Positions 1 to 64,000 of a DNA stretch of 64,000 nt are shown in pieces. Source of the DNA: Salinisphaera sp. T31B1 (GTDB taxonomy: Bacteria; Pseudomonadota; Gammaproteobacteria; Nevskiales; Salinisphaeraceae); contig NZ_APNH01000004.1 of assembly GCF_040361275.1 (NCBI RefSeq), forward strand, positions 248,001 through 312,000, written 5' to 3'. Both the position numbers and the translations under genes were made by a program. Within the stretch, counting starts at the first letter, position 1; the number at the start of each line of letters is the position of its first letter. The notes beneath the pieces are model-generated. The model was not told the origin of the DNA, ran no database searches, and was given only the letters and a program-made list of their open reading frames with translations.

Positions 1-1088
1 ACCTGCCTGAAAAACATGCGTCGCTGAAAAAACCGCTCGACGATCTGAAAGGCCTGTACGACGTGCTGCTGGCCCAGCGGCGCGAGCGTGGCGCGATCGA
101 ATTCGAGACGAGCGAATCCAAGATCCTGTTCAACGAAGATCGCAAGATCGAGCGTATCGTGCCAGCCGAGCGCAATGTCGCGCACAAGATCATCGAAGAG
201 TGCATGATCGCGGCGAATGTGGCCACCGCCACGTACCTGGGCAAAAAGCGCATGCCGCTGCTGTATCGCGTACACAGCGGCCCGGCCGCCGACGCGCTGG
301 TCGACCTGCGCGCGTTTCTGGCCGAACGCGGCCTGTCGCTGCCGGGGGGCAACGATCCGCAGGCAGCCGACTATGCCAGCGTGCTGTCTACCGTCGCCCA
401 GCGCAGCGATGCCCATCTGATCCAGACGGTGATGCTGCGCAGTCTGTCGCGCGCGGTCTACTCCCCGCACAACGACGGACACTTCGGGCTGGCATTGGAG
501 AACTACGCCCATTTCACCTCGCCCATCCGGCGCTATCCCGATCTGTTGGCGCATCGCGCGATCAAGCACGCCGAGGCCAAGCGCAAGCCGAGCACGTTCG
601 ACTACGACGTCGGTGCGATGGAGGGGTTGGGTACGACCTGTTCGGCTGCCGAGCAGCGTGCCGACGATGCCACGCGCGACGTGGACGACTTCCTCAAGTG
701 CGAGTACATGAGCGACTCGCTGGGCGAAACGTTCGAAGGCACGGTCACCGGCGTGACATCGTTCGGGCTGTTCGTGGAACTCGATGGCATTCATGCCACA
801 GGGCTGGTGCATGTCTCCAGCCTGTCGAACGACTTCTATCATTACGATGCCCAGTCGCGCTGTCTGCGTGGCGAGCGTTCAGGCGTGGTACACCGGCTGG
901 CCGACAAGATGAAGGTCAAGGTTGCTCGGGTAGACCTCGAGGAGCGCAAGATCGATTTCGAACTGGTCGAACCCGACCGGGCGGCCGGCAAGCGTTCCAA
1001 ACCCGGCCCGGCTCGAGGTGCGGATCGCAGCAAGCCGGGCAAGGCCGGCAAATCAAGTCGTCAAGGAAAAAGAGGAAAGCGCAAATGA
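1..1088 (+). CDS. rnr: Ribonuclease R, C-terminal part (5' end outside window)
   Basis: The frame is already open at base 3, so this is the 3' part of a longer gene. What is visible is the end of the RNB catalytic domain (the SPIRRYPDL stretch near base 520, with its preceding HFTSPIRR-type signature) followed by an S1 RNA-binding domain at about bases 720–970 and a Lys/Arg/Gly-rich basic tail. That order is typical of RNase R, a 3'-5' hydrolytic exoribonuclease that degrades structured RNA and also works with tmRNA and SmpB, both of which are encoded further along in this window. The stop overlaps the start of the next gene by 4 bases (ATGA), and rlmB follows, as is common in gammaproteobacteria. 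Confidence 0.93.
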   Translation, partial: LPEKHASLKKPLDDLKGLYDVLLAQRRERGAIEFETSESKILFNEDRKIERIVPAERNVAHKIIEECMIAANVATATYLGKKRMPLLYRVHSGPAADALVDLRAFLAERGLSLPGGNDPQAADYASVLSTVAQRSDAHLIQTVMLRSLSRAVYSPHNDGHFGLALENYAHFTSPIRRYPDLLAHRAIKHAEAKRKPSTFDYDVGAMEGLGTTCSAAEQRADDATRDVDDFLKCEYMSDSLGETFEGTVTGVTSFGLFVELDGIHATGLVHVSSLSNDFYHYDAQSRCLRGERSGVVHRLADKMKVKVARVDLEERKIDFELVEPDRAAGKRSKPGPARGADRSKPGKAGKSSRQGKRGKRK

Positions 1089-1798
1089 CGCGACACCGTC
1101 CCCTTACAGTCACCGCCGTTGTCGCCGTGCTCTGTACGGCCCTGTTTCTGACCGCCTGTGCGGGCGATCCGAACCGCCGCACCAAGATCGGTGCCGGCGT
1201 CGGCGCGGTGCTCGGTGGGCTGGCCGGCTCGCAGCTGGGCGACAAATCGGGCACCAACGCCGCGATCGGGGCCGCGCTGGGCGCGCTTGCCGGTGGCGGT
1301 ACCGGCCGCTACATGGATAACCAGCAGAAAGAACTCAACACCCGTCTGCAGGCCGAGCAGGCGCGCGACGTGCTGGATATCACGCGGTTGGACAACGATG
1401 CACTGAAGATCGGCGTGGCCAGCGATGCATCGTTTGCCGTGGACAGCTCGACCCTGTCGGTGGACGCGCAGAACACGTTCAACAAGATCGCGACGGTGCT
1501 CAAGGACTACGACAAGACCGCCATTCACGTGGTGGGACATACCGACAGCACGGGCAGCGAACAGCACAACCTGGAGCTGTCGCAGCAACGCGCGCAGTCG
1601 GTGGCGCAGTTCTTGAGCAGCCGCGGCGTCAACTCGCAGCGGCTGCTGACCTGGGGCCGAGGTGAATCGCAGCCGATCGCGAGCAACGATACCGCTGAAG
1701 GTCGGGCGGAGAATCGCCGGGTCGATATCGTGATCAAGCCGATCGTCGAAGGTCAGGAGCAGCAGGCGTTCTCCGAGCCGCCCTATCTCGGCCGCTGA
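1085..1798 (+). CDS. OmpA-family outer-membrane lipoprotein with glycine zipper (YiaD-like)
   Basis: 237 residues. An N-terminal signal peptide ends in the lipobox LTAC (Cys25), so a lipoprotein is predicted. Residues about 33–76 form a glycine-zipper segment (repeated GxxxG), and about 115–225 an OmpA peptidoglycan-binding domain with GHTDSTG and a terminal NRRVDIVI motif. The likely role is tethering the outer membrane to peptidoglycan. I place the start at the ATG that overlaps the rnr stop, because the long upstream extension of this frame is only an rnr shadow and the signal peptide begins exactly here. Coupling to rnr is unusual; YiaD itself is normally monocistronic. Confidence 0.88.
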   Translation: MTRHRPLTVTAVVAVLCTALFLTACAGDPNRRTKIGAGVGAVLGGLAGSQLGDKSGTNAAIGAALGALAGGGTGRYMDNQQKELNTRLQAEQARDVLDITRLDNDALKIGVASDASFAVDSSTLSVDAQNTFNKIATVLKDYDKTAIHVVGHTDSTGSEQHNLELSQQRAQSVAQFLSSRGVNSQRLLTWGRGESQPIASNDTAEGRAENRRVDIVIKPIVEGQEQQAFSEPPYLGR

Positions 1799-1842
1799 AT
1801 CTGGACTTGAAGGCTGGCTTTCGTTGGCCTCCACCTTTGGCG

Positions 1843-1870
1843 AAAGCCCGGCTCGGCCGGGCTTTCTGCC
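1843..1870 (+). terminator. Stem-loop after the OmpA-like gene
   Basis: A 10-bp perfect stem, AAAGCCCGGC (1843–1852) with GCCGGGCTTT (1856–1865) around a 3-base loop, lies 45 bases after the stop. The following T-run is short, so it may be a weak terminator or an RNA-stabilising 3' hairpin. Confidence 0.5.
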
Positions 1871-1888
1871 GTCTGACGGCATTCTGCT

Positions 1889-2650
1889 ATGACTGCTTCA
1901 CAGGACAAGACATTCATCGGCGGCTTCCACGCCGTCATGGCGGCACTGGAACGCTCGCCCAGGCCGCTGAGCATCTGGCTGGCCAACGGTCGTCGCGACG
2001 GTCGCGCCGAGACGCTGCGTGAGCTGGCCGCCGAACACGCCGTGCCGGTGTCGAGTACCGACATGTCGGCGCTCGATGCGATGCTGCCGGACGTCCGTCA
2101 TCAGGGCTGTATCGCGGTCTATGAGCTGGCCGGGGAACTGCGGGAATCCGATCTGCCGGGCATTCTGGCCCGTGCTGAACGCCCGTGGGTGCTCGTGCTG
2201 GATCAGGTGCAGGATCCCCACAACCTGGGCGCCTGCCTGCGCAGTGCGGCCGCGGCCGGGGTCAGCGCGGTGGTCGCGCCGCGCAAACGTGCGGCCGGGC
2301 TGACACCGGCGGTACGGAAAGTCGCGGCTGGCGCCGCCGAGCGGGTGCCGTTCGTCGTCGTCACCAATATTGCCCGCGCGCTGGAACGGCTCCAGGCGGA
2401 GGGCTATTGGGTCGTCGGTCTGGACGGCGAGGCCCCTGCATCGCTTTACGATACGACGCTGCCGGACAAGCTCGTGCTGGTCGCCGGAGGCGAGGCGCGG
2501 GGGATGCGTGAGCGCACCGCCCATTTTTGCGACCTGACCGTCGCTATTCCCATGAGCAGCGGGATCGAGAGCCTGAACGTATCGGTTGCCACCGGGGTGG
2601 CGCTGTTCGAGGCCAGGCGGCAGCGACTGGTGGTCGACGGCACGAGCTGA
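1889..2650 (+). CDS. rlmB: 23S rRNA (guanosine-2'-O-)-methyltransferase RlmB
   Basis: 253 residues, near the usual 245–250. The N-terminal substrate-binding domain begins with GGFHAVMAAL, and the C-terminal SpoU/TrmH SPOUT domain carries the three family motifs: LDQVQDPHNLGACLRSA, VAGGEARGM, and IPMSSGIESLNVSVATGVALFE. RlmB uses SAM to methylate the ribose of G2251 in the 23S rRNA P loop. Its position after rnr matches the conserved rnr–rlmB neighbourhood of gammaproteobacteria, here interrupted by the lipoprotein gene and a stem-loop. Confidence 0.95.
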   Translation: MTASQDKTFIGGFHAVMAALERSPRPLSIWLANGRRDGRAETLRELAAEHAVPVSSTDMSALDAMLPDVRHQGCIAVYELAGELRESDLPGILARAERPWVLVLDQVQDPHNLGACLRSAAAAGVSAVVAPRKRAAGLTPAVRKVAAGAAERVPFVVVTNIARALERLQAEGYWVVGLDGEAPASLYDTTLPDKLVLVAGGEARGMRERTAHFCDLTVAIPMSSGIESLNVSVATGVALFEARRQRLVVDGTS

Positions 2651-2663
2651 GCGCGCGGGTTCA

Positions 2664-2692
2664 TTGCTTTGTTTCGAGCGAGTCTCTAGAAT
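2664..2692 (+). promoter_or_regulatory. Sigma70-type promoter of the rpsF operon
   Basis: TTGCTT (2664–2669) and TAGAAT (2687–2692) are separated by exactly 17 bases, about 90 bases upstream of rpsF. The leader that follows contains a small perfect hairpin, CGACGC-CACG-GCGTCG, near 2703–2719. It could belong to the S6:S18-binding leader seen in many bacteria, but I cannot fold it reliably here. Confidence 0.62.
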
Positions 2693-2782
2693 ACCGCGCC
2701 TTGCGACGCCACGGCGTCGTCATTCCTTGCGCCACGGTTGCGGATGAACCGATCCGGGCGCTTCAACCCGAAAGGAAACACA

Positions 2783-3136
2783 ATGCGACACTATGAAATC
2801 GTGTTTCTGGTCCACCCGGACCAGAGCGAACAGGTGCCTGCGATGGTCGAAAAATACCGCGGCATCATCGAGGGCGACGGTGGCCAGATCCACCGCCACG
2901 AAGACTGGGGCCGTCGTCAGCTGGCCTATCCGATCCACAAGATCCACAAGGCGCACTACGTGCTGATGAACGTCGAGTGCTCGCAGAACGCGCGCGAGGA
3001 ACTCGAAGATGCGTTCCGCTTCAACGACGCGGTCCTGCGTCATCTGGTGATCGTTCGCCACAAGGCCGATACCGATCCGTCCCCGCTCGCCAAGAACGCC
3101 GAAGACCGCGACCGCAAGTCGTCGGCCGCCAGCTAA
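2783..3136 (+). CDS. rpsF: 30S ribosomal protein S6
   Basis: 117 residues starting [14 protein letters not shown], the canonical S6 N-terminus. The ATG at 2783 has AAAGGA about 7 bases upstream; an earlier in-frame start would add 15 unrelated residues. The ferredoxin-like core includes the RRQLAYPI segment, and the C-terminus is a charged tail. S6 pairs with S18 in the 30S platform. First gene of an rpsF-rpsR-rplI operon that lacks priB between rpsF and rpsR. Confidence 0.96.
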
Positions 3137-3146
3137 GGAGTCCGCC

Positions 3147-3377
3147 ATGGCCCGTTTTTTCCGTCGCCGTCGTTTCTGCAAGTTCACCGCCGAAGGCGTT
3201 GAGGAAATCGATTACAAGGATATCGAAACCCTCAAGCAGTACGTGACCGAAACCGGCAAGATCGTTCCCAGTCGCATCACCGGTACGGCTGCTCGCTATC
3301 AGCGTCAGCTGTCGACCGCCGTCAAGCGCGCGCGTTTCCTCGCGCTGCTGCCCTACACCGACCGTCACTCGTCCTAG
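3147..3377 (+). CDS. rpsR: 30S ribosomal protein S18
   Basis: 76 residues, normal length. It shows the standard S18 pattern: FRRRRFCKF at the N-terminus, [11 protein letters not shown], the [10 protein letters not shown] motif, and [20 protein letters not shown]. It binds 16S rRNA as a heterodimer with S6. It starts 10 bases after rpsF with AAGGAG in front. Confidence 0.97.
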
Positions 3378-3386
3378 GAGGCCCTC

Positions 3387-3998
3387 GTGGAAGTCATTCT
3401 GTTACAGAAAGTCCGCAACCTCGGCGATCTGGGCGATACGGTCAGCGTACGTGCCGGGTATGGCCGTAACTACCTGATGCCCCGCGGCATCGCTCTGCCG
3501 GCCACCAAGGCCAACCTGTCGGTGTTCGAAGAGCGCCGCTCCGAGCTGCAGGCCGCCTCCCAGGAGCGCGAGGATCGGGCCCGTGCGCGTGCAGACAAGC
3601 TGCGCGACAAAGAATATGTCATCGCCATGCGTGCCTCCGACGAAGGCAAGCTGTTCGGCTCGGTCGGTCCGCAGGAGATTGCGGACAAGATCACCGAAGA
3701 GGGCGTCGAAGTCGATCCGCGCGAGGTCTCGCTCACCGAAGGCACCATCCGTATCGTGGGTTACTACACGGCCCAACTGATGCTGCATGCCGAGGTCGAG
3801 GCCGAGGTGACCATCGTCGTCGCCCAGCAGACCGATATGGGCGTCAACATGCCGCCGCGGGGCGGCGTCGACGTCGACAACGACGACGTGACCGCCGAGG
3901 ACGTCGAAGACGAACTGCTCGCAGAGGCCGGCGAGCCGGCCGACGAGAGCGGCACCGAAGCCGATCCGCCGATCGACGAGCGCGAACAGGACAGCTGA
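3387..3998 (+). CDS. rplI: 50S ribosomal protein L9 with long acidic C-terminal extension
   Basis: 203 residues, against about 148–150 in most bacteria. The N-terminal rRNA-binding domain (MEVILLQKVRNLGDLGD, GYGRNYLMPRG) is followed by the long connecting helix and the C-terminal domain, which ends around residue 150. Beyond that lies a tail of about 50 residues dominated by Asp and Glu. The start is GTG with AGGAGG upstream. The acidic tail is likely disordered and is consistent with salt adaptation. Confidence 0.95.
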   Translation: MEVILLQKVRNLGDLGDTVSVRAGYGRNYLMPRGIALPATKANLSVFEERRSELQAASQEREDRARARADKLRDKEYVIAMRASDEGKLFGSVGPQEIADKITEEGVEVDPREVSLTEGTIRIVGYYTAQLMLHAEVEAEVTIVVAQQTDMGVNMPPRGGVDVDNDDVTAEDVEDELLAEAGEPADESGTEADPPIDEREQDS

Positions 3999-4024
3999 TC
4001 GAGCCCGGTGTCCGATCCTTGAAG

Positions 4025-4051
4025 ACGCCGCCTCCGGGCGGCGTTTTTTTT
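4025..4051 (+). terminator. Rho-independent terminator of the rpsF-rpsR-rplI operon
   Basis: ACGCCGCC (4025–4032) pairs with GGCGGCGT (4037–4044) around a TCCG loop and is followed directly by eight T residues. It lies 27 bases after the rplI stop and separates the ribosomal operon from dnaB. Confidence 0.9.
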
Positions 4052-4104
4052 GTGTCGGGGCTTGCGTAGACTTGTGAGCCCCTCGTCCTGCGAGTCTTGC
4101 GTCC

Positions 4105-5463
4105 ATGGCAGAAGCCAAGCTTCCCCCGCATTCGATTGAAGCCGAACAGTCCGTGATCGGTGGGCTGCTGCTTTCCGAACGGGCCTGGGACGAAGTCGCC
4201 GGACGTATCAACGAGGACGATTTCTACCGCGAGGACCATCGTCTGTTGTTCCGCGGACTGGCGGATCTCGCCGATACCGGCCAGCCGCGCGATCTGGTCA
4301 CGCTCACCGAATGGCTGCGCAGCCGTGGCCTGCTCGAAAAAGCTGGCGGCGGTCCGTACCTGGGCAGTTTGGCAGCGGATATTCCCGGTGCCGCCAATAT
4401 CGCTGCCTATGCCGATATCGTGCGCGAGCGCTCGATCATGCGGCAGCTGATTCGTGCGGGCGATTTCATCACCACCATGGGGTTCGATACCCAGGGCCAG
4501 ACCGCGGCGGATCTTCTCGAAGCCGCTGAAAAGGAAATCTTCGCGATTGCCGAGCGGGGCCGGCGGGGCGGCGAAGGCCCGATGGGGCTGAATGCGCTGC
4601 TCACCAAGGCGGTCAATCGTATCGAGAAGCTCGTCGCCCAGGAAGGCTCGTTCTCGGGCGTACCGACCGGCCTGGCCGAGTTCGACAAGATGACCAACGG
4701 CCTACAGCCTTCGGACCTGCTGATCCTGGCCGGGCGCCCCTCGATGGGCAAGACCAGTTTCGCGATGAACATCGTCGAGAATGTGGCCATCAAGGAGAAG
4801 GTGCCGGCCGCGGTCTTTTCTCTGGAAATGTCCGCCGAGCAGCTGGTCATTCGCATGATCTCGTCGTGGGGGCGGATCGACCAGACACGTCTGCGCTCGG
4901 GGCGGCTCACCGAGGATGACTGGCCGAAAGTGACCTCGGCGATCGGGATCATGAACGAGAACGCCAAGCTGTTCATCGACGACACCCCGGCGCTGTCGCC
5001 CAGTGAGCTGCGCGCTCGCGCACGCCGGCTCAAGCGTGAGCATGACATCGGACTGGTGGTCGTCGATTATCTGCAGCTGATGCAGGTGCCCGGTACCAAG
5101 GAAAACCGTACCAACGAGATCTCCGAGATCTCGCGATCGCTCAAGGCGCTGGCCAAGGAACTCGATGTGCCGGTGATCGCGCTGTCGCAGCTCAACCGCC
5201 AGCTCGAGCAGCGCGACAACAAGCGCCCGCGCATGTCGGATCTGCGCGAATCCGGCGGTATCGAACAGGACGCCGACGTGATCATCTTCGTCTACCGTGA
5301 CGAGGTGTACAACGAAGACAGCGACGACAAGGGCGTGGCCGAGATCATCATCGGCAAGCAGCGCAACGGGCCCCTGGGGACCGCCCGAACCGCGTTCCTG
5401 TCGCACTTCACGCGCTTCGAGAATCTCCAGGATCACCGCTACGACGACGACTTCCTCGAATGA
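4105..5463 (+). CDS. dnaB: Replicative DNA helicase DnaB
   Basis: 452 residues. The N-terminal primase-interacting domain (PHSIEAEQSVIGGLL) leads to the RecA-like helicase core, with Walker A GRPSMGKTSF at about residue 212, Walker B VVVDYLQLM at about 320, and the KNRTNEISEISRSLKALAKEL and SQLNRQLEQR motifs. No intein is present, although DnaB often carries one at Walker A. It forms the hexameric helicase that unwinds the replication fork. The stop overlaps alr by 4 bases. Confidence 0.97.
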   Translation: MAEAKLPPHSIEAEQSVIGGLLLSERAWDEVAGRINEDDFYREDHRLLFRGLADLADTGQPRDLVTLTEWLRSRGLLEKAGGGPYLGSLAADIPGAANIAAYADIVRERSIMRQLIRAGDFITTMGFDTQGQTAADLLEAAEKEIFAIAERGRRGGEGPMGLNALLTKAVNRIEKLVAQEGSFSGVPTGLAEFDKMTNGLQPSDLLILAGRPSMGKTSFAMNIVENVAIKEKVPAAVFSLEMSAEQLVIRMISSWGRIDQTRLRSGRLTEDDWPKVTSAIGIMNENAKLFIDDTPALSPSELRARARRLKREHDIGLVVVDYLQLMQVPGTKENRTNEISEISRSLKALAKELDVPVIALSQLNRQLEQRDNKRPRMSDLRESGGIEQDADVIIFVYRDEVYNEDSDDKGVAEIIIGKQRNGPLGTARTAFLSHFTRFENLQDHRYDDDFLE

Positions 5464-6527
5464 TCCGAGCCCAGGCTGTTATCGATCGCGCCGCATTGGC
5501 CCACAATCTCCAGCGGGTGAGGGACCACGCGCCGGGCTGCAGGGTGTATGCCGCGGTCAAGGCGGACGGCTACGGCCATGGAGCCACTACGGTCGCCCAC
5601 GCTCTGCATCAGGCCGATGGCTTTGCGGTTTCGAGTCTCGACGAGGCGCTGCAACTGCGCTGGGCCGGCATCGAACAGCCGATCGCAATACTTTCACAGA
5701 TGCTCGACGCCGAGAGCTGTGCGACCGCTGCCGAGCATGCGCTCGAGATCGTGATCTTCCACGACGCGCAGGTCGAGGCGCTTGCCGCCTCTGCCGGACG
5801 GCCCATACGCATCTGGGTCAAGCTGGACAGCGGCATGCATCGGTTGGGTTTCGCCTGCGAACGCGCCGATGAAATCGCGCAGCGGCTGCAGGCTCTGCCC
5901 GGTGTCCAGATCATGGGCTGGCTGACGCATTTCGCCTGTGCGGACGATCCCGACGATGGACTGACCGACCGTCAGCTGAGGGCGTTCAAAGACGCCACTC
6001 GTGGCCGAGCCGGGGACCGGTCGATGGCGAATTCCGCTGCCGTTCTGGCATGGCCCGATGCGCATGGTGATGTCGTGCGACCCGGAATCATGCTGTATGG
6101 CAGCTCGCCGATACACGACCGAAGTGCACACGTCCTCGACCTCCGGCCCGTAATGCATCTCAGCGCGCCGCTGATCGCCCGCCAGACGATTGCCGCCGGT
6201 GAGCCAATCGGTTACGGGGCAACCTGGCGCACCCCCGAGACCATGCCCGTGGGCGTGATCGGCATCGGCTATGGCGACGGCTATCCCCGCCATGCCCCCA
6301 GTGGCACACCGGTGCTGATCGGCGGCCGACGGGTGCCCCTGATCGGGCGGGTGTCGATGGACATGATCACTGTGGATCTGCGCGGCGCGGCCGATGTCCG
6401 TATCGGTGAACGTGCCACCCTCTGGGGGCCCGGACTACCGGCGGACGAGATCGCGGCGGCCGCCGGCACGATTGCCTACGAACTGTTCTGCCGACTGACG
6501 CCCCGCGTGCGTTTCAGCCTCGCCTGA
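5460..6527 (+). CDS. alr: Alanine racemase (PLP-dependent)
   Basis: 355 residues. The PLP-binding lysine is in the VYAAVKADGYGHG motif at about residue 34, the second catalytic base (Tyr) in GIGYGDGYPRHAP at about 265, and the C-terminal domain carries RVSMDMITVDL. It interconverts L- and D-alanine for peptidoglycan. The ATG overlaps the dnaB stop (ATGA), an arrangement known from other gammaproteobacteria, so translation is likely coupled. Confidence 0.96.
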   Translation: MIRAQAVIDRAALAHNLQRVRDHAPGCRVYAAVKADGYGHGATTVAHALHQADGFAVSSLDEALQLRWAGIEQPIAILSQMLDAESCATAAEHALEIVIFHDAQVEALAASAGRPIRIWVKLDSGMHRLGFACERADEIAQRLQALPGVQIMGWLTHFACADDPDDGLTDRQLRAFKDATRGRAGDRSMANSAAVLAWPDAHGDVVRPGIMLYGSSPIHDRSAHVLDLRPVMHLSAPLIARQTIAAGEPIGYGATWRTPETMPVGVIGIGYGDGYPRHAPSGTPVLIGGRRVPLIGRVSMDMITVDLRGAADVRIGERATLWGPGLPADEIAAAAGTIAYELFCRLTPRVRFSLA

Positions 6528-6775
6528 GACGGGCCGCTGTTGCCTGTGTGGCTGGGGTCGTGGAGATCGTGCAACTACCACGCTATTCTATGGGCGGTTT
6601 TCAGCGGCCAGACGGTGCGGTGGGGGCCGGCCGGCCAGCGGCATAACCGGAATGGCGTTGACATTGCAGACAGGGCCGATGCAGCGCGGGCGCCGATGGA
6701 CATGCCAGCTGATATGTGAGGCCCGATCGCGAATACGCAAACCGGGCTCGGATTCAGTAGCGGGAGTACAGTTTC
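6528..6775 (+). other. Intergenic leader upstream of the phc-like operon
   Basis: A 248-base gap. A TTGACA sequence lies at 6658–6663, but 17 bases downstream there is no recognisable TATAAT-like hexamer, so I cannot name the promoter with confidence. GGGAG at 6762–6766 is the ribosome-binding site of the next gene. I see no clear terminator for alr and no other gene. Confidence 0.3.
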
Positions 6776-8203
6776 GTGGCCATGGTGCACAGCCTCAGTG
6801 ACCTGATCGTCTTCGAGAACAGTCAGGGCGTGAGAGCGCGCGGCAATCTGGTGAAGGTTTCAAGATCCACTCTGATCTTCGAAGTCTACAACCCGTATTC
6901 GATCGTCCAGCTCAGCGAAGTCCTTCACCACGTCGAGATTCGCAGCGACGATCGGGTGATCTATCGGGGTCGCGCGGTCGTCAGCGGGCTGGTCAACACG
7001 GGATTGATGCTGATTGTTTCAGCCAATCCGCTGGACGCGTGGTCCGAGCTCGCCGGGCTGGCCGGTGACAGCCAGACCATTCGGGGCAAGATTGCCGATT
7101 TCGTCGCGGACTGGCAGTCGCATCAACAGCTGCAGCCGGACTATCAGCTCAGCGTCTCGCGATTGCGCTCGTTTCTCAGCGCCACGAATCGCTGGCTCGA
7201 ACATCTGGATTTCTACGGCGCGGACCGTGCCGAGGTGGCGACCGGGCTGAACGACGAATTGTTCCCCGACCTGGTCAGAGAACTCGTACCGCCTCTGCTG
7301 AACCTGCTGCAAGAGTTCGAGTACCAGGCATCGATTGTCGATGAAGAGTCTCGCACCACACATATTCGCTACGCGCAGGATGATCTTCACCCGTTGATCA
7401 TGCGCGCGCCGTTCGTGCACCGGGCGTATCACAAGCCATTGGGCTACGCCGGAGACTACGAAATGGTCAACATGATGCTGCGCGATGCCCGTGAGGGGCC
7501 TACGGTGTACGCTCAGCTCATCAACACGCTGTATCTGAAGACCGGACCCGCACAAGCCCATCGCAACCGGATCGATATTCTCGTGGACTGGCTCAAGCGT
7601 CGAATCGAAGGCCAGCGTAACGTTGAGGCAGAGCAACAGCTGCGTATTCTGAATGTGGGTTGTGGCCCGGCGATCGAAATGCAGCGCCTGATACGACGCT
7701 ACCGCGCTATCGAGCATTGCGATATCACGTTGGTGGATTTCAGCCAGGAAACGCTCGACTACACGCGAGAGTGTCTCGAGACCGCGAGTCAGGAAAGCGG
7801 TACGACACCGGCCATACGCTATCTGCACCAGTCCGTACACGGACTGCTCAAGCAGGCGTCATCGCAACGCCGATCCGCATCCGATACGGCTTTGGAGCCG
7901 GGATTCGATCTCATCTACTGCGCCGGCCTGTTCGATTACCTGTCCGATCGGGTCTGTGCAAGACTGCTCGGACTCTTCCACGAACTGTGCGTTCCGGGCG
8001 GCCAGGTGCTGGTCACGAACGTGCATCCGAGCAATCCATCGCGTCATGGCATGGAACACCTGTTGGAGTGGTATCTCGTCTACCGTGACGAAGCGGGCAT
8101 GCGCAAACTCGGTCGCGTGTTCAAGGACTACGACGTGTTTGCCGACGAAACCGGTGTGAACGTGTTTCTGACCATCGACAAGGCGAACGAGCCGGCGAGG
8201 TGA
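6776..8203 (+). CDS. phcB: PhcB-like SAM-dependent methyltransferase (3-hydroxy fatty acid methyl ester synthase family)
   Basis: 475 residues from the GTG that sits 9 bases after GGGAG; an ATG two codons later is the alternative. An N-terminal part of about 100 residues is beta-rich and PilZ-like, a middle helical part contains the KPLGYAGDYEMVNMM signature I associate with the PhcB family, and a class I methyltransferase domain begins at about residue 290 with motif I NVGCGPA, then TLVDFS and a late VPGGQVLVTNVHP strand. In Ralstonia, PhcB methylates a 3-hydroxy fatty acid to give the quorum signal 3-OH PAME or 3-OH MAME. The assignment rests on the signature and on the three regulators that follow; the product here is inferred. 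It overlaps the next gene by 4 bases. Confidence 0.75.
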   Translation: MAMVHSLSDLIVFENSQGVRARGNLVKVSRSTLIFEVYNPYSIVQLSEVLHHVEIRSDDRVIYRGRAVVSGLVNTGLMLIVSANPLDAWSELAGLAGDSQTIRGKIADFVADWQSHQQLQPDYQLSVSRLRSFLSATNRWLEHLDFYGADRAEVATGLNDELFPDLVRELVPPLLNLLQEFEYQASIVDEESRTTHIRYAQDDLHPLIMRAPFVHRAYHKPLGYAGDYEMVNMMLRDAREGPTVYAQLINTLYLKTGPAQAHRNRIDILVDWLKRRIEGQRNVEAEQQLRILNVGCGPAIEMQRLIRRYRAIEHCDITLVDFSQETLDYTRECLETASQESGTTPAIRYLHQSVHGLLKQASSQRRSASDTALEPGFDLIYCAGLFDYLSDRVCARLLGLFHELCVPGGQVLVTNVHPSNPSRHGMEHLLEWYLVYRDEAGMRKLGRVFKDYDVFADETGVNVFLTIDKANEPAR

Positions 8204-10821
8204 GTCTCAAGACCGACATTGCCAGCGCTTGGGAAACCGCCGATCGAGCGGAGCGAATCAGATTTTCCAAGATTGGCTGTCTTTGGGCGTTGGTGTTGAT
8301 GCCGCTGGGCGGCACGCTGGATCTGTTCGTGTATCCGAACTTTCTGTCCGAGTTCATGCTCATGCGCATCGCCAGCGATTTTGCAATTGCGGCGATATTC
8401 GCGCTCCACTTTACCTCGTGGGGTATACGGCATATAAAGGTCCTGCCGCTGGCATGGCTGTTGGTTCCGCAGCTGGCTATCGCTTACATGATCTATGCTG
8501 CCGGCGGATTCGGCTCTACCTATTATGCCGGCTTGAATCTGGCGATTCTTGCCATGGGTTTCGTCATGCCCTTTACGGTCGTCGAGTCCATCATTCTCGC
8601 AGTATTGACGTTGTGCCTGTATCTCACCGCCGGCTTGGTTCATACCGGCCCGAGCGCAGATCCCGGCCTCGTCTACAACAACGTCTATTTCATGATCATC
8701 ACGGCCGTAATCAGTGCGATTGCGGTGTATTTCAACCGGCGACGGCGTTACACCGAGTTCAGGCTCAACTATGAATTGAATCTGCGCAATCGGGATCTGG
8801 CCGAGCTAGACCGGGTCAAGTCCGAGTTCTTCGCCAACATCAGCCACGAGTTCCGGACGCCGTTGACCCTGATCCTGGCACCGCTCGAACGCCTGCTGGA
8901 GGCCGAGCGGCGTCTTCCGGCTGGAGTTGCCGAATCGCTCGATCTGATACGGCAGAATGGACTTCGTTTGTTGCGCCTGGTCAATGACCTGCTGGACGTG
9001 ATCCGCCTCGAAGAAGCAAAGGTGGAATTGGACCGGCGGCCGCTGCGTCTTGACACGCTGATCGATGGCGCCGTCCATGCCATGAAACAGTTGGCGCAGA
9101 CTCGCGGGATCGCGCTCGAAAACCGGCCGGCAAGGTCACCCATTTATATCTCGGGGGACCGCAGCGCGCTTGAGAAAATTCTGTTTAACGTGATCGGCAA
9201 CTCCCTGAAATTCACGAACGAAGGGGGGACGGTCCACGTATCGGTAGACGTCGGCGACGGTACGGCCATGGTCGCTGTCGAAGACACCGGCATCGGAATC
9301 AGTTCCGCGCATCTGCCCTACATGTTCGCGCGCTTTCGTCAGGGAGACAGCTCCGCAACGCGCAAGTATGCCGGTACGGGACTCGGGCTCGCCCTGGTCA
9401 AGGAATTTGCAGAACGTCACGGCGGCTCGGTATCGGTGACATCCGAGCTGGGTCGCGGTACCTGTGTACGAATCAGTTTGCCGACTTTGACCGAGCCCGA
9501 GATCGGGCAGGTCGAGCCAGACCGTGACCCGCCGCCATCGTTGAACTCCAGCGACTGGTTCGACGCCGCGACATCTCAATACGCCTTGTCTGCGAAAACA
9601 TCCGCGATCCATGGTGATGTCGCTGGCCACGGGTCAGGCAAGACCGTACTCGTGATCGACGATGAACCTGATATGCGTCGATATCTTGTCGATCTGCTAG
9701 CCGAAGAATATCGGGTCCTGGTGGCGACGAATGGCGTCGAAGGGCTCGAGATGACGCGTCGGCACCGTCCGGACATGCTGGTCCTGGATCTCATGCTTCC
9801 CGAGATCGACGGCCTAGAAGTATGTCGCCAGATCAAGCACGATCCCGACCTTTGGTCGACGCGCATCGTGCTGTTGACCGCGCGCGCAGAAGAGCCCACC
9901 AAGCTCATGGCGCTGCGTAACGGGGCCGATGATTTCCTGACCAAGCCGTTCAGCAGCATCGAGGTGCAGACGCGGTTGCGGAATCTTGCCCGCTCGGTGG
10001 ACCTGGAAGCGGATCTGCGCCGCCGCCACGCGGAACTGCAAGCCACCGTGGGCGAACTGCGTGAAACCCAGCATCAGCTGATCCATAGTGAAAAGCTCAA
10101 CGCACTCGGACGGCTTTCGGCCGGGCTGCTGCATGAGATCAACAATCCGTTGAACTACACGCTCACCGCATTGGAGTTCGCACGCAACGACCCGGCGGTG
10201 GCGAACGAGCCGGATCTGTCTGAAACGCTGGCCGACGTCGACGATGGCATGCAACGAATTCGCGGCATCGTCAAGGAGCTTCGAGCCTTTGCTTACCCGT
10301 CCAAGAACGAGAACGTCGTGTTCGATCTCGAGAGCTCGATCCGTGCGGCGCACCAGATCCTCAGCCATGACCGTGGGGATATCAGCGTAAACATCGAAAC
10401 AGAGGACGGCCTGTCGGTCATGGGCTCGCAGAACCACGTGACCCAAGTTATCGTGAATCTGCTGTCCAACGCCTTCAAGGCTCTGAGGTCGATGTCCGAA
10501 CAACGCCCCGGTCAGGTCAAGATCGTCGCGTGTCGCCATGCCGGCCGCGTTCTGGTCGCCGTGAGAGACAACGGCCCGGGGATCGAGGAGCCGGCCAGAG
10601 AGCGCATTTTCGATCCGTTCTATACCACGGCCGACGTCGGTCAGGGCATGGGTATGGGCCTGAGCGTATGTCAGACGATCGTCAACAATCATGGTGGCCG
10701 ACTTCGGGTCGATAGCCAGCCCGGCGCTTGGACCGAGTTCGTCTTCGACCTGACGCCGGCCGCGGTCGACACGGATGGTTCAGCCGAACCGGATCGGCAA
10801 ACGGCGGCGGCCAGCCGATGA
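8200..10821 (+). CDS. PhcS-like membrane hybrid sensor kinase (6TM–HK–REC–HK)
   Basis: 873 residues from a GTG overlapping the previous stop (GTGA). About six hydrophobic helices occupy residues 25–180, like the membrane sensor of CqsS/LqsS/PhcS. Then comes a first kinase: H-box ISHEFRTPL (His216), an N-box-like GNSLKFTNEG, and DTGIGI and GTGLGLAL. A receiver domain follows with phospho-acceptor Asp530 (LVLDLMLP) and a TKPF lysine. A second kinase follows with GLLHEINNPLNY (His645), NLLSNAFKAL, DNGPGIEE and GMGMGLSV. PhcS is a simpler sensor kinase, so this is an enlarged version. It probably detects the product of the upstream methyltransferase and relays phosphate to the two downstream receivers. 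Naming is by context and architecture. Confidence 0.78.
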   Translation: MSLKTDIASAWETADRAERIRFSKIGCLWALVLMPLGGTLDLFVYPNFLSEFMLMRIASDFAIAAIFALHFTSWGIRHIKVLPLAWLLVPQLAIAYMIYAAGGFGSTYYAGLNLAILAMGFVMPFTVVESIILAVLTLCLYLTAGLVHTGPSADPGLVYNNVYFMIITAVISAIAVYFNRRRRYTEFRLNYELNLRNRDLAELDRVKSEFFANISHEFRTPLTLILAPLERLLEAERRLPAGVAESLDLIRQNGLRLLRLVNDLLDVIRLEEAKVELDRRPLRLDTLIDGAVHAMKQLAQTRGIALENRPARSPIYISGDRSALEKILFNVIGNSLKFTNEGGTVHVSVDVGDGTAMVAVEDTGIGISSAHLPYMFARFRQGDSSATRKYAGTGLGLALVKEFAERHGGSVSVTSELGRGTCVRISLPTLTEPEIGQVEPDRDPPPSLNSSDWFDAATSQYALSAKTSAIHGDVAGHGSGKTVLVIDDEPDMRRYLVDLLAEEYRVLVATNGVEGLEMTRRHRPDMLVLDLMLPEIDGLEVCRQIKHDPDLWSTRIVLLTARAEEPTKLMALRNGADDFLTKPFSSIEVQTRLRNLARSVDLEADLRRRHAELQATVGELRETQHQLIHSEKLNALGRLSAGLLHEINNPLNYTLTALEFARNDPAVANEPDLSETLADVDDGMQRIRGIVKELRAFAYPSKNENVVFDLESSIRAAHQILSHDRGDISVNIETEDGLSVMGSQNHVTQVIVNLLSNAFKALRSMSEQRPGQVKIVACRHAGRVLVAVRDNGPGIEEPARERIFDPFYTTADVGQGMGMGLSVCQTIVNNHGGRLRVDSQPGAWTEFVFDLTPAAVDTDGSAEPDRQTAAASR

Positions 10822-11993
10822 GCTCGGTTCACGGCGCACCCATGGTGCTGTTCATCGACGACGAGCCACTGATCCGCAAATACTTCGAGCGCGCCTTCGG
10901 GCGCGACATGAATGTCTGCTGCGCGGCCAGCGGCGAGGAAGCGCGGCTCATTCTGGCGGATCCGGACAGCCAGATCGCCGTGGTGATGACCGATCAGCGC
11001 ATGCCCGTCGAGGACGGCGTCACGCTGCTGGGCCATGTCAAGGATGAATGGCCTCAGATCGTGCGAATACTCACCACCGCCTACAGCGAGATAGAAGACG
11101 CGATCGCTGCGGTCAATTCCGGCGAGATCTGGCGCTATGTCACCAAACCCTGGGACTTCGACGAACTGCGCACGCTGTTGCATTCGGCGCTCGAGGTCTA
11201 TCATGCCCGCGCGTACGAGGCGACGCTGTTGGCCGAGCGGCGGCGCGGCATGATGATGGTGGCCAGCCATATCGCCCACGAGATGCGTACCCCGCTGCGC
11301 AGCATCCATTCCGCGGCAACCGGCATCGAGCGTTATCTGCCCCGTCTGCTGGCCGGCTACGATTGGGCCATTCAGGCGGGCGCCGAGATCGAGCCGATGA
11401 CTCAGCGCCACCGGGATGTCCTCGCCCAGGCGGCGCTGGGCATGCAGCGGGTGGCGGACCGGGCCAACGGGCTGATTGATCTGTTGCTGGCCAACGCCGG
11501 CGCCTACCGTATCGATGCCGAGGCGTTCGAGCGCTGCGACATGGTCGAGTGTGTCGATGTCGTACTGCGAGACTTTCCCTTCGGCGAACGGGAACGCGAA
11601 CTGGTTCACTGGTCGCCGGGGCCGGGATTCGAATTCGTGGGCTCGTTCAGTTTGATGGTGTTCGTGCTGCAGAATCTGTTGCGCAATGCGCTACAGGCGA
11701 TAGCGGCCGCCGGCCAGGGCGAGATCGTGATCTGGACGCGGTGTGGGGCGGGTTACAACGGGCTGCATATGCGCGATACCGGCATCGGCATCGAGCGAGA
11801 ACACCTGCCCAGAATCTTCGACGATTTCACCAGTTTTGCAGGCGCGCGACATAGTGCAGGCGTTGGATTGGGCTTCTGTCGTAAGGTGATTACCAGTTTC
11901 GGCGGCCATATCGACTGCCACAGCGAACATCGACGCTATACCCAGTTCGATCTGTGGCTGCCCGTCTGCCAGGTCCAGCAGACCGCTTTCTAG
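10818..11993 (+). CDS. PhcR-like response regulator with C-terminal histidine kinase domain
   Basis: 391 residues, ATG overlapping the previous stop (ATGA). N-terminal receiver domain: FIDDEP acidic pair, Asp59 in VMTDQRMP, TKPW lysine. It is followed by a kinase with H-box SHIAHEMRTPL (His154) and an ATPase part with NLLRNALQAI, DTGIGIE and GVGLGFC. A receiver joined to a kinase output is the hallmark architecture of Ralstonia PhcR. There is no membrane segment or DNA-binding domain, so output is by phosphotransfer or protein contact. The receiver and linker resemble those of the next gene (TTAY...EDAI.AVN.GEI.RY.TKPW), suggesting a tandem duplication. Confidence 0.8.
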   Translation: MSSVHGAPMVLFIDDEPLIRKYFERAFGRDMNVCCAASGEEARLILADPDSQIAVVMTDQRMPVEDGVTLLGHVKDEWPQIVRILTTAYSEIEDAIAAVNSGEIWRYVTKPWDFDELRTLLHSALEVYHARAYEATLLAERRRGMMMVASHIAHEMRTPLRSIHSAATGIERYLPRLLAGYDWAIQAGAEIEPMTQRHRDVLAQAALGMQRVADRANGLIDLLLANAGAYRIDAEAFERCDMVECVDVVLRDFPFGERERELVHWSPGPGFEFVGSFSLMVFVLQNLLRNALQAIAAAGQGEIVIWTRCGAGYNGLHMRDTGIGIEREHLPRIFDDFTSFAGARHSAGVGLGFCRKVITSFGGHIDCHSEHRRYTQFDLWLPVCQVQQTAF

Positions 11994-12008
11994 AAAGGCA
12001 CGCACTCC

Positions 12009-13124
12009 ATGACCGATTCCCTGATCTCGGACTATGCCATTCTCTACGTCGACGACGAGCAGATGGCACTCAAGTATTTTCGTCGTTTCGTGGACCGCGA
12101 GTTCACGGTGCATACGGCTACCAGCGTGGACGAGGCGCTGGCCATCCTCGATCGTGAGGGGGCATCGATCGGCGTGTTGATCACCGATCAACGCATGCCC
12201 GGCCAGTCCGGCGTCGATCTGCTGAAAAAGGTGCGCGCCCGGTGGCCCCATATCGTGCGCATGCTGACCACAGCCTATGCCGATCTCGAAGACGCCATCG
12301 AAGCGGTCAACCGTGGCGAGATATTCCGGTACCTGACCAAGCCATGGGAAACCCAGACGCTGCGCACCGAACTGCGCCAGGCCATGGAAATGTTCACGCT
12401 ACGCCAGGAGCGCGCAGCGCTGATGCGCGAGAAGATGAGCGTATGGCAGCGTCTGGTTCAGCTGGGGCGGCTGCGCGATCTGGTGATCATGGCCCATAGC
12501 CTGGGTGGGCTGACCCGCAGCGACCGCGCAGTAATGGCCTTTCTCGAGGCGCATCTGGCGGGCGGCGATGCGCCGCTGGCGTCCGCCGAGCAACTCGATC
12601 TGTGGGAGGTCACCGAATTCGAGATCGAGCGGTCGATCGCGATCGTTGAGCACGTCCGTGATGCCATCGACGAGGAAACGATCTCCCCAACGAATCCACC
12701 CCGGCCATCGACCGGTCAGGCGCTGGTCGATCTGGCGCGAGCCGCCGGCTTGATCGTAAACGCCGAAGACGCCGACCGGGCACGGACCTGGGTTACCGAT
12801 GACGCCAGCGTCGCGCGGCTGTGTCGCGCACTCGCGAACGCAAACACCGGTCCCGATGCGCTGGTCGTCACGATCTCTCACGATCACGCTGGTTGGCTTT
12901 TGTCCTGGCGGAATACGCCGGACGACGATCGGACGCGTCAGGCGGCGCTGCTGAGCGTTTATCTATTGGCCTATCATCTCGGCGGGGAGGTCTCGGTGAC
13001 CGGCGCCGACACCGAACGTGGCTATAGTGTTCGTCTGCCGACCGAACGCGCCGCGTGTGTCGAATCGGCACCGCCGGACGGGTGGCTGAGTTCGTTGCTC
13101 GTGCGTCTCGAGGGCTGGGACTGA
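12009..13124 (+). CDS. PhcQ-like response regulator with degenerate kinase-like C-terminus
   Basis: 371 residues with GAAAGG about 10 bases upstream. The N-terminal receiver has YVDDEQ, Asp60 in LITDQRMPGQSG and a TKPW lysine. The rest contains no H-box histidine motif. Residues about 285–350 keep a trace of an ATPase fold (SHDHAGWLLSWRN, LAYHLGGEVSV) but lack the N, G1 and G2 motifs. It matches PhcQ by position, receiver sequence and lack of a DNA-binding domain. Last gene of the signalling operon; no phcA-type LysR regulator is nearby. Confidence 0.72.
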   Translation: MTDSLISDYAILYVDDEQMALKYFRRFVDREFTVHTATSVDEALAILDREGASIGVLITDQRMPGQSGVDLLKKVRARWPHIVRMLTTAYADLEDAIEAVNRGEIFRYLTKPWETQTLRTELRQAMEMFTLRQERAALMREKMSVWQRLVQLGRLRDLVIMAHSLGGLTRSDRAVMAFLEAHLAGGDAPLASAEQLDLWEVTEFEIERSIAIVEHVRDAIDEETISPTNPPRPSTGQALVDLARAAGLIVNAEDADRARTWVTDDASVARLCRALANANTGPDALVVTISHDHAGWLLSWRNTPDDDRTRQAALLSVYLLAYHLGGEVSVTGADTERGYSVRLPTERAACVESAPPDGWLSSLLVRLEGWD

Positions 13125-13162
13125 CCCCTGGCCAAAGCCCGACCGGCGTCGACGCGCGGCGT

Positions 13163-14146
13163 TCAGGACAGACGGATGGGGCTGGGCGCGTCACCGGCGC
13201 GCGGCGTACGACGGCGCTTGCGTTCGTCGCGTGCATCCGTCGACAGGTGCTGGGCGAAGAATGCCAGTTGATCGGCGCTGGACTGACGGAACCCCGCGCC
13301 GCGGTAGATATCGAAATGGCCGATCCGGTAGTGGCGTTCGGTGGCACGATCACCCGCATGCAAGGCGGCGGCTTCTGCGGCATAGGTCGGGGCCACCGAA
13401 TCCTCGTCGCATATCTGGATCAGCACAGGGCAGGCGAGCCGGTTGGCGCGCCTGCCCGGACGATAGAACGCCAGGGTCAGGGCAAAACGGGCCGCGATCT
13501 CGTTGCGCCAGTCGTCGGGCACGATTGCCAGGTATCCGTCGTAGGCATCAGCGCTACTCATGGCCGCGAGTGTGCCCGGGCGTCCGACGATCGGAATATA
13601 GTAAGGGTCGGCGCCGGCGAGGTTGGCGATGGCATCGCGGGTACCCGCCCAGGCCAGCCGAAGCAGATGCCAGGTGCCGGCATAGGCCCGCAGGTTGAGC
13701 ACAGCGGCCAGCCCGTCCATGAGGGGGCCCTGGGCGGTCACGGCGGCGATGCGCTTGTCGGCTACGGCGGCGGCGATCACGTGGCCGCCCGAGAACGAAC
13801 TGCCCCAGAGGGCGATACGCTCGGCGTCAACGTCGAGCTGGCGCCGGGCGACGCTGATCGCGACCTTCCAGTCGTGTAGCTGCCGCCGTACCGACATCAG
13901 TTGGCGCGGTTCGCCATCGCTGGCGCCAAAATGCCGATAGTCGAACAGGAACACGGCCAGACCGGCGTCGGCGAAGCGCTCGGCATAGGGTGTCAGGCCA
14001 GCGTCGCGCGTACCGCCCAACCCATGGGCCATGACCACACAAGGCACGCCGTCGGAATGACGAAATGCATCGCTGCGAGGCCGATAGAACCACGCCCGGC
14101 AGGTCGTGCCCTGGCTTACGAAATCGATATCCAGACGCTCGTGCAT
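13163..14146 (-). CDS. Alpha/beta hydrolase (dienelactone hydrolase-like)
   Basis: 327 residues from the ATG at 14146; an upstream in-frame ATG at 14227 would add 27 Pro/Arg-rich residues and is less likely. The alpha/beta-hydrolase features are VVMAHGLGGTRDAG (oxyanion-hole HG), the nucleophile elbow WGSSFSGG at about residue 120, and a late histidine in YRIGHFDIY with the acid in ICDEDSVAP. No signal peptide. The substrate cannot be told from sequence. It converges on the phc-like operon with only 38 bases between stops. Confidence 0.75.
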   Translation of the reverse strand: MHERLDIDFVSQGTTCRAWFYRPRSDAFRHSDGVPCVVMAHGLGGTRDAGLTPYAERFADAGLAVFLFDYRHFGASDGEPRQLMSVRRQLHDWKVAISVARRQLDVDAERIALWGSSFSGGHVIAAAVADKRIAAVTAQGPLMDGLAAVLNLRAYAGTWHLLRLAWAGTRDAIANLAGADPYYIPIVGRPGTLAAMSSADAYDGYLAIVPDDWRNEIAARFALTLAFYRPGRRANRLACPVLIQICDEDSVAPTYAAEAAALHAGDRATERHYRIGHFDIYRGAGFRQSSADQLAFFAQHLSTDARDERKRRRTPRAGDAPSPIRLS

Positions 14147-14428
14147 AGTCCCCGGAAAGTAGTGTGCAGGCCCGATCGGCGAACGTTGCGGCCTGGCCGG
14201 AACGCGTCCCGGACTCGGGGCGTGCATCAATGAAGAACAGCGCCTAGTATGCCGGTTTGTTCCGGCCCGGCGAAGTCGGGGCGCCGGCGGGCGCGGGGGG
14301 GCCGAGGCCTGCCGCCCGACGCGTGCCTTGCCTGACGCCGCTGCGCGGTGCCCGTATCGCGATGTGCGTCGAGCCAACCGGCGGCCGGGCACGGTGCGCG
14401 TTCGCCCGGACGCACCACGAGGTTGATC

Positions 14429-15796
14429 ATGGCGCGACAGAAATCGATATTCGTATGTGAGAGCTGCGGGGCGACCCACCCGAAATGGGCCGGCCAGTGC
14501 AGCGATTGTGGTGCCTGGAATACGCTGGTCGAGAGCGTGGCCGCGGCGCCGGCCAAACCGGGGGCCAGCGCGCCGGCCTCGTTCGCTGATCATGCGCCGC
14601 GGGTCGAACGCCTGAATGCGATCCAGCCGCGCGAGACCGCTCGCACGCCGACTGGGCTGTCGGAGCTCGATCGTGTGCTGGGCGGCGGTCTGGTCGCCGG
14701 TTCGGTCATTCTGATCGGTGGCGACCCGGGTATCGGCAAGTCGACGCTTCTGTTGCAGGTGCTCGCCCAGCTGTCGGCGGCCATTCCGGCGCTCTATGTC
14801 ACCGGCGAGGAGTCGCTCGAACAGGTCCATCTGCGCGCGCAGCGGCTGGGCGTCGGCCAGGCCGAGCTGGCGGTGCTGGCCGAAACCTGTGTCGAACGCG
14901 TACTCGCGCTGGCCAAGCCGCAGGCGCCGCGGCTGATGGTGATCGACTCCATTCAGACCGTGTTTTCGCAGGCGCTGACCTCGGCGCCGGGCAGCGTATC
15001 GCAGGTGCGCGAATCGGCCTCGATGCTCGTGCGTTTTGCCAAGGCCACCGGCACGGCGCTGATTCTGGTCGGGCACGTCACCAAGGAAGGCACGATTGCC
15101 GGTCCGCGCGTGCTCGAGCATATGGTGGATACGGTGTTGTATTTCGAAGCCGAAGCCTCCAGCCGGTTCCGGGTGATCCGGGCCGTGAAGAACCGTTTCG
15201 GCGCGGTCAACGAGCTCGGCGTGTTCGCCATGTCCGGCGCCGGGCTCAAGCAGGTCACCAATCCGAGTGCGATCTTTCTGTCACGGCACGAGACCGCTGT
15301 GCCCGGCAGCGCCGTCATGGTGACCCGCGAAGGCTCGCGGCCAATGCTGGTTGAAGTACAGGCACTGGTAGACGGCTCGCAGCTTCACAATCCACGTCGG
15401 GTCGCCCTCGGTCCGGACTCACAGCGTCTGGCGATGCTGCTTGCGGTATTGCATCGCCATGGCGGGATCGCCCTGGGCGATCAGGACGTGTTCGTCAATG
15501 TAGTCGGCGGCATGCGTGTCTCCGAGACGGCCGCCGATCTGGCAGTGCTGCTCGCTGCGCTGTCGAGTTTTCGCGACCGGCCGTTGGGCGAGAAGCTCGT
15601 GGTGTTCGGCGAGGTCGGTCTGGCCGGCGAGATCCGGCCGGTACCCGGGGGTGAGGAGCGCCTGGCCGAGGCCGCAAAGCACGGGTTCACTCGGGCAATC
15701 GTGCCCCGGTCCAATACGCCGCGCAGCGCACGGATCGGCGAGTTGCAGATCGTGGGCGTCGGGCGCCTCGATGAGGCGATCGACGCGGTGCGCTGA
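14429..15796 (+). CDS. radA: DNA repair protein RadA
   Basis: 455 residues. N-terminal C4 zinc finger (CESCGATHPKWAGQCSDCG), Walker A GGDPGIGKST at about residue 98, the RadA-specific KNRFG motif at about 255, and a C-terminal Lon-protease-like domain with GEVGLAGEIRPV. RadA processes recombination branch intermediates. The ATG at 14429 was chosen because the zinc finger starts immediately after it; the upstream extension is not RadA-like. Confidence 0.96.
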   Translation: MARQKSIFVCESCGATHPKWAGQCSDCGAWNTLVESVAAAPAKPGASAPASFADHAPRVERLNAIQPRETARTPTGLSELDRVLGGGLVAGSVILIGGDPGIGKSTLLLQVLAQLSAAIPALYVTGEESLEQVHLRAQRLGVGQAELAVLAETCVERVLALAKPQAPRLMVIDSIQTVFSQALTSAPGSVSQVRESASMLVRFAKATGTALILVGHVTKEGTIAGPRVLEHMVDTVLYFEAEASSRFRVIRAVKNRFGAVNELGVFAMSGAGLKQVTNPSAIFLSRHETAVPGSAVMVTREGSRPMLVEVQALVDGSQLHNPRRVALGPDSQRLAMLLAVLHRHGGIALGDQDVFVNVVGGMRVSETAADLAVLLAALSSFRDRPLGEKLVVFGEVGLAGEIRPVPGGEERLAEAAKHGFTRAIVPRSNTPRSARIGELQIVGVGRLDEAIDAVR

Positions 15797-15823
15797 GCCC
15801 GGCCGAGCCGTTGCGCCGTTCGG

Positions 15824-17137
15824 TCAGGCGGATTCGTCGTCGCGTAGCGCGGTCTCTCCGGCGGGGCGCTTGCGCAGACGCCGCTTGGGTGGGCGTACGC
15901 GCACGGTCGTGACCAGGTTCGCGCGCGTCTGGGCGATCTCAAGCACGTATTTGCCGACCTTGAGCTTGGTGCCGGGCTGCGGGATGGTCTCCAGGTGTTC
16001 GGTGATCAGCCCGTTCATGGTCTTGGGCCCGTCCACCGGCAGCTTCCAGTTCATCGCGCGATTAAGCGCCCGCAGGGTGACCGTGCCGTCGACGAGATAG
16101 CTGTCGTCGGCATCCATATAGACGTTCTTCACCCGCGTGGCCGGATCGGTGGTGAATTCGCCGACGATCTCCTCGAGGATATCCTCCAGCGTGACCAGAC
16201 CCTGGATATCGCCATACTCGTCGACCACGAACCCGATCCGCCGTTTCTGGTTCTGGAAGTTGAGCAACTGCTGGTTCAACGGCGTGCCCTCGGGCACGAA
16301 ATACGGCTCCCGTGCCAGGCCGAGCAGGGCGTTCTTGTCCAGGTCGTCGTTGGAAACCAGCGCCAGTACCCGCCGCATATGCACGATGCCGGCGAGCTCG
16401 TCGATCGAGCCGTCGAACAAAGGCAGGCGCGTGTGCTGGTTGTGGACCAGCTGGTCTAGGATCTCGGGCCAGGACTTGCTGATATCGATGCCCACGATCT
16501 CGTTGCGTGGAATCATGATGTCTTCGACCGTGGCTTTCTCCATATCCAGGATCGACAGCAGCATCTGCTGATGGCGTCTGGGTATCATCGCCCCGGCTTC
16601 GGTGACCACGGTGCGCAGTTCCTCCGACGACAGCGAATGCGCGGCGGCGTCCTCGGCCGACACACGGAACAGGCGCAGGATGCTGTTGCCGGCCATGTTG
16701 ACCACCCAGACCAGTGGCCAGGCGATGCGCAGCAGGGGCTTGTAGACATACGACGCCGGGTAGGCGAACCGCTCCGGGTGCAGCGCAGCCAGTGTCTTGG
16801 GCGTGACTTCGGAAAAGATCAGGACGACGACCGTGAGCGCGACAGTCGCTACCAGCACGCCGAAGTCTCCGTACAAACGGATCCCGATGACCGTGGCCAC
16901 CGCCGAGGCAGCGATGTTGACCAGATTGTTGCCGAGCAGAATCAAGCCAATGAGACGATCGGGCCGTTCGAGCAGGGTGGCTGCGCGCGTGGCGCCGCCG
17001 TGGCCGCTTTTGGCCAGATGCTTCATCCGGTAGCGATTGAGCGTCATCAGCCCGGTCTCGGAGCCCGAGAAGAAGGCCGACAGCATCAGCATGAGGATCA
17101 GAATGCCGAACAGGATCGGCAGCGAAATGGCGTCCAA
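15824..17137 (-). CDS. corB: CorB/CNNM-family transporter (HlyC/CorC family, CBS domains)
   Basis: 437 residues. An N-terminal CNNM (DUF21) membrane domain of about three to four helices contains SAFFSGSETGLMTL and LLGNNLVNI. Two CBS domains lie in the middle (IMIPRNEIVGID ... and RRIGFVVDEYGDIQGLVTLEDILEEIVGE), followed by a CorC/HlyC C-terminal domain. The family is linked to Mg2+/Co2+ efflux or Mg2+ homeostasis (E. coli YfjD/CorB). Next upstream on the same strand is the cytochrome c assembly-type membrane protein YpjD, a frequent neighbour in this group. Confidence 0.88.
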   Translation of the reverse strand: MDAISLPILFGILILMLMLSAFFSGSETGLMTLNRYRMKHLAKSGHGGATRAATLLERPDRLIGLILLGNNLVNIAASAVATVIGIRLYGDFGVLVATVALTVVVLIFSEVTPKTLAALHPERFAYPASYVYKPLLRIAWPLVWVVNMAGNSILRLFRVSAEDAAAHSLSSEELRTVVTEAGAMIPRRHQQMLLSILDMEKATVEDIMIPRNEIVGIDISKSWPEILDQLVHNQHTRLPLFDGSIDELAGIVHMRRVLALVSNDDLDKNALLGLAREPYFVPEGTPLNQQLLNFQNQKRRIGFVVDEYGDIQGLVTLEDILEEIVGEFTTDPATRVKNVYMDADDSYLVDGTVTLRALNRAMNWKLPVDGPKTMNGLITEHLETIPQPGTKLKVGKYVLEIAQTRANLVTTVRVRPPKRRLRKRPAGETALRDDESA

Positions 17138-17203
17138 GAACTCGAGCCCGTATTCAAATGGAGTGGCGCAGGACGGCGGCGATGAATGTCGCCGGGGCGC
17201 TGG

Positions 17204-18007
17204 CTACCAATGTTCGCCCAGAATGAGCTCGAGCACCAACTTGCTGCCGAAGTAGGCCAGCACCAGCAAACCATAGCCGGCCAGTGCACCGCGGACCGCC
17301 ACGCGACCGCGCCAGCCGTAGCGCCAGCGTCCGTAGAGCAGCACCGCAAAGAACAGCCACGCCACCAGCGACAGGATCGTCTTGTGGGCCAGATGCTGGG
17401 CGAACAGGTGATCGATGAACAGCGTGCCGGTGGCAATGGCCAGGCTGAGCATGAAGAATCCGCTGCCGATCAAGCGGAACAGCAGGGTCTCCATGGTCTG
17501 CAGTGGCGGCAGCGATACAAACATGCCCGAGGGCGGGCGACGGCGCAGCTGGCGATGCTGGAGGGCAAGCACACCAGCCTGGACCGCGCCCAGCGTAAGC
17601 AGCCCGTAGGCCAGCACGGACAGCAGGATATGAACCTGCAAGGGCCAGGCCAGCGACTCGGTCGCACTGTGGGTGTCGGGCACCAGCAGTCCGGCGATCG
17701 CACAGACGGCGGCTACCGGATAGATCACCAGTCCAAGAGCGCCGACCGATTCCCGCAGTGAGAAGAGCCACAGCAGCAGCGCGGCCTGCCAGGCGAACAG
17801 CGATAGCGCCGTGCCCAAGCCAATGACCAGCATGCCGGCATGCAGGCTGATATGGATCAGCGCGATCAGCTGTGCGGTCAGGCCCAGTGCAGCCAAAGCC
17901 GTGACGTGCCAGTAAGCACGCCCGTCGGCCAAATGCCGCCATACGGCGCCGGCCGCGCCGGCATAGGCCAGCGCGGCTACGATCACTTCCAGTATGACTA
18001 GCGCCAT
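17204..18007 (-). CDS. ypjD: CcsA/YpjD-type cytochrome c assembly-like membrane protein
   Basis: 267 residues with about eight transmembrane helices. The C-terminal half carries the cytochrome c assembly family pattern, with histidines in QVHILLSVLAYG and in AHKTILSLVAWLFF. The lack of a WWD-type tryptophan-rich loop argues against a true haem-handling CcmC or CcmF. The exact role of YpjD is not settled. Its start is divergent from ffh, so the two promoters share 18008–18187. Confidence 0.82.
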   Translation of the reverse strand: MALVILEVIVAALAYAGAAGAVWRHLADGRAYWHVTALAALGLTAQLIALIHISLHAGMLVIGLGTALSLFAWQAALLLWLFSLRESVGALGLVIYPVAAVCAIAGLLVPDTHSATESLAWPLQVHILLSVLAYGLLTLGAVQAGVLALQHRQLRRRPPSGMFVSLPPLQTMETLLFRLIGSGFFMLSLAIATGTLFIDHLFAQHLAHKTILSLVAWLFFAVLLYGRWRYGWRGRVAVRGALAGYGLLVLAYFGSKLVLELILGEHW

Positions 18008-18146
18008 GGCGCTCGATCGGGCAGGGCAGACATGCGGCTATTGTGCCGTATTTGAACGGGCTTTGAAGGGCTTGTGTTCGTTCAGGCGCACGCTTCGGGC
18101 TCTCGCGTGTGGCGGGCCGATTTTTCGTGAGCGGCCGGCGGGCCGG

Positions 18147-18152
18147 TATACT
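18147..18152 (+). promoter_or_regulatory. Putative -10 box of the ffh promoter
   Basis: TATACT lies about 36 bases upstream of the ffh ATG. At 17 bases further upstream is TTCGTG, a poor -35 match, so only the -10 is convincing. Confidence 0.35.
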
Positions 18153-18187
18153 GATCCGATACAGACCTGCATCGATGAAGCGCACCC

Positions 18188-19585
18188 ATGTTCGACAGTC
18201 TCAGTGATCGGCTCAATCGCAGTTTCCAGACGATTCGCGGTCGTGGCCGGCTGACCGAAGACAATATCAAGGCCACGCTGCGCGAAGTGCGCATGGCGCT
18301 GCTCGAGGCCGACGTCGCGCTGCCGGTGGTCAAGCAGTTTGTCGAGGATATCCGGGCCCGGGCGGTCGGCAACGAGGTCATGACCAGCCTCACGCCCGGT
18401 CAGGCGCTGATCAAGATCGTCAAGGACGAGCTCACCGCGCTGTTGGGCGAGGCAAACGAAGGCCTGGATCTGCGGGTCAAGCCGCCGGCCGTCGTGCTGA
18501 TGGCCGGGCTGCAGGGCGCAGGCAAGACCACATCCACGGGCAAACTTGCGCGTTATCTCAAGCAGCGCGAGAAGAAATCCGTGCTGGTGGTCTCGACCGA
18601 CGTGTATCGGCCGGCGGCCATCGATCAGTTGCGGCGTGTGGCCGCCGACGTCGAAGTCGACTTCCACCCGAGTGCGGCGACGGACAAGCCGCTGGCGATC
18701 GCCAAGTCGGCCATGGACGCGGCCCGTCGCGGTTTCTACGACGTGCTCATCGTCGATACGGCGGGGCGTCTGGGTATCGACGACAAGATGATGGCCGAGA
18801 TCCGCGGCCTCAATGATGCACTGAACCCGGCCGAAACGCTGTTCGTGGTCGATGCCATGACCGGCCAGGACGCGGCCAACACCGCCAAGGCCTTCGGTGA
18901 TGCGCTGCCGCTGACCGGCGTGGTGCTGACCAAGGTCGATGGCGATGCCCGCGGCGGCGCTGCGCTGTCGGTGCGCCAGATCACTGGCAAGCCGATCAAG
19001 TTCCTTGGCGTGGGCGAAAAGCTCGAAGCACTCGAGCCGTTCCATCCGGACCGCGTGGCGTCGCGCATCCTGGGGATGGGCGATGTGCTCTCACTGGTCG
19101 AAGAGGCCGAGCAGAAGGTCGACCGCGCCAAGGCCGAGAAGCTGGCCAAGAAACTCAAGAAGGGTAAGGGCTTCGACCTGAACGATCTGGCTGACCAGCT
19201 GCGGCAGATGCAGGAGATGGGCGGGCTGGGCGCGCTCATGGACAAGATGCCCGGCGGTGGCCAGATGCCCAAGGGCATGGCAGCGGCAGCCGACGATACC
19301 CAGGTCAAGCGCATGCTGGCCATTGTCGATTCGATGACGGCCCAGGAGCGCGCGTTTCCCGATGTGATCAAGTCGTCCCGCAAACGACGTATCGCCGGTG
19401 GCTCCGGCACACAGGTTCAGGATGTCAACCGACTGCTCAAGCAGCATCTGCAGATGCGCAAGATGATGAAAAAACTCAAGGGCGGCGGCATGAAAAAGAT
19501 GATGCGCGCCATGCAGGGCATGGGCGGCGGGGGCGGTATGCCCGGCATGGGGGGCGGCGGCCTGCCGCCCGGCATGGGCCGATAG
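18188..19585 (+). CDS. ffh: Signal recognition particle GTPase Ffh
   Basis: 465 residues. N domain (MFDSLSDRLNRSF), G domain with GLQGAGKTTSTGKLA at about residue 107, DTAGRLGID and TKVDGDARGGAAL, then a methionine-rich M domain for 4.5S RNA and signal-peptide binding. The C-terminus ends in a run of Gly/Met repeats (GGGGGMPGMGGGG). It targets nascent membrane proteins to FtsY. It stands upstream of the rpsP operon, as in E. coli. Confidence 0.97.
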   Translation: MFDSLSDRLNRSFQTIRGRGRLTEDNIKATLREVRMALLEADVALPVVKQFVEDIRARAVGNEVMTSLTPGQALIKIVKDELTALLGEANEGLDLRVKPPAVVLMAGLQGAGKTTSTGKLARYLKQREKKSVLVVSTDVYRPAAIDQLRRVAADVEVDFHPSAATDKPLAIAKSAMDAARRGFYDVLIVDTAGRLGIDDKMMAEIRGLNDALNPAETLFVVDAMTGQDAANTAKAFGDALPLTGVVLTKVDGDARGGAALSVRQITGKPIKFLGVGEKLEALEPFHPDRVASRILGMGDVLSLVEEAEQKVDRAKAEKLAKKLKKGKGFDLNDLADQLRQMQEMGGLGALMDKMPGGGQMPKGMAAAADDTQVKRMLAIVDSMTAQERAFPDVIKSSRKRRIAGGSGTQVQDVNRLLKQHLQMRKMMKKLKGGGMKKMMRAMQGMGGGGGMPGMGGGGLPPGMGR

Positions 19586-19923
19586 ACACGCGTCGAGACA
19601 ACGCCGGGCTCTGTCGTGGAGCACATATCGGTCGTTCGGGCACGAGACAGTATCCGGACACCGGCGCATGCCGGTCGAAGACCGGTGGCGGGGTTTCGTC
19701 GTTCAGGCCGCAAGCCCGGTCCGAAATGGCCGGGATCACACCGCGCAGTTCCCCCTGGCGACGGGTGACCGGACGAGCGTTGGTCGGGCTCCCGGGCGAT
19801 CATCGCTCGAGGCTTTTCCGATACTTCCATTTCCCGCGTATTGGCGTACAATGCGCGATCTTTACGGGTGCCGGCATTATGTTCCGGTACTGGCTGATTC
19901 AATTCCAAACGGCATAACTGGCT
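19586..19923 (+). promoter_or_regulatory. ffh–rpsP intergenic region with a candidate rpsP promoter
   Basis: A 338-base gap with no convincing gene. TACAAT at 19847–19852 is a good -10, with CTTCCA 17 bases upstream (19824–19829) as a partial -35; a transcript would have a leader of about 65 bases before rpsP. Short ORFs here are GC-rich noise. No clear terminator for ffh is visible. Confidence 0.4.
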
Positions 19924-20316
19924 ATGGTCAAAATCCGGCTGCAGCGTGGCGGCGCCAAGAAGCGTCCTTTCTATCACATCGTCGTCACCGACCAGCGCTA
20001 CGCGCGCGACGGGCGCTATATCGAGCGTCTGGGTTTCTTCAACCCGGTGGCGATCGGCGGCGAAGTACCCCTGCGCCTGGACGTCGAACGCGTCGAGTAC
20101 TGGAAGGGCCAGGGCGCCCAGCTTTCCGAGCGCGTGACCAATCTGGTCAAGTTCTTCAATCGCCACGGCGAGGGCGAAGCGGCCAAGCGTGCGGCGCCGC
20201 CCGTGTCCAAGGCCAAGGAAGCCAAGAAGCAGGAAGTGCCGGCCGGCGAGACCGGGGACGTCTCTGACGCCGCGGCCGAAACGAGCGCCGAACAGACCAA
20301 CAACGCCGCCGAATAG
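19924..20316 (+). CDS. rpsP: 30S ribosomal protein S16 with long C-terminal tail
   Basis: 130 residues, against about 80–90 typically. The S16 core is in residues 1–80 ([21 protein letters not shown], then [12 protein letters not shown]). The last 45 or so residues are an extra Lys/Ala then Glu/Ala/Thr-rich tail, probably disordered. First gene of the conserved rpsP-rimM-trmD-rplS block. Confidence 0.96.
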
Positions 20317-20331
20317 GCGACGTCGCCGGGC

Positions 20332-20856
20332 ATGAGTGAGGCGCACCCGCCTATCGTGCTCGGCCGGGTCAACGGATTGTTCGGTGTCCGCGGCTGGGTG
20401 AAAGTCTATTCCTATACCCGGCCGGCCGATAATCTGCTCGACTTCGACCAGTGGCTATTGGGCCGCCAGGATGCCTGGCGGCCTTTTCGCGTTCTGGAAG
20501 CGCGTACCCAGGGCAAGACGCTGGTCGCCCGCCTCGCCGAGGCCGAATCCGGTGCGGTGGACGACCGTGATGCGGCCGCCGAACTCATCGACCTCGATAT
20601 CGCGGTGCCCCGTACGGCCATGCCGGCGCTTGGCGAGGGGGAATACTACTGGTTCGATCTGGTCGGCCTGGACGTGTACAGCCGTGCCGGCGAGCCGCTC
20701 GGGCGAGTGACCGGCATGATGGAGACCGGTGCGAACGATGTGCTGGTGTTGACCGGCGATCGTGAGCGTCTGGTGCCGTTCGTGGTTGGCGAGATCATCG
20801 ACGAGGTGGATATCGCCGGCGGCCGGATCGTGGCCGACTGGGAACCGGACTACTGA
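20332..20856 (+). CDS. rimM: Ribosome maturation factor RimM
   Basis: 174 residues. The RimM N-domain begins with [22 protein letters not shown], and the C-terminal PRC-barrel contains [13 protein letters not shown] and [14 protein letters not shown]. It binds S19 and assists 16S 3'-domain maturation. It lies 15 bases after rpsP. Confidence 0.96.
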
Positions 20857-20866
20857 AGGCCCAGTC

Positions 20867-21625
20867 GTGACGCTGCGTATCGACGTGGTCAGCCTGTTCC
20901 CCGAGTGGATCGGGCAGCTGGAGCAGTTCGGCGTGGTCGGTCGCGGTCTGCGAGCCTCGACGCTGGAACTGGCCAGCTGGAACCCGCGCGATTGTGCCGA
21001 CAATGCGAACCGGCGCGTCGACGATCGTCCTTACGGCGGCGGGCCGGGCATGGTCATGCAGGCCGAGCCGCTGGCCCGGACCATCGAACGTGTTCGCGCT
21101 GCACGCGCCGATACGCATGCGCCGGTAATCATGCTCTCGCCGCAGGGCGAACGCTTCGACCAGCGCTGGGCCGAGCGCCTGGCTGCAGGGCCCGGCTTCG
21201 TGCTGGTGTGCGGGCGCTACGAAGGCGTCGATCAGCGCTTCGTCGATCGTCATGTCGATATCGCGCTGTCGGTTGGCGACGTGGTGCTGTCCGGCGGCGA
21301 ATTGCCGGCGATGATGATCGTCGATGCGGTCGCCCGCCTGGTCGACGGAGTATTGGGTGATGCACGCTCGGCGCAACAGGATTCGTTCGTCGAGGGTCGG
21401 CTCGACCATCCGCATTACACGCGGCCGGCGCAGGCGCTGGGAGAAGACGTGCCGACGGTGTTGATGTCCGGCGATCACGCCAGGATCGAACGCTGGCGTC
21501 TCAAGCAGGCGCTCGGTAGCACCTGGCTTTACCGGCCCGACCTGCTCGCCGAACTGGATCTGAGCGCCGATCAGTCGCGTCTGCTGGCCGAGTTTGTTGC
21601 CGAGCAGACCGCGCCACCGAAATGA
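20867..21625 (+). CDS. trmD: tRNA (guanine-N1-)-methyltransferase TrmD
   Basis: 252 residues from the GTG at 20867, with AAGG about 8 bases upstream; the open frame further upstream only shadows rimM. SPOUT fold with the start [29 protein letters not shown], the knot motif [11 protein letters not shown] and [15 protein letters not shown]. It makes m1G37 in tRNAs reading CCN and related codons, preventing +1 frameshifts. Confidence 0.96.
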
Positions 21626-21683
21626 AGCACTTTGTCGTTGAAAGATTTTGCCCGCAGAGGGCGAAATACGCGGTCAGTTCCGG

Positions 21684-21689
21684 TATACT
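21684..21689 (+). promoter_or_regulatory. Putative -10 box upstream of rplS
   Basis: TATACT sits 63 bases before the rplS start in the 127-base trmD–rplS gap. The matching -35 is poor, so this may only supplement read-through from rpsP. A GC-rich inverted repeat lies just upstream (TTGCCC...GGGCGAA, about 21649–21666) without a T-run. Confidence 0.33.
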
Positions 21690-21752
21690 GCCGCGTCTTT
21701 CGGAGCCACCGGCGGCCACCGACGGCACACGAGAACTCAACAGAGACAGGCC

Positions 21753-22100
21753 ATGAGCAATATCATCGACGAACTGGAAGCCGAACAGCAGAGCGGCAAG
21801 AACATTCCCGAATTCTCGGCGGGCGATACCGTGACCGTGCAGGTCCGGGTCAAGGAAGGCGAGCGTGAGCGCCTGCAGGCCTTCGAGGGCGTGGTCATCG
21901 CCAAGCGCAACCGCGGCCTGAACTCGGCGTTCACGGTGCGCAAGATCTCCCACGGCGAAGGCGTCGAGCGCGTATTCCAGACATTCTCGCCCAATCTGGC
22001 CGAGGTCAAGGTCCTGCGCCGCGGCGACGTGCGTCGCGCCAAACTGTATTACCTGCGTGAGCGCAGCGGCAAGTCCGCGCGTATCAAGGAAAAGCTGTAA
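21753..22100 (+). CDS. rplS: 50S ribosomal protein L19
   Basis: 115 residues, normal for L19. [12 protein letters not shown] start, [16 protein letters not shown], the [19 protein letters not shown] motif and the end [19 protein letters not shown]. The ATG at 21753 follows GACAGG. It closes the rpsP operon and is followed by a strong terminator. Confidence 0.97.
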
Positions 22101-22156
22101 CGATCACGCGGCGTACGCGCCGCGATCTTCAGCCGCTTCGGCATGGCCGAAGCCGA

Positions 22157-22184
22157 AAAAAGGCGCCTTCGAGGCGCCTTTTTC
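22157..22184. terminator. Bidirectional terminator between rplS and the NlpC/P60-like gene
   Basis: AAAAAGGCGCC (22157–22167) pairs with GGCGCCTTTTT (22173–22183) around a TTCGA loop. With an A-run before and a T-run after, it can end transcripts arriving from both converging genes. Confidence 0.88.
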
Positions 22185-22235
22185 GTGACCGGCATCTGTC
22201 AATTCAAGCGCCGGCCCAGCGCGGCGGTCTGTCTG

Positions 22236-22796
22236 TCAGGGCCCCAGTACTCGGATGACGCCGACCATACGCTGCTGCCAGAAATCGTCGTCCAGATCGA
22301 TGAGGCTCACGCCCTGTTCGCCGTTGACGGCCGGCGAGGCCAGGATCGCCTCGCCGGTATCGCGATACAGGCCCACCAGAAGACGGTCGCCCGTAGCCGG
22401 TGTGTCGACGCGAAAGAACACCAGATCGCCGGGCGCGGCTTCCGAGAGGTCGATCGGTTTGCCGGCCTCGAGCTGGGCCTGGGTTTCGCGTGGCAGGCTC
22501 GCCCCGGCGCCGCGATAGGCGTAGTAGGTCAGACCGCTGTCGTCGAAGGCGTCGGGGCCGACGGCGTTGGCCTGGTACGGTGCGTCGAGCTGTTCGAGCG
22601 CGTAGGCCGTGATGGCAGCCCGGGTGTCTGCCGGCAGCGCGATCTCGCCGTGAGGGGCCGTCCCAGTGGGCGTGGCGGCGGACTCGGCCGCCGTCGCGTG
22701 CGGGGGCGCACCGCTGCAGCCTGACAGCACGAGCAAGGCAGAGATACCCAGGGCGATATACGCCCCGGGTCTGAGGATCGCTTGATTGGCATTCAT
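22236..22796 (-). CDS. NlpC/P60-fold lipoprotein lacking catalytic residues
   Basis: 186 residues from the ATG at 22796. The signal peptide ends in lipobox LSGC (Cys27). Residues about 58–180 align with the NlpC/P60 cysteine-peptidase fold: AYALEQLDAPYQ, a G.DAFDDSGLTYYAY segment, AAPGDLVFF and VGLY. In active family members the central motif is FDCSG; here it reads FDDSG, with Asp86 (GAC) replacing the catalytic Cys. The usual HVGIY histidine is also absent (LLVGLY). So it looks like a non-catalytic homologue, perhaps a peptidoglycan-binding or regulatory envelope protein. Confidence 0.8.
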   Translation of the reverse strand: MNANQAILRPGAYIALGISALLVLSGCSGAPPHATAAESAATPTGTAPHGEIALPADTRAAITAYALEQLDAPYQANAVGPDAFDDSGLTYYAYRGAGASLPRETQAQLEAGKPIDLSEAAPGDLVFFRVDTPATGDRLLVGLYRDTGEAILASPAVNGEQGVSLIDLDDDFWQQRMVGVIRVLGP

Positions 22797-22883
22797 GCTC
22801 GCATGATGCCTCAAGCGCGCTGGGTACGCCTAGGGCTAGACCGGCTCGTTCGGGCGCAGATCGATCGCCGCCGCCCGTCCCGA

Positions 22884-24197
<1,314 letters not shown>

Positions 24198-24211
24198 CTA
24201 GTGGAGTTTCC

Positions 24212-26083
24212 GTGGCCAAAAATCGTTCGCTCTTGCGGCGCCTGTTTTCCGGCATCTGGCGCACCATCGCTCTGGTGTATGCGCTATTGCTCATCGTCGT
24301 GCTGCTGGTCGTGCCGGTCGGTGTGTATCTGGCTTTTTTCAGCAGTGCACCGGTCAACGTGCCCCAGGGCGGGGCGCTCGTATGGACGCCGACCGGCGAT
24401 CTGGTCGAACAACGCGACAGCAGCGTCACCAGCATCCTCGGTTCGCTGGTTTCCGAGCCGACCCAGCAATCGGTGGTGCGTAGCCTGGTCGAATCGCTGG
24501 ATCGCGCGGCTGACGACCCGCGGATCAAGATCGCTTTTCTCAAGCTCGACGAGTTGGGTGCCGCTCAGCCGGGTCAGCTGCAGGATCTGGTGGCGGCCAT
24601 CGACCGCTTCAAACGCTCCGGCAAGCCGGTCGTTGCCTGGGCGCCGTCGTATGATCAGGCCCAGTATGAACTGGCCAGTCATGCCGACACGATCTATCTG
24701 GATCCGCTGGGATATGTATTCATTCCCGGATACGGCGCCTATCGCAACTACTACAAGGACGCGCTCGACAAGCTGGGTGTGACCATCAACGTCTTCCGCG
24801 TGGGCAAGTACAAATCCTACGTAGAACCTTATACACGCAACGATATGTCGCCGGAGGCACGGGCCGACAACCAGCTGTGGCTGAACTCACTGTGGACGAT
24901 TTATCGCGACGAGGTCACCGCCGCACGTGATGCCGGCCCGGCCGATATCGATGCCTATATCGACGGGTTTTCGGACACCCTCGTCTCGCTGGGTGGCGAT
25001 GCCGCGCGCATGGCTGCGCAGGCGGGCCTGGTGGACAAGGTCGCCTCGCTTGAGCAGGTACGCCAGGCCATGCGCGATCAGGTCGGAACTGACGAAGCCC
25101 ATGGCAGTTTCCGCCAGATCAACCAGGTCGACTATCTGGGCGCAACCGATGCCGATCGCGCCGCGCCGCGTACCGACAGCCGTATCGCCGTGGTCGTCGT
25201 CGAAGGCGCGATCGTTGATGGCGAGAGCGTGCCCGATTCGGCCGGAGGCGATACGATCGCCCGGATGATCGCCGATGCGCGGCGCGACGACCATGTCGCG
25301 GCCCTGTTGATGCGGGTGAACTCGCCGGGCGGCTCGGTGACTGCCTCCGAACGCATTCGCCGCGAAATCGAGCTCACCCGTCAGGCGGGCAAGCCGGTCG
25401 TGGTGTCCATGGCCGGGGTGGCTGCGTCGGGCGGATACTGGATTTCGATGAACGCCGATCAGATATGGGCCGAACCGTCGACAGTGACGGGGTCGATCGG
25501 CATATTCGCGGTGATTCCCACGTTCGAGCAACCGCTCGACAAACTCGGCATACATACCGACGGCGTCGGCACCACGCCGCTATCCGGAGCGCTGCGGCTG
25601 GATCAACCGCTGTCGGAGCCGGTCAAGACGATGCTGCAGGCTGGCGTCGATCATGGCTATGAGCAGTTTGTCGGCCGGGTTGCCGAGGCGCGCAATCTCG
25701 AGCCGGATGCGGTGGAACGGATCGCTCAGGGCCGGGTCTGGAGTGGCGCGGATGCAGCACGGATCGGCCTGGTCGACCAGCTCGGCGATTTCGTCGGCGC
25801 CGAACAGGCCGCCGCCGAGCTGGCGGGTCTGAAGGACGGCGACTACGGGCTGCAGCCGATGCAGCCGCCCGCCAACTGGCAGACTGCGTTGCGCGAGTTC
25901 ATGTCGTCGCACGTCAGCTCGGCAATCATGCCGGCCTGGCTCGCCCGCGTGGCCGACGACCAGAGCCTGGGCTGGCTACAACATGGTTTGAACGACCCCC
26001 GGCATCTTTATGCACATTGTTTCTGCTCGCTGGACGGCGGGCAGAGCCTGCGGCGTATCGACGCCGCGCCCGACGTGGAGTAG
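24212..26083 (+). CDS. sppA: Signal peptide peptidase SppA (protease IV, 67-kDa type)
   Basis: 623 residues from the GTG at 24212 (GGAG 5 bases upstream). One membrane anchor at about 14–40, then tandem SppA/ClpP-like repeats. The catalytic lysine is in the first repeat (RVGKYKSYVEPY, about residue 205) and the serine in the second (GVAASGGYW, about 410), the Ser-Lys dyad of the long form. It degrades cleaved signal peptides in the inner membrane. The open frame extends upstream to 23912, but that part lacks homology. Confidence 0.94.
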   Translation: MAKNRSLLRRLFSGIWRTIALVYALLLIVVLLVVPVGVYLAFFSSAPVNVPQGGALVWTPTGDLVEQRDSSVTSILGSLVSEPTQQSVVRSLVESLDRAADDPRIKIAFLKLDELGAAQPGQLQDLVAAIDRFKRSGKPVVAWAPSYDQAQYELASHADTIYLDPLGYVFIPGYGAYRNYYKDALDKLGVTINVFRVGKYKSYVEPYTRNDMSPEARADNQLWLNSLWTIYRDEVTAARDAGPADIDAYIDGFSDTLVSLGGDAARMAAQAGLVDKVASLEQVRQAMRDQVGTDEAHGSFRQINQVDYLGATDADRAAPRTDSRIAVVVVEGAIVDGESVPDSAGGDTIARMIADARRDDHVAALLMRVNSPGGSVTASERIRREIELTRQAGKPVVVSMAGVAASGGYWISMNADQIWAEPSTVTGSIGIFAVIPTFEQPLDKLGIHTDGVGTTPLSGALRLDQPLSEPVKTMLQAGVDHGYEQFVGRVAEARNLEPDAVERIAQGRVWSGADAARIGLVDQLGDFVGAEQAAAELAGLKDGDYGLQPMQPPANWQTALREFMSSHVSSAIMPAWLARVADDQSLGWLQHGLNDPRHLYAHCFCSLDGGQSLRRIDAAPDVE

Positions 26084-26087
26084 CAGT

Positions 26088-27062
26088 ATGGGTTTGCTCA
26101 TCGACGGTCGATGGACCGATCAGTGGTATGACACCGAGTCGCACGGTGGCAAGTTCGTGCGCGAGTCGGCCGGTTTCCGAGACTGGGTCAGCCCCGACCC
26201 GGAGGCGCGCTTTGCGGCCGAGGCCGGCCGTTATCATCTGTATGTCTCGCTGGCCTGCCCGTGGGCGCATCGCACGCTGATCCTGCGCAAGCTCAAGGGC
26301 CTGGAGAAGATCGTCGACGTGTCCGTGGTCGACCCGTACATGGGCGAGTGGGGCTGGTCGTTCTCCGATGCGCCGGGCGCGATCCCCGATCCGCTGTACG
26401 GGCTGGATCATCTGTTCGAGCTCTATCAAAAGGCCGCCCGTGGATATACTGGCCGGGTGACCACCCCCACCCTATGGGATCGTCACCACGAAACCATCGT
26501 GTCCAACGAATCGGCCGATATCGTGCGCATGTTCAACAACGCTTTCGATGCGTTGGCCGAGCATCCCGAGCGCGACTATTATCCGGTCGCGCTGCGCGAC
26601 GAGATCGATGCGGTAAACGAACGGGTCTACCACGATGTAAACAACGGCGTGTACAAGGCCGGGTTCGCCACCACCCAGGACGCCTATGAAGAGGCCTTTG
26701 AAGCCGTGTTCGCCGCGCTCGACTGGCTGGATGCGCGGCTGGCCGAAAAGCGGTATCTGGCCGGCGATCGCATCACCGAAGCGGACTGGCGTCTGTTCGT
26801 GACCCTGGTGCGCTTTGATGCCGTCTATGTCGGACATTTCAAATGCAATCTGCGCCGTATCGCCGACTACCCCAATCTGTCGGGTTATCTGCGAGAGCTA
26901 TACCAGGTGCCCGGCGTCGCCGATACCACGAACTTCGACCATATCAAGCAGCATTACTACCGCAGTCACGGCACGATCAACCCGACCGGCATCGTGCCGC
27001 TTGGCCCGGCACTGGATCTGTACAGCGCGCACGGACGCGATGCGGTGGCCGCGGTCGGCTGA
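26088..27062 (+). CDS. yqjG: Glutathionyl-hydroquinone reductase (YqjG/Xi-class GST)
   Basis: 324 residues. The Xi-class features are present: GRYHLYVSLACPWAHRTLI with the catalytic Cys in CPWAHR, PTLWD, and a C-terminal helical domain with NNGVYKAGFATTQ and NPTGIVPLGP at the end. The enzymes use glutathione to reduce glutathionyl-hydroquinones, repairing quinone adducts. The ATG at 26088 follows the sppA stop by 4 bases, with an AGCAG-type weak ribosome-binding site, so an operon with sppA is likely. Confidence 0.92.
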   Translation: MGLLIDGRWTDQWYDTESHGGKFVRESAGFRDWVSPDPEARFAAEAGRYHLYVSLACPWAHRTLILRKLKGLEKIVDVSVVDPYMGEWGWSFSDAPGAIPDPLYGLDHLFELYQKAARGYTGRVTTPTLWDRHHETIVSNESADIVRMFNNAFDALAEHPERDYYPVALRDEIDAVNERVYHDVNNGVYKAGFATTQDAYEEAFEAVFAALDWLDARLAEKRYLAGDRITEADWRLFVTLVRFDAVYVGHFKCNLRRIADYPNLSGYLRELYQVPGVADTTNFDHIKQHYYRSHGTINPTGIVPLGPALDLYSAHGRDAVAAVG

Positions 27063-27094
27063 TGGGGTGCGGAGCCGCCCGAGCGCGGCAACCC

Positions 27095-27889
27095 TCAGCC
27101 GGTCTCGGCGCGGGCCGCGGCCAGGGCTGACTGCAGCCGCAGCGGATGGTTGGTGAATACCCATTCCACACCGCGGGCAATCTCGCGCAACAACACGGCG
27201 GCAGTGGTCACGAAGCCGCTGCCGACGAACCCCCGCGCGCGCTGTAACGCACGAATATGGCCAGGACGCAGCAACGCGTACGGCCCGGCCAGGCCTGCAC
27301 ACTCGTGGCTCAGTGCCCACCGCTGCAAACGCGCGAGATTGAGCTTGGCGACCGGTAGATAACAGCGCGGATCGAGACCGGCGGCGCCGGCGAACAGCGT
27401 GGTATCCAGAGACAGGACATGAAAATCCTGCGCGGGCGTCAGGCCTTGCAGATGGTCGAGCAATCGGCGTTCGCCGCGTGTGCTGCCGCGTGTCTTGAGC
27501 TCGATCATCAGGTGCGCACGCCCGGCATAGCGATCGCGCAGGTCGCCCAGGTGAGGCAAGGTCGGGGCCCGACGCGAAAGCTGTTTCCAGGAGGTGTCGG
27601 CGATGACATCGGCCAGGCCGAACACGCGGTTCAAGTCGGCATCGTGCACGACGACGGGCTCGTCGTCGCGGGTATAGCGGACATCGAATTCGATGGCCGC
27701 CACCCCGGCCGTGACGACCGGATCGAAGGCGGCAAAGGTGTTTTCCCGTACGTGCACACCGTCGCGTTGGCCGCGATGGGCCACGATCTTGGCGCTGGCG
27801 AGCTGCCCGGGGCTGGGCGCACGCCGAGGCATGCGGGCGAGCACCGTCTCGGCGGTATGGGACAATAAGCTTTCCAGACGAGGATTCAC
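27095..27889 (-). CDS. Glycerophosphodiester phosphodiesterase family protein
   Basis: 264 residues from a GTG at 27889; the start is uncertain because the open frame runs into the divergent lyase gene. The GDPD TIM-barrel motifs are KIVAHRGQ (catalytic His), ENTFAAF (metal-binding Glu), EFDVRYTRDDEPVVVHD (second His), IELK and a late VEWVFTNHPL. There is no signal peptide, so cytoplasmic action on glycerophosphodiesters is likely. Confidence 0.85.
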   Translation of the reverse strand: MNPRLESLLSHTAETVLARMPRRAPSPGQLASAKIVAHRGQRDGVHVRENTFAAFDPVVTAGVAAIEFDVRYTRDDEPVVVHDADLNRVFGLADVIADTSWKQLSRRAPTLPHLGDLRDRYAGRAHLMIELKTRGSTRGERRLLDHLQGLTPAQDFHVLSLDTTLFAGAAGLDPRCYLPVAKLNLARLQRWALSHECAGLAGPYALLRPGHIRALQRARGFVGSGFVTTAAVLLREIARGVEWVFTNHPLRLQSALAAARAETG

Positions 27890-28008
27890 GAGCGGTTTCG
27901 CAGGATGTGGCAACCCCACTATAGACGACACGGCCGCGGGCTCGCGATAGAAGCTGGCCGGCGCAGTGCCCGGATGCGAAACCCGACAGAACAGGAGCCA
28001 ATGCCCCA

Positions 28009-29172
28009 ATGAAGACCGCCACCCGTCTCGTTCATGCCGGTCGTGATCCGGCCGCCCAGCAAGGCATCGTCAATCCCCCTGTCTATCATGCCTCGACGGT
28101 CATTTTCGAGTCGTTGGATGCGCTCGAGTCTGCCCAGCAGAATCCGTTCAAGGGGGTGTACTACGGGCGCAACGGCACCCCGGTGCAATTCGCCTTCGAA
28201 GCGGCGGTGGCTGAACTGGAGGGCGCCCACGGCGCGGTCACGACCTGCTCCGGGCTGGCAGCAATTGTCGCCGCCGTCATGAGCGTGGCCGAATCCGGCA
28301 CGCACCTGCTGGTGACCGACAATGTCTACGGACCGACACGCGGGTTGTGTGAAGGCCTGCTCAAGCGCCTGGGCGTACGGACGACCTATTTCGATCCCAC
28401 GCTCGATGCGCAGGCGCTCGAGGCGTTGATCACCCCGGATACCCGGGCGGTATTCGTCGAAGCCCCGGGTTCGTTGACGTTCGAGATCAGTGATGTGCCG
28501 GCACTTGCTCGAGTGGCCCACGCGCATGATCTGACCGTGATCGCCGACAACACCTGGGCGACACCGCTGTACTACGATGCGCTGGGTCACGGTGCCGATA
28601 TCTCGATCCATGCAGCCACCAAGTATCTCGTTGGCCATGCCGACGCCATGCTCGGGGTGATCAACTGCTCGGAATCGCATTATCTGGCGGTGCGCAAGAC
28701 CGCGGCTTCGATGGGCTATTGTGCCGGCCCGGATGATGTGTATCTCGGGCTGCGCGGCGTGCGCACGCTGGGCCAGCGCCTGCCGGTGCATCAGGCCAGT
28801 GCCCTGGCGCTAGCCGACTGGCTGGCCGAGCGGCCCGAGGTCGCTCGTGTGATCCATCCGGCCCGCGCCGATCATCCGCAGCATGCACTTTGGCGGCGCG
28901 ATTTTACCGGTTCATCGGGGCTGTTTGCCGCCGTGCTTCAGCCGTGTTCGCGGGCTCAGCTGGCGGCAATGCTGGACGACTTGGAGTTGTATGGCATGGG
29001 GTTTTCCTGGGGCGGCTTCGAGAGCCTGATCCTGCCAGTCGACCCGGGGCGCAGTCGCACGGCCACGACCTGGTCCGCGACCGGCCCGACGCTGCGTATT
29101 CATGCCGGGCTCGAGGATATCAACGACCTGATCGCCGATCTCGGCGCCGGGCTGGATCGACTGGGGCTCTGA
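28009..29172 (+). CDS. metC: Cystathionine beta-lyase (PLP, Cys/Met metabolism family)
   Basis: 387 residues. Family signatures: YYGRNGTPVQFAFEAAVAELE, IADNTWATPLYYDALGHGADISIHAATKYLVGHADAM with the PLP lysine in ATKYL at about residue 205, and LYGMGFSWGGFESL near the C-terminus, which is more typical of the beta-lyase than of gamma-synthase. It normally splits cystathionine to homocysteine, pyruvate and ammonia. It stands 1.1 kb from an ergothioneine cluster that needs a C–S lyase, so a role there is possible. Confidence 0.88.
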   Translation: MKTATRLVHAGRDPAAQQGIVNPPVYHASTVIFESLDALESAQQNPFKGVYYGRNGTPVQFAFEAAVAELEGAHGAVTTCSGLAAIVAAVMSVAESGTHLLVTDNVYGPTRGLCEGLLKRLGVRTTYFDPTLDAQALEALITPDTRAVFVEAPGSLTFEISDVPALARVAHAHDLTVIADNTWATPLYYDALGHGADISIHAATKYLVGHADAMLGVINCSESHYLAVRKTAASMGYCAGPDDVYLGLRGVRTLGQRLPVHQASALALADWLAERPEVARVIHPARADHPQHALWRRDFTGSSGLFAAVLQPCSRAQLAAMLDDLELYGMGFSWGGFESLILPVDPGRSRTATTWSATGPTLRIHAGLEDINDLIADLGAGLDRLGL

Positions 29173-29369
29173 GCAGGCAGGTCGGGTCGCGAATGCGGCT
29201 CGCTCTGTGGCGGCATGAGCAGCGTCAAGCCGGGCCGCGGGTGTCGCATTCCGCGCAACCTCGTTCCAGTGGCCATTCGACCAGGATGCGCGCCGGGTCT
29301 ATGCGACCCGCCGGTGTCTTCGACGCGCCGCGCTTGAGCGATCCGGACCCGGCGGCGCGCCCTGACGCG

Positions 29370-30230
29370 CTATGACTGCATGCGCATGGAGAAGTCGGTG
29401 GCACGTACGTGCTTGGTCAGCCCGCCGATGGAGATTCGATCCACGCCGGTATCGGCGATTTCGCGCACATTGGTCAGACTGATGTCGCCCGAGGCTTCGA
29501 TGACGATCTGCTGACGGAAACGCCGACGGTGCGCATCGGCCATGTTCACCGCGCGCGCCAGCACGTGGCTTGGCAGGTTGTCCAGTAGCACGCCATCCAC
29601 GCCCGCCTCGAGCGCCTGTTCGAGTTCGGCGAGCGTCTCGATCTCGACCTGAAGGAACAATTCGGGCGATTGTTCGCGGCCACGGGCCACGGCGCCGGCA
29701 ATCGAGCCGGCCGCCATGATGTGGTTTTCCTTGATCAGGATGGCGTCGAACAGGCCGAAGCGGTGATTCAGGCCGCCACCGCAGCGAACCGCGTATTTCT
29801 GCGCGCTGCGCAGGCCAGGCAGCGTTTTCCGGGTATCGATGATATCGGTGCGGGTGCCTTTGACCCGCTCGACATACTCGTGGGTTGCGCTGGCCACACC
29901 GGACATGAGCTGAAGGAAGTTCAGCGCGGTGCGTTCGCCGCTGAGCAACGCATGCACCGGGCCTTCGATATCGCACACCACGCGTTCGGCGATCAGCCGC
30001 TGCCCGTCGGCAACATGCCAGTTCACCGTCACCCGCTCGTCCAGGGCGGCGAACACACGATCGAACCAGGGGGCGCCGGCCAGAACCGCGTTTTCCCGGG
30101 CGATCACCCGGGCGCGGGCGATACGGTTGTCCGTGACCAGCGCCGCGTTGCGATCGCCGTCGGCGATGTCTTCATCCAGCGCACGGTCGACGACCGCGTT
30201 CAGATCGGCAGGCAGTTCGGATTCGTTCAT
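29370..30230 (-). CDS. nadC: Quinolinate phosphoribosyltransferase (carboxylating)
   Basis: 286 residues. Motifs include ERTALNFLQLMSGVAS, DTRKTLPGLRSAQKYAVRCGGGLNHRFGLFDAILIKENH, and EASGDISLTNVREIADTGVDRISIGGLTKH. It makes nicotinate mononucleotide from quinolinate and PRPP in NAD synthesis. It lies 61 bases downstream of the egtB stop on the same strand. The 197-base stretch 29173–29369 between it and the cystathionine lyase gene holds nothing I can name. Confidence 0.96.
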   Translation of the reverse strand: MNESELPADLNAVVDRALDEDIADGDRNAALVTDNRIARARVIARENAVLAGAPWFDRVFAALDERVTVNWHVADGQRLIAERVVCDIEGPVHALLSGERTALNFLQLMSGVASATHEYVERVKGTRTDIIDTRKTLPGLRSAQKYAVRCGGGLNHRFGLFDAILIKENHIMAAGSIAGAVARGREQSPELFLQVEIETLAELEQALEAGVDGVLLDNLPSHVLARAVNMADAHRRRFRQQIVIEASGDISLTNVREIADTGVDRISIGGLTKHVRATDFSMRMQS

Positions 30231-30291
30231 CGGCGAGAGTGCTCGGCGGTCGGATCAGGGCGCTCGATTATAGAGCAGGGGCGTGCCCGGC

Positions 30292-31428
30292 TCAGCCGGC
30301 CAGCCGAAGGCCGGCGCATATATGTCGGTGCGTGGGCGGATAGAAGTTGCGGAAGCCGGCGCGCTTGATATCCGGCTCGGTATGACGGCTGGCACCGCGA
30401 GCTACGAAATGTGCCCCGTCGAACCACGCCAGTGAATAGCCGTCGTAGGGAAATGCGCGAAAACCGGGATACGGATAGAACGCATCGGCCGTCCATTCCC
30501 ATACGCGATGCAGGTCCGACAGCATCCCGAGCCGCCGTGCAGCCTCCCACTCGGCTTCGCGTGGCAGGCGGGCGTCGGCATAACGGGCGAATGCACACGC
30601 CTCGAACCACCCGATGCCGTGGACCGGCTGTTCGTCGATCGATGTGCCCGGCTCGTCGTCGGGTATATGCCAGGAATCCCCGCCACAAGCCTGCCAGTGC
30701 TGTGGCGAGCGTGTGTCGGTGTTCGCCAGCCAGCTGCGGCCCGCGTCGTCCCAATAGGACGCGTCGCGATAACCGCCGGCGGCCATGAATCCCAACCACT
30801 CGGCATTTGTGACACAGCGCTGGCCGATTGTGAATGCCGGTAGATCGACGGTGCAGGGGGGCTGTTCGTTGTCGTAGGCTTCGATTCCGGACGTGCCCAG
30901 CGTGACCGTCGTCGCGGGCACCCGGCGGTCGGGCGAAACGGGCGCACGCGGGGGTAACGGTATCGCCGTTGGCCGGGTCTGGCGGGCGCGCTGCAGCTCG
31001 GCGTGAGCCAGCCGCATGGTCTCCAGATGCTGGGCGTAGTGCTGGCGAACGAACGCGGCGAGATAGCCGCGTGCGATCAGCGGATGATCGTGGCCGAGGC
31101 TGCGCTGCCAGTAGTCGTCGTTGACGCGACTGACCTCGATCGTCCAGGCCTTGAGTGCATCGGCGTCGGGTAGCCGCTCGGCGCGTTGCTCCTTGGCACA
31201 GATCTCCGGAAAGTACAGGTCACGCCATGGGTCGGTAATCCGGGTATCGCCGAATACACGCTCGGCCAACCAGTAGGTCTCGACAAAGAACACATGGCCG
31301 ACGTGCCATAGCATGGGGCTCAGATCGGGGTGCGGCTGGGCGCGTTGTTCGACCGGCGACAGATCGTCCAGCATCGACCGGCTGGCCTGGCGCAGCTGCG
31401 ACAGACGACTGGGGGCGTTGGCGGTCAT
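30292..31428 (-). CDS. egtB: Ergothioneine biosynthesis protein EgtB (hercynylcysteine sulfoxide synthase type)
   Basis: 378 residues, somewhat short for EgtB. An N-terminal DinB-like helical domain carries the iron-binding histidines in MLWHVGHVFF and in HYAQHLETM. The C-terminal formylglycine-enzyme-like (C-type lectin) domain includes TNAEWLGFMAAGGY, PVHGIGWFEACAFARYADARLPREAEWEAA, VWEWTADAF and a terminal GFRNFYPPTHRHICAGLRLA. The enzyme joins hercynine to a thiol donor and oxidises it, using Fe(II) and O2. It overlaps egtC by 4 bases. The related selenoneine synthase SenA is a possible alternative, but the egtC and egtD neighbours favour ergothioneine. Confidence 0.88.
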   Translation of the reverse strand: MTANAPSRLSQLRQASRSMLDDLSPVEQRAQPHPDLSPMLWHVGHVFFVETYWLAERVFGDTRITDPWRDLYFPEICAKEQRAERLPDADALKAWTIEVSRVNDDYWQRSLGHDHPLIARGYLAAFVRQHYAQHLETMRLAHAELQRARQTRPTAIPLPPRAPVSPDRRVPATTVTLGTSGIEAYDNEQPPCTVDLPAFTIGQRCVTNAEWLGFMAAGGYRDASYWDDAGRSWLANTDTRSPQHWQACGGDSWHIPDDEPGTSIDEQPVHGIGWFEACAFARYADARLPREAEWEAARRLGMLSDLHRVWEWTADAFYPYPGFRAFPYDGYSLAWFDGAHFVARGASRHTEPDIKRAGFRNFYPPTHRHICAGLRLAG

Positions 31429-32189
31429 AGGCGTTCTCGAACCGGGCTCTCGCCGGGCGTGGCAATGATCATCTCCCCCGAGTGTACGACCTCCCAGCCG
31501 GATTGGTTGTCTAGCGGCTCGGAGGCGATGACGATCGCACCGAACCAGTCGTGGTTGATATACAGCGACGGCGCATCGCCGTGACAGGCGGTGCGTACCG
31601 CGACCAGGCCATGCCCGTCGCTAACGATGATATTGAGCAGCGCACGTACGTCGGGCGTGTCGGCCAGCCAGCCGCCAATCAACGAAAGGCCGCGGCGAAC
31701 ACGTTCAGCCAGCGTCCCCGTTTGCTGGCGGATGAGCGCGAACAGGTATTCCGAGTCCGTATTGCCGTTGATCGTGGTCTCGATCTCGGTGCCGATTTCA
31801 GCGCGCATGCGAGCACGCAGTGTGGTCGCAAACCGGTCGATGAAGCCATTGTGCGTGAACAGCAGGCCATCGCCGACGAACGGCTGGGTATTGGCATAGT
31901 CGGTGCCCAGTCCGGCCGTGGCGCTGCGCACGTTGGCCAGCCACAGGTTCGAACGAAGACTGCGGGCCAGCGACTCCAGGTTGACGTCCGCCCAGATCGG
32001 CAGCACCTGACGATAGATACAGGGGCGGCCGGCATCATCGAGCCAGGCCGCCCCCCAGCCGTCGGCGTTGACGGTGGCACTGACCATCTCGCGGGCGGCC
32101 CACGATTGATGCGACAGCCCATGGTCGGGGCGGACGATGAAGTCGCCCAGGGTACAGGGCGGGCCCATATAGGCCGCGATTCGGCACAT
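31425..32189 (-). CDS. egtC: Class II glutamine amidotransferase, EgtC-type gamma-glutamyl hydrolase
   Basis: 254 residues. Ntn-hydrolase with the nucleophile at Cys2 (MCRIAAYMG), NADGWGAAWL, LANVRSATAG and the FTHNGFIDRF motif. In mycobacteria EgtC removes glutamate from gamma-glutamyl-hercynylcysteine sulfoxide. Its coupling to egtB (ATGA) implies an EgtB that uses gamma-glutamylcysteine. YafJ-like amidotransferases are similar, so the context carries much of the call. It diverges from egtD with 73 bases between starts. Confidence 0.8.
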   Translation of the reverse strand: MCRIAAYMGPPCTLGDFIVRPDHGLSHQSWAAREMVSATVNADGWGAAWLDDAGRPCIYRQVLPIWADVNLESLARSLRSNLWLANVRSATAGLGTDYANTQPFVGDGLLFTHNGFIDRFATTLRARMRAEIGTEIETTINGNTDSEYLFALIRQQTGTLAERVRRGLSLIGGWLADTPDVRALLNIIVSDGHGLVAVRTACHGDAPSLYINHDWFGAIVIASEPLDNQSGWEVVHSGEMIIATPGESPVRERL

Positions 32190-32262
32190 CCGTAGTCAAC
32201 CGGGGTTTGCGGGTCTCGGCCGCATGATAACCTCCAGCCGCATCACGCCAAATCGGTTTCCC

Positions 32263-33258
32263 ATGCGCTTTCCCGAGTCTGCTGCCCGCCTGGCGAGCAC
32301 ACGAGTGATGCCGGCCCGGCCGGTGCCGAGCCTGGTCGACGATGTCCGCGCCGGACTGTTATCGCCGCCGCGGCGTCTGCCGCCGAAGTATTTCTACGAC
32401 GATCACGGTTCGCGTCTTTTCGAGGCGATCTGCGAAACCCCCGAGTACTACCCCTCGCGCGCCGAGGCCGCGCTACTCGCCGAGCACGGCGTGGACATCA
32501 TCGAGGCCACACGGCCCGAGCATCTGCTCGAACTGGGCAGTGGCAGCTCCCGAAAGACCCGGCACCTGTTCGATGCCTGCGACCGGCTGGGCGCCGCCTG
32601 TACCTACTGGCCGTTCGATGTGAGCGCGCAAATGATGCTCGACGCGGGCACCGCGCTCGCCGACGATTATCCGTGGCTCGATGTCCATGCCTTGATCGGC
32701 GATTACACCGGCGGGCTGGCCGGTGTATCGCTGCCCGAGGCCGGGCGCCGGCTGATCGTGTTCCTGGGCGGGACTCTGGGTAATTTCGAACCCGCCGACG
32801 CTCAGGCAATGCTCGAAGAGATCGCCGCGCTGATGCGTGGGGACGATGCACTGTTGCTCGGGCTCGATCGGGTCAAGGATCGCGGCCGGCTGGAAGCGGC
32901 ATACGACGATGCCCAGGGGATCACCGCCGAATTCAATCGCAACGTGCTGAGCGTGCTCAATCGTGAACTCGATGCCGATTTCCCGGTCGCCGACTATCGC
33001 CATCGGGCGGTTTTCGACGCTGAGCATGCCCGGATCGAAATGCGGCTGGTTGCCGAACGGGGCCACAGGGTCAGTCTGGGCGCGCTCGACGAAACCATCG
33101 CGATCGACGCAGGCGAGGAGATCGTGACCGAGTTCAGCCACAAGTTCACGCCCGCTTCGATCCAACGCCTGCTGGCCCGGGCGGGACTCAAGCTGGATGC
33201 GCATTTCGAGGCCGGCGACGGCGACTACTCGCTATTGATCGCTCGCCGCGCCGCCTGA
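32263..33258 (+). CDS. egtD: L-histidine N-alpha-methyltransferase EgtD
   Basis: 331 residues from the ATG at 32263; ATGs at 32224 and 32308 are also possible because no strong ribosome-binding site decides. Family hallmarks: LPPKYFYDDHGSRLFEAICETPEYYPSRAE, the SAM-binding LLELGSGSSRKTRHLFD, PFDVS and IVFLGGTLGNFEP, plus a C-terminal HKFTP. It trimethylates histidine to hercynine, the first step of ergothioneine synthesis, and supplies EgtB encoded on the other strand. Confidence 0.93.
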   Translation: MRFPESAARLASTRVMPARPVPSLVDDVRAGLLSPPRRLPPKYFYDDHGSRLFEAICETPEYYPSRAEAALLAEHGVDIIEATRPEHLLELGSGSSRKTRHLFDACDRLGAACTYWPFDVSAQMMLDAGTALADDYPWLDVHALIGDYTGGLAGVSLPEAGRRLIVFLGGTLGNFEPADAQAMLEEIAALMRGDDALLLGLDRVKDRGRLEAAYDDAQGITAEFNRNVLSVLNRELDADFPVADYRHRAVFDAEHARIEMRLVAERGHRVSLGALDETIAIDAGEEIVTEFSHKFTPASIQRLLARAGLKLDAHFEAGDGDYSLLIARRAA

Positions 33259-33280
33259 GTGCAGCCGGCGCGGCGCCGGT

Positions 33281-34180
33281 TCAACGGGTCTCGAGCAGGT
33301 CCAAAAGCAGCGCCTTCTGAGCGTGCAGGCGATTCTCGGCTTCGTCCCAGACCACGCTCGCCGGCCCGTCGATCACCTCAGCGCTGACTTCCTCGCCGCG
33401 ATGGGCGGGCAGGCAATGCATGAACAGGGCGTCGTCGGCAGCCCAGCTCATCAGCGCGCGGTTGACCTGATAGTTGGCGAAATCGGCCAGCCGTGTTTCA
33501 CGATCGCCTTCGTCGCCCATGCTTGCCCACACGTCGGTGACCACGAGATCGGCGCCGTCGGCGGCCGATGCCGCGTCGTCGCAGACCATGGCATGTTCGC
33601 CGGCCGCGGCCAGGATCTGCGCATCCGGCAGGTAGCCTTCCGGTGCCCCGATACGCAGCGTGAACCCGAGCAGGCGGGCCGCATTCAGATAGGAATGGCA
33701 CATGTTGTTGCCGTCACCGATCCAGGCCACCGTCTTGCCGGCGATATCGCCGCGGTGTTCGACATAGGTCTGCAGGTCGGCCAGCAACTGGCAAGGGTGC
33801 AGGCGGTCGGTCAAGCCGTTGATCACGGGAACGCTGGCGTGCGCGGCAAAGCGTTCCAGCGTGTCGTGCGAATGGTTGCGAATCATTACCGCATCGACCA
33901 TGCGCGACAGCACGCGCGCGGTGTCCTCGACGGGTTCGCCGCGTCCGATCTGGGTGTCGGCCGGCGACAGGAAGATCGCGTGGCCGCCGAGCTGGGTCAT
34001 GCCGGCTTCGAACGAGACACGCGTCCGTGTGGAGGCCTTTTCGAAGACCATGGCCAGTGTTCTGGCGGCCAGCGGTGTGCGCCCGTCGGGCTGGCGCTTG
34101 GCCGCGATGGCGCGGTCGATCACGCGACGGATGCCCTCGGCACCCAGATCGTCGAGACTGAGGAAATGTCGGATGGTCAT
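33281..34180 (-). CDS. argF: Ornithine carbamoyltransferase
   Basis: 299 residues. Carbamoyl-phosphate binding [29 protein letters not shown], and the ornithine-binding [11 protein letters not shown]. It condenses ornithine and carbamoyl phosphate to citrulline. The ATG overlaps the argD stop by 4 bases, so the two arginine genes are coupled. Confidence 0.96.
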
Positions 34181-35373
34181 GCAGTGTTCTGTGTCGTGGA
34201 AGTGGCAGCGGCACGGGTCTCGATCAGATCGCAGACCGTGTCCACCAGGCGTTCGACCTCGGCCGGGCCGATGATCAGCGGCGGCAACAGCCGGATTACC
34301 GAGCCGGCCGTGACGTTGAGCAGCACCCCGTGCTCGCGAGCGGCATCCACGAGCTCGGGGCAGGGCGAGTCGAGCTCGATACCGATCATCAGCCCGGCGC
34401 CGCGGATGTCGACAACGCAACCGAGCTCGCCCACGCGGGCTTCTATCTGGCTGCGGATGGATTCGCCCATGGCCTGGGCATGGCTGAGCAGGCCCTGGTC
34501 ATCGATGGTTTCGAGTACCGCGAGCGCCGCCCGGCAGGCCAGTGGATTGCCGCCAAAGGTGGAACCGTGACTGCCCGGCCCGAACAGCTCGCGCGCGCGG
34601 CCGGCCACCACGGTCGCGCCGATCGGCAGGCCGCCGCCCAGACCCTTGGCCAGGCACATCACGTCCGGGGTGATGCCGGCGGCTTGATGGGCGAACCAGT
34701 GGCCCGTACGCCCTATGCCGGTCTGGACCTCGTCGATCATGAGCAACCACTCGCGGCGGTCGCAGAGCGCGCGCAGGTCCGGCAGGAAGGATGCCGGCGG
34801 AACACGGACTCCGCCTTCGCCCTGGATCGGTTCGACCAGCACGGCCGCGATACGGTGATCGTCGAGGGCTTCGATAGCCGCCAGATCGCCGTACGGCACA
34901 CGGATGAAGCCCTCAGGCATCGGTTCGAAGCCGCGTTGCGCGTTGACGTTACCCGTGGCCGCGAGTGCGGCCAAGGTCCGCCCGTGGAACGCGTGTTCCA
35001 TGACCACGACACGCGGGCAGTCACTGCCGCGGGCATGGCCATGCAGGCGGGCGAGCTTGATCGCCGCTTCGTTGGCCTCGCTGCCGCTGTTGCCGAAGAA
35101 CACCGCTTCCATGGCGGCGCGCTCGCACAGCAGATCGGCCAGCCGCGTCTGGACTTCGATTTCGTAGAGATTCGACGTATGCAGCAGACGTGAAGCCTGA
35201 TCCGTAATGGCGGCCACCAGCGCCGGATGGCAATGGCCCAACGCATTCACCGCGATGCCCGACAGCGCGTCCAGATAACGGTTGTCGTCGGTATCGAACA
35301 GCCACACGCCTTCGCCGCGGGCGAACGCGATCGGCTGGCGCTTGTAGGTCGGAATCAGGTGTGAACTGGCCAT
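34177..35373 (-). CDS. argD: Acetylornithine/succinyldiaminopimelate aminotransferase
   Basis: 398 residues from the ATG at 35373. Class III aminotransferase: [51 protein letters not shown], and the PLP lysine in [14 protein letters not shown] at about residue 250. The reaction is N-acetylornithine formation in arginine synthesis, and possibly the lysine pathway. Upstream in-frame codons run into the terminator of the sod gene and are not used. Confidence 0.94.
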
Positions 35374-35469
35374 GGCGGCACCCCGGGCGGGCGCGGTCGC
35401 GATCGTTGCGTGTTCGGCAGGCCGGCGATCGCAGGTCTGCTCGGCAACGAACGAGGCGCGCGTATACCA

Positions 35470-35505
35470 AAAACAAAACAGCCCCGCCGCAGAGCGACGG
35501 GGCTG
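35470..35505 (-). terminator. Rho-independent terminator after the superoxide dismutase gene
   Basis: On the minus strand an 8-bp stem (CAGCCCCG with CGGGGCTG, at 35498–35505 and 35479–35486) is followed by GTTTTGTTTTTGG. It sits 25 bases after the sod stop and upstream of argD. Confidence 0.85.
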
Positions 35506-35529
35506 CATTCTAGCGCAAGCTGACCTGGC

Positions 35530-36135
35530 TTAGCTGGCGGCTTCGAATTTCTTGGAAATGCCGTCCCAGTTGACCACGTTCCACCAGGCATCAACGTACT
35601 CGGGCTTGCGATTCTGATACTTCAGATAAAACGCATGCTCCCAGACGTCCAGGCCCATGATGGGCTTGCCGGACTCGGACACCACGTCCATGACCGGGTT
35701 GTCCTGGTTGGGCGTGGGTACGATCTTGAGCTTGCCGGCATCCGGTACCAGCCAGACAAAGCCCGAGCCGAACAGGCCGGTGGCCTCGCCGGTGAATTTT
35801 TCCTTGAACTCGTCGAACGAGCCGAAGCTCGCGTCGATGGCCTCGCCGAGCTTGCCGGTCGGCTTGCCGCCGCCGGACGGCGACATGCTTTCCCAGAAGA
35901 TGATGTGGTTGAGATAGCCACCGCCCTGGTTGCGAACGGCCGAACCGTGCTGGCCTGCCTTGGCGAGGATCGTCTCCAGATCCTGGTCCTCGAGTTCGGT
36001 GCCCTCGATGGCCTTCTTGAATTTGGTTAGATACGCGTTGTGATGCTTGTCGTGATGGATTTCCATCGTGCGACCGTCGATATACGGCTCGAGTGCGTCG
36101 TAATCGTACGGTAGATCGGGCAGTTCAAATGCCAT
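35530..36135 (-). CDS. sodA: Superoxide dismutase, Mn-type by active-site glutamine
   Basis: 201 residues from the ATG at 36135 (AGGG 8 bases upstream). Metal ligands are in MEIHHDKHHNAYL, in LNHIIFW, and in DVWEHAFYLKYQN. The second-sphere glutamine that marks Mn enzymes is present in TPNQDNP, whereas Fe enzymes have their glutamine in an AAQ motif near the second histidine, here GGG. The usual GGHANH motif reads GGYLNH. It dismutates cytoplasmic superoxide. Cambialistic use of Fe cannot be excluded. Confidence 0.9.
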   Translation of the reverse strand: MAFELPDLPYDYDALEPYIDGRTMEIHHDKHHNAYLTKFKKAIEGTELEDQDLETILAKAGQHGSAVRNQGGGYLNHIIFWESMSPSGGGKPTGKLGEAIDASFGSFDEFKEKFTGEATGLFGSGFVWLVPDAGKLKIVPTPNQDNPVMDVVSESGKPIMGLDVWEHAFYLKYQNRKPEYVDAWWNVVNWDGISKKFEAAS

Positions 36136-36559
36136 GTCGTATCCCTTTTTCATGAGATGAGTGAGTCAACGCCGACTAGTTATATAAGGTTTGTTCAACG
36201 TTTTTCAAAGGTCGGCCGCCGATTTGCGGCCTTGTCGATGCGAGGGCGCAGTACCGGCCGCCGGTATCGGACGGCTCTGGCATTACCTGTCGTACGCCTT
36301 CATAGGCGGCGTTCGGCCTCGCATCGTCGACGGTTGGCCGACGGCGATGCGCGCCGCGCGGCGTGGTCGAACGCCACGACAGCGGGCAGCCACGACACGC
36401 GAGGCGGCTGCGGCTGCGCGAGCCGGCTGTCCGGCGCCCGGTTACGTGAGATCCACTCGTCGGGGAATAAGGATACTGCGGTGCGCGGCGCAATGGCCTG
36501 AGCGGCCGCGGTTCGGCGCCCGGCTCGCACGCAGTCACGACAGGCCCTAGACTGCGGAT
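36136..36559. other. Intergenic region between sod and the HyuB gene
   Basis: 424 bases. The left end holds the sod leader and promoter (listed separately). The remaining 350 bases are GC-rich, and the short open frames show no family features. I see no promoter hexamers of quality for the right-hand gene and no repeat or RNA gene. Confidence 0.5.
36179..36208 (-). promoter_or_regulatory. Promoter of the superoxide dismutase gene
   Basis: Reading the minus strand, TTGAAA (36208–36203) is followed after 18 bases by TATAAC (36184–36179), or after 16 bases by the overlapping TATATA. This is an AT-rich island in a GC-rich genome, 44 bases before the start codon. Confidence 0.5.
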
Positions 36560-38143
36560 ATGAACGATAGACCGGATTTGCCACGCGCCGATGCGATCGA
36601 GCTCGCCATTTTCGCCAGCCGTATCACCGCGGTGTGCGAAGAGATGGGCGCGCGTCTGGCCCAGGCAGCGTTTTCGCCGAATATCCGCGACCGTCTGGAT
36701 TACTCCTGTGCGGTATTCGACGCCAGCGGACGGCTGTGCGCACAGGCCGCACACATCCCGGTACATCTGGGCAGCATGGCCTATGCCATGGCCGATATCG
36801 TGGCGGGGCGCGAGTGGCACGAGGGCGAGATGATCGCGCTCAACGACCCGTATCTGGGCGGCACCCATCTGCCGGACGTGACGCTGATCGCGCCGCTTTT
36901 TGTAGATCGCACACTGGTCGCATTCGTGGCCAACCGAGCCCACCATGCCGATATCGGTTCCGATTCGCCGGGCTCCATGCCGTTGTCCAGCGATTTGTCG
37001 GAAGAGGGCCTGGTGATCGCGCCTATTGCGCTGGTGGTGGACGGACGTGTCGATGAACAGGTGCTTGGCGAATGGCTCGAACGTCTGCGCAACCCGGCGA
37101 TCGCACGCGGGGATTTCAGCGCCCAGATCGCGGCCAACCGTGTCGGTCTGACTCGACTGGAAGCCCTCGTCGCTGGCGATTCGGATACCCCGGCCGTTGC
37201 GGCGTTCGAGCAGCGTTTGGGCCAGTACAACGACTATGCGCGCGCACTGGCCGCCCACGCCCTGTCCGAGCTGCCCGATGGCCGCTTCGAGTACACCGAT
37301 TATCTTGACGACGATGGCCAGGGAAATCGGCAGCTGGCCATTGCCTGTCGTATCGACATACGCTCCGGTCAGGTCGCGGTCGACTTTGCCGGCAGCAGCG
37401 ATCAGGTCGATGGCAACGTCAACTGCCCGTTATCGGTGACCGCTGCCGGCGTGCTCTATGTCTTTCGCTGTCTGATGCCCGAGCAGATGCCCGCCTGTGC
37501 CGGAGCCTTCGAGGATATCCGGGTCAGCGCGCCGGAGGGCTCGCTGCTCAACGCCGAACATCCGCATGCCGTGGCCGCGGGTAACGTGGAAACCAGCCAG
37601 CGTGTCGTGGATGCAGTACTCGGGGCGCTCGCACAGGCGCTGCCGACACGCATACCGGCCGCCAGCCACGGCAGCATGAACAACGTCGCACTGGGCTCGC
37701 ATGCAGACGCCAGCCCCTGGGATTACTACGAGACGATGGGCGGCGGACTGGGTGGCGGCCCGGAGCGTGCCGGTGCGAGTGCGGTTCAGGCACATATGAC
37801 CAATACCCTGAACACGCCGGTCGAGGTGCTGGAGCGGCATTTTCCGTTGCGCATGCGTCGATATGCCATCCGTCGCGGCAGCGGTGGCGCGGGCCGACAT
37901 CCGGGCGGCGACGGTCTCATTCGGGAGATCGAGTTTCTGGCCGATGCGCGCTACACACTGCTCACCGAGCGCCGCGACAATCCGCCGTGGGGGCTCGACC
38001 ACGGGGCGAACGGATGCCTTGGCGAAAACCGGTTGGATGACGTGCCGCTCGACGCCAAGTGCCAGGGGGATGTGGCGGCTGGCCAGCGACTGACCGTGGC
38101 ATCGGCCGGCGGCGGCGGTTATGGCTGTCCCGCCGACGATTGA
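36560..38143 (+). CDS. Hydantoinase B/oxoprolinase family protein (HyuB), without a HyuA partner
   Basis: 527 residues, the usual length of the B subunit. Motifs: DYSCAVFDASGRLCAQAAHIPVHLGSM, NDPYLGGTHLPDVTLI, NRAHHADIGSDSPGSMP, and a C-terminal RRGSGGAGRHPGGDGLIREI. HyuB normally partners with an ATP-dependent HyuA subunit to open hydantoins or 5-oxoproline. No HyuA gene is adjacent here, so the partner must be elsewhere or the protein works alone. Confidence 0.88.
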   Translation: MNDRPDLPRADAIELAIFASRITAVCEEMGARLAQAAFSPNIRDRLDYSCAVFDASGRLCAQAAHIPVHLGSMAYAMADIVAGREWHEGEMIALNDPYLGGTHLPDVTLIAPLFVDRTLVAFVANRAHHADIGSDSPGSMPLSSDLSEEGLVIAPIALVVDGRVDEQVLGEWLERLRNPAIARGDFSAQIAANRVGLTRLEALVAGDSDTPAVAAFEQRLGQYNDYARALAAHALSELPDGRFEYTDYLDDDGQGNRQLAIACRIDIRSGQVAVDFAGSSDQVDGNVNCPLSVTAAGVLYVFRCLMPEQMPACAGAFEDIRVSAPEGSLLNAEHPHAVAAGNVETSQRVVDAVLGALAQALPTRIPAASHGSMNNVALGSHADASPWDYYETMGGGLGGGPERAGASAVQAHMTNTLNTPVEVLERHFPLRMRRYAIRRGSGGAGRHPGGDGLIREIEFLADARYTLLTERRDNPPWGLDHGANGCLGENRLDDVPLDAKCQGDVAAGQRLTVASAGGGGYGCPADD

Positions 38144-38188
38144 GTTTTTGAACGATCGTCCCAACATCGGGTGACTTGCAGCGCGCGG

Positions 38189-38194
38189 TATAAT
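38189..38194 (+). promoter_or_regulatory. Putative -10 box of grxD
   Basis: A consensus TATAAT lies 39 bases upstream of the grxD ATG. No good -35 is visible at 16–18 bases, so an activator may be needed. Confidence 0.4.
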
Positions 38195-38232
38195 CCGCCG
38201 TCAACCGAATTCATCGAATCGAGGAACCCGCC

Positions 38233-38559
38233 ATGAGCGCCAAGGCAATGGAAGTCATCAAACAGGAAGTCGAAGGCAATCCCATCGTGCTCTACATGAA
38301 AGGCACACCGGATTTCCCGCAGTGCGGCTTTTCGGCGCGCAGCGCCGAAGCGCTCAAGGCCTGTGGCGTGCCCTTCAAGGCTGTCAACGTCTTCGACGAT
38401 GAGGAAATCTACCGCCAGGGCGTCAAGCTCTATTCCAACTGGCCGACGATTCCGCAGCTGTTCGTCAACGGCGAGCTGGTCGGCGGTTCGGATATCGTCA
38501 TCGACCTGTTCCAGTCGGGTGAGCTCAAGACCATGCTCGAAAGCGCTGCCAACGGCTGA
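38233..38559 (+). CDS. grxD: Monothiol glutaredoxin, GrxD/Grx4 family
   Basis: 108 residues with the CGFS active site (PQCGFSARS, about residue 34), YMKGTP, the NWPTIPQLFVNGELVGGSDIV glutathione-binding part, and normal length. These proteins carry and transfer [2Fe-2S] clusters and deliver them with BolA partners. GAGGAA provides the ribosome-binding site. Confidence 0.96.
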   Translation: MSAKAMEVIKQEVEGNPIVLYMKGTPDFPQCGFSARSAEALKACGVPFKAVNVFDDEEIYRQGVKLYSNWPTIPQLFVNGELVGGSDIVIDLFQSGELKTMLESAANG

Positions 38560-38606
38560 CCTGGCTGGGGGCCGGGCGCGGATGCCCGACGCTTCGCGGC
38601 ACCGCC

Positions 38607-39386
38607 ATGACGGAATCTATGGATCAAATCGAGGCTATCCGGCGAATCGGGATCTTGCTGATCGGCGATGAGCTGTTGTCCGGCAAGCGCGTGGACAAGC
38701 ACATGCCGGCCGTCATCGATCTGCTGTCCGAGCGCGGTATGGAACTGTCATGGGCGCGCATGGTCGGTGACGACGCGGCTCTTCTCGAACGTACGCTCGT
38801 CGAGACGCTCGCCGGTCCTGATGTGGTGTTCAGTTTCGGCGGGATCGGCGCCACGCCGGATGATCGCACGCGTCAATGCGCGGCCGCGGCGGCCGGCGTG
38901 GAACTCGAGTTCAACGCCGAAGGTCGGGCGATCCTTGAATCGAAGTTCGGTGATGAGGCCTACCCGAAGCGGATCCACATGGTGGAATGGCCGGTCGGTG
39001 CGTGCGTGATTCCCAACCCGATCAATCAGGTGCCGGGGTTTTCATTGCATCATCATCATTTCGTGCCCGGGTTTCCCCGCATGGCCTGGCCGATGGTCGC
39101 CTGGGTGCTTGATGAATATTATCGGCATCTTCAGCGTGCCGAGCGTGATATCGAACTCATGCTTGAGGTATTGGATACTCCCGAAAGCGCGCTGATCGAC
39201 CTGATGCAATCGGTCATGGACGCTCATCCGTCGGTGCGTATCGCCTGTCTGCCCAACGCCGGCGGGCGGCGCGCGATCGAATTCGGGGTCCGTGGCACAC
39301 CGGACGCAGTCCGCGCGGCGTTCGGCGAACTCGAGTCAGCGCTCAGCGCGGCCGGTGTACCGCTCGGCGAGCGTAGCGAGCGATAA
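38607..39386 (+). CDS. MoCF-domain protein, competence/damage-inducible CinA-like family
   Basis: 259 residues; a second ATG at 38619 is an alternative start. The molybdopterin-binding (MoaB/Mog) fold starts with RIGILLIGDELLSG and carries VFSFGGIGATPDDRTRQC, with a family-typical HHHHFVPGFPRMAWPM. The C-terminal CinA deamidase domain is absent, so it is the short form. The function of this subfamily is not established. It lies 47 bases after grxD. Confidence 0.82.
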   Translation: MTESMDQIEAIRRIGILLIGDELLSGKRVDKHMPAVIDLLSERGMELSWARMVGDDAALLERTLVETLAGPDVVFSFGGIGATPDDRTRQCAAAAAGVELEFNAEGRAILESKFGDEAYPKRIHMVEWPVGACVIPNPINQVPGFSLHHHHFVPGFPRMAWPMVAWVLDEYYRHLQRAERDIELMLEVLDTPESALIDLMQSVMDAHPSVRIACLPNAGGRRAIEFGVRGTPDAVRAAFGELESALSAAGVPLGERSER

Positions 39387-39484
39387 CTAGAGGCTGCTCT
39401 ACACGGCTGATTGGTAATCGAAAAAGCTCCCCCTTTTCCAGGGTACGATGCTAAAGTTGCCGCATCCGCCTGGGGGAGGCTGAT

Positions 39485-41170
39485 TTGCAACGCTCTAACG
39501 CTGCGTATTTCTCGCATATCGTGCGCGCTCTGCGAAGCCGCGCGTCGCGCTATGCCTATTACGGTCTTGTCATAGCGCTTATTGCCGTCGTGCTGGCTAC
39601 CGTGGCCACGGTGGTCCTGGCAGGCGAGCCGATCACGCTCGCGAGTCTTTACGATGCGCAGCGGAACAACGCCAGCCTTCTCGCATTGGATCTGATGCCG
39701 TTCCTGTTCGCTCTTTGGGGGCAGTATATCGGCGTGATCATGTCTCACCAGGCTGGCGTGATCGTGCTCGATCAGACCGAGCACTTGCGCGTCGACAACC
39801 GTGCACTCGAGGCCGAAGCGGTGCGCATGGGCCAGCGCGACGTGCTGACCGGCCTGTCCAACCGCGCCCATTTCTTTGCCGAGCTCGATCGGCGGATTGG
39901 CGCAGCGCACCTCAGCCGTACGCGACTCGGCATTCTGGTGATCGATCTCGACGGTTTTTCCGAGGTCAACGACCAATTCGGCGAAACCAATGGTGACCGT
40001 GTACTCAAGAGCGTCGGCCGGCGCCTTTCGCTGGCGATGGAAAACACGGGGCTGGTCGCACGCTTGAGCGGCGACAGCTTCGGGATACTCATGGATCCGG
40101 TCGCCTCGGCCGACATGCTCGACAGCGCCGCGCAGCGTATTCAGCAGGGGCTCGAGCCGCCGTGCACGCTGGACAACCTGTCGCTGAATATTGCGTCGAG
40201 CATCGGCGGGGCGGTTTACCCGGACCACGCGCGCGATGCCCAGGCACTGCTCAACGCCGCCGATGGCGCCATGCAGCACGCCAAGACACGCGGAGGCGGC
40301 TTCGAGATGGTCAAGGCCCGGCTGCCGCTGCGCGACGCCGAGATGCACAGCCTGAGCGCGGAACTGCGCGCGGCCATCGACGAAGACCAACTGGTGCTGT
40401 ATCTGCAGCCGTTAGTGCATGCCAGCGGCGATCGGGTGCATGGGGTCGAAGCGTTGGTCCGCTGGCAGCATCCCCGCCGCGGGCTGATCATGCCGGGCGA
40501 TTTCATCCCGCGCGCAGAGCGCAGCGGCCTCATGCGAGATCTGTCCAACTGGGTGTTGCGGCGCGCGCTCCAGTACGCCGCGGAGCTGCGTACTGCGGGC
40601 TGGCCGTTGCGGATGTCGGTCAATCTGTCTGCGCGTTCGCTGCTGGATCCGGATTTCCCCGACGTGCTGGCCGGGCTGCTGGCCGCCTACGAACTGCCCA
40701 GCAAGTTCCTCACGCTCGAGATCACCGAGGACACGCTGATGGCCGACCAGCGGCGGACGCTGGATATCGTCACCCGGGTGGCGAACATGGGCGTGCAGAT
40801 CTCGATCGACGACTTCGGCACCGGTTATTCGCAGCTGGCTTATCTCAAACGGTTGCCGGCTTCGGAGATCAAGATCGATCGCTCGTTCGTGCAGGACATG
40901 CTCATGTCCAAGACCGATCTATCGATCGTCCAGGCGACCATTGGTCTGGCGCACGCGCTGGACCTGCGAGCGGTGGGCGAAGGCATCGAGAACGAAGCCC
41001 AGGCTGATCGCCTGCGCATGCTGGGCTGCGATCTGGTGCAGGGGTACTACTTCGGTCGGCCGATGCCCATGGACAAACTGCGCGACTGGCTCGAGCAATG
41101 GCATCTCTATCATGTGCCTCAGCATGAACGACTGCTCGGCGAGGGAGCTGACCCCCAGCGTCTCAACTGA
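39485..41170 (+). CDS. Membrane-bound GGDEF–EAL protein: degenerate cyclase, likely c-di-GMP phosphodiesterase
   Basis: 561 residues from a TTG preceded by GGGGGAGG. Two hydrophobic segments lie at about 24–47 and 66–87. The GGDEF domain (about 115–280) has RLSGDSFGIL where GGDEF should stand, so cyclase activity is improbable. The EAL domain (about 295–545) keeps the essential residues: VEALVRW, NLSARSL, EITEDT, DDFGTGYS, IKIDRSF, GEGIE and QGYYFGRP. It probably hydrolyses c-di-GMP at the membrane, with the GGDEF remnant as a possible GTP sensor. Confidence 0.88.
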   Translation: MQRSNAAYFSHIVRALRSRASRYAYYGLVIALIAVVLATVATVVLAGEPITLASLYDAQRNNASLLALDLMPFLFALWGQYIGVIMSHQAGVIVLDQTEHLRVDNRALEAEAVRMGQRDVLTGLSNRAHFFAELDRRIGAAHLSRTRLGILVIDLDGFSEVNDQFGETNGDRVLKSVGRRLSLAMENTGLVARLSGDSFGILMDPVASADMLDSAAQRIQQGLEPPCTLDNLSLNIASSIGGAVYPDHARDAQALLNAADGAMQHAKTRGGGFEMVKARLPLRDAEMHSLSAELRAAIDEDQLVLYLQPLVHASGDRVHGVEALVRWQHPRRGLIMPGDFIPRAERSGLMRDLSNWVLRRALQYAAELRTAGWPLRMSVNLSARSLLDPDFPDVLAGLLAAYELPSKFLTLEITEDTLMADQRRTLDIVTRVANMGVQISIDDFGTGYSQLAYLKRLPASEIKIDRSFVQDMLMSKTDLSIVQATIGLAHALDLRAVGEGIENEAQADRLRMLGCDLVQGYYFGRPMPMDKLRDWLEQWHLYHVPQHERLLGEGADPQRLN

Positions 41171-41179
41171 TTGGCCTCG

Positions 41180-42190
41180 CTACGACCAGTCCGGGTCAAA
41201 GCAATACGCGCCGCCGAATGCCGGTGCCCGGAAATCCTTCGCAGACAGACCCGCCCGAGCGCACGCTTGGGCCAATTCATCGGCCGGGGCCGTGCGTGCT
41301 TCGTCGGTGAGTTTGAAGGTCGCGAAATGGATGCCGAGACTGTGTACAGCCTCGAGACACTGGTGGGCGCGCACTGCGTCGGCCGGGTTCATGTGCTGCT
41401 GGGCCATGAACCAGCGCGGCTCGTAGGCACCGATCGGCAAGAGCGCAATGCGCGGCGCGCCCAGGCGCTGACGGATATGCCGGAAATGCTCGCCCATCCC
41501 CGTGTCGCCGGCGAAATACACCGCTCCTGCCGGTGTCTCGATCCAATAGCTCACCCAGAGCGTTCGATTGCGATCGAACACGCCGCGCCGCGACCAGTGG
41601 CGGGCCGGAGCGACGGTCAGCGCGGATCCGGTGTTCGTTTGGATACGATCCCACCAGTCGGCTACGACCACGCGCCGGGCACCCGCGCCGCGCAGCCAGC
41701 GGTCCAGACCGAGCCCGGCGACGAACAGCGGCCCATGGTGCTTTGCCAGGCGGGTGATGGTGGCTCGATCGAGATGGTCGTAATGCGAATGGCTGATCAG
41801 CACTGTATCGATCGGCGGCAGATCGTCGAATGCCACGCCAGGCGGGTGATGGCGGCGTGGGCCAAGCCAGGGCAGCGGGCTGACGCGCTCGGAGAATACC
41901 GGATCGGTCAGCACGTTGCCCGCGGCGCTCTGAATGAGCACCGTGGCGTGGTTGATCCAGGTCACGCGCAGGCCGTGCGTCACACGAGCCGGTGGTGGCG
42001 GGGGTGGGACAAAGCGCTCAGGGCAGGTCCAGGTGCCGCGGTCGCGCTCGCGCAGCCAGCGCCAGAGATCGCCCCGCTCGTGCACGATCGGTTCGGGATT
42101 GAAGAAACGCCGCCCGTCGAAATGATCACTGGGCGGACCACGATGGCCGTAACCCCGGCCGGGCAGTACTCCGCGTAGCCAGCGGTTCAT
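41180..42190 (-). CDS. MBL-fold metallohydrolase (RomA/NAPE-PLD-like)
   Basis: 336 residues from the ATG at 42190, which overlaps the upstream permease stop (ATGA). An N-terminal GRRFFNPEP signature belongs to this subgroup. Metal-binding residues are in LISHSHYDHLD, HWSRRGVFDRNRTLW, YFAGDTGMGEHF and a late HFATFKL. Relatives include RomA and NAPE-hydrolysing phospholipase D. The substrate is unknown; an envelope lipid is possible. Confidence 0.85.
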   Translation of the reverse strand: MNRWLRGVLPGRGYGHRGPPSDHFDGRRFFNPEPIVHERGDLWRWLRERDRGTWTCPERFVPPPPPPARVTHGLRVTWINHATVLIQSAAGNVLTDPVFSERVSPLPWLGPRRHHPPGVAFDDLPPIDTVLISHSHYDHLDRATITRLAKHHGPLFVAGLGLDRWLRGAGARRVVVADWWDRIQTNTGSALTVAPARHWSRRGVFDRNRTLWVSYWIETPAGAVYFAGDTGMGEHFRHIRQRLGAPRIALLPIGAYEPRWFMAQQHMNPADAVRAHQCLEAVHSLGIHFATFKLTDEARTAPADELAQACARAGLSAKDFRAPAFGGAYCFDPDWS

Positions 42191-43071
42191 CGGTTGCCCG
42201 CCGGGGCATCCGGCCGGCGACTGCGGCGTGTCACGACCACAATCAGTGCCGCGGCGATCACCGCCAGGCCGCCCAGCAGGCTGAGCAGATCCGGGGTTTC
42301 GTTCCATAACGCCCAGCCAATGAGGGCGGCGAACAGCACGGTGGTGTAGATCAACGAGCCGATATGTGCGGCCGGTGCAAGCGAATACGCCTGGGTGAGC
42401 AGTAGCTGGCCGGCCGTTCCCACGCTGCCGGCACCCAACAAGGTCACCCACTGATCGCGTGTCGGGGTCTGCCATACGGCAAGCGCCGGTAGCAGCGACA
42501 ATACGGTACCGAGCACGCTGAAGTAGAGCACGATACGCACGGTCGGCTCGGTATCGGCCATACGCCGGATGGCCGCCATGGATGTGGCTGCGAGCACGCC
42601 CGCGGCCAGACCGGCCAGGCCGGCGGGCCCGGCCCAGCCGAGGCCGGGCTTGAGAATCAGGATCACGCCCAGAAAACCGATGAGCACGGCCGGATAAATC
42701 CGTGTCGGCGGACGCTCGCCGATCCAGGCCCAGGCGATGAAGGGCAGGAACAAAGGCTGGCTGTAATTGAGCAGCACCGCGCTGGCCAGCGGCAGATCGG
42801 ACAGGGCGTAGAAGAAACAGTACATGGCGCCCAGGCCGGTGGCTGCCCGCAGCAGATGCATGCCCGGGCGCCGCGTAGTCAGCGAAGGGCGCGAGCGGGT
42901 GAGCATGCCCAGCCAGGGCAAGAGAGCGAGCAACGCGAACAGATTGCGGAAGAACACGATCACCGGATTGGGCAATTCGGGGCCCACCTGCTTGATCAGC
43001 GCGCTCATCACCGCGAAGCTCGCCGCGCCGGCCATGGCAAAGGCTGCGCCGCGGCGCAGCTCGTCTTTCAC
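42187..43071 (-). CDS. EamA/DMT-superfamily permease
   Basis: 294 residues with ten predicted hydrophobic helices forming two EamA repeats (AAFAMAGAASFAVMSALIKQ first repeat; LLGAGSVGTAGQLLLTQAYS second). A drug/metabolite exporter of unknown substrate. It is linked by 4-base overlaps to the rhodanese upstream and the metallohydrolase downstream, forming a three-gene operon. Confidence 0.88.
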   Translation of the reverse strand: MKDELRRGAAFAMAGAASFAVMSALIKQVGPELPNPVIVFFRNLFALLALLPWLGMLTRSRPSLTTRRPGMHLLRAATGLGAMYCFFYALSDLPLASAVLLNYSQPLFLPFIAWAWIGERPPTRIYPAVLIGFLGVILILKPGLGWAGPAGLAGLAAGVLAATSMAAIRRMADTEPTVRIVLYFSVLGTVLSLLPALAVWQTPTRDQWVTLLGAGSVGTAGQLLLTQAYSLAPAAHIGSLIYTTVLFAALIGWALWNETPDLLSLLGGLAVIAAALIVVVTRRSRRPDAPAGNR

Positions 43072-43907
43072 AGAGTGGACGCGCCGTATGGATCGGCGCC
43101 GGAGACGACCGGCGTGTCGGCGCTGTTGCCCCAGTCCGACCAGGCGCCTGGATAGCCGCGAACCCGTTCATAGCCAAGGTAGCGCAGCACCAGATACGTA
43201 TAGGACGAACGGACATGGCTCTGACAATAGTTGACCACGTCCTGATCGGCGTCGATGCCCTCGGCCTTCAGCAGCGCTTTCAGCTCGGCCCGCGGACGCA
43301 GGCGTCCGTCTGGCCCCTTGAAACGGTTCCAGTCCAGGTTGATCGCGCCCGGGATGTGCCCACCCCGGGCACTACGCACGTCCGTGCCGGCATATTCGGC
43401 CGGGCTGCGGACATCCAAGAGCGTTATGTCATCGTCGTCCAGCCGCGCCGCGATCCAGGCTTTGTCGGCAATACGCATCGACTGCGGTTGTGCACGGAAA
43501 TCGCCGGGCGCCGGGGACACCGCGCCCCCTTCCAGCGGCTGGCCGGCGTGATGCCAAGCTGCAAGACCGCCGTCCAGCAGGGAAATCGACGCGTGGCCCA
43601 TGGCATCGAGCGTATAGAGCAGGCGTGCCGCCTGGCCGTCGCCCACCCGGTCGTAGGCCACGATATGCATGTCGTGACGCAACCCGGCCTTGCGCAGGCG
43701 TTCTTCCAGCACGGAAGCCATCGGGAGCAGGCCTGCCACCGGTGGGCGCGCCACGGTGAAATCCGCCATCGACAGCTGGCGCGCTCCCGGGACATGTGCG
43801 CTGGCGAAGTCAGCCGGCGCATCCACGGCGACAATCTGTACGTTCGGCGCGCCGGCTACCTCGGCCAGTTGATCGGCACTTATGAACAGTGGCAGCGAAT
43901 CGCTCAT
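43068..43907 (-). CDS. Sulfurtransferase with two rhodanese domains (SseA-like)
   Basis: 279 residues. An inactive N-terminal rhodanese domain (DAPADFASAHVPGARQL) and an active C-terminal one with the persulfide cysteine in YCQSHVRSSYTYLVL at about residue 232, plus the family end GYPGAWSDWGNSADTPV. It transfers sulfur from thiosulfate or 3-mercaptopyruvate. First gene of the three-gene operon; it sits 19 bases after the ppsA stop. Confidence 0.9.
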   Translation of the reverse strand: MSDSLPLFISADQLAEVAGAPNVQIVAVDAPADFASAHVPGARQLSMADFTVARPPVAGLLPMASVLEERLRKAGLRHDMHIVAYDRVGDGQAARLLYTLDAMGHASISLLDGGLAAWHHAGQPLEGGAVSPAPGDFRAQPQSMRIADKAWIAARLDDDDITLLDVRSPAEYAGTDVRSARGGHIPGAINLDWNRFKGPDGRLRPRAELKALLKAEGIDADQDVVNYCQSHVRSSYTYLVLRYLGYERVRGYPGAWSDWGNSADTPVVSGADPYGASTL

Positions 43908-43926
43908 GCGCTTGCTGTCTGCCTGT

Positions 43927-46299
43927 TCAGACCTGACGTCCGGCCAGATACAGCCACGTACTCACCACTGTGTCCGGGTTGAGCGACATGCTCTCGATGC
44001 CCTGCTCGAGCAGCCATTTGGCCAGATCCGGGTAGTCGGACGGCCCTTGGCCGCAGATGCCGACATACTTGTCGTTACGCTTGCAGGCCGAAATCGCTTT
44101 TTCCAGCATCACCTTGACCGCCGGGTCGCGTTCGTCGAACAGATGCGAGATCAGCCCCGAGTCGCGATCCAGACCGAGCGACAGCTGGGTCATGTCGTTT
44201 GAGCCGATCGAGAAGCCGTCGAAGTATTCGAGGAATTCATCGGCCAGGATGGCGTTCGAGGGCAACTCGCACATCATGATGATCTTGAGCTCGTCCTCGC
44301 CGCGTTTGAGCCCGTGGCCGGCGAGCAGGTCGGTTACGCCCTTGGCTTCGCCGAGCGTGCGCACGAACGGAATCATGATCTGGACGTTCTTCAGGCCCAT
44401 CTCGTCGCGCACGCGTTTGACGGCCGCCAGCTCCAGCTCGAAGCAGGGCGTGAAGTCTTCGGCCAGATACCGCGAGGCGCCGCGCCAGCCGATCATGGGG
44501 TTCTCTTCGTCGGGCTCGTAGCGTTCGCCGCCGATCAGATTGGCGTACTCGTTGGACTTGAAATCGGACAGCCGCACGATCACCGGCTTGGGCGCGAACG
44601 CGGCTGCGATGGTGGAAATGCCTTCCACCAGCCGGTCGATATAGAACTCGACCGGGCTGGCATAGCCGGCGATATGCGCATCGATCGTCTTCTTCAGCTC
44701 GTCCGACTGGTCGTCGTACTCGAGCAGCGCCCGCGGGTGGATGCCGATCTGCCGGTTGATGACGAATTCGAGACGGGCCAGACCTACGCCGGCGTTGGGC
44801 GTGGCCGCGAAGTCGAAGGCGCGGTCGGGGTTGCCGACGTTCATCATGATCTTGGTGCCGATCTCCGGCATTTCGTCCAGCGAGACTTCATCGATGTTGA
44901 AGTCGATCTCGCCGTCGTAGACATAGCCGGTGTCGCCCTCGGCACAGGAAACGGTGACGGGCATGCCATCGCTCAGGTGTTCGGTTGCGTCGCCGGTGCC
45001 AACGACCGCGGGAATGCCGAGTTCACGGGCGATGATCGCCGCATGGCAGGTACGACCACCGCGGTTGGTCACGATCGCCGAAGCGCGTTTCATGACCGGT
45101 TCCCAGTCCGGGTCAGTCATGTCGGTGACTAGGATATCGCCTTCCTGTACGCGGTTCATTTCCTTGATCGACGATACGTTGCGGACCTTGCCCGCGCCCA
45201 CGCGCTGGCCGATCGAACGGCCTTCGACGAGCACGTCGCGCCCGGCCGAGTCCAGCCGGTAGCGCTCGAGCGTGCCGCCGCTGTTGGACTTCACCGTTTC
45301 CGGGCGTGCCTGCAGGATATAAAGCTCGCCGGTCTCGCCGTCCTTGCCCCATTCGATATCCATGGGCCGGCCGTAATGGCGCTCGATGATGAGCGCCTGG
45401 GCGGCCAGGGCCTCGGCGTCGGCATCGGTGATCGAGAACTTCGCCTGATCGGCGGCGTCCACGTCGACGAACTCGGTGGTCTTGCCGTGGCTGCGATCGG
45501 CCGTATAGACCATCTTCAAGGCCTTGCCGCCGTTCACGCGCCGCAGGATCGCCGGCCGCTTGGCGTCGACGTTCGGCTTGTAGACATAGAATTCGTCGGG
45601 GTTGACCGCGCCCTGGACCACGGCCTCGCCGAGGCCCCAGGAACTGGTGATGAACACCACCTGATCGAAACCGGATTCGGTATCGATGGTGAACATCACA
45701 CCCGAAGCGCCCGTATCCGAGCGCACCATGCGCTGGATGCCGGCCGACAGCGCCACCTGGCTATGCTCGAAACCCTTGTGCACGCGATAGGAGATCGCGC
45801 GGTCGTTGAACAGCGAGGCGAAAACGTCCTTGATCGCGAGCATGACGTTGTCGAGCCCGCGCACATTGAGGAAGGTCTCCTGTTGGCCGGCGAAGGAGGC
45901 GTCGGGCAGATCTTCCGCGGTCGCCGAGCTGCGCACGGCGACCGAGATGTCCCGGTTGTCGCCGGCGAGTTTTTCGAATGACTCGCGGATCGCCTCCTCG
46001 AGCTGCGGCGGGAACGGATGATCGATCACCCAGCGGCGGATCTTGTCGCCGGTTTCGGCCAGCGCATCGACATCCTCGACATCCAGCGCATCGAGGGCGG
46101 CGTTGATTCGGTCGGCCAGTCCGTCATGCGCGAGAAACTCGCGGTAGGCGTCGGCCGTGGTGGCAAAGCCGTCCGGCACGTTCACCCCGGCATCGGCCAG
46201 ATGACTGATCATCTCGCCGAGCGAGGCGTTCTTGCCGCCTACATGCTCGACGTCGTTCATTCCCAACTGGCTGAACCAGGCTACGTGCGCGTTTTGCAC
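43927..46299 (-). CDS. ppsA: Phosphoenolpyruvate synthase
   Basis: 790 residues (E. coli 792). I use the GTG at 46299, preceded by GAGGACA, because the PpsA N-terminus ([23 protein letters not shown]) starts right there, although the frame is open for another kilobase upstream under ppsR. Catalytic phospho-histidine in [15 protein letters not shown] at about residue 420, and a C-terminal PEP-binding barrel with [19 protein letters not shown]. It makes PEP from pyruvate and ATP for gluconeogenesis. Divergent from its regulator ppsR. Confidence 0.96.
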
Positions 46300-46413
46300 A
46301 GATTCTGTCCTCGCAGAGCAAATCGTTCGAGCGCGCGATTTTACACGCTCACGAACAGCTGCGCGCGCTCGGTGCTCTAGGCGTGGCCCCGCGCCTCGGG
46401 CAGGATAGCGACC

Positions 46414-47250
46414 ATGACGAATTCCGATACGCCCAAACGCTCGATTTTCTTTCTGTCCGACCGTACCGGCATCACCGCCGAGACGCTCGGTGCGACGCTG
46501 CTCACCCAGTTCGACGAAACCCAGTTCAAGCAATCCACGCTGCCGTTCATCAATACCCCGGAAAAAGCCCGTTCGGTGCTGGAGTACATCGAGCACACCG
46601 GCAAGATGAGCGGTCTGCAGCCGATCGTGTTCTCGACCACGGTCAGTGAAGAAGTGCGCGATATCCTGCGCAGCGGCGGCGCCTTGTTCCTGGACCTGTT
46701 CGATACCTTCGTGCCGCAACTCGAGGGCGCGCTGGAAACCAAATCCAGCCATCGGGTGGGGCGTGCACACGGCATTTCGAACGAGGATGTCTACGAATCG
46801 CGGATCGATGCGATGAATTTCGCGCTCACCCACGATGACGGGGTCGGCGAGAACGGTTATCACAAGGCCCAGGTCATTCTCGTCGCGCCGTCGCGTTGTG
46901 GCAAGACGCCGGTGAGCATCTATCTGGCCATGCAGCATGGGGTGTACGCCGCGAATTATCCGCTGACCGAGGAGGATCTCGAAGGCCGGGCCTTGCCGAG
47001 AGCCCTCAAGGATCATAAGGACAAGCTCTACGGGCTCTGGATCAACCCCGAGCGGCTGCACCAGATACGCAGCGAACGGCGTCGTGGCAGCCAGTACGCG
47101 GCCTTGCCGCAGGTCAGCTACGAGCTGCGTCAGGCGGAAGCGCTCTACAAGCGGCACGGGCTGCCGTTCGCCGAAACCACGAACAAGTCGATCGAGGAGA
47201 TCGCCACAATGATCATGCAGGACAAGAACATCCGGCGGCGTTCGTTCTGA
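46414..47250 (+). CDS. ppsR: PEP synthase regulatory protein (kinase/pyrophosphorylase)
   Basis: 278 residues. DUF299 family: [16 protein letters not shown] at the start, the P-loop-like [16 protein letters not shown] at about residue 155, and NYPLTEEDL. It inactivates PpsA by ADP-dependent phosphorylation of a threonine and reactivates it by phosphate-dependent removal. It is divergent from ppsA with 114 bases between them, the standard gammaproteobacterial arrangement. Confidence 0.96.
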
Positions 47251-47298
47251 GCGCGACCCCGCATTTGAAAAGCGCCGACCCTGCCGTATAGTCCGGGG

Positions 47299-47769
47299 AT
47301 GCCGACACTCAAACGCAATCACTGGCTAGCCGCCGCGCAGCCCCGCAGTTTCACGGGGTTGATGGGCTTGTACGAAAGCAACTACCGCCGCTTCGAGCGC
47401 CTGGTGCCCGAGCTGGATCTGCCGTTCGACGAAGCCCACTCGCAGGGCGAGGATGCGGTGTTGTATCTGCGTGTGCTGGAGCGTTGCCGCTACACCACCA
47501 CCGTGCATCTGACCTACTGGTTCGGAGAAGGGCCGGATATGCGTGCGGATCCGGATCTGCGTCTGCGCCTGTATCGCGATGCCGAACTCGTCGAGGCGAT
47601 CTCGTGCGACGCGCGGTCTCGCTATGTCGCACTTGTCGGTGTACCCGACATCGATGACGAGGTCCTGGCCAGCCAGTGGCCGCGCAATCTGTTGCTCAAC
47701 AAGTGGCTGGCGTACTGTCTGGCTCAGGGGCACAGTTTCGGCGGCGCGCACCGGCCGCGCCGCGGCTGA
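47299..47769 (+). CDS. DUF1249 family protein (YqiB-like)
   Basis: 156 residues. The pattern [22 protein letters not shown], then [28 protein letters not shown] and [13 protein letters not shown] is typical of DUF1249, a small cytoplasmic family of unknown function. In E. coli the relative sits near cpdA and nudF, which are not here. Confidence 0.85.
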
Positions 47770-47782
47770 TCGTCTTGTCTGG

Positions 47783-49546
47783 CTAGGCCGGCCGTCGGGT
47801 TGGAGCGGCGTCCTCGGCGTCCTCGCCCGGCTCGATGTCCATCAGTCGCAGGCCCACGCTGGCAATCACGCCCGACTCGATCGTACGTACGGCCAGCCGC
47901 ACGCGGTCGATATCCACGATATCGCCTTCGACCGGCCGACGGCGCAGTCGGCGCCGCATGTAGTCGGCGATGGACAGTTCGGTCAGTTCCGGCTTGATAT
48001 CCAGGCCGTAGACCGCCGCCAGTCCGTCCATGCCAGCATCGCCATGCAGGGTGAAGCTGCCAAAGAACGTCCGTACCTCGGGCGCGTTCTTGCTGTCGCC
48101 GCGGAACAGCACGCCGAGCTCTTCGCGATGCCGGTCCGGGGTAATCAGATACAGCAGGTCGTCCACCGCGAACACGAACCGCGGCCTGGGAAACAGCAGT
48201 CGGTTGTTACGGGTGACCGCAATACAGCGCACTCCGGGGAACCGGAACAACGCTTCGCCCTGGGTTGTGGCCAGGCTGGACGAGCGTTGAATACGAAAAG
48301 CCAGCAATACGTGCGTGTCCGGCCGGGTACCGTCGAAGCCGAATGTCGCTTCCGGGCCGGGCTCGCGCGGCACCTGGAGCTTGAGCCGGCGTGCCATCCA
48401 GCCCAGCGATGTGCCTTGGATGATCAACGATACAAGCACCACCGCGAAGGTGATATCGAACAGGAACTGGGCGCCTTCGAGTTCGGCCATCAGCGGAAAA
48501 AGCGACAGCACGATCGGCACCGCGCCGCGCAGTCCCACCCAGGCGATGAACCCCTGTTCTCGGCTGGGAAAATGGAACGGCAGCAGGCTGAGCCAGACGG
48601 CCAGCGGGCGTGCAATGAAGATCAGGAACAGCGCGATCAGGGCGGCCGAGCCGGCGTGGGCCCATAGCTGGATCGGGTTGACCAGCAGCCCGAGCACGAG
48701 AAACATGCCGGCCTGCGCCAGCCAGGCCAGCCCGTCCATCACCCGGAAGACGTGCTCCGAGGCATGATTGCGACGATTGCCGACGATCAGTCCCACCAGA
48801 TAAATACCCAGGAAACCGCTGCCGCCGAGCTGGTTGATCGCGGTGAACGCCATCAGGCCGCCGGAGGCGATCAACAGCGCATACAGCCCTTCGACCAGCT
48901 GCATGCGGGATACCAGAAACGACAGCCCGTATCCGAGCACGACGCCGCCGACGATACCGATACCGAACTGGCGCAGTATCTGTTCGGCGACGACCGATGC
49001 GGTGAAGCCGGCGTCGCTGCTGATCGTGGTCAGCAGGAACGTGACCAGGAAAATGGCCATCGGATCGTTGGTGCCGGACTCGATCTCCAGGGTGGCCGAA
49101 ACGCGCTGATTGAGCGTCACGCCACTATTGCGCAGTTGGGAAAACACCGCCGCGGCGTCTGTGCTGGCTACGATGGAGCCCAGCAACAGGCCGTATCGCC
49201 AGTCCACGTTCAGCCAGACCGCAATGAAGGCGCCAGCCAGCGATGCCGATACCAGCACCCCGACCGTGGCCAGCGACAGCGCCGGACTGAGGGCCACCCG
49301 AAATGTCTGTATATGGGTGCGCAGCCCGCCGTCGAGCAGTATCACCGCCAGGGCCAGGTTGGCGATGAAGAATGCCAGCGGCACGTTGTCGAAATCGATT
49401 CGGCCCAGCCCGTCCTGGCCGGCCAGCATGCCGACCAGCAAGAAAATCAACAGCAGCGGCGGGCCGAAGCGGGCCAGCGAACTGGCAAGCACGCTGAGAA
49501 ACAGCAGCAGGCCAGTGAAGAAAAGGATGATGTTGATATCACTCAT
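47783..49546 (-). CDS. cvrA: K+/H+ antiporter, CPA1 family (CvrA/NhaP2-like)
   Basis: 587 residues. About twelve membrane helices at 1–385 with LLLIFLLVGMLAGQDGLG, the acidic transport motif ASTDAAAVFSQLR and LEIESGTNDPMAIFL. A cytoplasmic C-terminal part holds an RCK/TrkA-C domain (IQRSSSLATTQGEALFRFPG) and a CorC/HlyC-like domain. It exchanges cytoplasmic K+ for protons, useful on osmotic downshift. The 295 bases upstream (49547–49841) show no gene. Confidence 0.91.
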   Translation of the reverse strand: MSDINIILFFTGLLLFLSVLASSLARFGPPLLLIFLLVGMLAGQDGLGRIDFDNVPLAFFIANLALAVILLDGGLRTHIQTFRVALSPALSLATVGVLVSASLAGAFIAVWLNVDWRYGLLLGSIVASTDAAAVFSQLRNSGVTLNQRVSATLEIESGTNDPMAIFLVTFLLTTISSDAGFTASVVAEQILRQFGIGIVGGVVLGYGLSFLVSRMQLVEGLYALLIASGGLMAFTAINQLGGSGFLGIYLVGLIVGNRRNHASEHVFRVMDGLAWLAQAGMFLVLGLLVNPIQLWAHAGSAALIALFLIFIARPLAVWLSLLPFHFPSREQGFIAWVGLRGAVPIVLSLFPLMAELEGAQFLFDITFAVVLVSLIIQGTSLGWMARRLKLQVPREPGPEATFGFDGTRPDTHVLLAFRIQRSSSLATTQGEALFRFPGVRCIAVTRNNRLLFPRPRFVFAVDDLLYLITPDRHREELGVLFRGDSKNAPEVRTFFGSFTLHGDAGMDGLAAVYGLDIKPELTELSIADYMRRRLRRRPVEGDIVDIDRVRLAVRTIESGVIASVGLRLMDIEPGEDAEDAAPTRRPA

Positions 49547-49841
49547 CGAGGCGTCGCGTCATCAGGGCTCGAAAGAAAAACCGAAAAGCCTGCGTCAGAT
49601 CAGCGCGGCGGCCCGGAGGTTTCTATGGTGACAAAACCGGTGTATCGGCGCCACGCCGTCCGCACGTGGGCACGGCATCTGTCACGTCCGATGCACTATC
49701 GGCTCGACGAAACCGCGGCCGGCCCGGTTTCGACGGCCCAATCCGGCATCGATCACGGACGTATGCGCGAGCGCCACAAGCGCGCGGCACTCGCGGTCTC
49801 GCCACGTAAGCCAGCCAGACAGGCGTCTCGACCAGCGCGCC

Positions 49842-50393
49842 TCAGGTGCGGTGTTGGTCGAGTACGCGCCCGCCGTCGCGTACCCCTTCGAACAGGCGCG
49901 CATCGATGTTCGGCCCGTGTTCGAGGACGCTGATATCACCGGTGCTTTCCATGACCACGGCCAGGACCTGCGCAAGATCGATGATGCCGGCCATGCGTAC
50001 TTTCGAATACAGATCCTCCCGAGTGACCCGGGCGGCGTCCATATTGTTCGCCAGCATCTGGTCGCCGACCATCAGCACCATCGGCTCGTTGTCGACCCAG
50101 CGTTCGATACTGCGGCTCAAGCGGCGACTGCGCGCGACCGCATACTGTATGAGATACAGCAGACCCAGCCCGGCAACGCCCGTGGCCAGCGCCGGCGTGT
50201 CGCTCAGAATAGTGGAAGCGAGGATGCTGCCGAAGGCGACCGTAATGGCGAAGTCGAAGCTCGACATCTTGGAGAAGCTACGCAGCCCCGACAGGCGGGT
50301 GAAAAGCATCAGTGCGATATAGATGCCCAGCGTGGAGACAAGCATCGACACCAGTGACGAAGAGCTGGCGGTGAACCAGGCGGGATCGATCAT
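49842..50393 (-). CDS. DUF421 (YetF-type) membrane protein
   Basis: 183 residues from the ATG at 50393 (AGG 7 bases upstream); an ATG four codons earlier lacks a site. Two to three N-terminal helices, then the DUF421 cytoplasmic part: RLSGLRSFSKMSSFDFAITVAFGSI, WVDNEPMVLMVGDQM, ARVTREDLYSKVRMAGI, and VLAVVMESTGDISVL. Family function unknown; relatives are tied to spore or envelope stress in Firmicutes. Confidence 0.85.
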   Translation of the reverse strand: MIDPAWFTASSSSLVSMLVSTLGIYIALMLFTRLSGLRSFSKMSSFDFAITVAFGSILASTILSDTPALATGVAGLGLLYLIQYAVARSRRLSRSIERWVDNEPMVLMVGDQMLANNMDAARVTREDLYSKVRMAGIIDLAQVLAVVMESTGDISVLEHGPNIDARLFEGVRDGGRVLDQHRT

Positions 50394-50462
50394 GGAAGAC
50401 CTCATGGAAACGTGGAAAGTCAGGGCGCGTGCGAAAGCACCGGCCCGATGGAGCGGCGAAGC

Positions 50463-51044
50463 TCAGCGTGGTCGCGACAGCCCGTCGACGCGCCAGCGCT
50501 GGTTGCGATGGGCGTAATGCCTGTGCCAGTTCCGACCGGTAGCTGCTAGAAAACGCCGATGAATGGCCTGCGCGGTCTGGGCGGTGTCGTGAAAATCGAT
50601 ATGGTGATGCACCAGCACGAGCCGGCCGTGCGGGGCCAGATGCGCGGCCACGTGCCGGGCCAGCGCCCGCATGGCCCGCCTGTTGAGATAGTAGAGCAGC
50701 TCCGCGATCACGATCGCTTCATAGCGGACGCGAGGTAGACGACCCGGCAGCACGCGATGCAACACGCGTGCATGCGGACGACCGGCCAGCGCCGCGGCGG
50801 TCAGGGCAACTCCCGCTGTCGTGCCTTCACAGGCGTCCAGGGCCAGCGCGCGGCTGGCCAGGGCCTGGCTGTTGGCGCCGTTGCCGCTGGCAAGCTCAAG
50901 CACGCGTGCCCGGCGTCCGGGGCCCAGGGCACGTAGCAGACAGACGCGCTTGCGTATTTCGTCGCGCCGTATGTAAGTGCCCCAGGGGTCGGGGTTGGCC
51001 GCAAACGTTGCCTGAAAACCCTCCAGGTCGATCGACCGGCTCAC
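50463..51044 (-). CDS. NodS-like class I SAM-dependent methyltransferase
   Basis: 193 residues from a GTG overlapping the PIG-L stop (GTGA). An N-terminal NPDPWGTYIRRDE segment and motif I LELASGNGANSQAL are typical of the NodS/TPMT-like group that N-methylates sugars after deacetylation in Nod factor synthesis. Late motifs: AIVIAELLYYLN and LAPHGRLVLVHHHI. Placed last in the GT2–dehydrogenase–deacetylase operon, it may methylate the amine that the PIG-L enzyme exposes (inference). Confidence 0.82.
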   Translation of the reverse strand: MSRSIDLEGFQATFAANPDPWGTYIRRDEIRKRVCLLRALGPGRRARVLELASGNGANSQALASRALALDACEGTTAGVALTAAALAGRPHARVLHRVLPGRLPRVRYEAIVIAELLYYLNRRAMRALARHVAAHLAPHGRLVLVHHHIDFHDTAQTAQAIHRRFLAATGRNWHRHYAHRNQRWRVDGLSRPR

Positions 51045-51703
51045 CGCAACGCACCGAAGCGCTCGATCGGCCGCGCGAAACGCGCGATCGTCGCTGTGTC
51101 CATGCAGAAGCCCGTCGGGTCGTCGTCGATCAGCCCGGTCTGGGTGCGATGACAAAGAATCGCAGCACGCTTCATATGCACGGTGACACTATCCAGCGCC
51201 AGCGTATATCGGGTGGGCGAGGATCGGCCCTCGGCGCGCGGCCAGACCAGATAGCTCAGCCGCCGACGGCAGCGCGGCCAGGCGAGCGCGGCGGCGGCCG
51301 CGACCCGGCGATGGTCCGGATGATCGTCGTTGGCCGAGGGAAGTACCAGAAGGTCAGGCGACCGGGTGCGTGTCAGCGCGCGCGCCAGGCCCCGGGTGTC
51401 GACATCATCGAAGGCGCCCAGACTGCCGTCGGGATAGTCGAGAAAACGAACCCGGTGGGCGTGGACGCCAGCCCGTGCCAGCCCGCGGCGGCACTCGGCG
51501 CGACGGGCCATCCGCAGGCGGGGGGCCGGCCAGCGTTGGCTGTGGCGATGCGAGGCGGCCCCGTCGGTGACTACGATGACATGCACGTGCGTGCCCTGGC
51601 TCCGCAACCGGCGAATCAGCCCGAAGGCTGCGATGACGTCGTCGTCGGGATGTGGAGCCACGATCACCGCCCGGCGAAGGCCGGTCAGCCTCGGCGGCCT
51701 CAA
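51041..51703 (-). CDS. PIG-L family deacetylase (LmbE-like)
   Basis: 220 residues from a TTG that overlaps the preceding stop (TTGA); the start is uncertain, and a GTG at 51667 just before the domain is possible. Zinc-site motifs: VIVAPHPDDDVIAA near the N-terminus and NDDHPDHRRVA at about 125. Family members remove N-acetyl groups from GlcNAc-type sugars (GlcNAc-PI, MshB, BshB). Coupled on both sides to its neighbours. Confidence 0.85.
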   Translation of the reverse strand: MRPPRLTGLRRAVIVAPHPDDDVIAAFGLIRRLRSQGTHVHVIVVTDGAASHRHSQRWPAPRLRMARRAECRRGLARAGVHAHRVRFLDYPDGSLGAFDDVDTRGLARALTRTRSPDLLVLPSANDDHPDHRRVAAAAALAWPRCRRRLSYLVWPRAEGRSSPTRYTLALDSVTVHMKRAAILCHRTQTGLIDDDPTGFCMDTATIARFARPIERFGALR

Positions 51704-52743
51704 AGGTCGGCCGTCAGATCGCCGGCCGCGACCGCGCGGGCCACCTGCATCAGCTGCGCGTCGGGACCGGGTTGGCGTAGATAGACCATCAGATCTGCGA
51801 TCGTGGCACACAGTGGATGCTCACGGAACAATCCCTGGACGCCGACCGATTGCTGGGCGAGCCTGATGGCGCGGTCGGCCTGTTCAGCCACCACCGCCCG
51901 TGCATGTGCCACACGAGCGGCGTGCACGGTCGGGCGGTCGTCGAATGCCTGCTCAGCTATGCGATAAACCGTATCGGCGGACGCCTGGGCACACGCGTAG
52001 AGCCTGGCCAGACGGGATGCCTGATGCGCATCATCGTCTCGCGAGCGCGCCACCAGGTGATCCCGAACCTGATCGAGCACCGCCGCTACGCCGCCCGCCT
52101 GGACCGCGACGAAACGTAGCGCACCGCCCGAGAACCAGGGCTGGCGCTCGTAGTCGCCAGGCGCGCCGATCAGGGTCAGGCCTGTCCCGGCAGCACACTG
52201 CCAGCGTACGAGATGGGTTTCCGAGTGCTGCATGCCCAGCGTATCCCACCAGCTGCGGTCGACGACCGGCGCCATCGCGTTCAGGTCCACCGCTGCCAGC
52301 TGCGCCCGAGCCGCATCGCCCGCCTCGAGAGTCACCAGCGCGTAATCGAGCAGCCCCGCGCCAGAGGCAAACGCCTTGCCGCCACACAGATCGGCGCCTT
52401 CCAACACCAGCGGCTCGCCCGGCAACGGCGCGTTCCAGACCCCGAACAGCGCGCCGGCACGCGCGGCGGCGAATAGCCGGTCGCGATCGGTTGCCGCCGC
52501 GTAGCGGCCGATGATCTGCAAGGCATCGACATGCCCTTCGAACAGCCGCCCGAGGGCCAGATCGTGCCGACCGGCGGCATACAGGCGTCGAAGTAGCGCG
52601 AGCAGCTGAACGCTGTCGCGCGGGTCGTCGAATGCCATGTCCGCGGCCAGTCGATCGATGCCGGCCCGGATGAAGCCGGCGTTATCGTTTGTGCGCACCA
52701 GTTCGAACAGGCCGTGAGAGTGGCCTTCCACGACGGCATTCAT
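51700..52743 (-). CDS. Acyl-CoA dehydrogenase-like protein with atypical active site
   Basis: 347 residues. Helical N-terminal third, then the flavin-binding beta domain (LVLEGADLCGGKAFASGAG, LVRWQCA) and a C-terminal helical domain with RLAQQSVGVQGLFREHPLC. The usual end with a catalytic glutamate (YEGT-type) is replaced by YLRQPGPDAQLM. So it keeps the fold but may not be a standard beta-oxidation enzyme. Overlaps GT2 and PIG-L genes by 4 bases each, so it belongs to that pathway. Confidence 0.78.
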   Translation of the reverse strand: MNAVVEGHSHGLFELVRTNDNAGFIRAGIDRLAADMAFDDPRDSVQLLALLRRLYAAGRHDLALGRLFEGHVDALQIIGRYAAATDRDRLFAAARAGALFGVWNAPLPGEPLVLEGADLCGGKAFASGAGLLDYALVTLEAGDAARAQLAAVDLNAMAPVVDRSWWDTLGMQHSETHLVRWQCAAGTGLTLIGAPGDYERQPWFSGGALRFVAVQAGGVAAVLDQVRDHLVARSRDDDAHQASRLARLYACAQASADTVYRIAEQAFDDRPTVHAARVAHARAVVAEQADRAIRLAQQSVGVQGLFREHPLCATIADLMVYLRQPGPDAQLMQVARAVAAGDLTADL

Positions 52744-53843
52744 GGTGCGGTGGCCGTTTGCAGCGCACGATGATCGAATTCGATGGCATCCAGCAGCCGT
52801 TCGGCCTCGGAGAGTACCACTTGCCGCGCCGGGCGATCCGCGGCCAGGGCCAGCGAGAATGCATCGGCGCTGGCTGCATCATCGGCCACGCGCTGCACAC
52901 GCGCCACCGGCAGCGACAGACGGCTGGCCAGCATCGCCATTGCGCCGCTGCTGCGTCGAGCATCGAATGCCCGGCGCGCCAATGCCTGACGCTGGTAGCG
53001 CGCCAGCGCATCGGCGGGGTGTTCGACCTGCATGGTGTCCACATCCACGCTGTCGCGCAGCGCATCGGCCAATCCGCCGCGTGCGCGTCCCTGGCGCCGA
53101 GACGAGGTCGCCACCCGTACGCTTGGATCGCGCGCGACGCGATAGCCGGCCTGTCGGGCCGCCTGGACGAAATTTGTGTCCTCGTCGCAGCTGGAGGCGG
53201 CAAATCCGCCCAATGCGAGATAGACAGGCGCGCGGCAACCCAGATTGGCGCCACCGATACCCGGATAGGCGCCCGTCGGTTCGTAGTCGATCGGATCGAC
53301 CTGTCGTTCCAGCCGATACAACCGATCCAGATAATTCTCCAGCCGATACCGTGGACCCAGGCGATGCGGCTGGCGGCGCTGTATGCGGCCGGCCACGACA
53401 TCGACACGGCTCAAGGCCGCGAGCGCGCGCACGATCCAGTCAGGCGCGGGTGCACTGTCGGCATCGGTGGTCAACAGCCTCGCATCCTGCCCGCGACCGA
53501 CACATTCCACGCCCAAACCCATCGCCGCGCGGCGGACGCGACCCGCGTTGGGTGTGTCGTGGCGTTCGATAGTGGTGCAATGAAGGGTGAACGGAGCGTC
53601 CACGCTCATCGCCTGGACGGTCGCCTGGCTGTCGGGCTGCGCGCCATCGAATGCCAGACACAGCGCGAACGGGCTGGCCAACGATTGCTGGCCGGCCAGT
53701 GCGGCCACGAGCGTCGTCAGGTGGCGTCGCTCATCCCGGACCGGTACGCAGACCGCCACGCTCGGACGCTTGCGGTCCGGCCTGCGCGCGGGTGGCATGG
53801 TCCTGGCGCCGGATTCGCGCGGGGTGCCGCCCGATATCAACAT
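52740..53843 (-). CDS. GT2-family glycosyltransferase
   Basis: 367 residues from the ATG at 53843, right after GGAGGAC; a start at 53798 closer to the domain is possible. GT-A fold: VAVCVPVRDERRHL, LCLAFDGAQ, the metal-binding DADSAP, and GAYPGIGGANLGCRAPVYLALGGF with the acceptor-loop acidic residues SCDEDTNFV. No transmembrane helix, so a soluble or peripheral enzyme. First gene of the four-gene operon. Confidence 0.84.
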   Translation of the reverse strand: MLISGGTPRESGARTMPPARRPDRKRPSVAVCVPVRDERRHLTTLVAALAGQQSLASPFALCLAFDGAQPDSQATVQAMSVDAPFTLHCTTIERHDTPNAGRVRRAAMGLGVECVGRGQDARLLTTDADSAPAPDWIVRALAALSRVDVVAGRIQRRQPHRLGPRYRLENYLDRLYRLERQVDPIDYEPTGAYPGIGGANLGCRAPVYLALGGFAASSCDEDTNFVQAARQAGYRVARDPSVRVATSSRRQGRARGGLADALRDSVDVDTMQVEHPADALARYQRQALARRAFDARRSSGAMAMLASRLSLPVARVQRVADDAASADAFSLALAADRPARQVVLSEAERLLDAIEFDHRALQTATAP

Positions 53844-53991
53844 GTCCTCCGACAGATTGACGGTCTCGGGACGGACCCATCTAGCGAACGCAAGATGTTC
53901 GCCCGCCGGGCCAGGGTGCATCGATTCGGGCCTGTGTGCGTGAAGATCATGGCGTCAGCGTGCCCACGCGCCGACGAGTCTGCCATCGGTA

Positions 53992-55059
53992 TTAACCCGT
54001 GCGGCGGGCCAGTTGTCGCCGATACAGCGCCACATAATTCTCGGCCATTCGCTTGGCGCTGAAACGCTGGTCGAAGACACCGCGGATCCGATCACGATCC
54101 AGGCCCGAGACCCACTCCAAGGCTTCGACCGCTTCGGCGATGCTGTCCACGATGAAGCCGGTCACCCCGTGTTCGACGATTTCGGGCGCGGCGCCGCGAT
54201 TCCAGGCGATGACCGGCGTGCCGCAGGCCATCGCTTCGATCATGACCAGTCCGAAAGGCTCGGGCCAGTCGATCGGCAACAGCAATGCTGCAGCCTCGTG
54301 CAGCCGGGCGATCTTGTCGGCCTCGCCGATCGCGCCGAGATATTCGGCGTCGGCACCGAGCCGCTTTTCCACGTGATGCGCGAAATAGTACGGATTACCC
54401 GGATCGATACCCCCGGCTAGTCTGATTCGACGATGAGCAGCACGCGCAATCTCTATGGCCAGGTCCGGCCGCTTCTGATCGGTCATTCGGCCGATGAACA
54501 GCAGGTCGTCGCCGGCATTGGGCGGCCCGGCGCCAAACCGGGCTCCATCGAGCCCGTGCGGCACGATGCCGGCCAGATTGGCGGCCGGCACATGGGCCGC
54601 CTGGCTCGCGGATATCGCGGCCACCGGCAAGTCGGCGAAACACTCGAAGAACAGCCGGCGATCGAGTTCGTCGGTCCGCCAGTGCAGGGTGGTCAGGCTC
54701 GTCGGGCGACCAGCGCCAAGCAGGGCGGCATGAAAGAACTCGCCGTGGCAGTGAACGATATCGAATTGGTCGAGCATCGGCCGAAGCGTCTCCAAGAGCG
54801 CCGCTTCCAGGACGGCCGGGGTGCCTGGCGGCACCGTACCGTGGGCTGCGGTCAACGCTTCGAGGCTGGGCGGGCCTTCCACGATTCGGGCACGCGTATG
54901 ACTACCCGCCGGAGCGAATAGCGTGACGTCATGTCCGAGATCGATGAGCGCATCGGCCAGCTCCGCGACGATGCGCTCAGTGCCGCCTTCGTCGGCGGGC
55001 GGTACCGCTCGGATCACCGGTGCGACCTGGGCAATACGAAGTGTTCGGGTATCGATCAT
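53992..55059 (-). CDS. GT4-family glycosyltransferase
   Basis: 355 residues from the ATG at 55059 (another ATG three codons earlier). GT-B fold: N-terminal APVIRAVPPADEGGTERIVAELADAL, VHCHGEFFHAALLG, and the C-terminal donor site LPIDWPEPFGLVMIEAMACGTPVIAWNRGAAPEIVE with the EX7E motif. Probable retaining sugar transferase using a nucleotide sugar. It sits 148 bases upstream of the GT2 operon and diverges from the sucrose-phosphate synthase-like gene. Confidence 0.88.
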   Translation of the reverse strand: MIDTRTLRIAQVAPVIRAVPPADEGGTERIVAELADALIDLGHDVTLFAPAGSHTRARIVEGPPSLEALTAAHGTVPPGTPAVLEAALLETLRPMLDQFDIVHCHGEFFHAALLGAGRPTSLTTLHWRTDELDRRLFFECFADLPVAAISASQAAHVPAANLAGIVPHGLDGARFGAGPPNAGDDLLFIGRMTDQKRPDLAIEIARAAHRRIRLAGGIDPGNPYYFAHHVEKRLGADAEYLGAIGEADKIARLHEAAALLLPIDWPEPFGLVMIEAMACGTPVIAWNRGAAPEIVEHGVTGFIVDSIAEAVEALEWVSGLDRDRIRGVFDQRFSAKRMAENYVALYRRQLARRTG

Positions 55060-55131
55060 GGGCACCATCCGACAGACGACGACGCCACGGGCGATTTTCC
55101 CGACTGGCCGACGGACAAGGAGTTAAACCGA

Positions 55132-57201
55132 GTGTTTATCATGCACGTTGCCCTGCAGGGCTGTCTTTGTGCCGGCGCGGTCGAATACGGGATCACGGCC
55201 GATACGGGCGGGCATATCCGCTATCTGATGCAACTCGCCGATGCGTCGGCCGCCGACCCGCAGATCGACCGGATCGATATTGTCACCCGTGCCTTCAGTG
55301 CCGACTTCACGTCCGTCGATTATCAGGCGCCATGTGAACACCGCAGCGCCAAGATCCGGGTCGTGCGACTGGCCACGCCTAATCCGGGGTATCTGGCCAA
55401 GGAAGCGCTCTGGCCGGAGTTGCCGGCCTTCACCCGTGCGCTCAACGACTATATCGCAGGTCTGGAGCGAGCGCCCGATGTGGTGCATGCGCACTATGCC
55501 GACGCGGCCGAGGTCGCCGCCGGGGTCAAGGCAGAACACGGTATCGGTTTCGTCTTCACGGCCCATTCGCTGGGACGAGTCAAGCGGCGCCATCAGCCTG
55601 CCGCGGCGGGCGCGGACAGCACGCCGGCGCTGGATCGACGCATCGCCTACGAGGAGCGCGCGCTGAGGGAGGCCGATCTTGTGCTCGCCAGTTCGCGCGA
55701 TGAGGCAGAGATCCAATATGCCGATTATGCTGCCTACGAGCCGGGGCGGATCCGCATACTCGCGCCTGGGATCGATGTCAGCCCGTTCGCCGAGGGCGCG
55801 ATCGGGAGTCAGGTCGATGCCATGCTCGGCCGCTTTCTGAGCGAGCCCGACAAACCGGCCTTGCTCGCCATCGCCAGGCCGGTCAGCCGCAAGAATCTGG
55901 GCGCGCTGATTCGTGCCTACGGCGAGTCGCCGGCGTTGCAGGCACGTGCGAATCTGGTGTTGCTGGCCGGTCATCGCGACCGTATCGACGATCTTGAGGC
56001 TGAGCTGGCTGCGAACCTGCGGGAAATTCTGGCCCTGATCGATCGCTATGATCTGTACGGCAAGATCGCCTACCCCAAGCAGCACGTCGAGGCTGATGTC
56101 CCAGGCGTCTATGCCTGGGCGCGGGCACGCCAGGGGATGTTCGTCAATCCGGCGTTCAACGAACCGTTCGGGCTGACGCTGCTGGAGGCTGCCGCGGCAG
56201 GGCTGCCGGTTATCGCCACCGACAGCGGCGGTCCCAACGACATCATCGAACGGTGCGGCAACGGCTTGTTGATCAACCCCGCCGAGCCGTCGGCAATCAC
56301 CGAGGCCGCGCTCGATCTTCTGGACGATCCGGAGCGATGGCAGCGCTACTCGGCAGCCGGCAAGGCCGCCGTCACCTCCTATGACTGGCACGAACATGCC
56401 CGGCGATATCACGAATTGCTTGGGCGGCTGGCCAACGATACGCCCAGCGTGCGTATCGCACGCAGTCGTGCGCTACTGGTTTCGGATATCGACGGAACGC
56501 TCACCGGCTGTGCGCTTGGGATCGATTCGTTCAACGGCTGGCTGGCGCGGGAGGCCGGGGTGACCTTCGGCGTGGCAACCGGGCGCAGTTTCCACAGCGC
56601 GATGGCGGTACTCGAGGCCAGCGATATCGCCGCGCCGCGGTTTCTGATCACCTCCGTAGGCGCCGAGATTCACTATCTGGCCGAGGACGGCGTGACCTAT
56701 CGACGGGACAGGCGCTGGCATCGCCAGATCGATCGCCACTGGCACCGCGAACGTATTGCGCGCGCGCTCGAGGGGCTGCCGGGGCTCGTGCTGCAGGGCG
56801 CGCTTGAACAGAAGACGCACAAGATCAGTTATCTCGTCGCCGATACGCCTGCCACCCTCGAAGCAGTACGGCTGCGGCTGCATACGGCCGGTCTGGCTTG
56901 CAGCGTCATTCATAGTCACGGGCGCTATCTGGACGTACTGCCGGCTGCGGCCAGCAAGGGTGCGGCGGTAGAGTATCTGCGCCAGCGCCTTGGGCTGGCG
57001 CCGACACAGGTCATGGTTGCCGGCGATTCCGGCAACGATATCGACATGCTGGCCACCAGTGCCTGCCCGATCATCGTGGCCAATTATCGCGACGATCTGG
57101 CTGGCCAGCCGGGTCTGTCCCGCGCCTATCGCGCCGGTCGACCGCATGCCTGGGGCGTGATCGAGGGTGTACGTCACTTCCAGGAGCGGCGCCAGCCGTG
57201 A
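55132..57201 (+). CDS. Sucrose-phosphate synthase–phosphatase fusion (GT4 + HAD-IIB)
   Basis: 689 residues from the GTG at 55132, 9 bases after a perfect AAGGAG; an ATG at 55141 is too far from it. The N-terminal GT-B part has the sucrose-synthase-type ADTGGHIRYLMQLA, VHAHYADAAEVA, RPVSRKNLGAL and FNEPFGLTLLEAAAAGLPVIATDSGGP (EX7E). The last 240 residues are a HAD phosphatase (LLVSDIDGTLTG nucleophile Asp, GDSGNDIDM). Such fusions can make sucrose from UDP-glucose and fructose 6-phosphate in one chain, a compatible solute in salt. Mannosylfructose or glucosylglycerate-type products are alternatives. Confidence 0.82.
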   Translation: MFIMHVALQGCLCAGAVEYGITADTGGHIRYLMQLADASAADPQIDRIDIVTRAFSADFTSVDYQAPCEHRSAKIRVVRLATPNPGYLAKEALWPELPAFTRALNDYIAGLERAPDVVHAHYADAAEVAAGVKAEHGIGFVFTAHSLGRVKRRHQPAAAGADSTPALDRRIAYEERALREADLVLASSRDEAEIQYADYAAYEPGRIRILAPGIDVSPFAEGAIGSQVDAMLGRFLSEPDKPALLAIARPVSRKNLGALIRAYGESPALQARANLVLLAGHRDRIDDLEAELAANLREILALIDRYDLYGKIAYPKQHVEADVPGVYAWARARQGMFVNPAFNEPFGLTLLEAAAAGLPVIATDSGGPNDIIERCGNGLLINPAEPSAITEAALDLLDDPERWQRYSAAGKAAVTSYDWHEHARRYHELLGRLANDTPSVRIARSRALLVSDIDGTLTGCALGIDSFNGWLAREAGVTFGVATGRSFHSAMAVLEASDIAAPRFLITSVGAEIHYLAEDGVTYRRDRRWHRQIDRHWHRERIARALEGLPGLVLQGALEQKTHKISYLVADTPATLEAVRLRLHTAGLACSVIHSHGRYLDVLPAAASKGAAVEYLRQRLGLAPTQVMVAGDSGNDIDMLATSACPIIVANYRDDLAGQPGLSRAYRAGRPHAWGVIEGVRHFQERRQP

Positions 57202-58073
57202 AGGTCAGCGTGTTGACGCTGGTTCGCGGACGCCGCGAGCACCTGATCAATTTTCTTCACGGCCTGAACGCGCAGCAGCGTCCCCCCGACGAGTTGGTGA
57301 TTGCATGGATGCAGCCGGCTCCGCACGCCGGGCTGCCAGCCACCGTTTTTCCCGTCCGTCATGTCATGGTCGACGGACAGTCCCTGCCGCTGGCGGCCGC
57401 GCGTAATCGGGCGGCCGCGGTGGCCCGCCATCCGGGGCTGATCTTTCTGGATGTCGACTGTATCGCTGCGCCGGCGCTGGTCGGCCGTTATGCCGAAGCG
57501 CTCGATCGGGGTCCGGGCCTGTATCTGGGCGAGGTGCGCTATCTGTCCGCAGGCGCGGTGGATCTGGATCCGCACCGGCGGTTGGATTACGACCAGCTGG
57601 CGCGTTCGGGACTGCGTCATCCGGCACGCCCGGCGCCGCCGGCACACGGCGTGCGGGTCGAACCCGATCCGGGGCAGCTGTGGGGGCTGTCCTTTGCCCT
57701 GACCGGCGCGGCCCATCACGCGGCCGGCGGCATGGACGAAGCATATGTCGGCTACGGCGGCGAGGAGACCGACTACGCCCACCGCCTGGCCGCCGCCGGG
57801 CTGCGGTTCTACTGGGTGGCCGATGCGCTGGCCTGGCATCAGCATCATCGTCTGCACCGGCCGCCGTTGCAGCATTTCGAGGCGATCATCGCCAACGCAC
57901 GACGTTTTCACGCTCGCTGGCAGCACTGGTGCATGGATTACTGGCTGGGCCTGTTCGCCGACGCCGGTTTCATCGAGTGGCATCCGCAGGCAACGCGGAT
58001 CCAGGTACGTCGTCATCCCGGCCCGGCGGACATCGATGCCGCACGGCTGGACGACAGCGCGCGCTGGGGCTGA
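57198..58073 (+). CDS. GT2-family glycosyltransferase with galactosyltransferase-type C-terminal motif
   Basis: 291 residues; GTG overlapping the preceding stop (GTGA). VSVLTLVRGRREHL start, FLDVDCIAAP as the DXD region, and a late GMDEAYVGYGGEETDYAHRL, the acidic ED motif of the GT7/GT27-like C-terminal domain. Coupled to the sucrose-phosphate synthase-like gene, it may extend or decorate its product. Confidence 0.84.
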   Translation: MKVSVLTLVRGRREHLINFLHGLNAQQRPPDELVIAWMQPAPHAGLPATVFPVRHVMVDGQSLPLAAARNRAAAVARHPGLIFLDVDCIAAPALVGRYAEALDRGPGLYLGEVRYLSAGAVDLDPHRRLDYDQLARSGLRHPARPAPPAHGVRVEPDPGQLWGLSFALTGAAHHAAGGMDEAYVGYGGEETDYAHRLAAAGLRFYWVADALAWHQHHRLHRPPLQHFEAIIANARRFHARWQHWCMDYWLGLFADAGFIEWHPQATRIQVRRHPGPADIDAARLDDSARWG

Positions 58074-58079
58074 GCTGGA

Positions 58080-59261
58080 TCAGGCCGACCCGGCGCCCAG
58101 TGATTCGCCGATCGGTATCACCCGCGCACCGGCGACCGCCGCCGTCTCGGCGGCATCTGGGCGGGCGTCGGCCCACAGGGTATCGACCCGGCTTTCCAGC
58201 CAGTCGGCGGCATGGCTCGCCGCGTCGGGATCGTACAAACGCATAAGGCGGCTGACGTCCAGGGTTCGCGCCTCGGCCAGCACGGCCTGCCAGCCCTGGA
58301 AATCGCCGGGCCAGCGCGCCATGTGAATGGCCGCGCCAAGCGCGGCCAAACGCTGCGCCTTGCCGGTCTGCTCGTCGAAGTAACGCCATTCCGGCGCGCA
58401 TATGTAGGGCCGCCCGATCTTTGCAATTTCATGCACGGTGTTATCGCCGGCTGAACCAATGACGATGTCCGCGGCCGCGATATAGTCGGCCGGTCGTTTC
58501 ACCCAACCGTGATTGATCAGGTTGGCGAAATCGGTTTCGTGGCCTTCCCGGTGCAGTGGCCCGATCGTGACGAACAAGCTTTCCGGCGCGGCGCGTGCGG
58601 CGACTGTCAACGGCGCGTATGGCGTGCCGGCCCCGCCCCCGCCGGTCAGTGCGAGCACGATCTCGCCCTCGGCAGGCAGCCCCAGGCGGGCGCGGGCGGC
58701 GGCGCGATCTGGCACGCCGTGGTCGTGCGTGCACAGACCGCCGGAATAGAATGTCTTGGCTCGCGCCCACTCGGGGTAATCCGGCTCTTCGATCGCCGGA
58801 TCGTACGGCGCCAGCATGCCTGTGCAACTCTCGTAGGCCGCCAAGTGACCCGGATCGTTGCGCATGCCGTGCATACGGATGGTCACGGCCGGCACGCTGG
58901 CGATACGGGCCAGCAGCGCGAGCTCGGCCGATACATCGATCACGAACAGCCCGATGTCGCGATCGTCGAGATGATCCAGAATCAGACGCATGGATCGTCG
59001 CATCGCGGTCAGTCCCAGCGGCACGCAGTGCATGACCGCCGGCGTGGGCTGCGAGTAAAGGGCTGGCGTGGGAACGGTGGCGCCGATCATGTCCGGCAGG
59101 GCGATGCGTTCGATATCACGCTTGAAGCCGTCGAAAAGGCCGGGGTCGGCAGTGACCACGCTCACCGGCCGCGCGGGATGCATGCGCTCGACGATCGCCA
59201 TGGTTCGCTGGGCGTGCCCGCGTCCCTGATGGTGAACGAAAAAGCAGATGGGTCTACGCAT
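58080..59261 (-). CDS. MurG/UGT-like glycosyltransferase (GT-B)
   Basis: 393 residues from the ATG at 59261. N-terminal ICFFVHHQGRGHAQRTMAI, an N-to-C linker ALTGGGGAGTPYAP, and the C-terminal nucleotide-sugar site IVIGSAGDNTVHEIAKIGRPYICAPEWRYFDEQ, like the D-rich/HxxQ region of GT1/GT28 enzymes. No membrane segment. It converges with the GT2 at 58073 with a 6-base gap, so it shares the island but not the transcript. Confidence 0.82.
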   Translation of the reverse strand: MRRPICFFVHHQGRGHAQRTMAIVERMHPARPVSVVTADPGLFDGFKRDIERIALPDMIGATVPTPALYSQPTPAVMHCVPLGLTAMRRSMRLILDHLDDRDIGLFVIDVSAELALLARIASVPAVTIRMHGMRNDPGHLAAYESCTGMLAPYDPAIEEPDYPEWARAKTFYSGGLCTHDHGVPDRAAARARLGLPAEGEIVLALTGGGGAGTPYAPLTVAARAAPESLFVTIGPLHREGHETDFANLINHGWVKRPADYIAAADIVIGSAGDNTVHEIAKIGRPYICAPEWRYFDEQTGKAQRLAALGAAIHMARWPGDFQGWQAVLAEARTLDVSRLMRLYDPDAASHAADWLESRVDTLWADARPDAAETAAVAGARVIPIGESLGAGSA

Positions 59262-59363
59262 GAATACCGGTCCGTGTCGGCGACAAGCGTCGAGCATACG
59301 TCCGCGCGCGGCCCGGTGAACTGGGTAGTTTGACTGACTCGAGGCCTTTTGCAGACGCGCATG

Positions 59364-59394
59364 AAAAAGCCCGGCACCTTTCGGCAGCCGGGCT
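59364..59394 (-). terminator. Rho-independent terminator of ssrA
   Basis: On the minus strand, AGCCCGG (59394–59388) pairs with CCGGGCT (59374–59368), followed by TTTTC. It lies 25 bases beyond the CCA end of the tmRNA. Confidence 0.85.
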
Positions 59395-59418
59395 CGCGGA
59401 GCCGGGCGGCTCCGGTAT

Positions 59419-59777
59419 TGGTGGAGGCGGCGGGAATCGAACCCGCGTCCGCGGATTCTCCACCCTCGGATCTACATGCTTATACCGTTTTTGGTTGTCG
59501 GCGCAGGTTACCCAACGGGCAGGGAAAACCTGCGCTTAGCTTCGTTTGCTCTTAACGGGTCAGCCCGAAACGGGGCTTTGCCGCGAGTCTATGAGAGTCG
59601 ATACCCGTGACCGGAAGCATAGACACTTGCCGGGCGGGCACTAGCGGGCTTTAAGCCGCTAGAGCGTAGTTGTCGTCGTTCGCAACTAGCTTAGGGTGCA
59701 AACTGATTAACGAGGAAGATTGCAACCTCGGCATGCACCTTGGGTTTTGACATCCGCGTCGAAGCCATGTCGCCCCC
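59419..59777 (-). ncRNA. ssrA: Transfer-messenger RNA (tmRNA)
   Basis: 359 nt. The 5' GGGGGCG (59777–59771) pairs with CGCCTCC before the encoded ACCA at 59419, forming the alanyl acceptor stem; the T-arm reads GGTTCGATTCCC. The tag frame begins with GCG at 59683 and runs to a TAA at 59651, giving ANDDNYALAA. tmRNA, with SmpB, rescues stalled ribosomes and tags the nascent chain for ClpXP. smpB lies about 0.9 kb upstream on the same strand. Confidence 0.96.
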
Positions 59778-59792
59778 GGTCGGAACGCGCAG

Positions 59793-59798
59793 ATTCTA
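59793..59798 (-). promoter_or_regulatory. Putative -10 box of ssrA
   Basis: Reading the minus strand, TAGAAT lies 15 bases before the mature tmRNA 5' end, leaving a short leader for RNase P removal. No good -35 is visible 16–18 bases upstream. Confidence 0.42.
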
Positions 59799-59984
59799 AC
59801 ACAGGCAAATCGGGAATTTGCGAGTCTGCTGGGTAGTGCGCTACCGGCGCGGGCCACGGGCCAGATGAGGCGGCGGGCCAGGCGAACCGGGAACCGGTCC
59901 GGCGCCCGGTTTGCAAGATCATCGTCAGCTCGGCACGGCGCCCGGTGACCGCGCCGGCTTCGCCTGGCGCGCTCGCGACGACGA

Positions 59985-60578
59985 TCAACGCCCCGCGGTC
60001 GCATAGGCTTCGTTGCCGCCGACGTCGGCTACCGCGACCGATCGAATCGGCCAGCACGCAGAACGCGTGGTGGCCTGTTCTGGCCTGCTCACTGCGGGCG
60101 TGGACTGCGGCACTGCTGCGGTTACCGCCACGCCGGCATCGTCTCGCCCATCGGCCAGCATAAAACGGCCGTCGGCGACATACGCTGCGCGGCCCGCCGA
60201 TCGGGTTCGAATGGCGCGCGAACCATCGCCTGGCGTGACCGTGGCGAAATCATCGGCGGTGATGGCGGACGGATGGGCCGTCACCGCATAGCCGCAGCCG
60301 CGCGTTCCCGTAGTGGGAGCGAACCCATCGAACAGGCGGCCACCGTCGGAACTCGACGAACCCCGTTGCCGCGAGGACGGAACGCGCATATGCCGGTTGC
60401 GCGATTCGCGATGCAGATGTCGGGCGCATGCCTGCGACATCCGCTTTCCCGGCGCTGCACCGGTATCGGCTTCGCTCGGTGCCACGGGCGCCGGCGTCGA
60501 GCTGCGTCGTGGCGAACGACTTGTCGTGCGCTGTCCCACGACAGCGCTCAAGATGATGGTGTCGCGCGTCGCGGACAT
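59985..60578 (-). CDS. Hypothetical protein, weak candidate
   Basis: 197 residues from an ATG, rich in Ala, Arg, Ser and Thr, with no motif I recognise, no signal peptide and no membrane segment. Third codon positions in the part I checked are mostly G or C (roughly 70%), but overlapping frames in the same DNA are also open, so this is weak evidence. It could be a lineage-specific gene, a decayed one or noise. Confidence 0.2.
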   Translation of the reverse strand: MSATRDTIILSAVVGQRTTSRSPRRSSTPAPVAPSEADTGAAPGKRMSQACARHLHRESRNRHMRVPSSRQRGSSSSDGGRLFDGFAPTTGTRGCGYAVTAHPSAITADDFATVTPGDGSRAIRTRSAGRAAYVADGRFMLADGRDDAGVAVTAAVPQSTPAVSRPEQATTRSACWPIRSVAVADVGGNEAYATAGR

Positions 60579-60702
60579 CGCTCGAGAGGAGGATGGCCTT
60601 CTGTACTGCTGTGCCGATAATCAGGCCTGCCTCGCCAGTCAGGAGCCGTTGCTGTGCACGCGCATTCGCCAAGCATAGACGAACCCGTTTAGCCGGGTCG
60701 TG

Positions 60703-61182
60703 TCAGGCGTCGCTGCGCATGATCTGGGCCTTGCGGCGGTTCCAGTCCGCTTCCTTCTTGGACTGGCGCTTGTCGTGCTTGGCCTTGCCCTTGGCGAGCG
60801 CGATTTCGAGCTTGGCCTTGCCCCGTTTCCAATACATCGCCAGCGGCACGATCGTATAGCCTTTCTGTTCGGTGGCGCCGATCAGGGTTGCCAGTTCACG
60901 CTCGTGCAACAGCAGTTTGCGCGTGCGGGTCGGATCGACCACTACATGGGTCGAGGCCGATTCCAGCGGCTGAATATGCCCGCCCAGAAGAAATGCTTCG
61001 CCGTCCTTGATCAGTACGTAAGCTTCGGTGATCCGGCCCTTGCCGGCACGCAGTGCCTTGACCTCCCAGCCTTCGAGTACCAACCCGGCTTCCAGGCGTT
61101 CCTCGAGGAAGTAGTCGTGACGCGCACGCTTGTTGAGCGCGATCGTCGCACTGGGCTGTTTGCTGTTTTTTTGCTTTGCCAT
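60703..61182 (-). CDS. smpB: SsrA-binding protein SmpB
   Basis: 159 residues. [49 protein letters not shown] and the C-terminal [16 protein letters not shown] helix-forming tail that enters the ribosomal decoding site. It binds tmRNA and delivers it to stalled ribosomes. The ATG at 61182 is preceded by TATACTAAGCAC, a -10-like box so close that translation may be leaderless, with no visible ribosome-binding site. Confidence 0.96.
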
Positions 61183-61352
61183 GTGCTTAGTATAGCCGGC
61201 TGACGCAAGCAGACGAGGGATCTTCGAATGGCCAGCGAGCGGGGCGGCATCGGCAATATTCGTCGGGTCGGCATGGCGGACTCGATCGGTCGCCGGCGAT
61301 CGACACGCCGGCGGGCCCATATCCGCGCCGTAGTAACGGGTGCGGCGGCGCG

Positions 61353-62735
61353 GTGAGCCATCCGGTACTGGCCCCCCGATGGTCGTCGTCCACACGGTTC
61401 GTGGTGGTGACCATCGCTGCGCTGTTCAGCCTCAGCAATCTATGGCGACTGCCGTATCTGCTGAGCGAACACGGCGGAGGGGCGTTTCTGCTGGTTTATG
61501 TCCTGGCGCTTGTGACCATGGGGCTGCCCCTGCTCAGCGGCCAGTTACTCATGGCCCGCGGCACAGGCACGGACGTGCCGGGCGTCCTGTCGCACTGGAC
61601 ACGCGACTCGGCGCATTCTCGGCTATGGGTATGGTGCGGTTATCTGGCGGTGGCGGGCGCAGGGCTGCTGCTGGCGGCCTATAGCGTGGTCGCTGCCTGG
61701 GCTCTGGCCTACTGTATGCGCGCGGTCACCGGCGTGCTCGACGGCAGTAGTCTCGATACGGCGCAGGCTCAGTTCGTGGCGTTTGCGCGCGATTCCGAAC
61801 GCGGCTTCGGCTGGCTGCTGCTGTTTTTCTGTTTGTTATGCGCGACGGCCTCGCGCGGGCTGCGGCGCGGCGTGGAACCGGTCATGCGTACGCTGGCGCT
61901 GTGCATGATTGCCGGGCTGATGCTGCTGGGAGTCTCGGCCGTGTTCGACCCGCATGCCGGCTCGGCGGCGCGGGCGATGTTTGCCGTGGACTTCACGGCG
62001 TTGGGCACGCAAGGCGTGTTAGAGGCGCTCTACCAGGCGTTCTTCTCGCTGAGCCTCGGCAGCGGCGTGATCGTGGCATTCGGGGCCTATCTGCCCGACG
62101 ATGCCCGTGTGGTTCGCTTGTCGTTGATCGTGATCCTGGCGGACGTACTCGCCGCGCTGACGTCGGCGTTCGTGCTGGGCGTATTCGTCAGCGGCAGCGG
62201 CATGCATCTGGGCGAGGGCGTTCAGAGCGTGTTCGAGATTCTGCCGGTCGCGCTCGACGGCAGTTGGCGCGCTCCGATCGTATTCGTGCTGGTCGCACTC
62301 GTGTGTGTATCGACCGCGATCGGGCTGTTCGAGCCGGTCGTGCGCACGGTCGAGCGCCGAAGCGGGTTCTCGCGTCTCCGATCGAGCCTGTATGCCGGCC
62401 TGGGCCTCACCCTGGTGGGGCTGCTGGGTTTGATGTCATTCGGTGCGCTGGGAGACTGGCGCCTGCTGGGTTACGACCCGTTTGGCTGGTTGTTGCTGGC
62501 GGCCACACACGTCATCGGGCCGATCTGCGGGCTGCTGTTATGTGTGCTGCTCGGACGCGTGCTCGCACGGCGTCGGCTCGTGGAGGCCTGGCACGCCGAC
62601 GACCGGCCTCGGCGTGCTGTCGGCTTCGCGGTCTGGCATGGGTTGTTACGCTATCCTTGCCGCATCGCACTGGTGGTGATGCTGGCCTACGCACTTGGCG
62701 TGTTCACGCTGGCCAAACGGATCTGGGGGTTATGA
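61353..62735 (+). CDS. Sodium-dependent transporter, NSS/SNF family
   Basis: 460 residues from a GTG, with about eleven to twelve helices. The NSS signature is clear at the start: [38 protein letters not shown] (a variant of GNVWRFPY...NGGGAF). These carriers import amino acids or similar solutes with Na+. It lies divergent from smpB and is coupled by a 4-base overlap to rnfH. Confidence 0.88.
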
Positions 62736-63013
62736 ACGACGCGTCGATCGAAGTCGTACTGGCACTGCCGGGGCGCTGCTGGCGTGAACGCGTGGCCCTG
62801 ACCGCTGGGCTGACCGTAGAGACGGCTGCCACAGCGTCCGGGCTGGCCGGCTTGTGCGAGCGCTTGACCGGTGAACGGCCGGCCTACGGTATCTACGGGC
62901 GCAAGGTCGATGCGCAACAGTCGTTGCGCGTCGGTGATCGGATCGAACTCTATCGAAGCCTGCTGGCCGATCCGCGGGCGCGCCGCCGCGCACGCGCGCG
63001 GGATCAGGGCTAG
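62732..63013 (+). CDS. rnfH: RnfH family protein
   Basis: 93 residues, ubiquitin-like (MoaD/ThiS) fold: IEVVLALPGRCWRERVAL, YGIYGRKVDAQQSLRVGDRIELYRSLLADPRARRR. Family members sit next to smpB–ratA in many gammaproteobacteria (UPF0125). The exact role is unknown. The ATG overlaps the transporter stop. Confidence 0.9.
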   Translation: MNDASIEVVLALPGRCWRERVALTAGLTVETAATASGLAGLCERLTGERPAYGIYGRKVDAQQSLRVGDRIELYRSLLADPRARRRARARDQG

Positions 63014-63025
63014 CCGACAGCTGGC

Positions 63026-63511
63026 TCAGGTACCCGGCAGCGGGGCGCCGATGGTGCTTTCCCGAGCGCCGGGGCCATCGTCATAGGGCCCCAGTTCGTC
63101 GTCGTAAGGGCCGGGGCCATCGTTATCCGGGCCCGGTGAGACCTCGCTCGGCAGAGGGTTATCGTCGTCCAGTCCGGGGGCGCCGTCCATCACGCTGGCG
63201 GTGTATTCGTCATCGCCCTCGATCTGGGCGAGCTGGCCGTTGGCAAAGTACAGGTTCAGCTCGCTCTGGCGCACGTGCGCGCGTGGATCGCGATAATAGA
63301 AGACGTAGTCCCAGCGGTCCTTTTCGAAGCTGCTGTCGATGAGCGACGTGCCCATGACGTACTGGACCTGACGCTTGGTCATGCCGAGCTCGAGCTGACC
63401 GACGTTCTTCGCGGTCACCACGTTGCCCTGGACTACCGGTACCCGGAAGAAGACCGGCAGGCTGCAGGCGGACAGCATCAGCAGCGTGGCTAGCACGAAC
63501 AGTGTTCTCAT
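63026..63511 (-). CDS. bamE: Outer-membrane assembly lipoprotein BamE with long acidic tail
   Basis: 161 residues from the ATG at 63511, against about 110 in E. coli. Signal peptide with lipobox LSAC (Cys16), then the BamE fold: PVVQGNVVTAKNVGQLELGMTKRQVQYVMGTSLI, DRWDYVFYYR and LNLYFANGQLAQIEG. From about residue 110 comes a Pro/Gly/Asp-rich tail with two GPYDD units. BamE is a subunit of the Bam complex that inserts beta-barrels into the outer membrane. Confidence 0.94.
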   Translation of the reverse strand: MRTLFVLATLLMLSACSLPVFFRVPVVQGNVVTAKNVGQLELGMTKRQVQYVMGTSLIDSSFEKDRWDYVFYYRDPRAHVRQSELNLYFANGQLAQIEGDDEYTASVMDGAPGLDDDNPLPSEVSPGPDNDGPGPYDDELGPYDDGPGARESTIGAPLPGT

Positions 63512-63628
63512 ACGACCATAATCCCTGGTGGAACGACGGCCGGTGGCCGTCCGCGTCCGAGATGCGAACCGCATCATACGGCAGGGCTTTTGTGCCTGCC
63601 AAACAGCGTGCTGCTCGGCGAGGCGGGC

Positions 63629-64000
63629 TCAGCGCTGGGCACGCGCGATCATGTCGGCGGCATGTGCTCGGGTCTGGGCGGTGAGTTCGACCCCGCCAAG
63701 CATGCGCGCCAGTTCTTCGACCCGGCTGTCATCGTCCAGCGTGGTGATCGACGTGGAGGTCTGGCCGCCGGCCACCTGTTTGGCTACGCGTAGATGCTGG
63801 CCGGCCAGCGCGGCGACCTGGGGAAGATGAGTCACGCACAGCGACTGGCCGGCACTGCCCAGTGCTCGCAGCTGGCGGCCGACGATCTCGGCCACACCGC
63901 CGCCGATACCCGTGTCGACTTCATCGAAGACCAGGGTGGGCACCCGGGTACGACTGGCTGCAACCACCTCGATGGCCAGGCTGATACGCGACAGCTCGCC
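63629..64000 (-). CDS. recN: DNA repair protein RecN, C-terminal part (5' end outside window)
   Basis: The last 123 or so residues; the frame stays open to the window edge. Visible are GELSRISLAIEV (end of the ABC signature), the Walker B FDEVDTGIGGGVAEIVGRQL and the H-loop CVTHLPQVAALAGQHL. RecN is an SMC-like ATPase acting at double-strand breaks. It lies near bamE, as in other gammaproteobacteria. Confidence 0.95.
   Translation of the reverse strand, partial: GELSRISLAIEVVAASRTRVPTLVFDEVDTGIGGGVAEIVGRQLRALGSAGQSLCVTHLPQVAALAGQHLRVAKQVAGGQTSTSITTLDDDSRVEELARMLGGVELTAQTRAHAADMIARAQR

Follow-up and report, generated by a model that had tools for sequence, protein, structure and literature searches.

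The Phc work cited here concerns two PhcA-bearing genera, Ralstonia and Cupriavidus, and the phc cluster has been described as being of restricted distribution, in Betaproteobacteria (PMC10653808). PhcB is reported to be the signal-making enzyme of this system; PhcQ is reported to bind PhcA in Ralstonia (PMC13320629), and mutation of either PhcB R22 or PhcQ R154 (R154C) was reported to weaken the responsiveness of R. solanacearum to cell density (PMC6989110). The route from the Phc signal to transcription is only partly resolved. A phosphorelay of related architecture is found in the Lvr system of Leptospira, in which LvrA is reported to autophosphorylate at H218 and to pass the phosphate either to its own D524 or to D56 of LvrB (PMC5863495).

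We describe here a phcB-phcS-phcR-phcQ-like operon of four open reading frames lying on the forward strand of Salinisphaera sp. T31B1, at positions 6776-13124 of the window (the whole stretch of 64,000 nucleotides that was analysed). An earlier note, made from the letters of the DNA, had placed such an operon in a non-Burkholderiaceae genome, and the host is indeed a Salinisphaera. The succession that it proposed, in which a methyltransferase is followed by a hybrid kinase, then by a receiver-kinase and lastly by a receiver bearing a degenerate kinase tail, was borne out by the reading frames and by Pfam, which identified in gene order a methyltransferase, two HisKA and two HATPase domains with one receiver, a receiver with a HATPase domain, and a receiver alone; the phcBSRQ gene order and protein families are supported both by these matches and by the nearly end-to-end alignment of the first protein with Cupriavidus PhcB. 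The overlaps that had been read between genes are present as GTGA between genes 1 and 2 (8200-8203) and as ATGA between genes 2 and 3 (10818-10821), but a 15-base gap separates the receiver-kinase gene from the last, phcQ-like gene. A congener carries the same four genes, with a match to the first of them (E 8.1e-220) that is far above chance.

The phcB-like gene (6776-8203, + strand) encodes a putative SAM-dependent methyltransferase of 475 amino acids in which the expected KPLGYAGDYE and NVGCGPA motifs were both found; it starts with GTG at 6776, an ATG following two codons on, at 6782. Its predicted structure (pLDDT 85.8, pTM 0.75) comprises N-terminal beta strands (residues 9-85), a helical middle (99-283) and the methyltransferase domain (289-468). 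The protein is 47% identical to C. necator PhcB over 462 columns (residues 10-468), N-terminal domain included, and K220, D227, C382, D387, H417 and R437 are invariant in 83 of 83 PhcB rows, one locus being counted twice. The counterpart of PhcB R22 is present in the Salinisphaera protein and is substituted in 6 of the 24 rows with the long-form PhcS described below. In a tree built by a quick method, with long-branch joins flagged, an unsure root and 7-10 changes per column on the outgroup branches, Burkholderiales PhcB proteins, the characterised enzymes among them, form a clade of 57 rows (support 100) and the Salinisphaera protein falls within a separate clade of eight rows (support 99). 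By the test that the earlier note had set, the methyltransferase thus lies outside the PhcB clade of Burkholderiales, although in architecture it is a full-length PhcB. This position lends no support to the idea that it came recently from Ralstonia or Cupriavidus. Fold searches with the full-length model yielded matches dominated by methyltransferase domains; the highest Z score belonged to 3ocj (Z 19.7, 3.8 Å over 261 residues), an entry from Bordetella parapertussis whose title calls it a possible exported protein. Searches of PDB sequences returned nothing below E 0.37 for the N-terminal domain and no match at E<=0.001 for the whole PhcB alignment. The six predicted strands of this domain prompted a comparison with the c-di-GMP-related PilZ domain (PF07238), which profile comparison did not support (probability 0.4%); PilZ was likewise absent from the six Pfam matches of the Salinisphaera methyltransferase and from the families listed for 40 members (25 of 33).

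The second gene (8200-10821, + strand) encodes a PhcS-like sensor kinase of 873 amino acids. The six helices that had been attributed to it are plausible, a hydropathy scan giving five or six transmembrane segments depending on the threshold, and it is a membrane kinase as had been proposed; however, two kinase units flank its receiver, a feature absent from the earlier note. Alignment and profile matches define it as a long form of PhcS, in which a complete kinase-receiver unit consisting of a first kinase unit (H216; 8806-9489, + strand) and a receiver (D530; 9640-10002, + strand) is inserted between the membrane sensor and the PhcS-type kinase (H645; 10054-10761, + strand). The first kinase unit is missing from the short PhcS of Burkholderiales, and the second is the counterpart of the sole kinase unit in the short, Cupriavidus-type protein. 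The long form occurs in 24 of 84 locus rows; the H-box histidine of its first unit is kept in 24/24 of these, the phospho-aspartate of its receiver in all 22 rows that cover that stretch, and the histidine of its second unit in 21/21 long rows covering the site as well as in 59/59 short rows. The top NCBIfam model was LvrA for the Salinisphaera protein and for the four other long PhcS tried, the match spanning the whole kinase-receiver-kinase stretch in the former and in three of the latter; neither of two short PhcS gave a match at E<=1e-60. Since the score of the Salinisphaera protein (308.6 bits) lies far under the curated cut-off of 1200, this likeness is one of architecture rather than of family. 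Two changes of state between long and short form are found on the PhcS tree (quick method, long-branch joins flagged). Both the PhcB and the PhcS trees group T31B1 with S. hydrothermalis, an Ectothiorhodospiraceae genome and Nitrococcus, indicating that synthase and sensor share their history.

The PhcR-like receiver-kinase (391 amino acids; 10818-11993, + strand) has D59, H154, N290 and D320 all present; its ATG at 10818 overlaps the preceding stop, so that there is no need to invoke the mechanical start at 10728, which would make the frame longer. The PhcQ-like protein (371 amino acids; 12009-13124, + strand) consists of a receiver (D60) followed by a degenerate kinase tail devoid of H-, N- and G-box residues, and no DNA-binding domain was seen in it. 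The R. solanacearum PhcQ residue altered in the R154C mutant (PMC6989110) probably has its counterpart in R154 of this protein. The predicted PhcQ model gave low TM-scores against Lvr proteins, of only about 0.3 with LvrB and of 0.31/0.38 with LvrC (9qih_A, E 3.8e-7, rank 38).

As to which genomes keep these genes together, the operon proved to be one case of a widespread variant rather than the curiosity of a single genome. The scan for relatives kept the best 80 of 565, ordered by their similarity to the Salinisphaera sequence, and the shares of groups among them are thus not prevalences. In phylum-level prevalence samples, each including its starting genome, the counts were 7 of 398 for the phylum of Salinisphaera and 8 of 294 for that of the Planctomycetota MAG behind locus L022. 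Gammaproteobacterial isolates with loci include S. hydrothermalis and Nitrococcus mobilis, and the long form reaches records titled Planctomycetota, Hyphomicrobiaceae and Deltaproteobacteria, which are mostly MAGs whose single contigs may be misbinned. Loci in Gammaproteobacteria and in records so titled contradict the distribution stated in PMC10653808. Within the genus, two of 14 genomes (the starting genome included) carry the operon, at different places. In T31B1 it has alr on one side and a hydrolase gene shared by the genus on the other, and these flanking genes are adjacent to each other in 11 of the 13 other Salinisphaera genomes; the sporadic occurrence, the unoccupied site in relatives and a GC content below that of the surroundings indicate that the operon was probably acquired horizontally.

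The statement of the earlier note that no phcA lies nearby proved correct, and it extends further: a search of the complete Salinisphaera genome found no PhcA, the best LysR matches standing at 28% and 30%. The query was a C. necator LysR protein (L112), a putative PhcA judging by its N-terminus, which is encoded on the same contig as phcB, about 22 kb away; 150 of 273 LysR candidates of C. necator were listed and scored, and the positive control, C. pinatubonensis, gave 94%. The nearest C. necator LysR candidate, downstream of phcQ, was discarded, as it reads by eye as OxyR. Only one of the 16 operon-bearing genomes searched, a Cupriavidus, yielded a PhcA, and none was found in the Paraburkholderia, Hydrogenophaga and Polaromonas genomes carrying the operon, which suggests that PhcA lies outside the Phc core. 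With no PhcA found in its genome, the output in Salinisphaera must run through something else. Clustering of the genes flanking 23 long-form and 10 chosen short loci returned phc genes and other signalling proteins as clusters 1 and 2; beyond these, no neighbour was shared by more than five loci and most were confined to one genus or group. Pfam revealed no obvious output among 10 chosen flanking genes, and a search for LvrC-like HATPase_c_2 proteins was uninformative, giving 7-12 matches per genome in four genomes, in frames as long as those encoding histidine kinases. An alpha/beta hydrolase, recognized by eye from its translation, adjoins the operon (13163-14233, - strand); it was rejected as a methyl-ester esterase partner, having a match in 14/14 genomes of the genus, 12 of them without the operon (identity drops to 35% in a single one of these matches).

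Several readings of this locus were weighed. Gene order, the two overlapping junctions, the 47% identity of PhcB to that of C. necator and the R22 and R154 counterparts are what one would see had classic Ralstonia-type Phc quorum sensing simply been transferred to a gammaproteobacterium, but we consider this very unlikely: the kinase-receiver unit inserted in PhcS and the failure to find PhcA in the genome contradict it, and PhcB falls outside the Burkholderiales clade. An operon of another kind, which would sense fatty acids or lipids through a two-component system and whose methyltransferase would make some other molecule or methylate a protein, with no role in quorum sensing, is a serious if rather unlikely contender. 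The methyltransferase fold is generic, and weak CheR-like Pfam matches were obtained for 18 of 40 methyltransferase members at E<=1 (best 2.9e-5); against this, the match to the signal-making PhcB includes the N-terminal domain, and a PhcS-like gene follows phcB in 84/84 locus rows, with relatives covered as far as the best 80 of 565.

The operon might also be a recently acquired island that is functionless in its host, as its sporadic presence (2/14) and its insertion between alr and the hydrolase gene would allow. Its GC content (60.6%, versus 64.3% upstream and 65.2% downstream) is lower than that of its surroundings, and a search of window positions 6450-13300 revealed nothing resembling a sigma-70 promoter. 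Yet all four frames are open, with catalytic and phosphorylation residues kept, and the congener copy, only 71% (methyltransferase) and 59% (kinase) identical, is likewise open in all four genes, pointing to frames kept over a long divergence; the chance of a functionless island thus appears slight indeed.

On balance, and with moderate confidence, we favour a horizontally acquired Phc-type signal-synthase/sensor operon of the long form, a genuine but divergent module that works in the manner of Phc and Lvr rather than as classic Phc. Going by PhcB, the methyltransferase would produce a (3-hydroxy) fatty acid methyl ester that leaves the cell and would be sensed by the membrane part of PhcS, although the PhcS ligand could be something else. 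The first PhcS kinase would be phosphorylated on H216, from where the phosphate would reach both the receiver of the same protein (D530) and that of PhcR (D59); by their architecture, and as in LvrA-LvrB, these receivers may then gate the second PhcS kinase (H645) and the PhcR kinase (H154), the PhcQ receiver (D60) forming the putative end of the relay. Given its dead kinase tail and the lack of a visible DNA-binding domain, PhcQ would act by binding a partner, PhcA in Ralstonia and presumably another protein here, where no PhcA was found. Counting against this reading are the substitution of R22 in some long rows, the position of the methyltransferase outside the clade of the characterised enzymes, the LvrA score below the cut-off, the low TM-score of the PhcQ model with LvrB and the failure to find a promoter-like site. 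The genes, homologies, domain order, conserved phosphorylation residues, dead PhcQ tail, distribution and insertion site are observations, as is the failure to find PhcA, while the signal chemistry, the direction of phosphate flow and the output are what we infer from them. We advance more tentatively, as an idea that is possible but less than even in our estimation, that the Phc core represents an old, cross-phylum signalling module independent of PhcA, in which the cell would make its own lipid methyl ester and this would drive a relay of three Lvr-like steps (kinase-receiver-kinase, receiver-kinase, receiver-pseudokinase), with PhcQ switching transcription through a partner such as a sigma or an anti-sigma factor; the short PhcS and PhcA of Ralstonia would then be a simplified, rewired derivative.

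Phc-type signalling thus looks broader than described. Among the matches listed from the open-access literature, no title or abstract dealt with a long-form PhcS or with phc outside Betaproteobacteria. Long-form systems in environmental bacteria would offer a PhcS-PhcR-PhcQ relay separable from PhcA and outside a plant pathogen, and their likeness to Lvr provides a concrete, testable phosphorelay model.

The sensor of Lqs/Cqs alpha-hydroxyketone signalling has a multi-transmembrane domain, as here. Its gene is that of a membrane kinase and is reported to be clustered with a synthase gene, as in Salinisphaera (PMC10653808, PMC3376566), but LqsA is a pyridoxal-phosphate enzyme (PMC10653808) whereas the enzyme of the operon is a methyltransferase. 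Class I methyltransferases encoded on plasmids of Rhizobium, Pseudanabaena, Pantoea and others resemble the C-terminal ~240-340 residues of the Salinisphaera enzyme at ~23-29% identity (in 29 of the 34 records listed), the match omitting the N-terminal domain. Four such loci were viewed: one carries no annotation, and at the other three no PhcS-, PhcR- or PhcQ-like neighbours were annotated, although in Pseudanabaena the opposite strand encodes a HAMP kinase and a regulator.

With Lvr, the operon shares the kinase-receiver-kinase architecture (H218/D524/H616 in LvrA, H216/D530/H645 in Salinisphaera; PMC5863495, PMC13269768) and a receiver-kinase partner in the operon (D56/H161 in LvrB, D59/H154 in PhcR); no DNA-binding domain is described or seen in either set, and the PhcQ model matched LvrB and, further down the list, LvrC, at low TM-scores. 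It differs in that LvrA is described as a cytoplasmic protein that carries a PAS domain and lacks transmembrane regions, in that the receiver of LvrC is joined to an anti-sigma part and that of PhcQ to a decayed kinase tail, and in that the portions of the Lvr papers used here (PMC5863495, PMC13269768) mention no signal-synthase gene. Compared with Phc of R. solanacearum and Cupriavidus, in whose classic PhcS the membrane domain directly adjoins one kinase, Salinisphaera has an inserted kinase-receiver unit, a PhcB of a separate clade, a longer PhcQ tail than Cupriavidus (371 versus 335 amino acids) and no PhcA found in its genome. What it has in common with Phc is the gene order, the PhcB N-terminal domain with R22, the membrane sensor domain, the PhcS-type kinase, the receiver-kinase PhcR, and a PhcQ receiver without visible DNA-binding domain that probably retains R154.

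Four head-to-tail genes on the plus strand occupy window positions 6776-13124 by ORF reading, and Pfam identifies their products as a methyltransferase (phcB-like, 6776-8203, 475 aa), a membrane hybrid kinase in which two kinase units flank a receiver (phcS-like, 8200-10821, 873 aa), a receiver-kinase (phcR-like, 10818-11993, 391 aa) and a receiver protein (phcQ-like, 12009-13124, 371 aa). This bears out the gene order proposed in an earlier note, which had also joined the genes by GTGA and ATGA overlaps; these are indeed present at the first two junctions (GTGA and ATGA, respectively), whereas a 15-base gap separates genes 3 and 4. Upstream lie alr (Pfam) and, before it, dnaB (translation read by eye); downstream are an alpha/beta hydrolase gene on the minus strand (13163-14233) and radA, both named from their translations by eye. 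The GC content of the operon is 60.6%, against 64.3% upstream and 65.2% downstream.

C. necator JMP134 is described in PMC2842291 as having a complete Phc system whose gene products share 56-75% identity with their R. solanacearum counterparts, which makes Cupriavidus a fair yardstick. Against C. necator (locus L032), blastp gave 47% identity for the methyltransferase (residues 10-468), 31% for PhcR and 49% for PhcQ (residues 10-167); PhcS reached 38% in its second kinase unit and 30% in a gapped alignment spanning residues 19-428. Scanning GTDB genomes with four aligned methyltransferases yielded 565 relatives, the best 80 of which were used. The resulting tree (82 sequences and three shorter outgroups, whose extremely long branches leave the root unsure) contains one 57-row clade with support 100, made up of Burkholderiales/Betaproteobacteria by record title plus one plasmid and one other genome, and this clade excludes the window. 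The window sequence, S. hydrothermalis and an Ectothiorhodospiraceae genome form a three-row group (support 99), and these then join Nitrococcus and a gammaproteobacterial MAG in an eight-row group (support 99) that a PhcS tree (78 rows, shared domains) recovers with support 100. Judged on sequence, the protein has the full PhcB architecture yet lies outside the Burkholderiales clade, and a position outside the PhcB clade is one of the outcomes that the earlier note had named as speaking against its reading. We infer that the organism makes and senses a 3-hydroxy acid methyl ester.

Alignment of PhcS from the window, S. hydrothermalis, genome G190 and a Paraburkholderia graminis plasmid showed that the membrane part and last kinase unit correspond in all four, and that a complete kinase and receiver lie between them only in the two Salinisphaera proteins. 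"Inserted" is only a manner of speaking for this unit, the wording covering equally its loss from the short form. Among 84 profile-annotated locus rows (the window, L007, L008 and L010-L090, L010 and L012 being one locus), 24 have the long form with this unit, one of them (L018) on the strength of 31 residues where the contig breaks off, and 60 are short or cut. By record title, long PhcS occurs in Salinisphaera, Ectothiorhodospiraceae, Nitrococcus, other gammaproteobacterial MAGs, Thiotrichaceae, Hyphomicrobiaceae, Planctomycetota and Deltaproteobacteria, and short PhcS in betaproteobacterial rows, G190 and two MAGs titled Rickettsiaceae and Rickettsia. PhcR precedes PhcQ on the same strand in eight long rows, PhcQ stands without PhcR in 11 and contig ends cut the remaining five; 53 of the 60 short rows have both, PhcR being split over at least two ORFs in three of these. 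The inserted kinase histidine is kept in 24/24 long rows and the inserted receiver aspartate in 22/22, as are the last-kinase histidine (21/21 long, 59/59 short), the Asp and His of PhcR (8/8 long, 51/51 short) and the PhcQ receiver aspartate (20/20 long, 56/57 short, the exception being one gap).

Alignment of 26 chosen PhcQ and eight PhcR proteins identifies PhcQ as a decayed receiver-kinase with a dead tail. Six Planctomycetota/deltaproteobacterial PhcQ (L021, L022, L023, L053, L065, L086) have an H-box (HHIRN or HQIRN) without N- or G-box; in Salinisphaera and Nitrococcus the histidine is absent from the H-box place too, Nitrococcus having an HIRN string one place on, and Burkholderiales tails are shorter and devoid of the N- and G-box region. 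The predicted structure of the window PhcQ (pLDDT 82.8, pTM 0.69) matches Leptospira LvrB first in the PDB (E 4e-13, TM only about 0.3), followed by single receivers such as HupR, with LvrC at rank 38. PhcQ would presumably act on a partner protein. Two residues mutated in nodule-adapted R. solanacearum according to PMC6989110, PhcB R22 and PhcQ R154, have window counterparts with identical residue numbers. PhcB R22 is kept in 59/59 short and 18/24 long rows, C. necator numbering agrees too, and it is likely the Ralstonia R22. The window PhcQ R154 aligns to an Arg kept in 16/20 long and 56/57 short rows (residue 157 of the C. necator protein, by count) and is likely the Ralstonia R154.

C. necator L112, which we take to be PhcA, was searched in 16 operon-bearing genomes. 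It matched at 94% in C. pinatubonensis, and none of the other matches listed exceeded 32% (Paraburkholderia atlantica 32%, Hydrogenophaga pseudoflava 31%, Polaromonas sp. C04 up to 31%, S. hydrothermalis 28%); seven of the 16, Nitrococcus mobilis included, gave no match at E<=1e-15. Absence weighs less in the eight genomes titled MAG; that of T31B1 is rated complete, and its best matches reach 28% and 30%. The earlier note saw no phcA near the operon, and no PhcA was found in the whole T31B1 genome. In Ralstonia, PhcQ is reported to bind and stabilise PhcA (PMC13320629); lacking PhcA, the system must have a different output, in agreement with the note.

The T31B1 genome (4.36 Mb, nine contigs, completeness 100) is one of two among the 14 of the genus with a full-length methyltransferase relative; three further matches elsewhere in the order are all partial. 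S. hydrothermalis has the same four genes at a different genomic site, beside a gene reading as leuA. In 11 of the 13 other genus genomes, S. hydrothermalis among them, alr and the hydrolase gene are no more than 1.5 kb apart; of the two exceptions, one is without alr in the available stretch and one has a distant hydrolase only. The 2/14 occurrence, the different site, the alr-hydrolase adjacency elsewhere and the lower GC make this, as far as sequences can tell, a picture of horizontal gain, which one gain followed by a move and two gains fit alike. The hydrolase (13163-14233), matched in 14/14 genus genomes, is ruled out as part of the island.

In three Planctomycetota operons the end of phcQ overlaps the start of an additional gene of 259-274 aa (L021:11530-12354, L022:14220-14999, L023:6987-7793), possibly an output component of that lineage; the one scanned, that of L021, had no Pfam match. 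Directly upstream of phcB, two Thiotrichaceae loci (L017:2024-2719, L088:4207-4905) encode a 231-232 aa protein in which a receiver is the only domain recognised. Just past phcQ, three Hyphomicrobiaceae loci have a convergent receiver protein on the minus strand (L019:14277-15446, L027:7313-8446, L077:14199-15311), like PhcR on the opposite strand; Pfam finds receiver and HATPase domains in that of L019. On two MAG contigs, L025, titled Rickettsia typhi (a species title that looks doubtful), and L066, titled Rickettsiaceae, phcB occurs together with a short PhcS and a gene resembling phcQ, which is cut in L025. Plasmids carry the system as well: on a P. graminis plasmid typed as conjugative (L007, NZ_CP024936.1 432595-436970), which has phcB, a short form of phcS and phcQ, a receiver on its own takes the position of phcR. 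A few kb before phcB, this plasmid and S. hydrothermalis (L012:4050-6041) have a similar gene (cluster 11 of the flanking genes), for which the plasmid annotation suggests a chloride channel protein; its presence in both may be chance or shared cargo.

An ortholog search of 6,937 proteobacterial genomes gave the phc cluster a restricted distribution in Betaproteobacteria, as stated in PMC10653808. The present loci go beyond that range, and part of the difference may lie in ortholog thresholds; among the open-access literature matches listed, nothing concerned phc in these other groups or a hybrid PhcS. The long form has a parallel in Leptospira. Among NCBIfam models, LvrA ranks first for the window PhcS (308.6 bits, residues 197-851, the cut-off of 1200 not being reached) and for four of four further long PhcS tried; two of two short PhcS tried gave no match to it at E<=1e-60. 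PMC5863495 describes LvrA as a PAS-kinase-receiver-kinase (H218, D524, H616) that passes phosphate to LvrB, a receiver-kinase (D56, H161), as well as to the receiver that it carries itself, and in PMC13269768 the phosphorylated LvrB receiver is said to switch on the LvrB kinase, which phosphorylates the receiver-anti-sigma protein LvrC. The window counterparts are PhcS H216, D530 and H645, PhcR D59 and H154, and PhcQ D60; the order of phosphate transfer along this relay is one that we infer. LvrA is reportedly without TM regions, whereas the window PhcS is a membrane protein, and the long PhcS operon therefore shares the wiring plan of the Lvr system while belonging to a different family.
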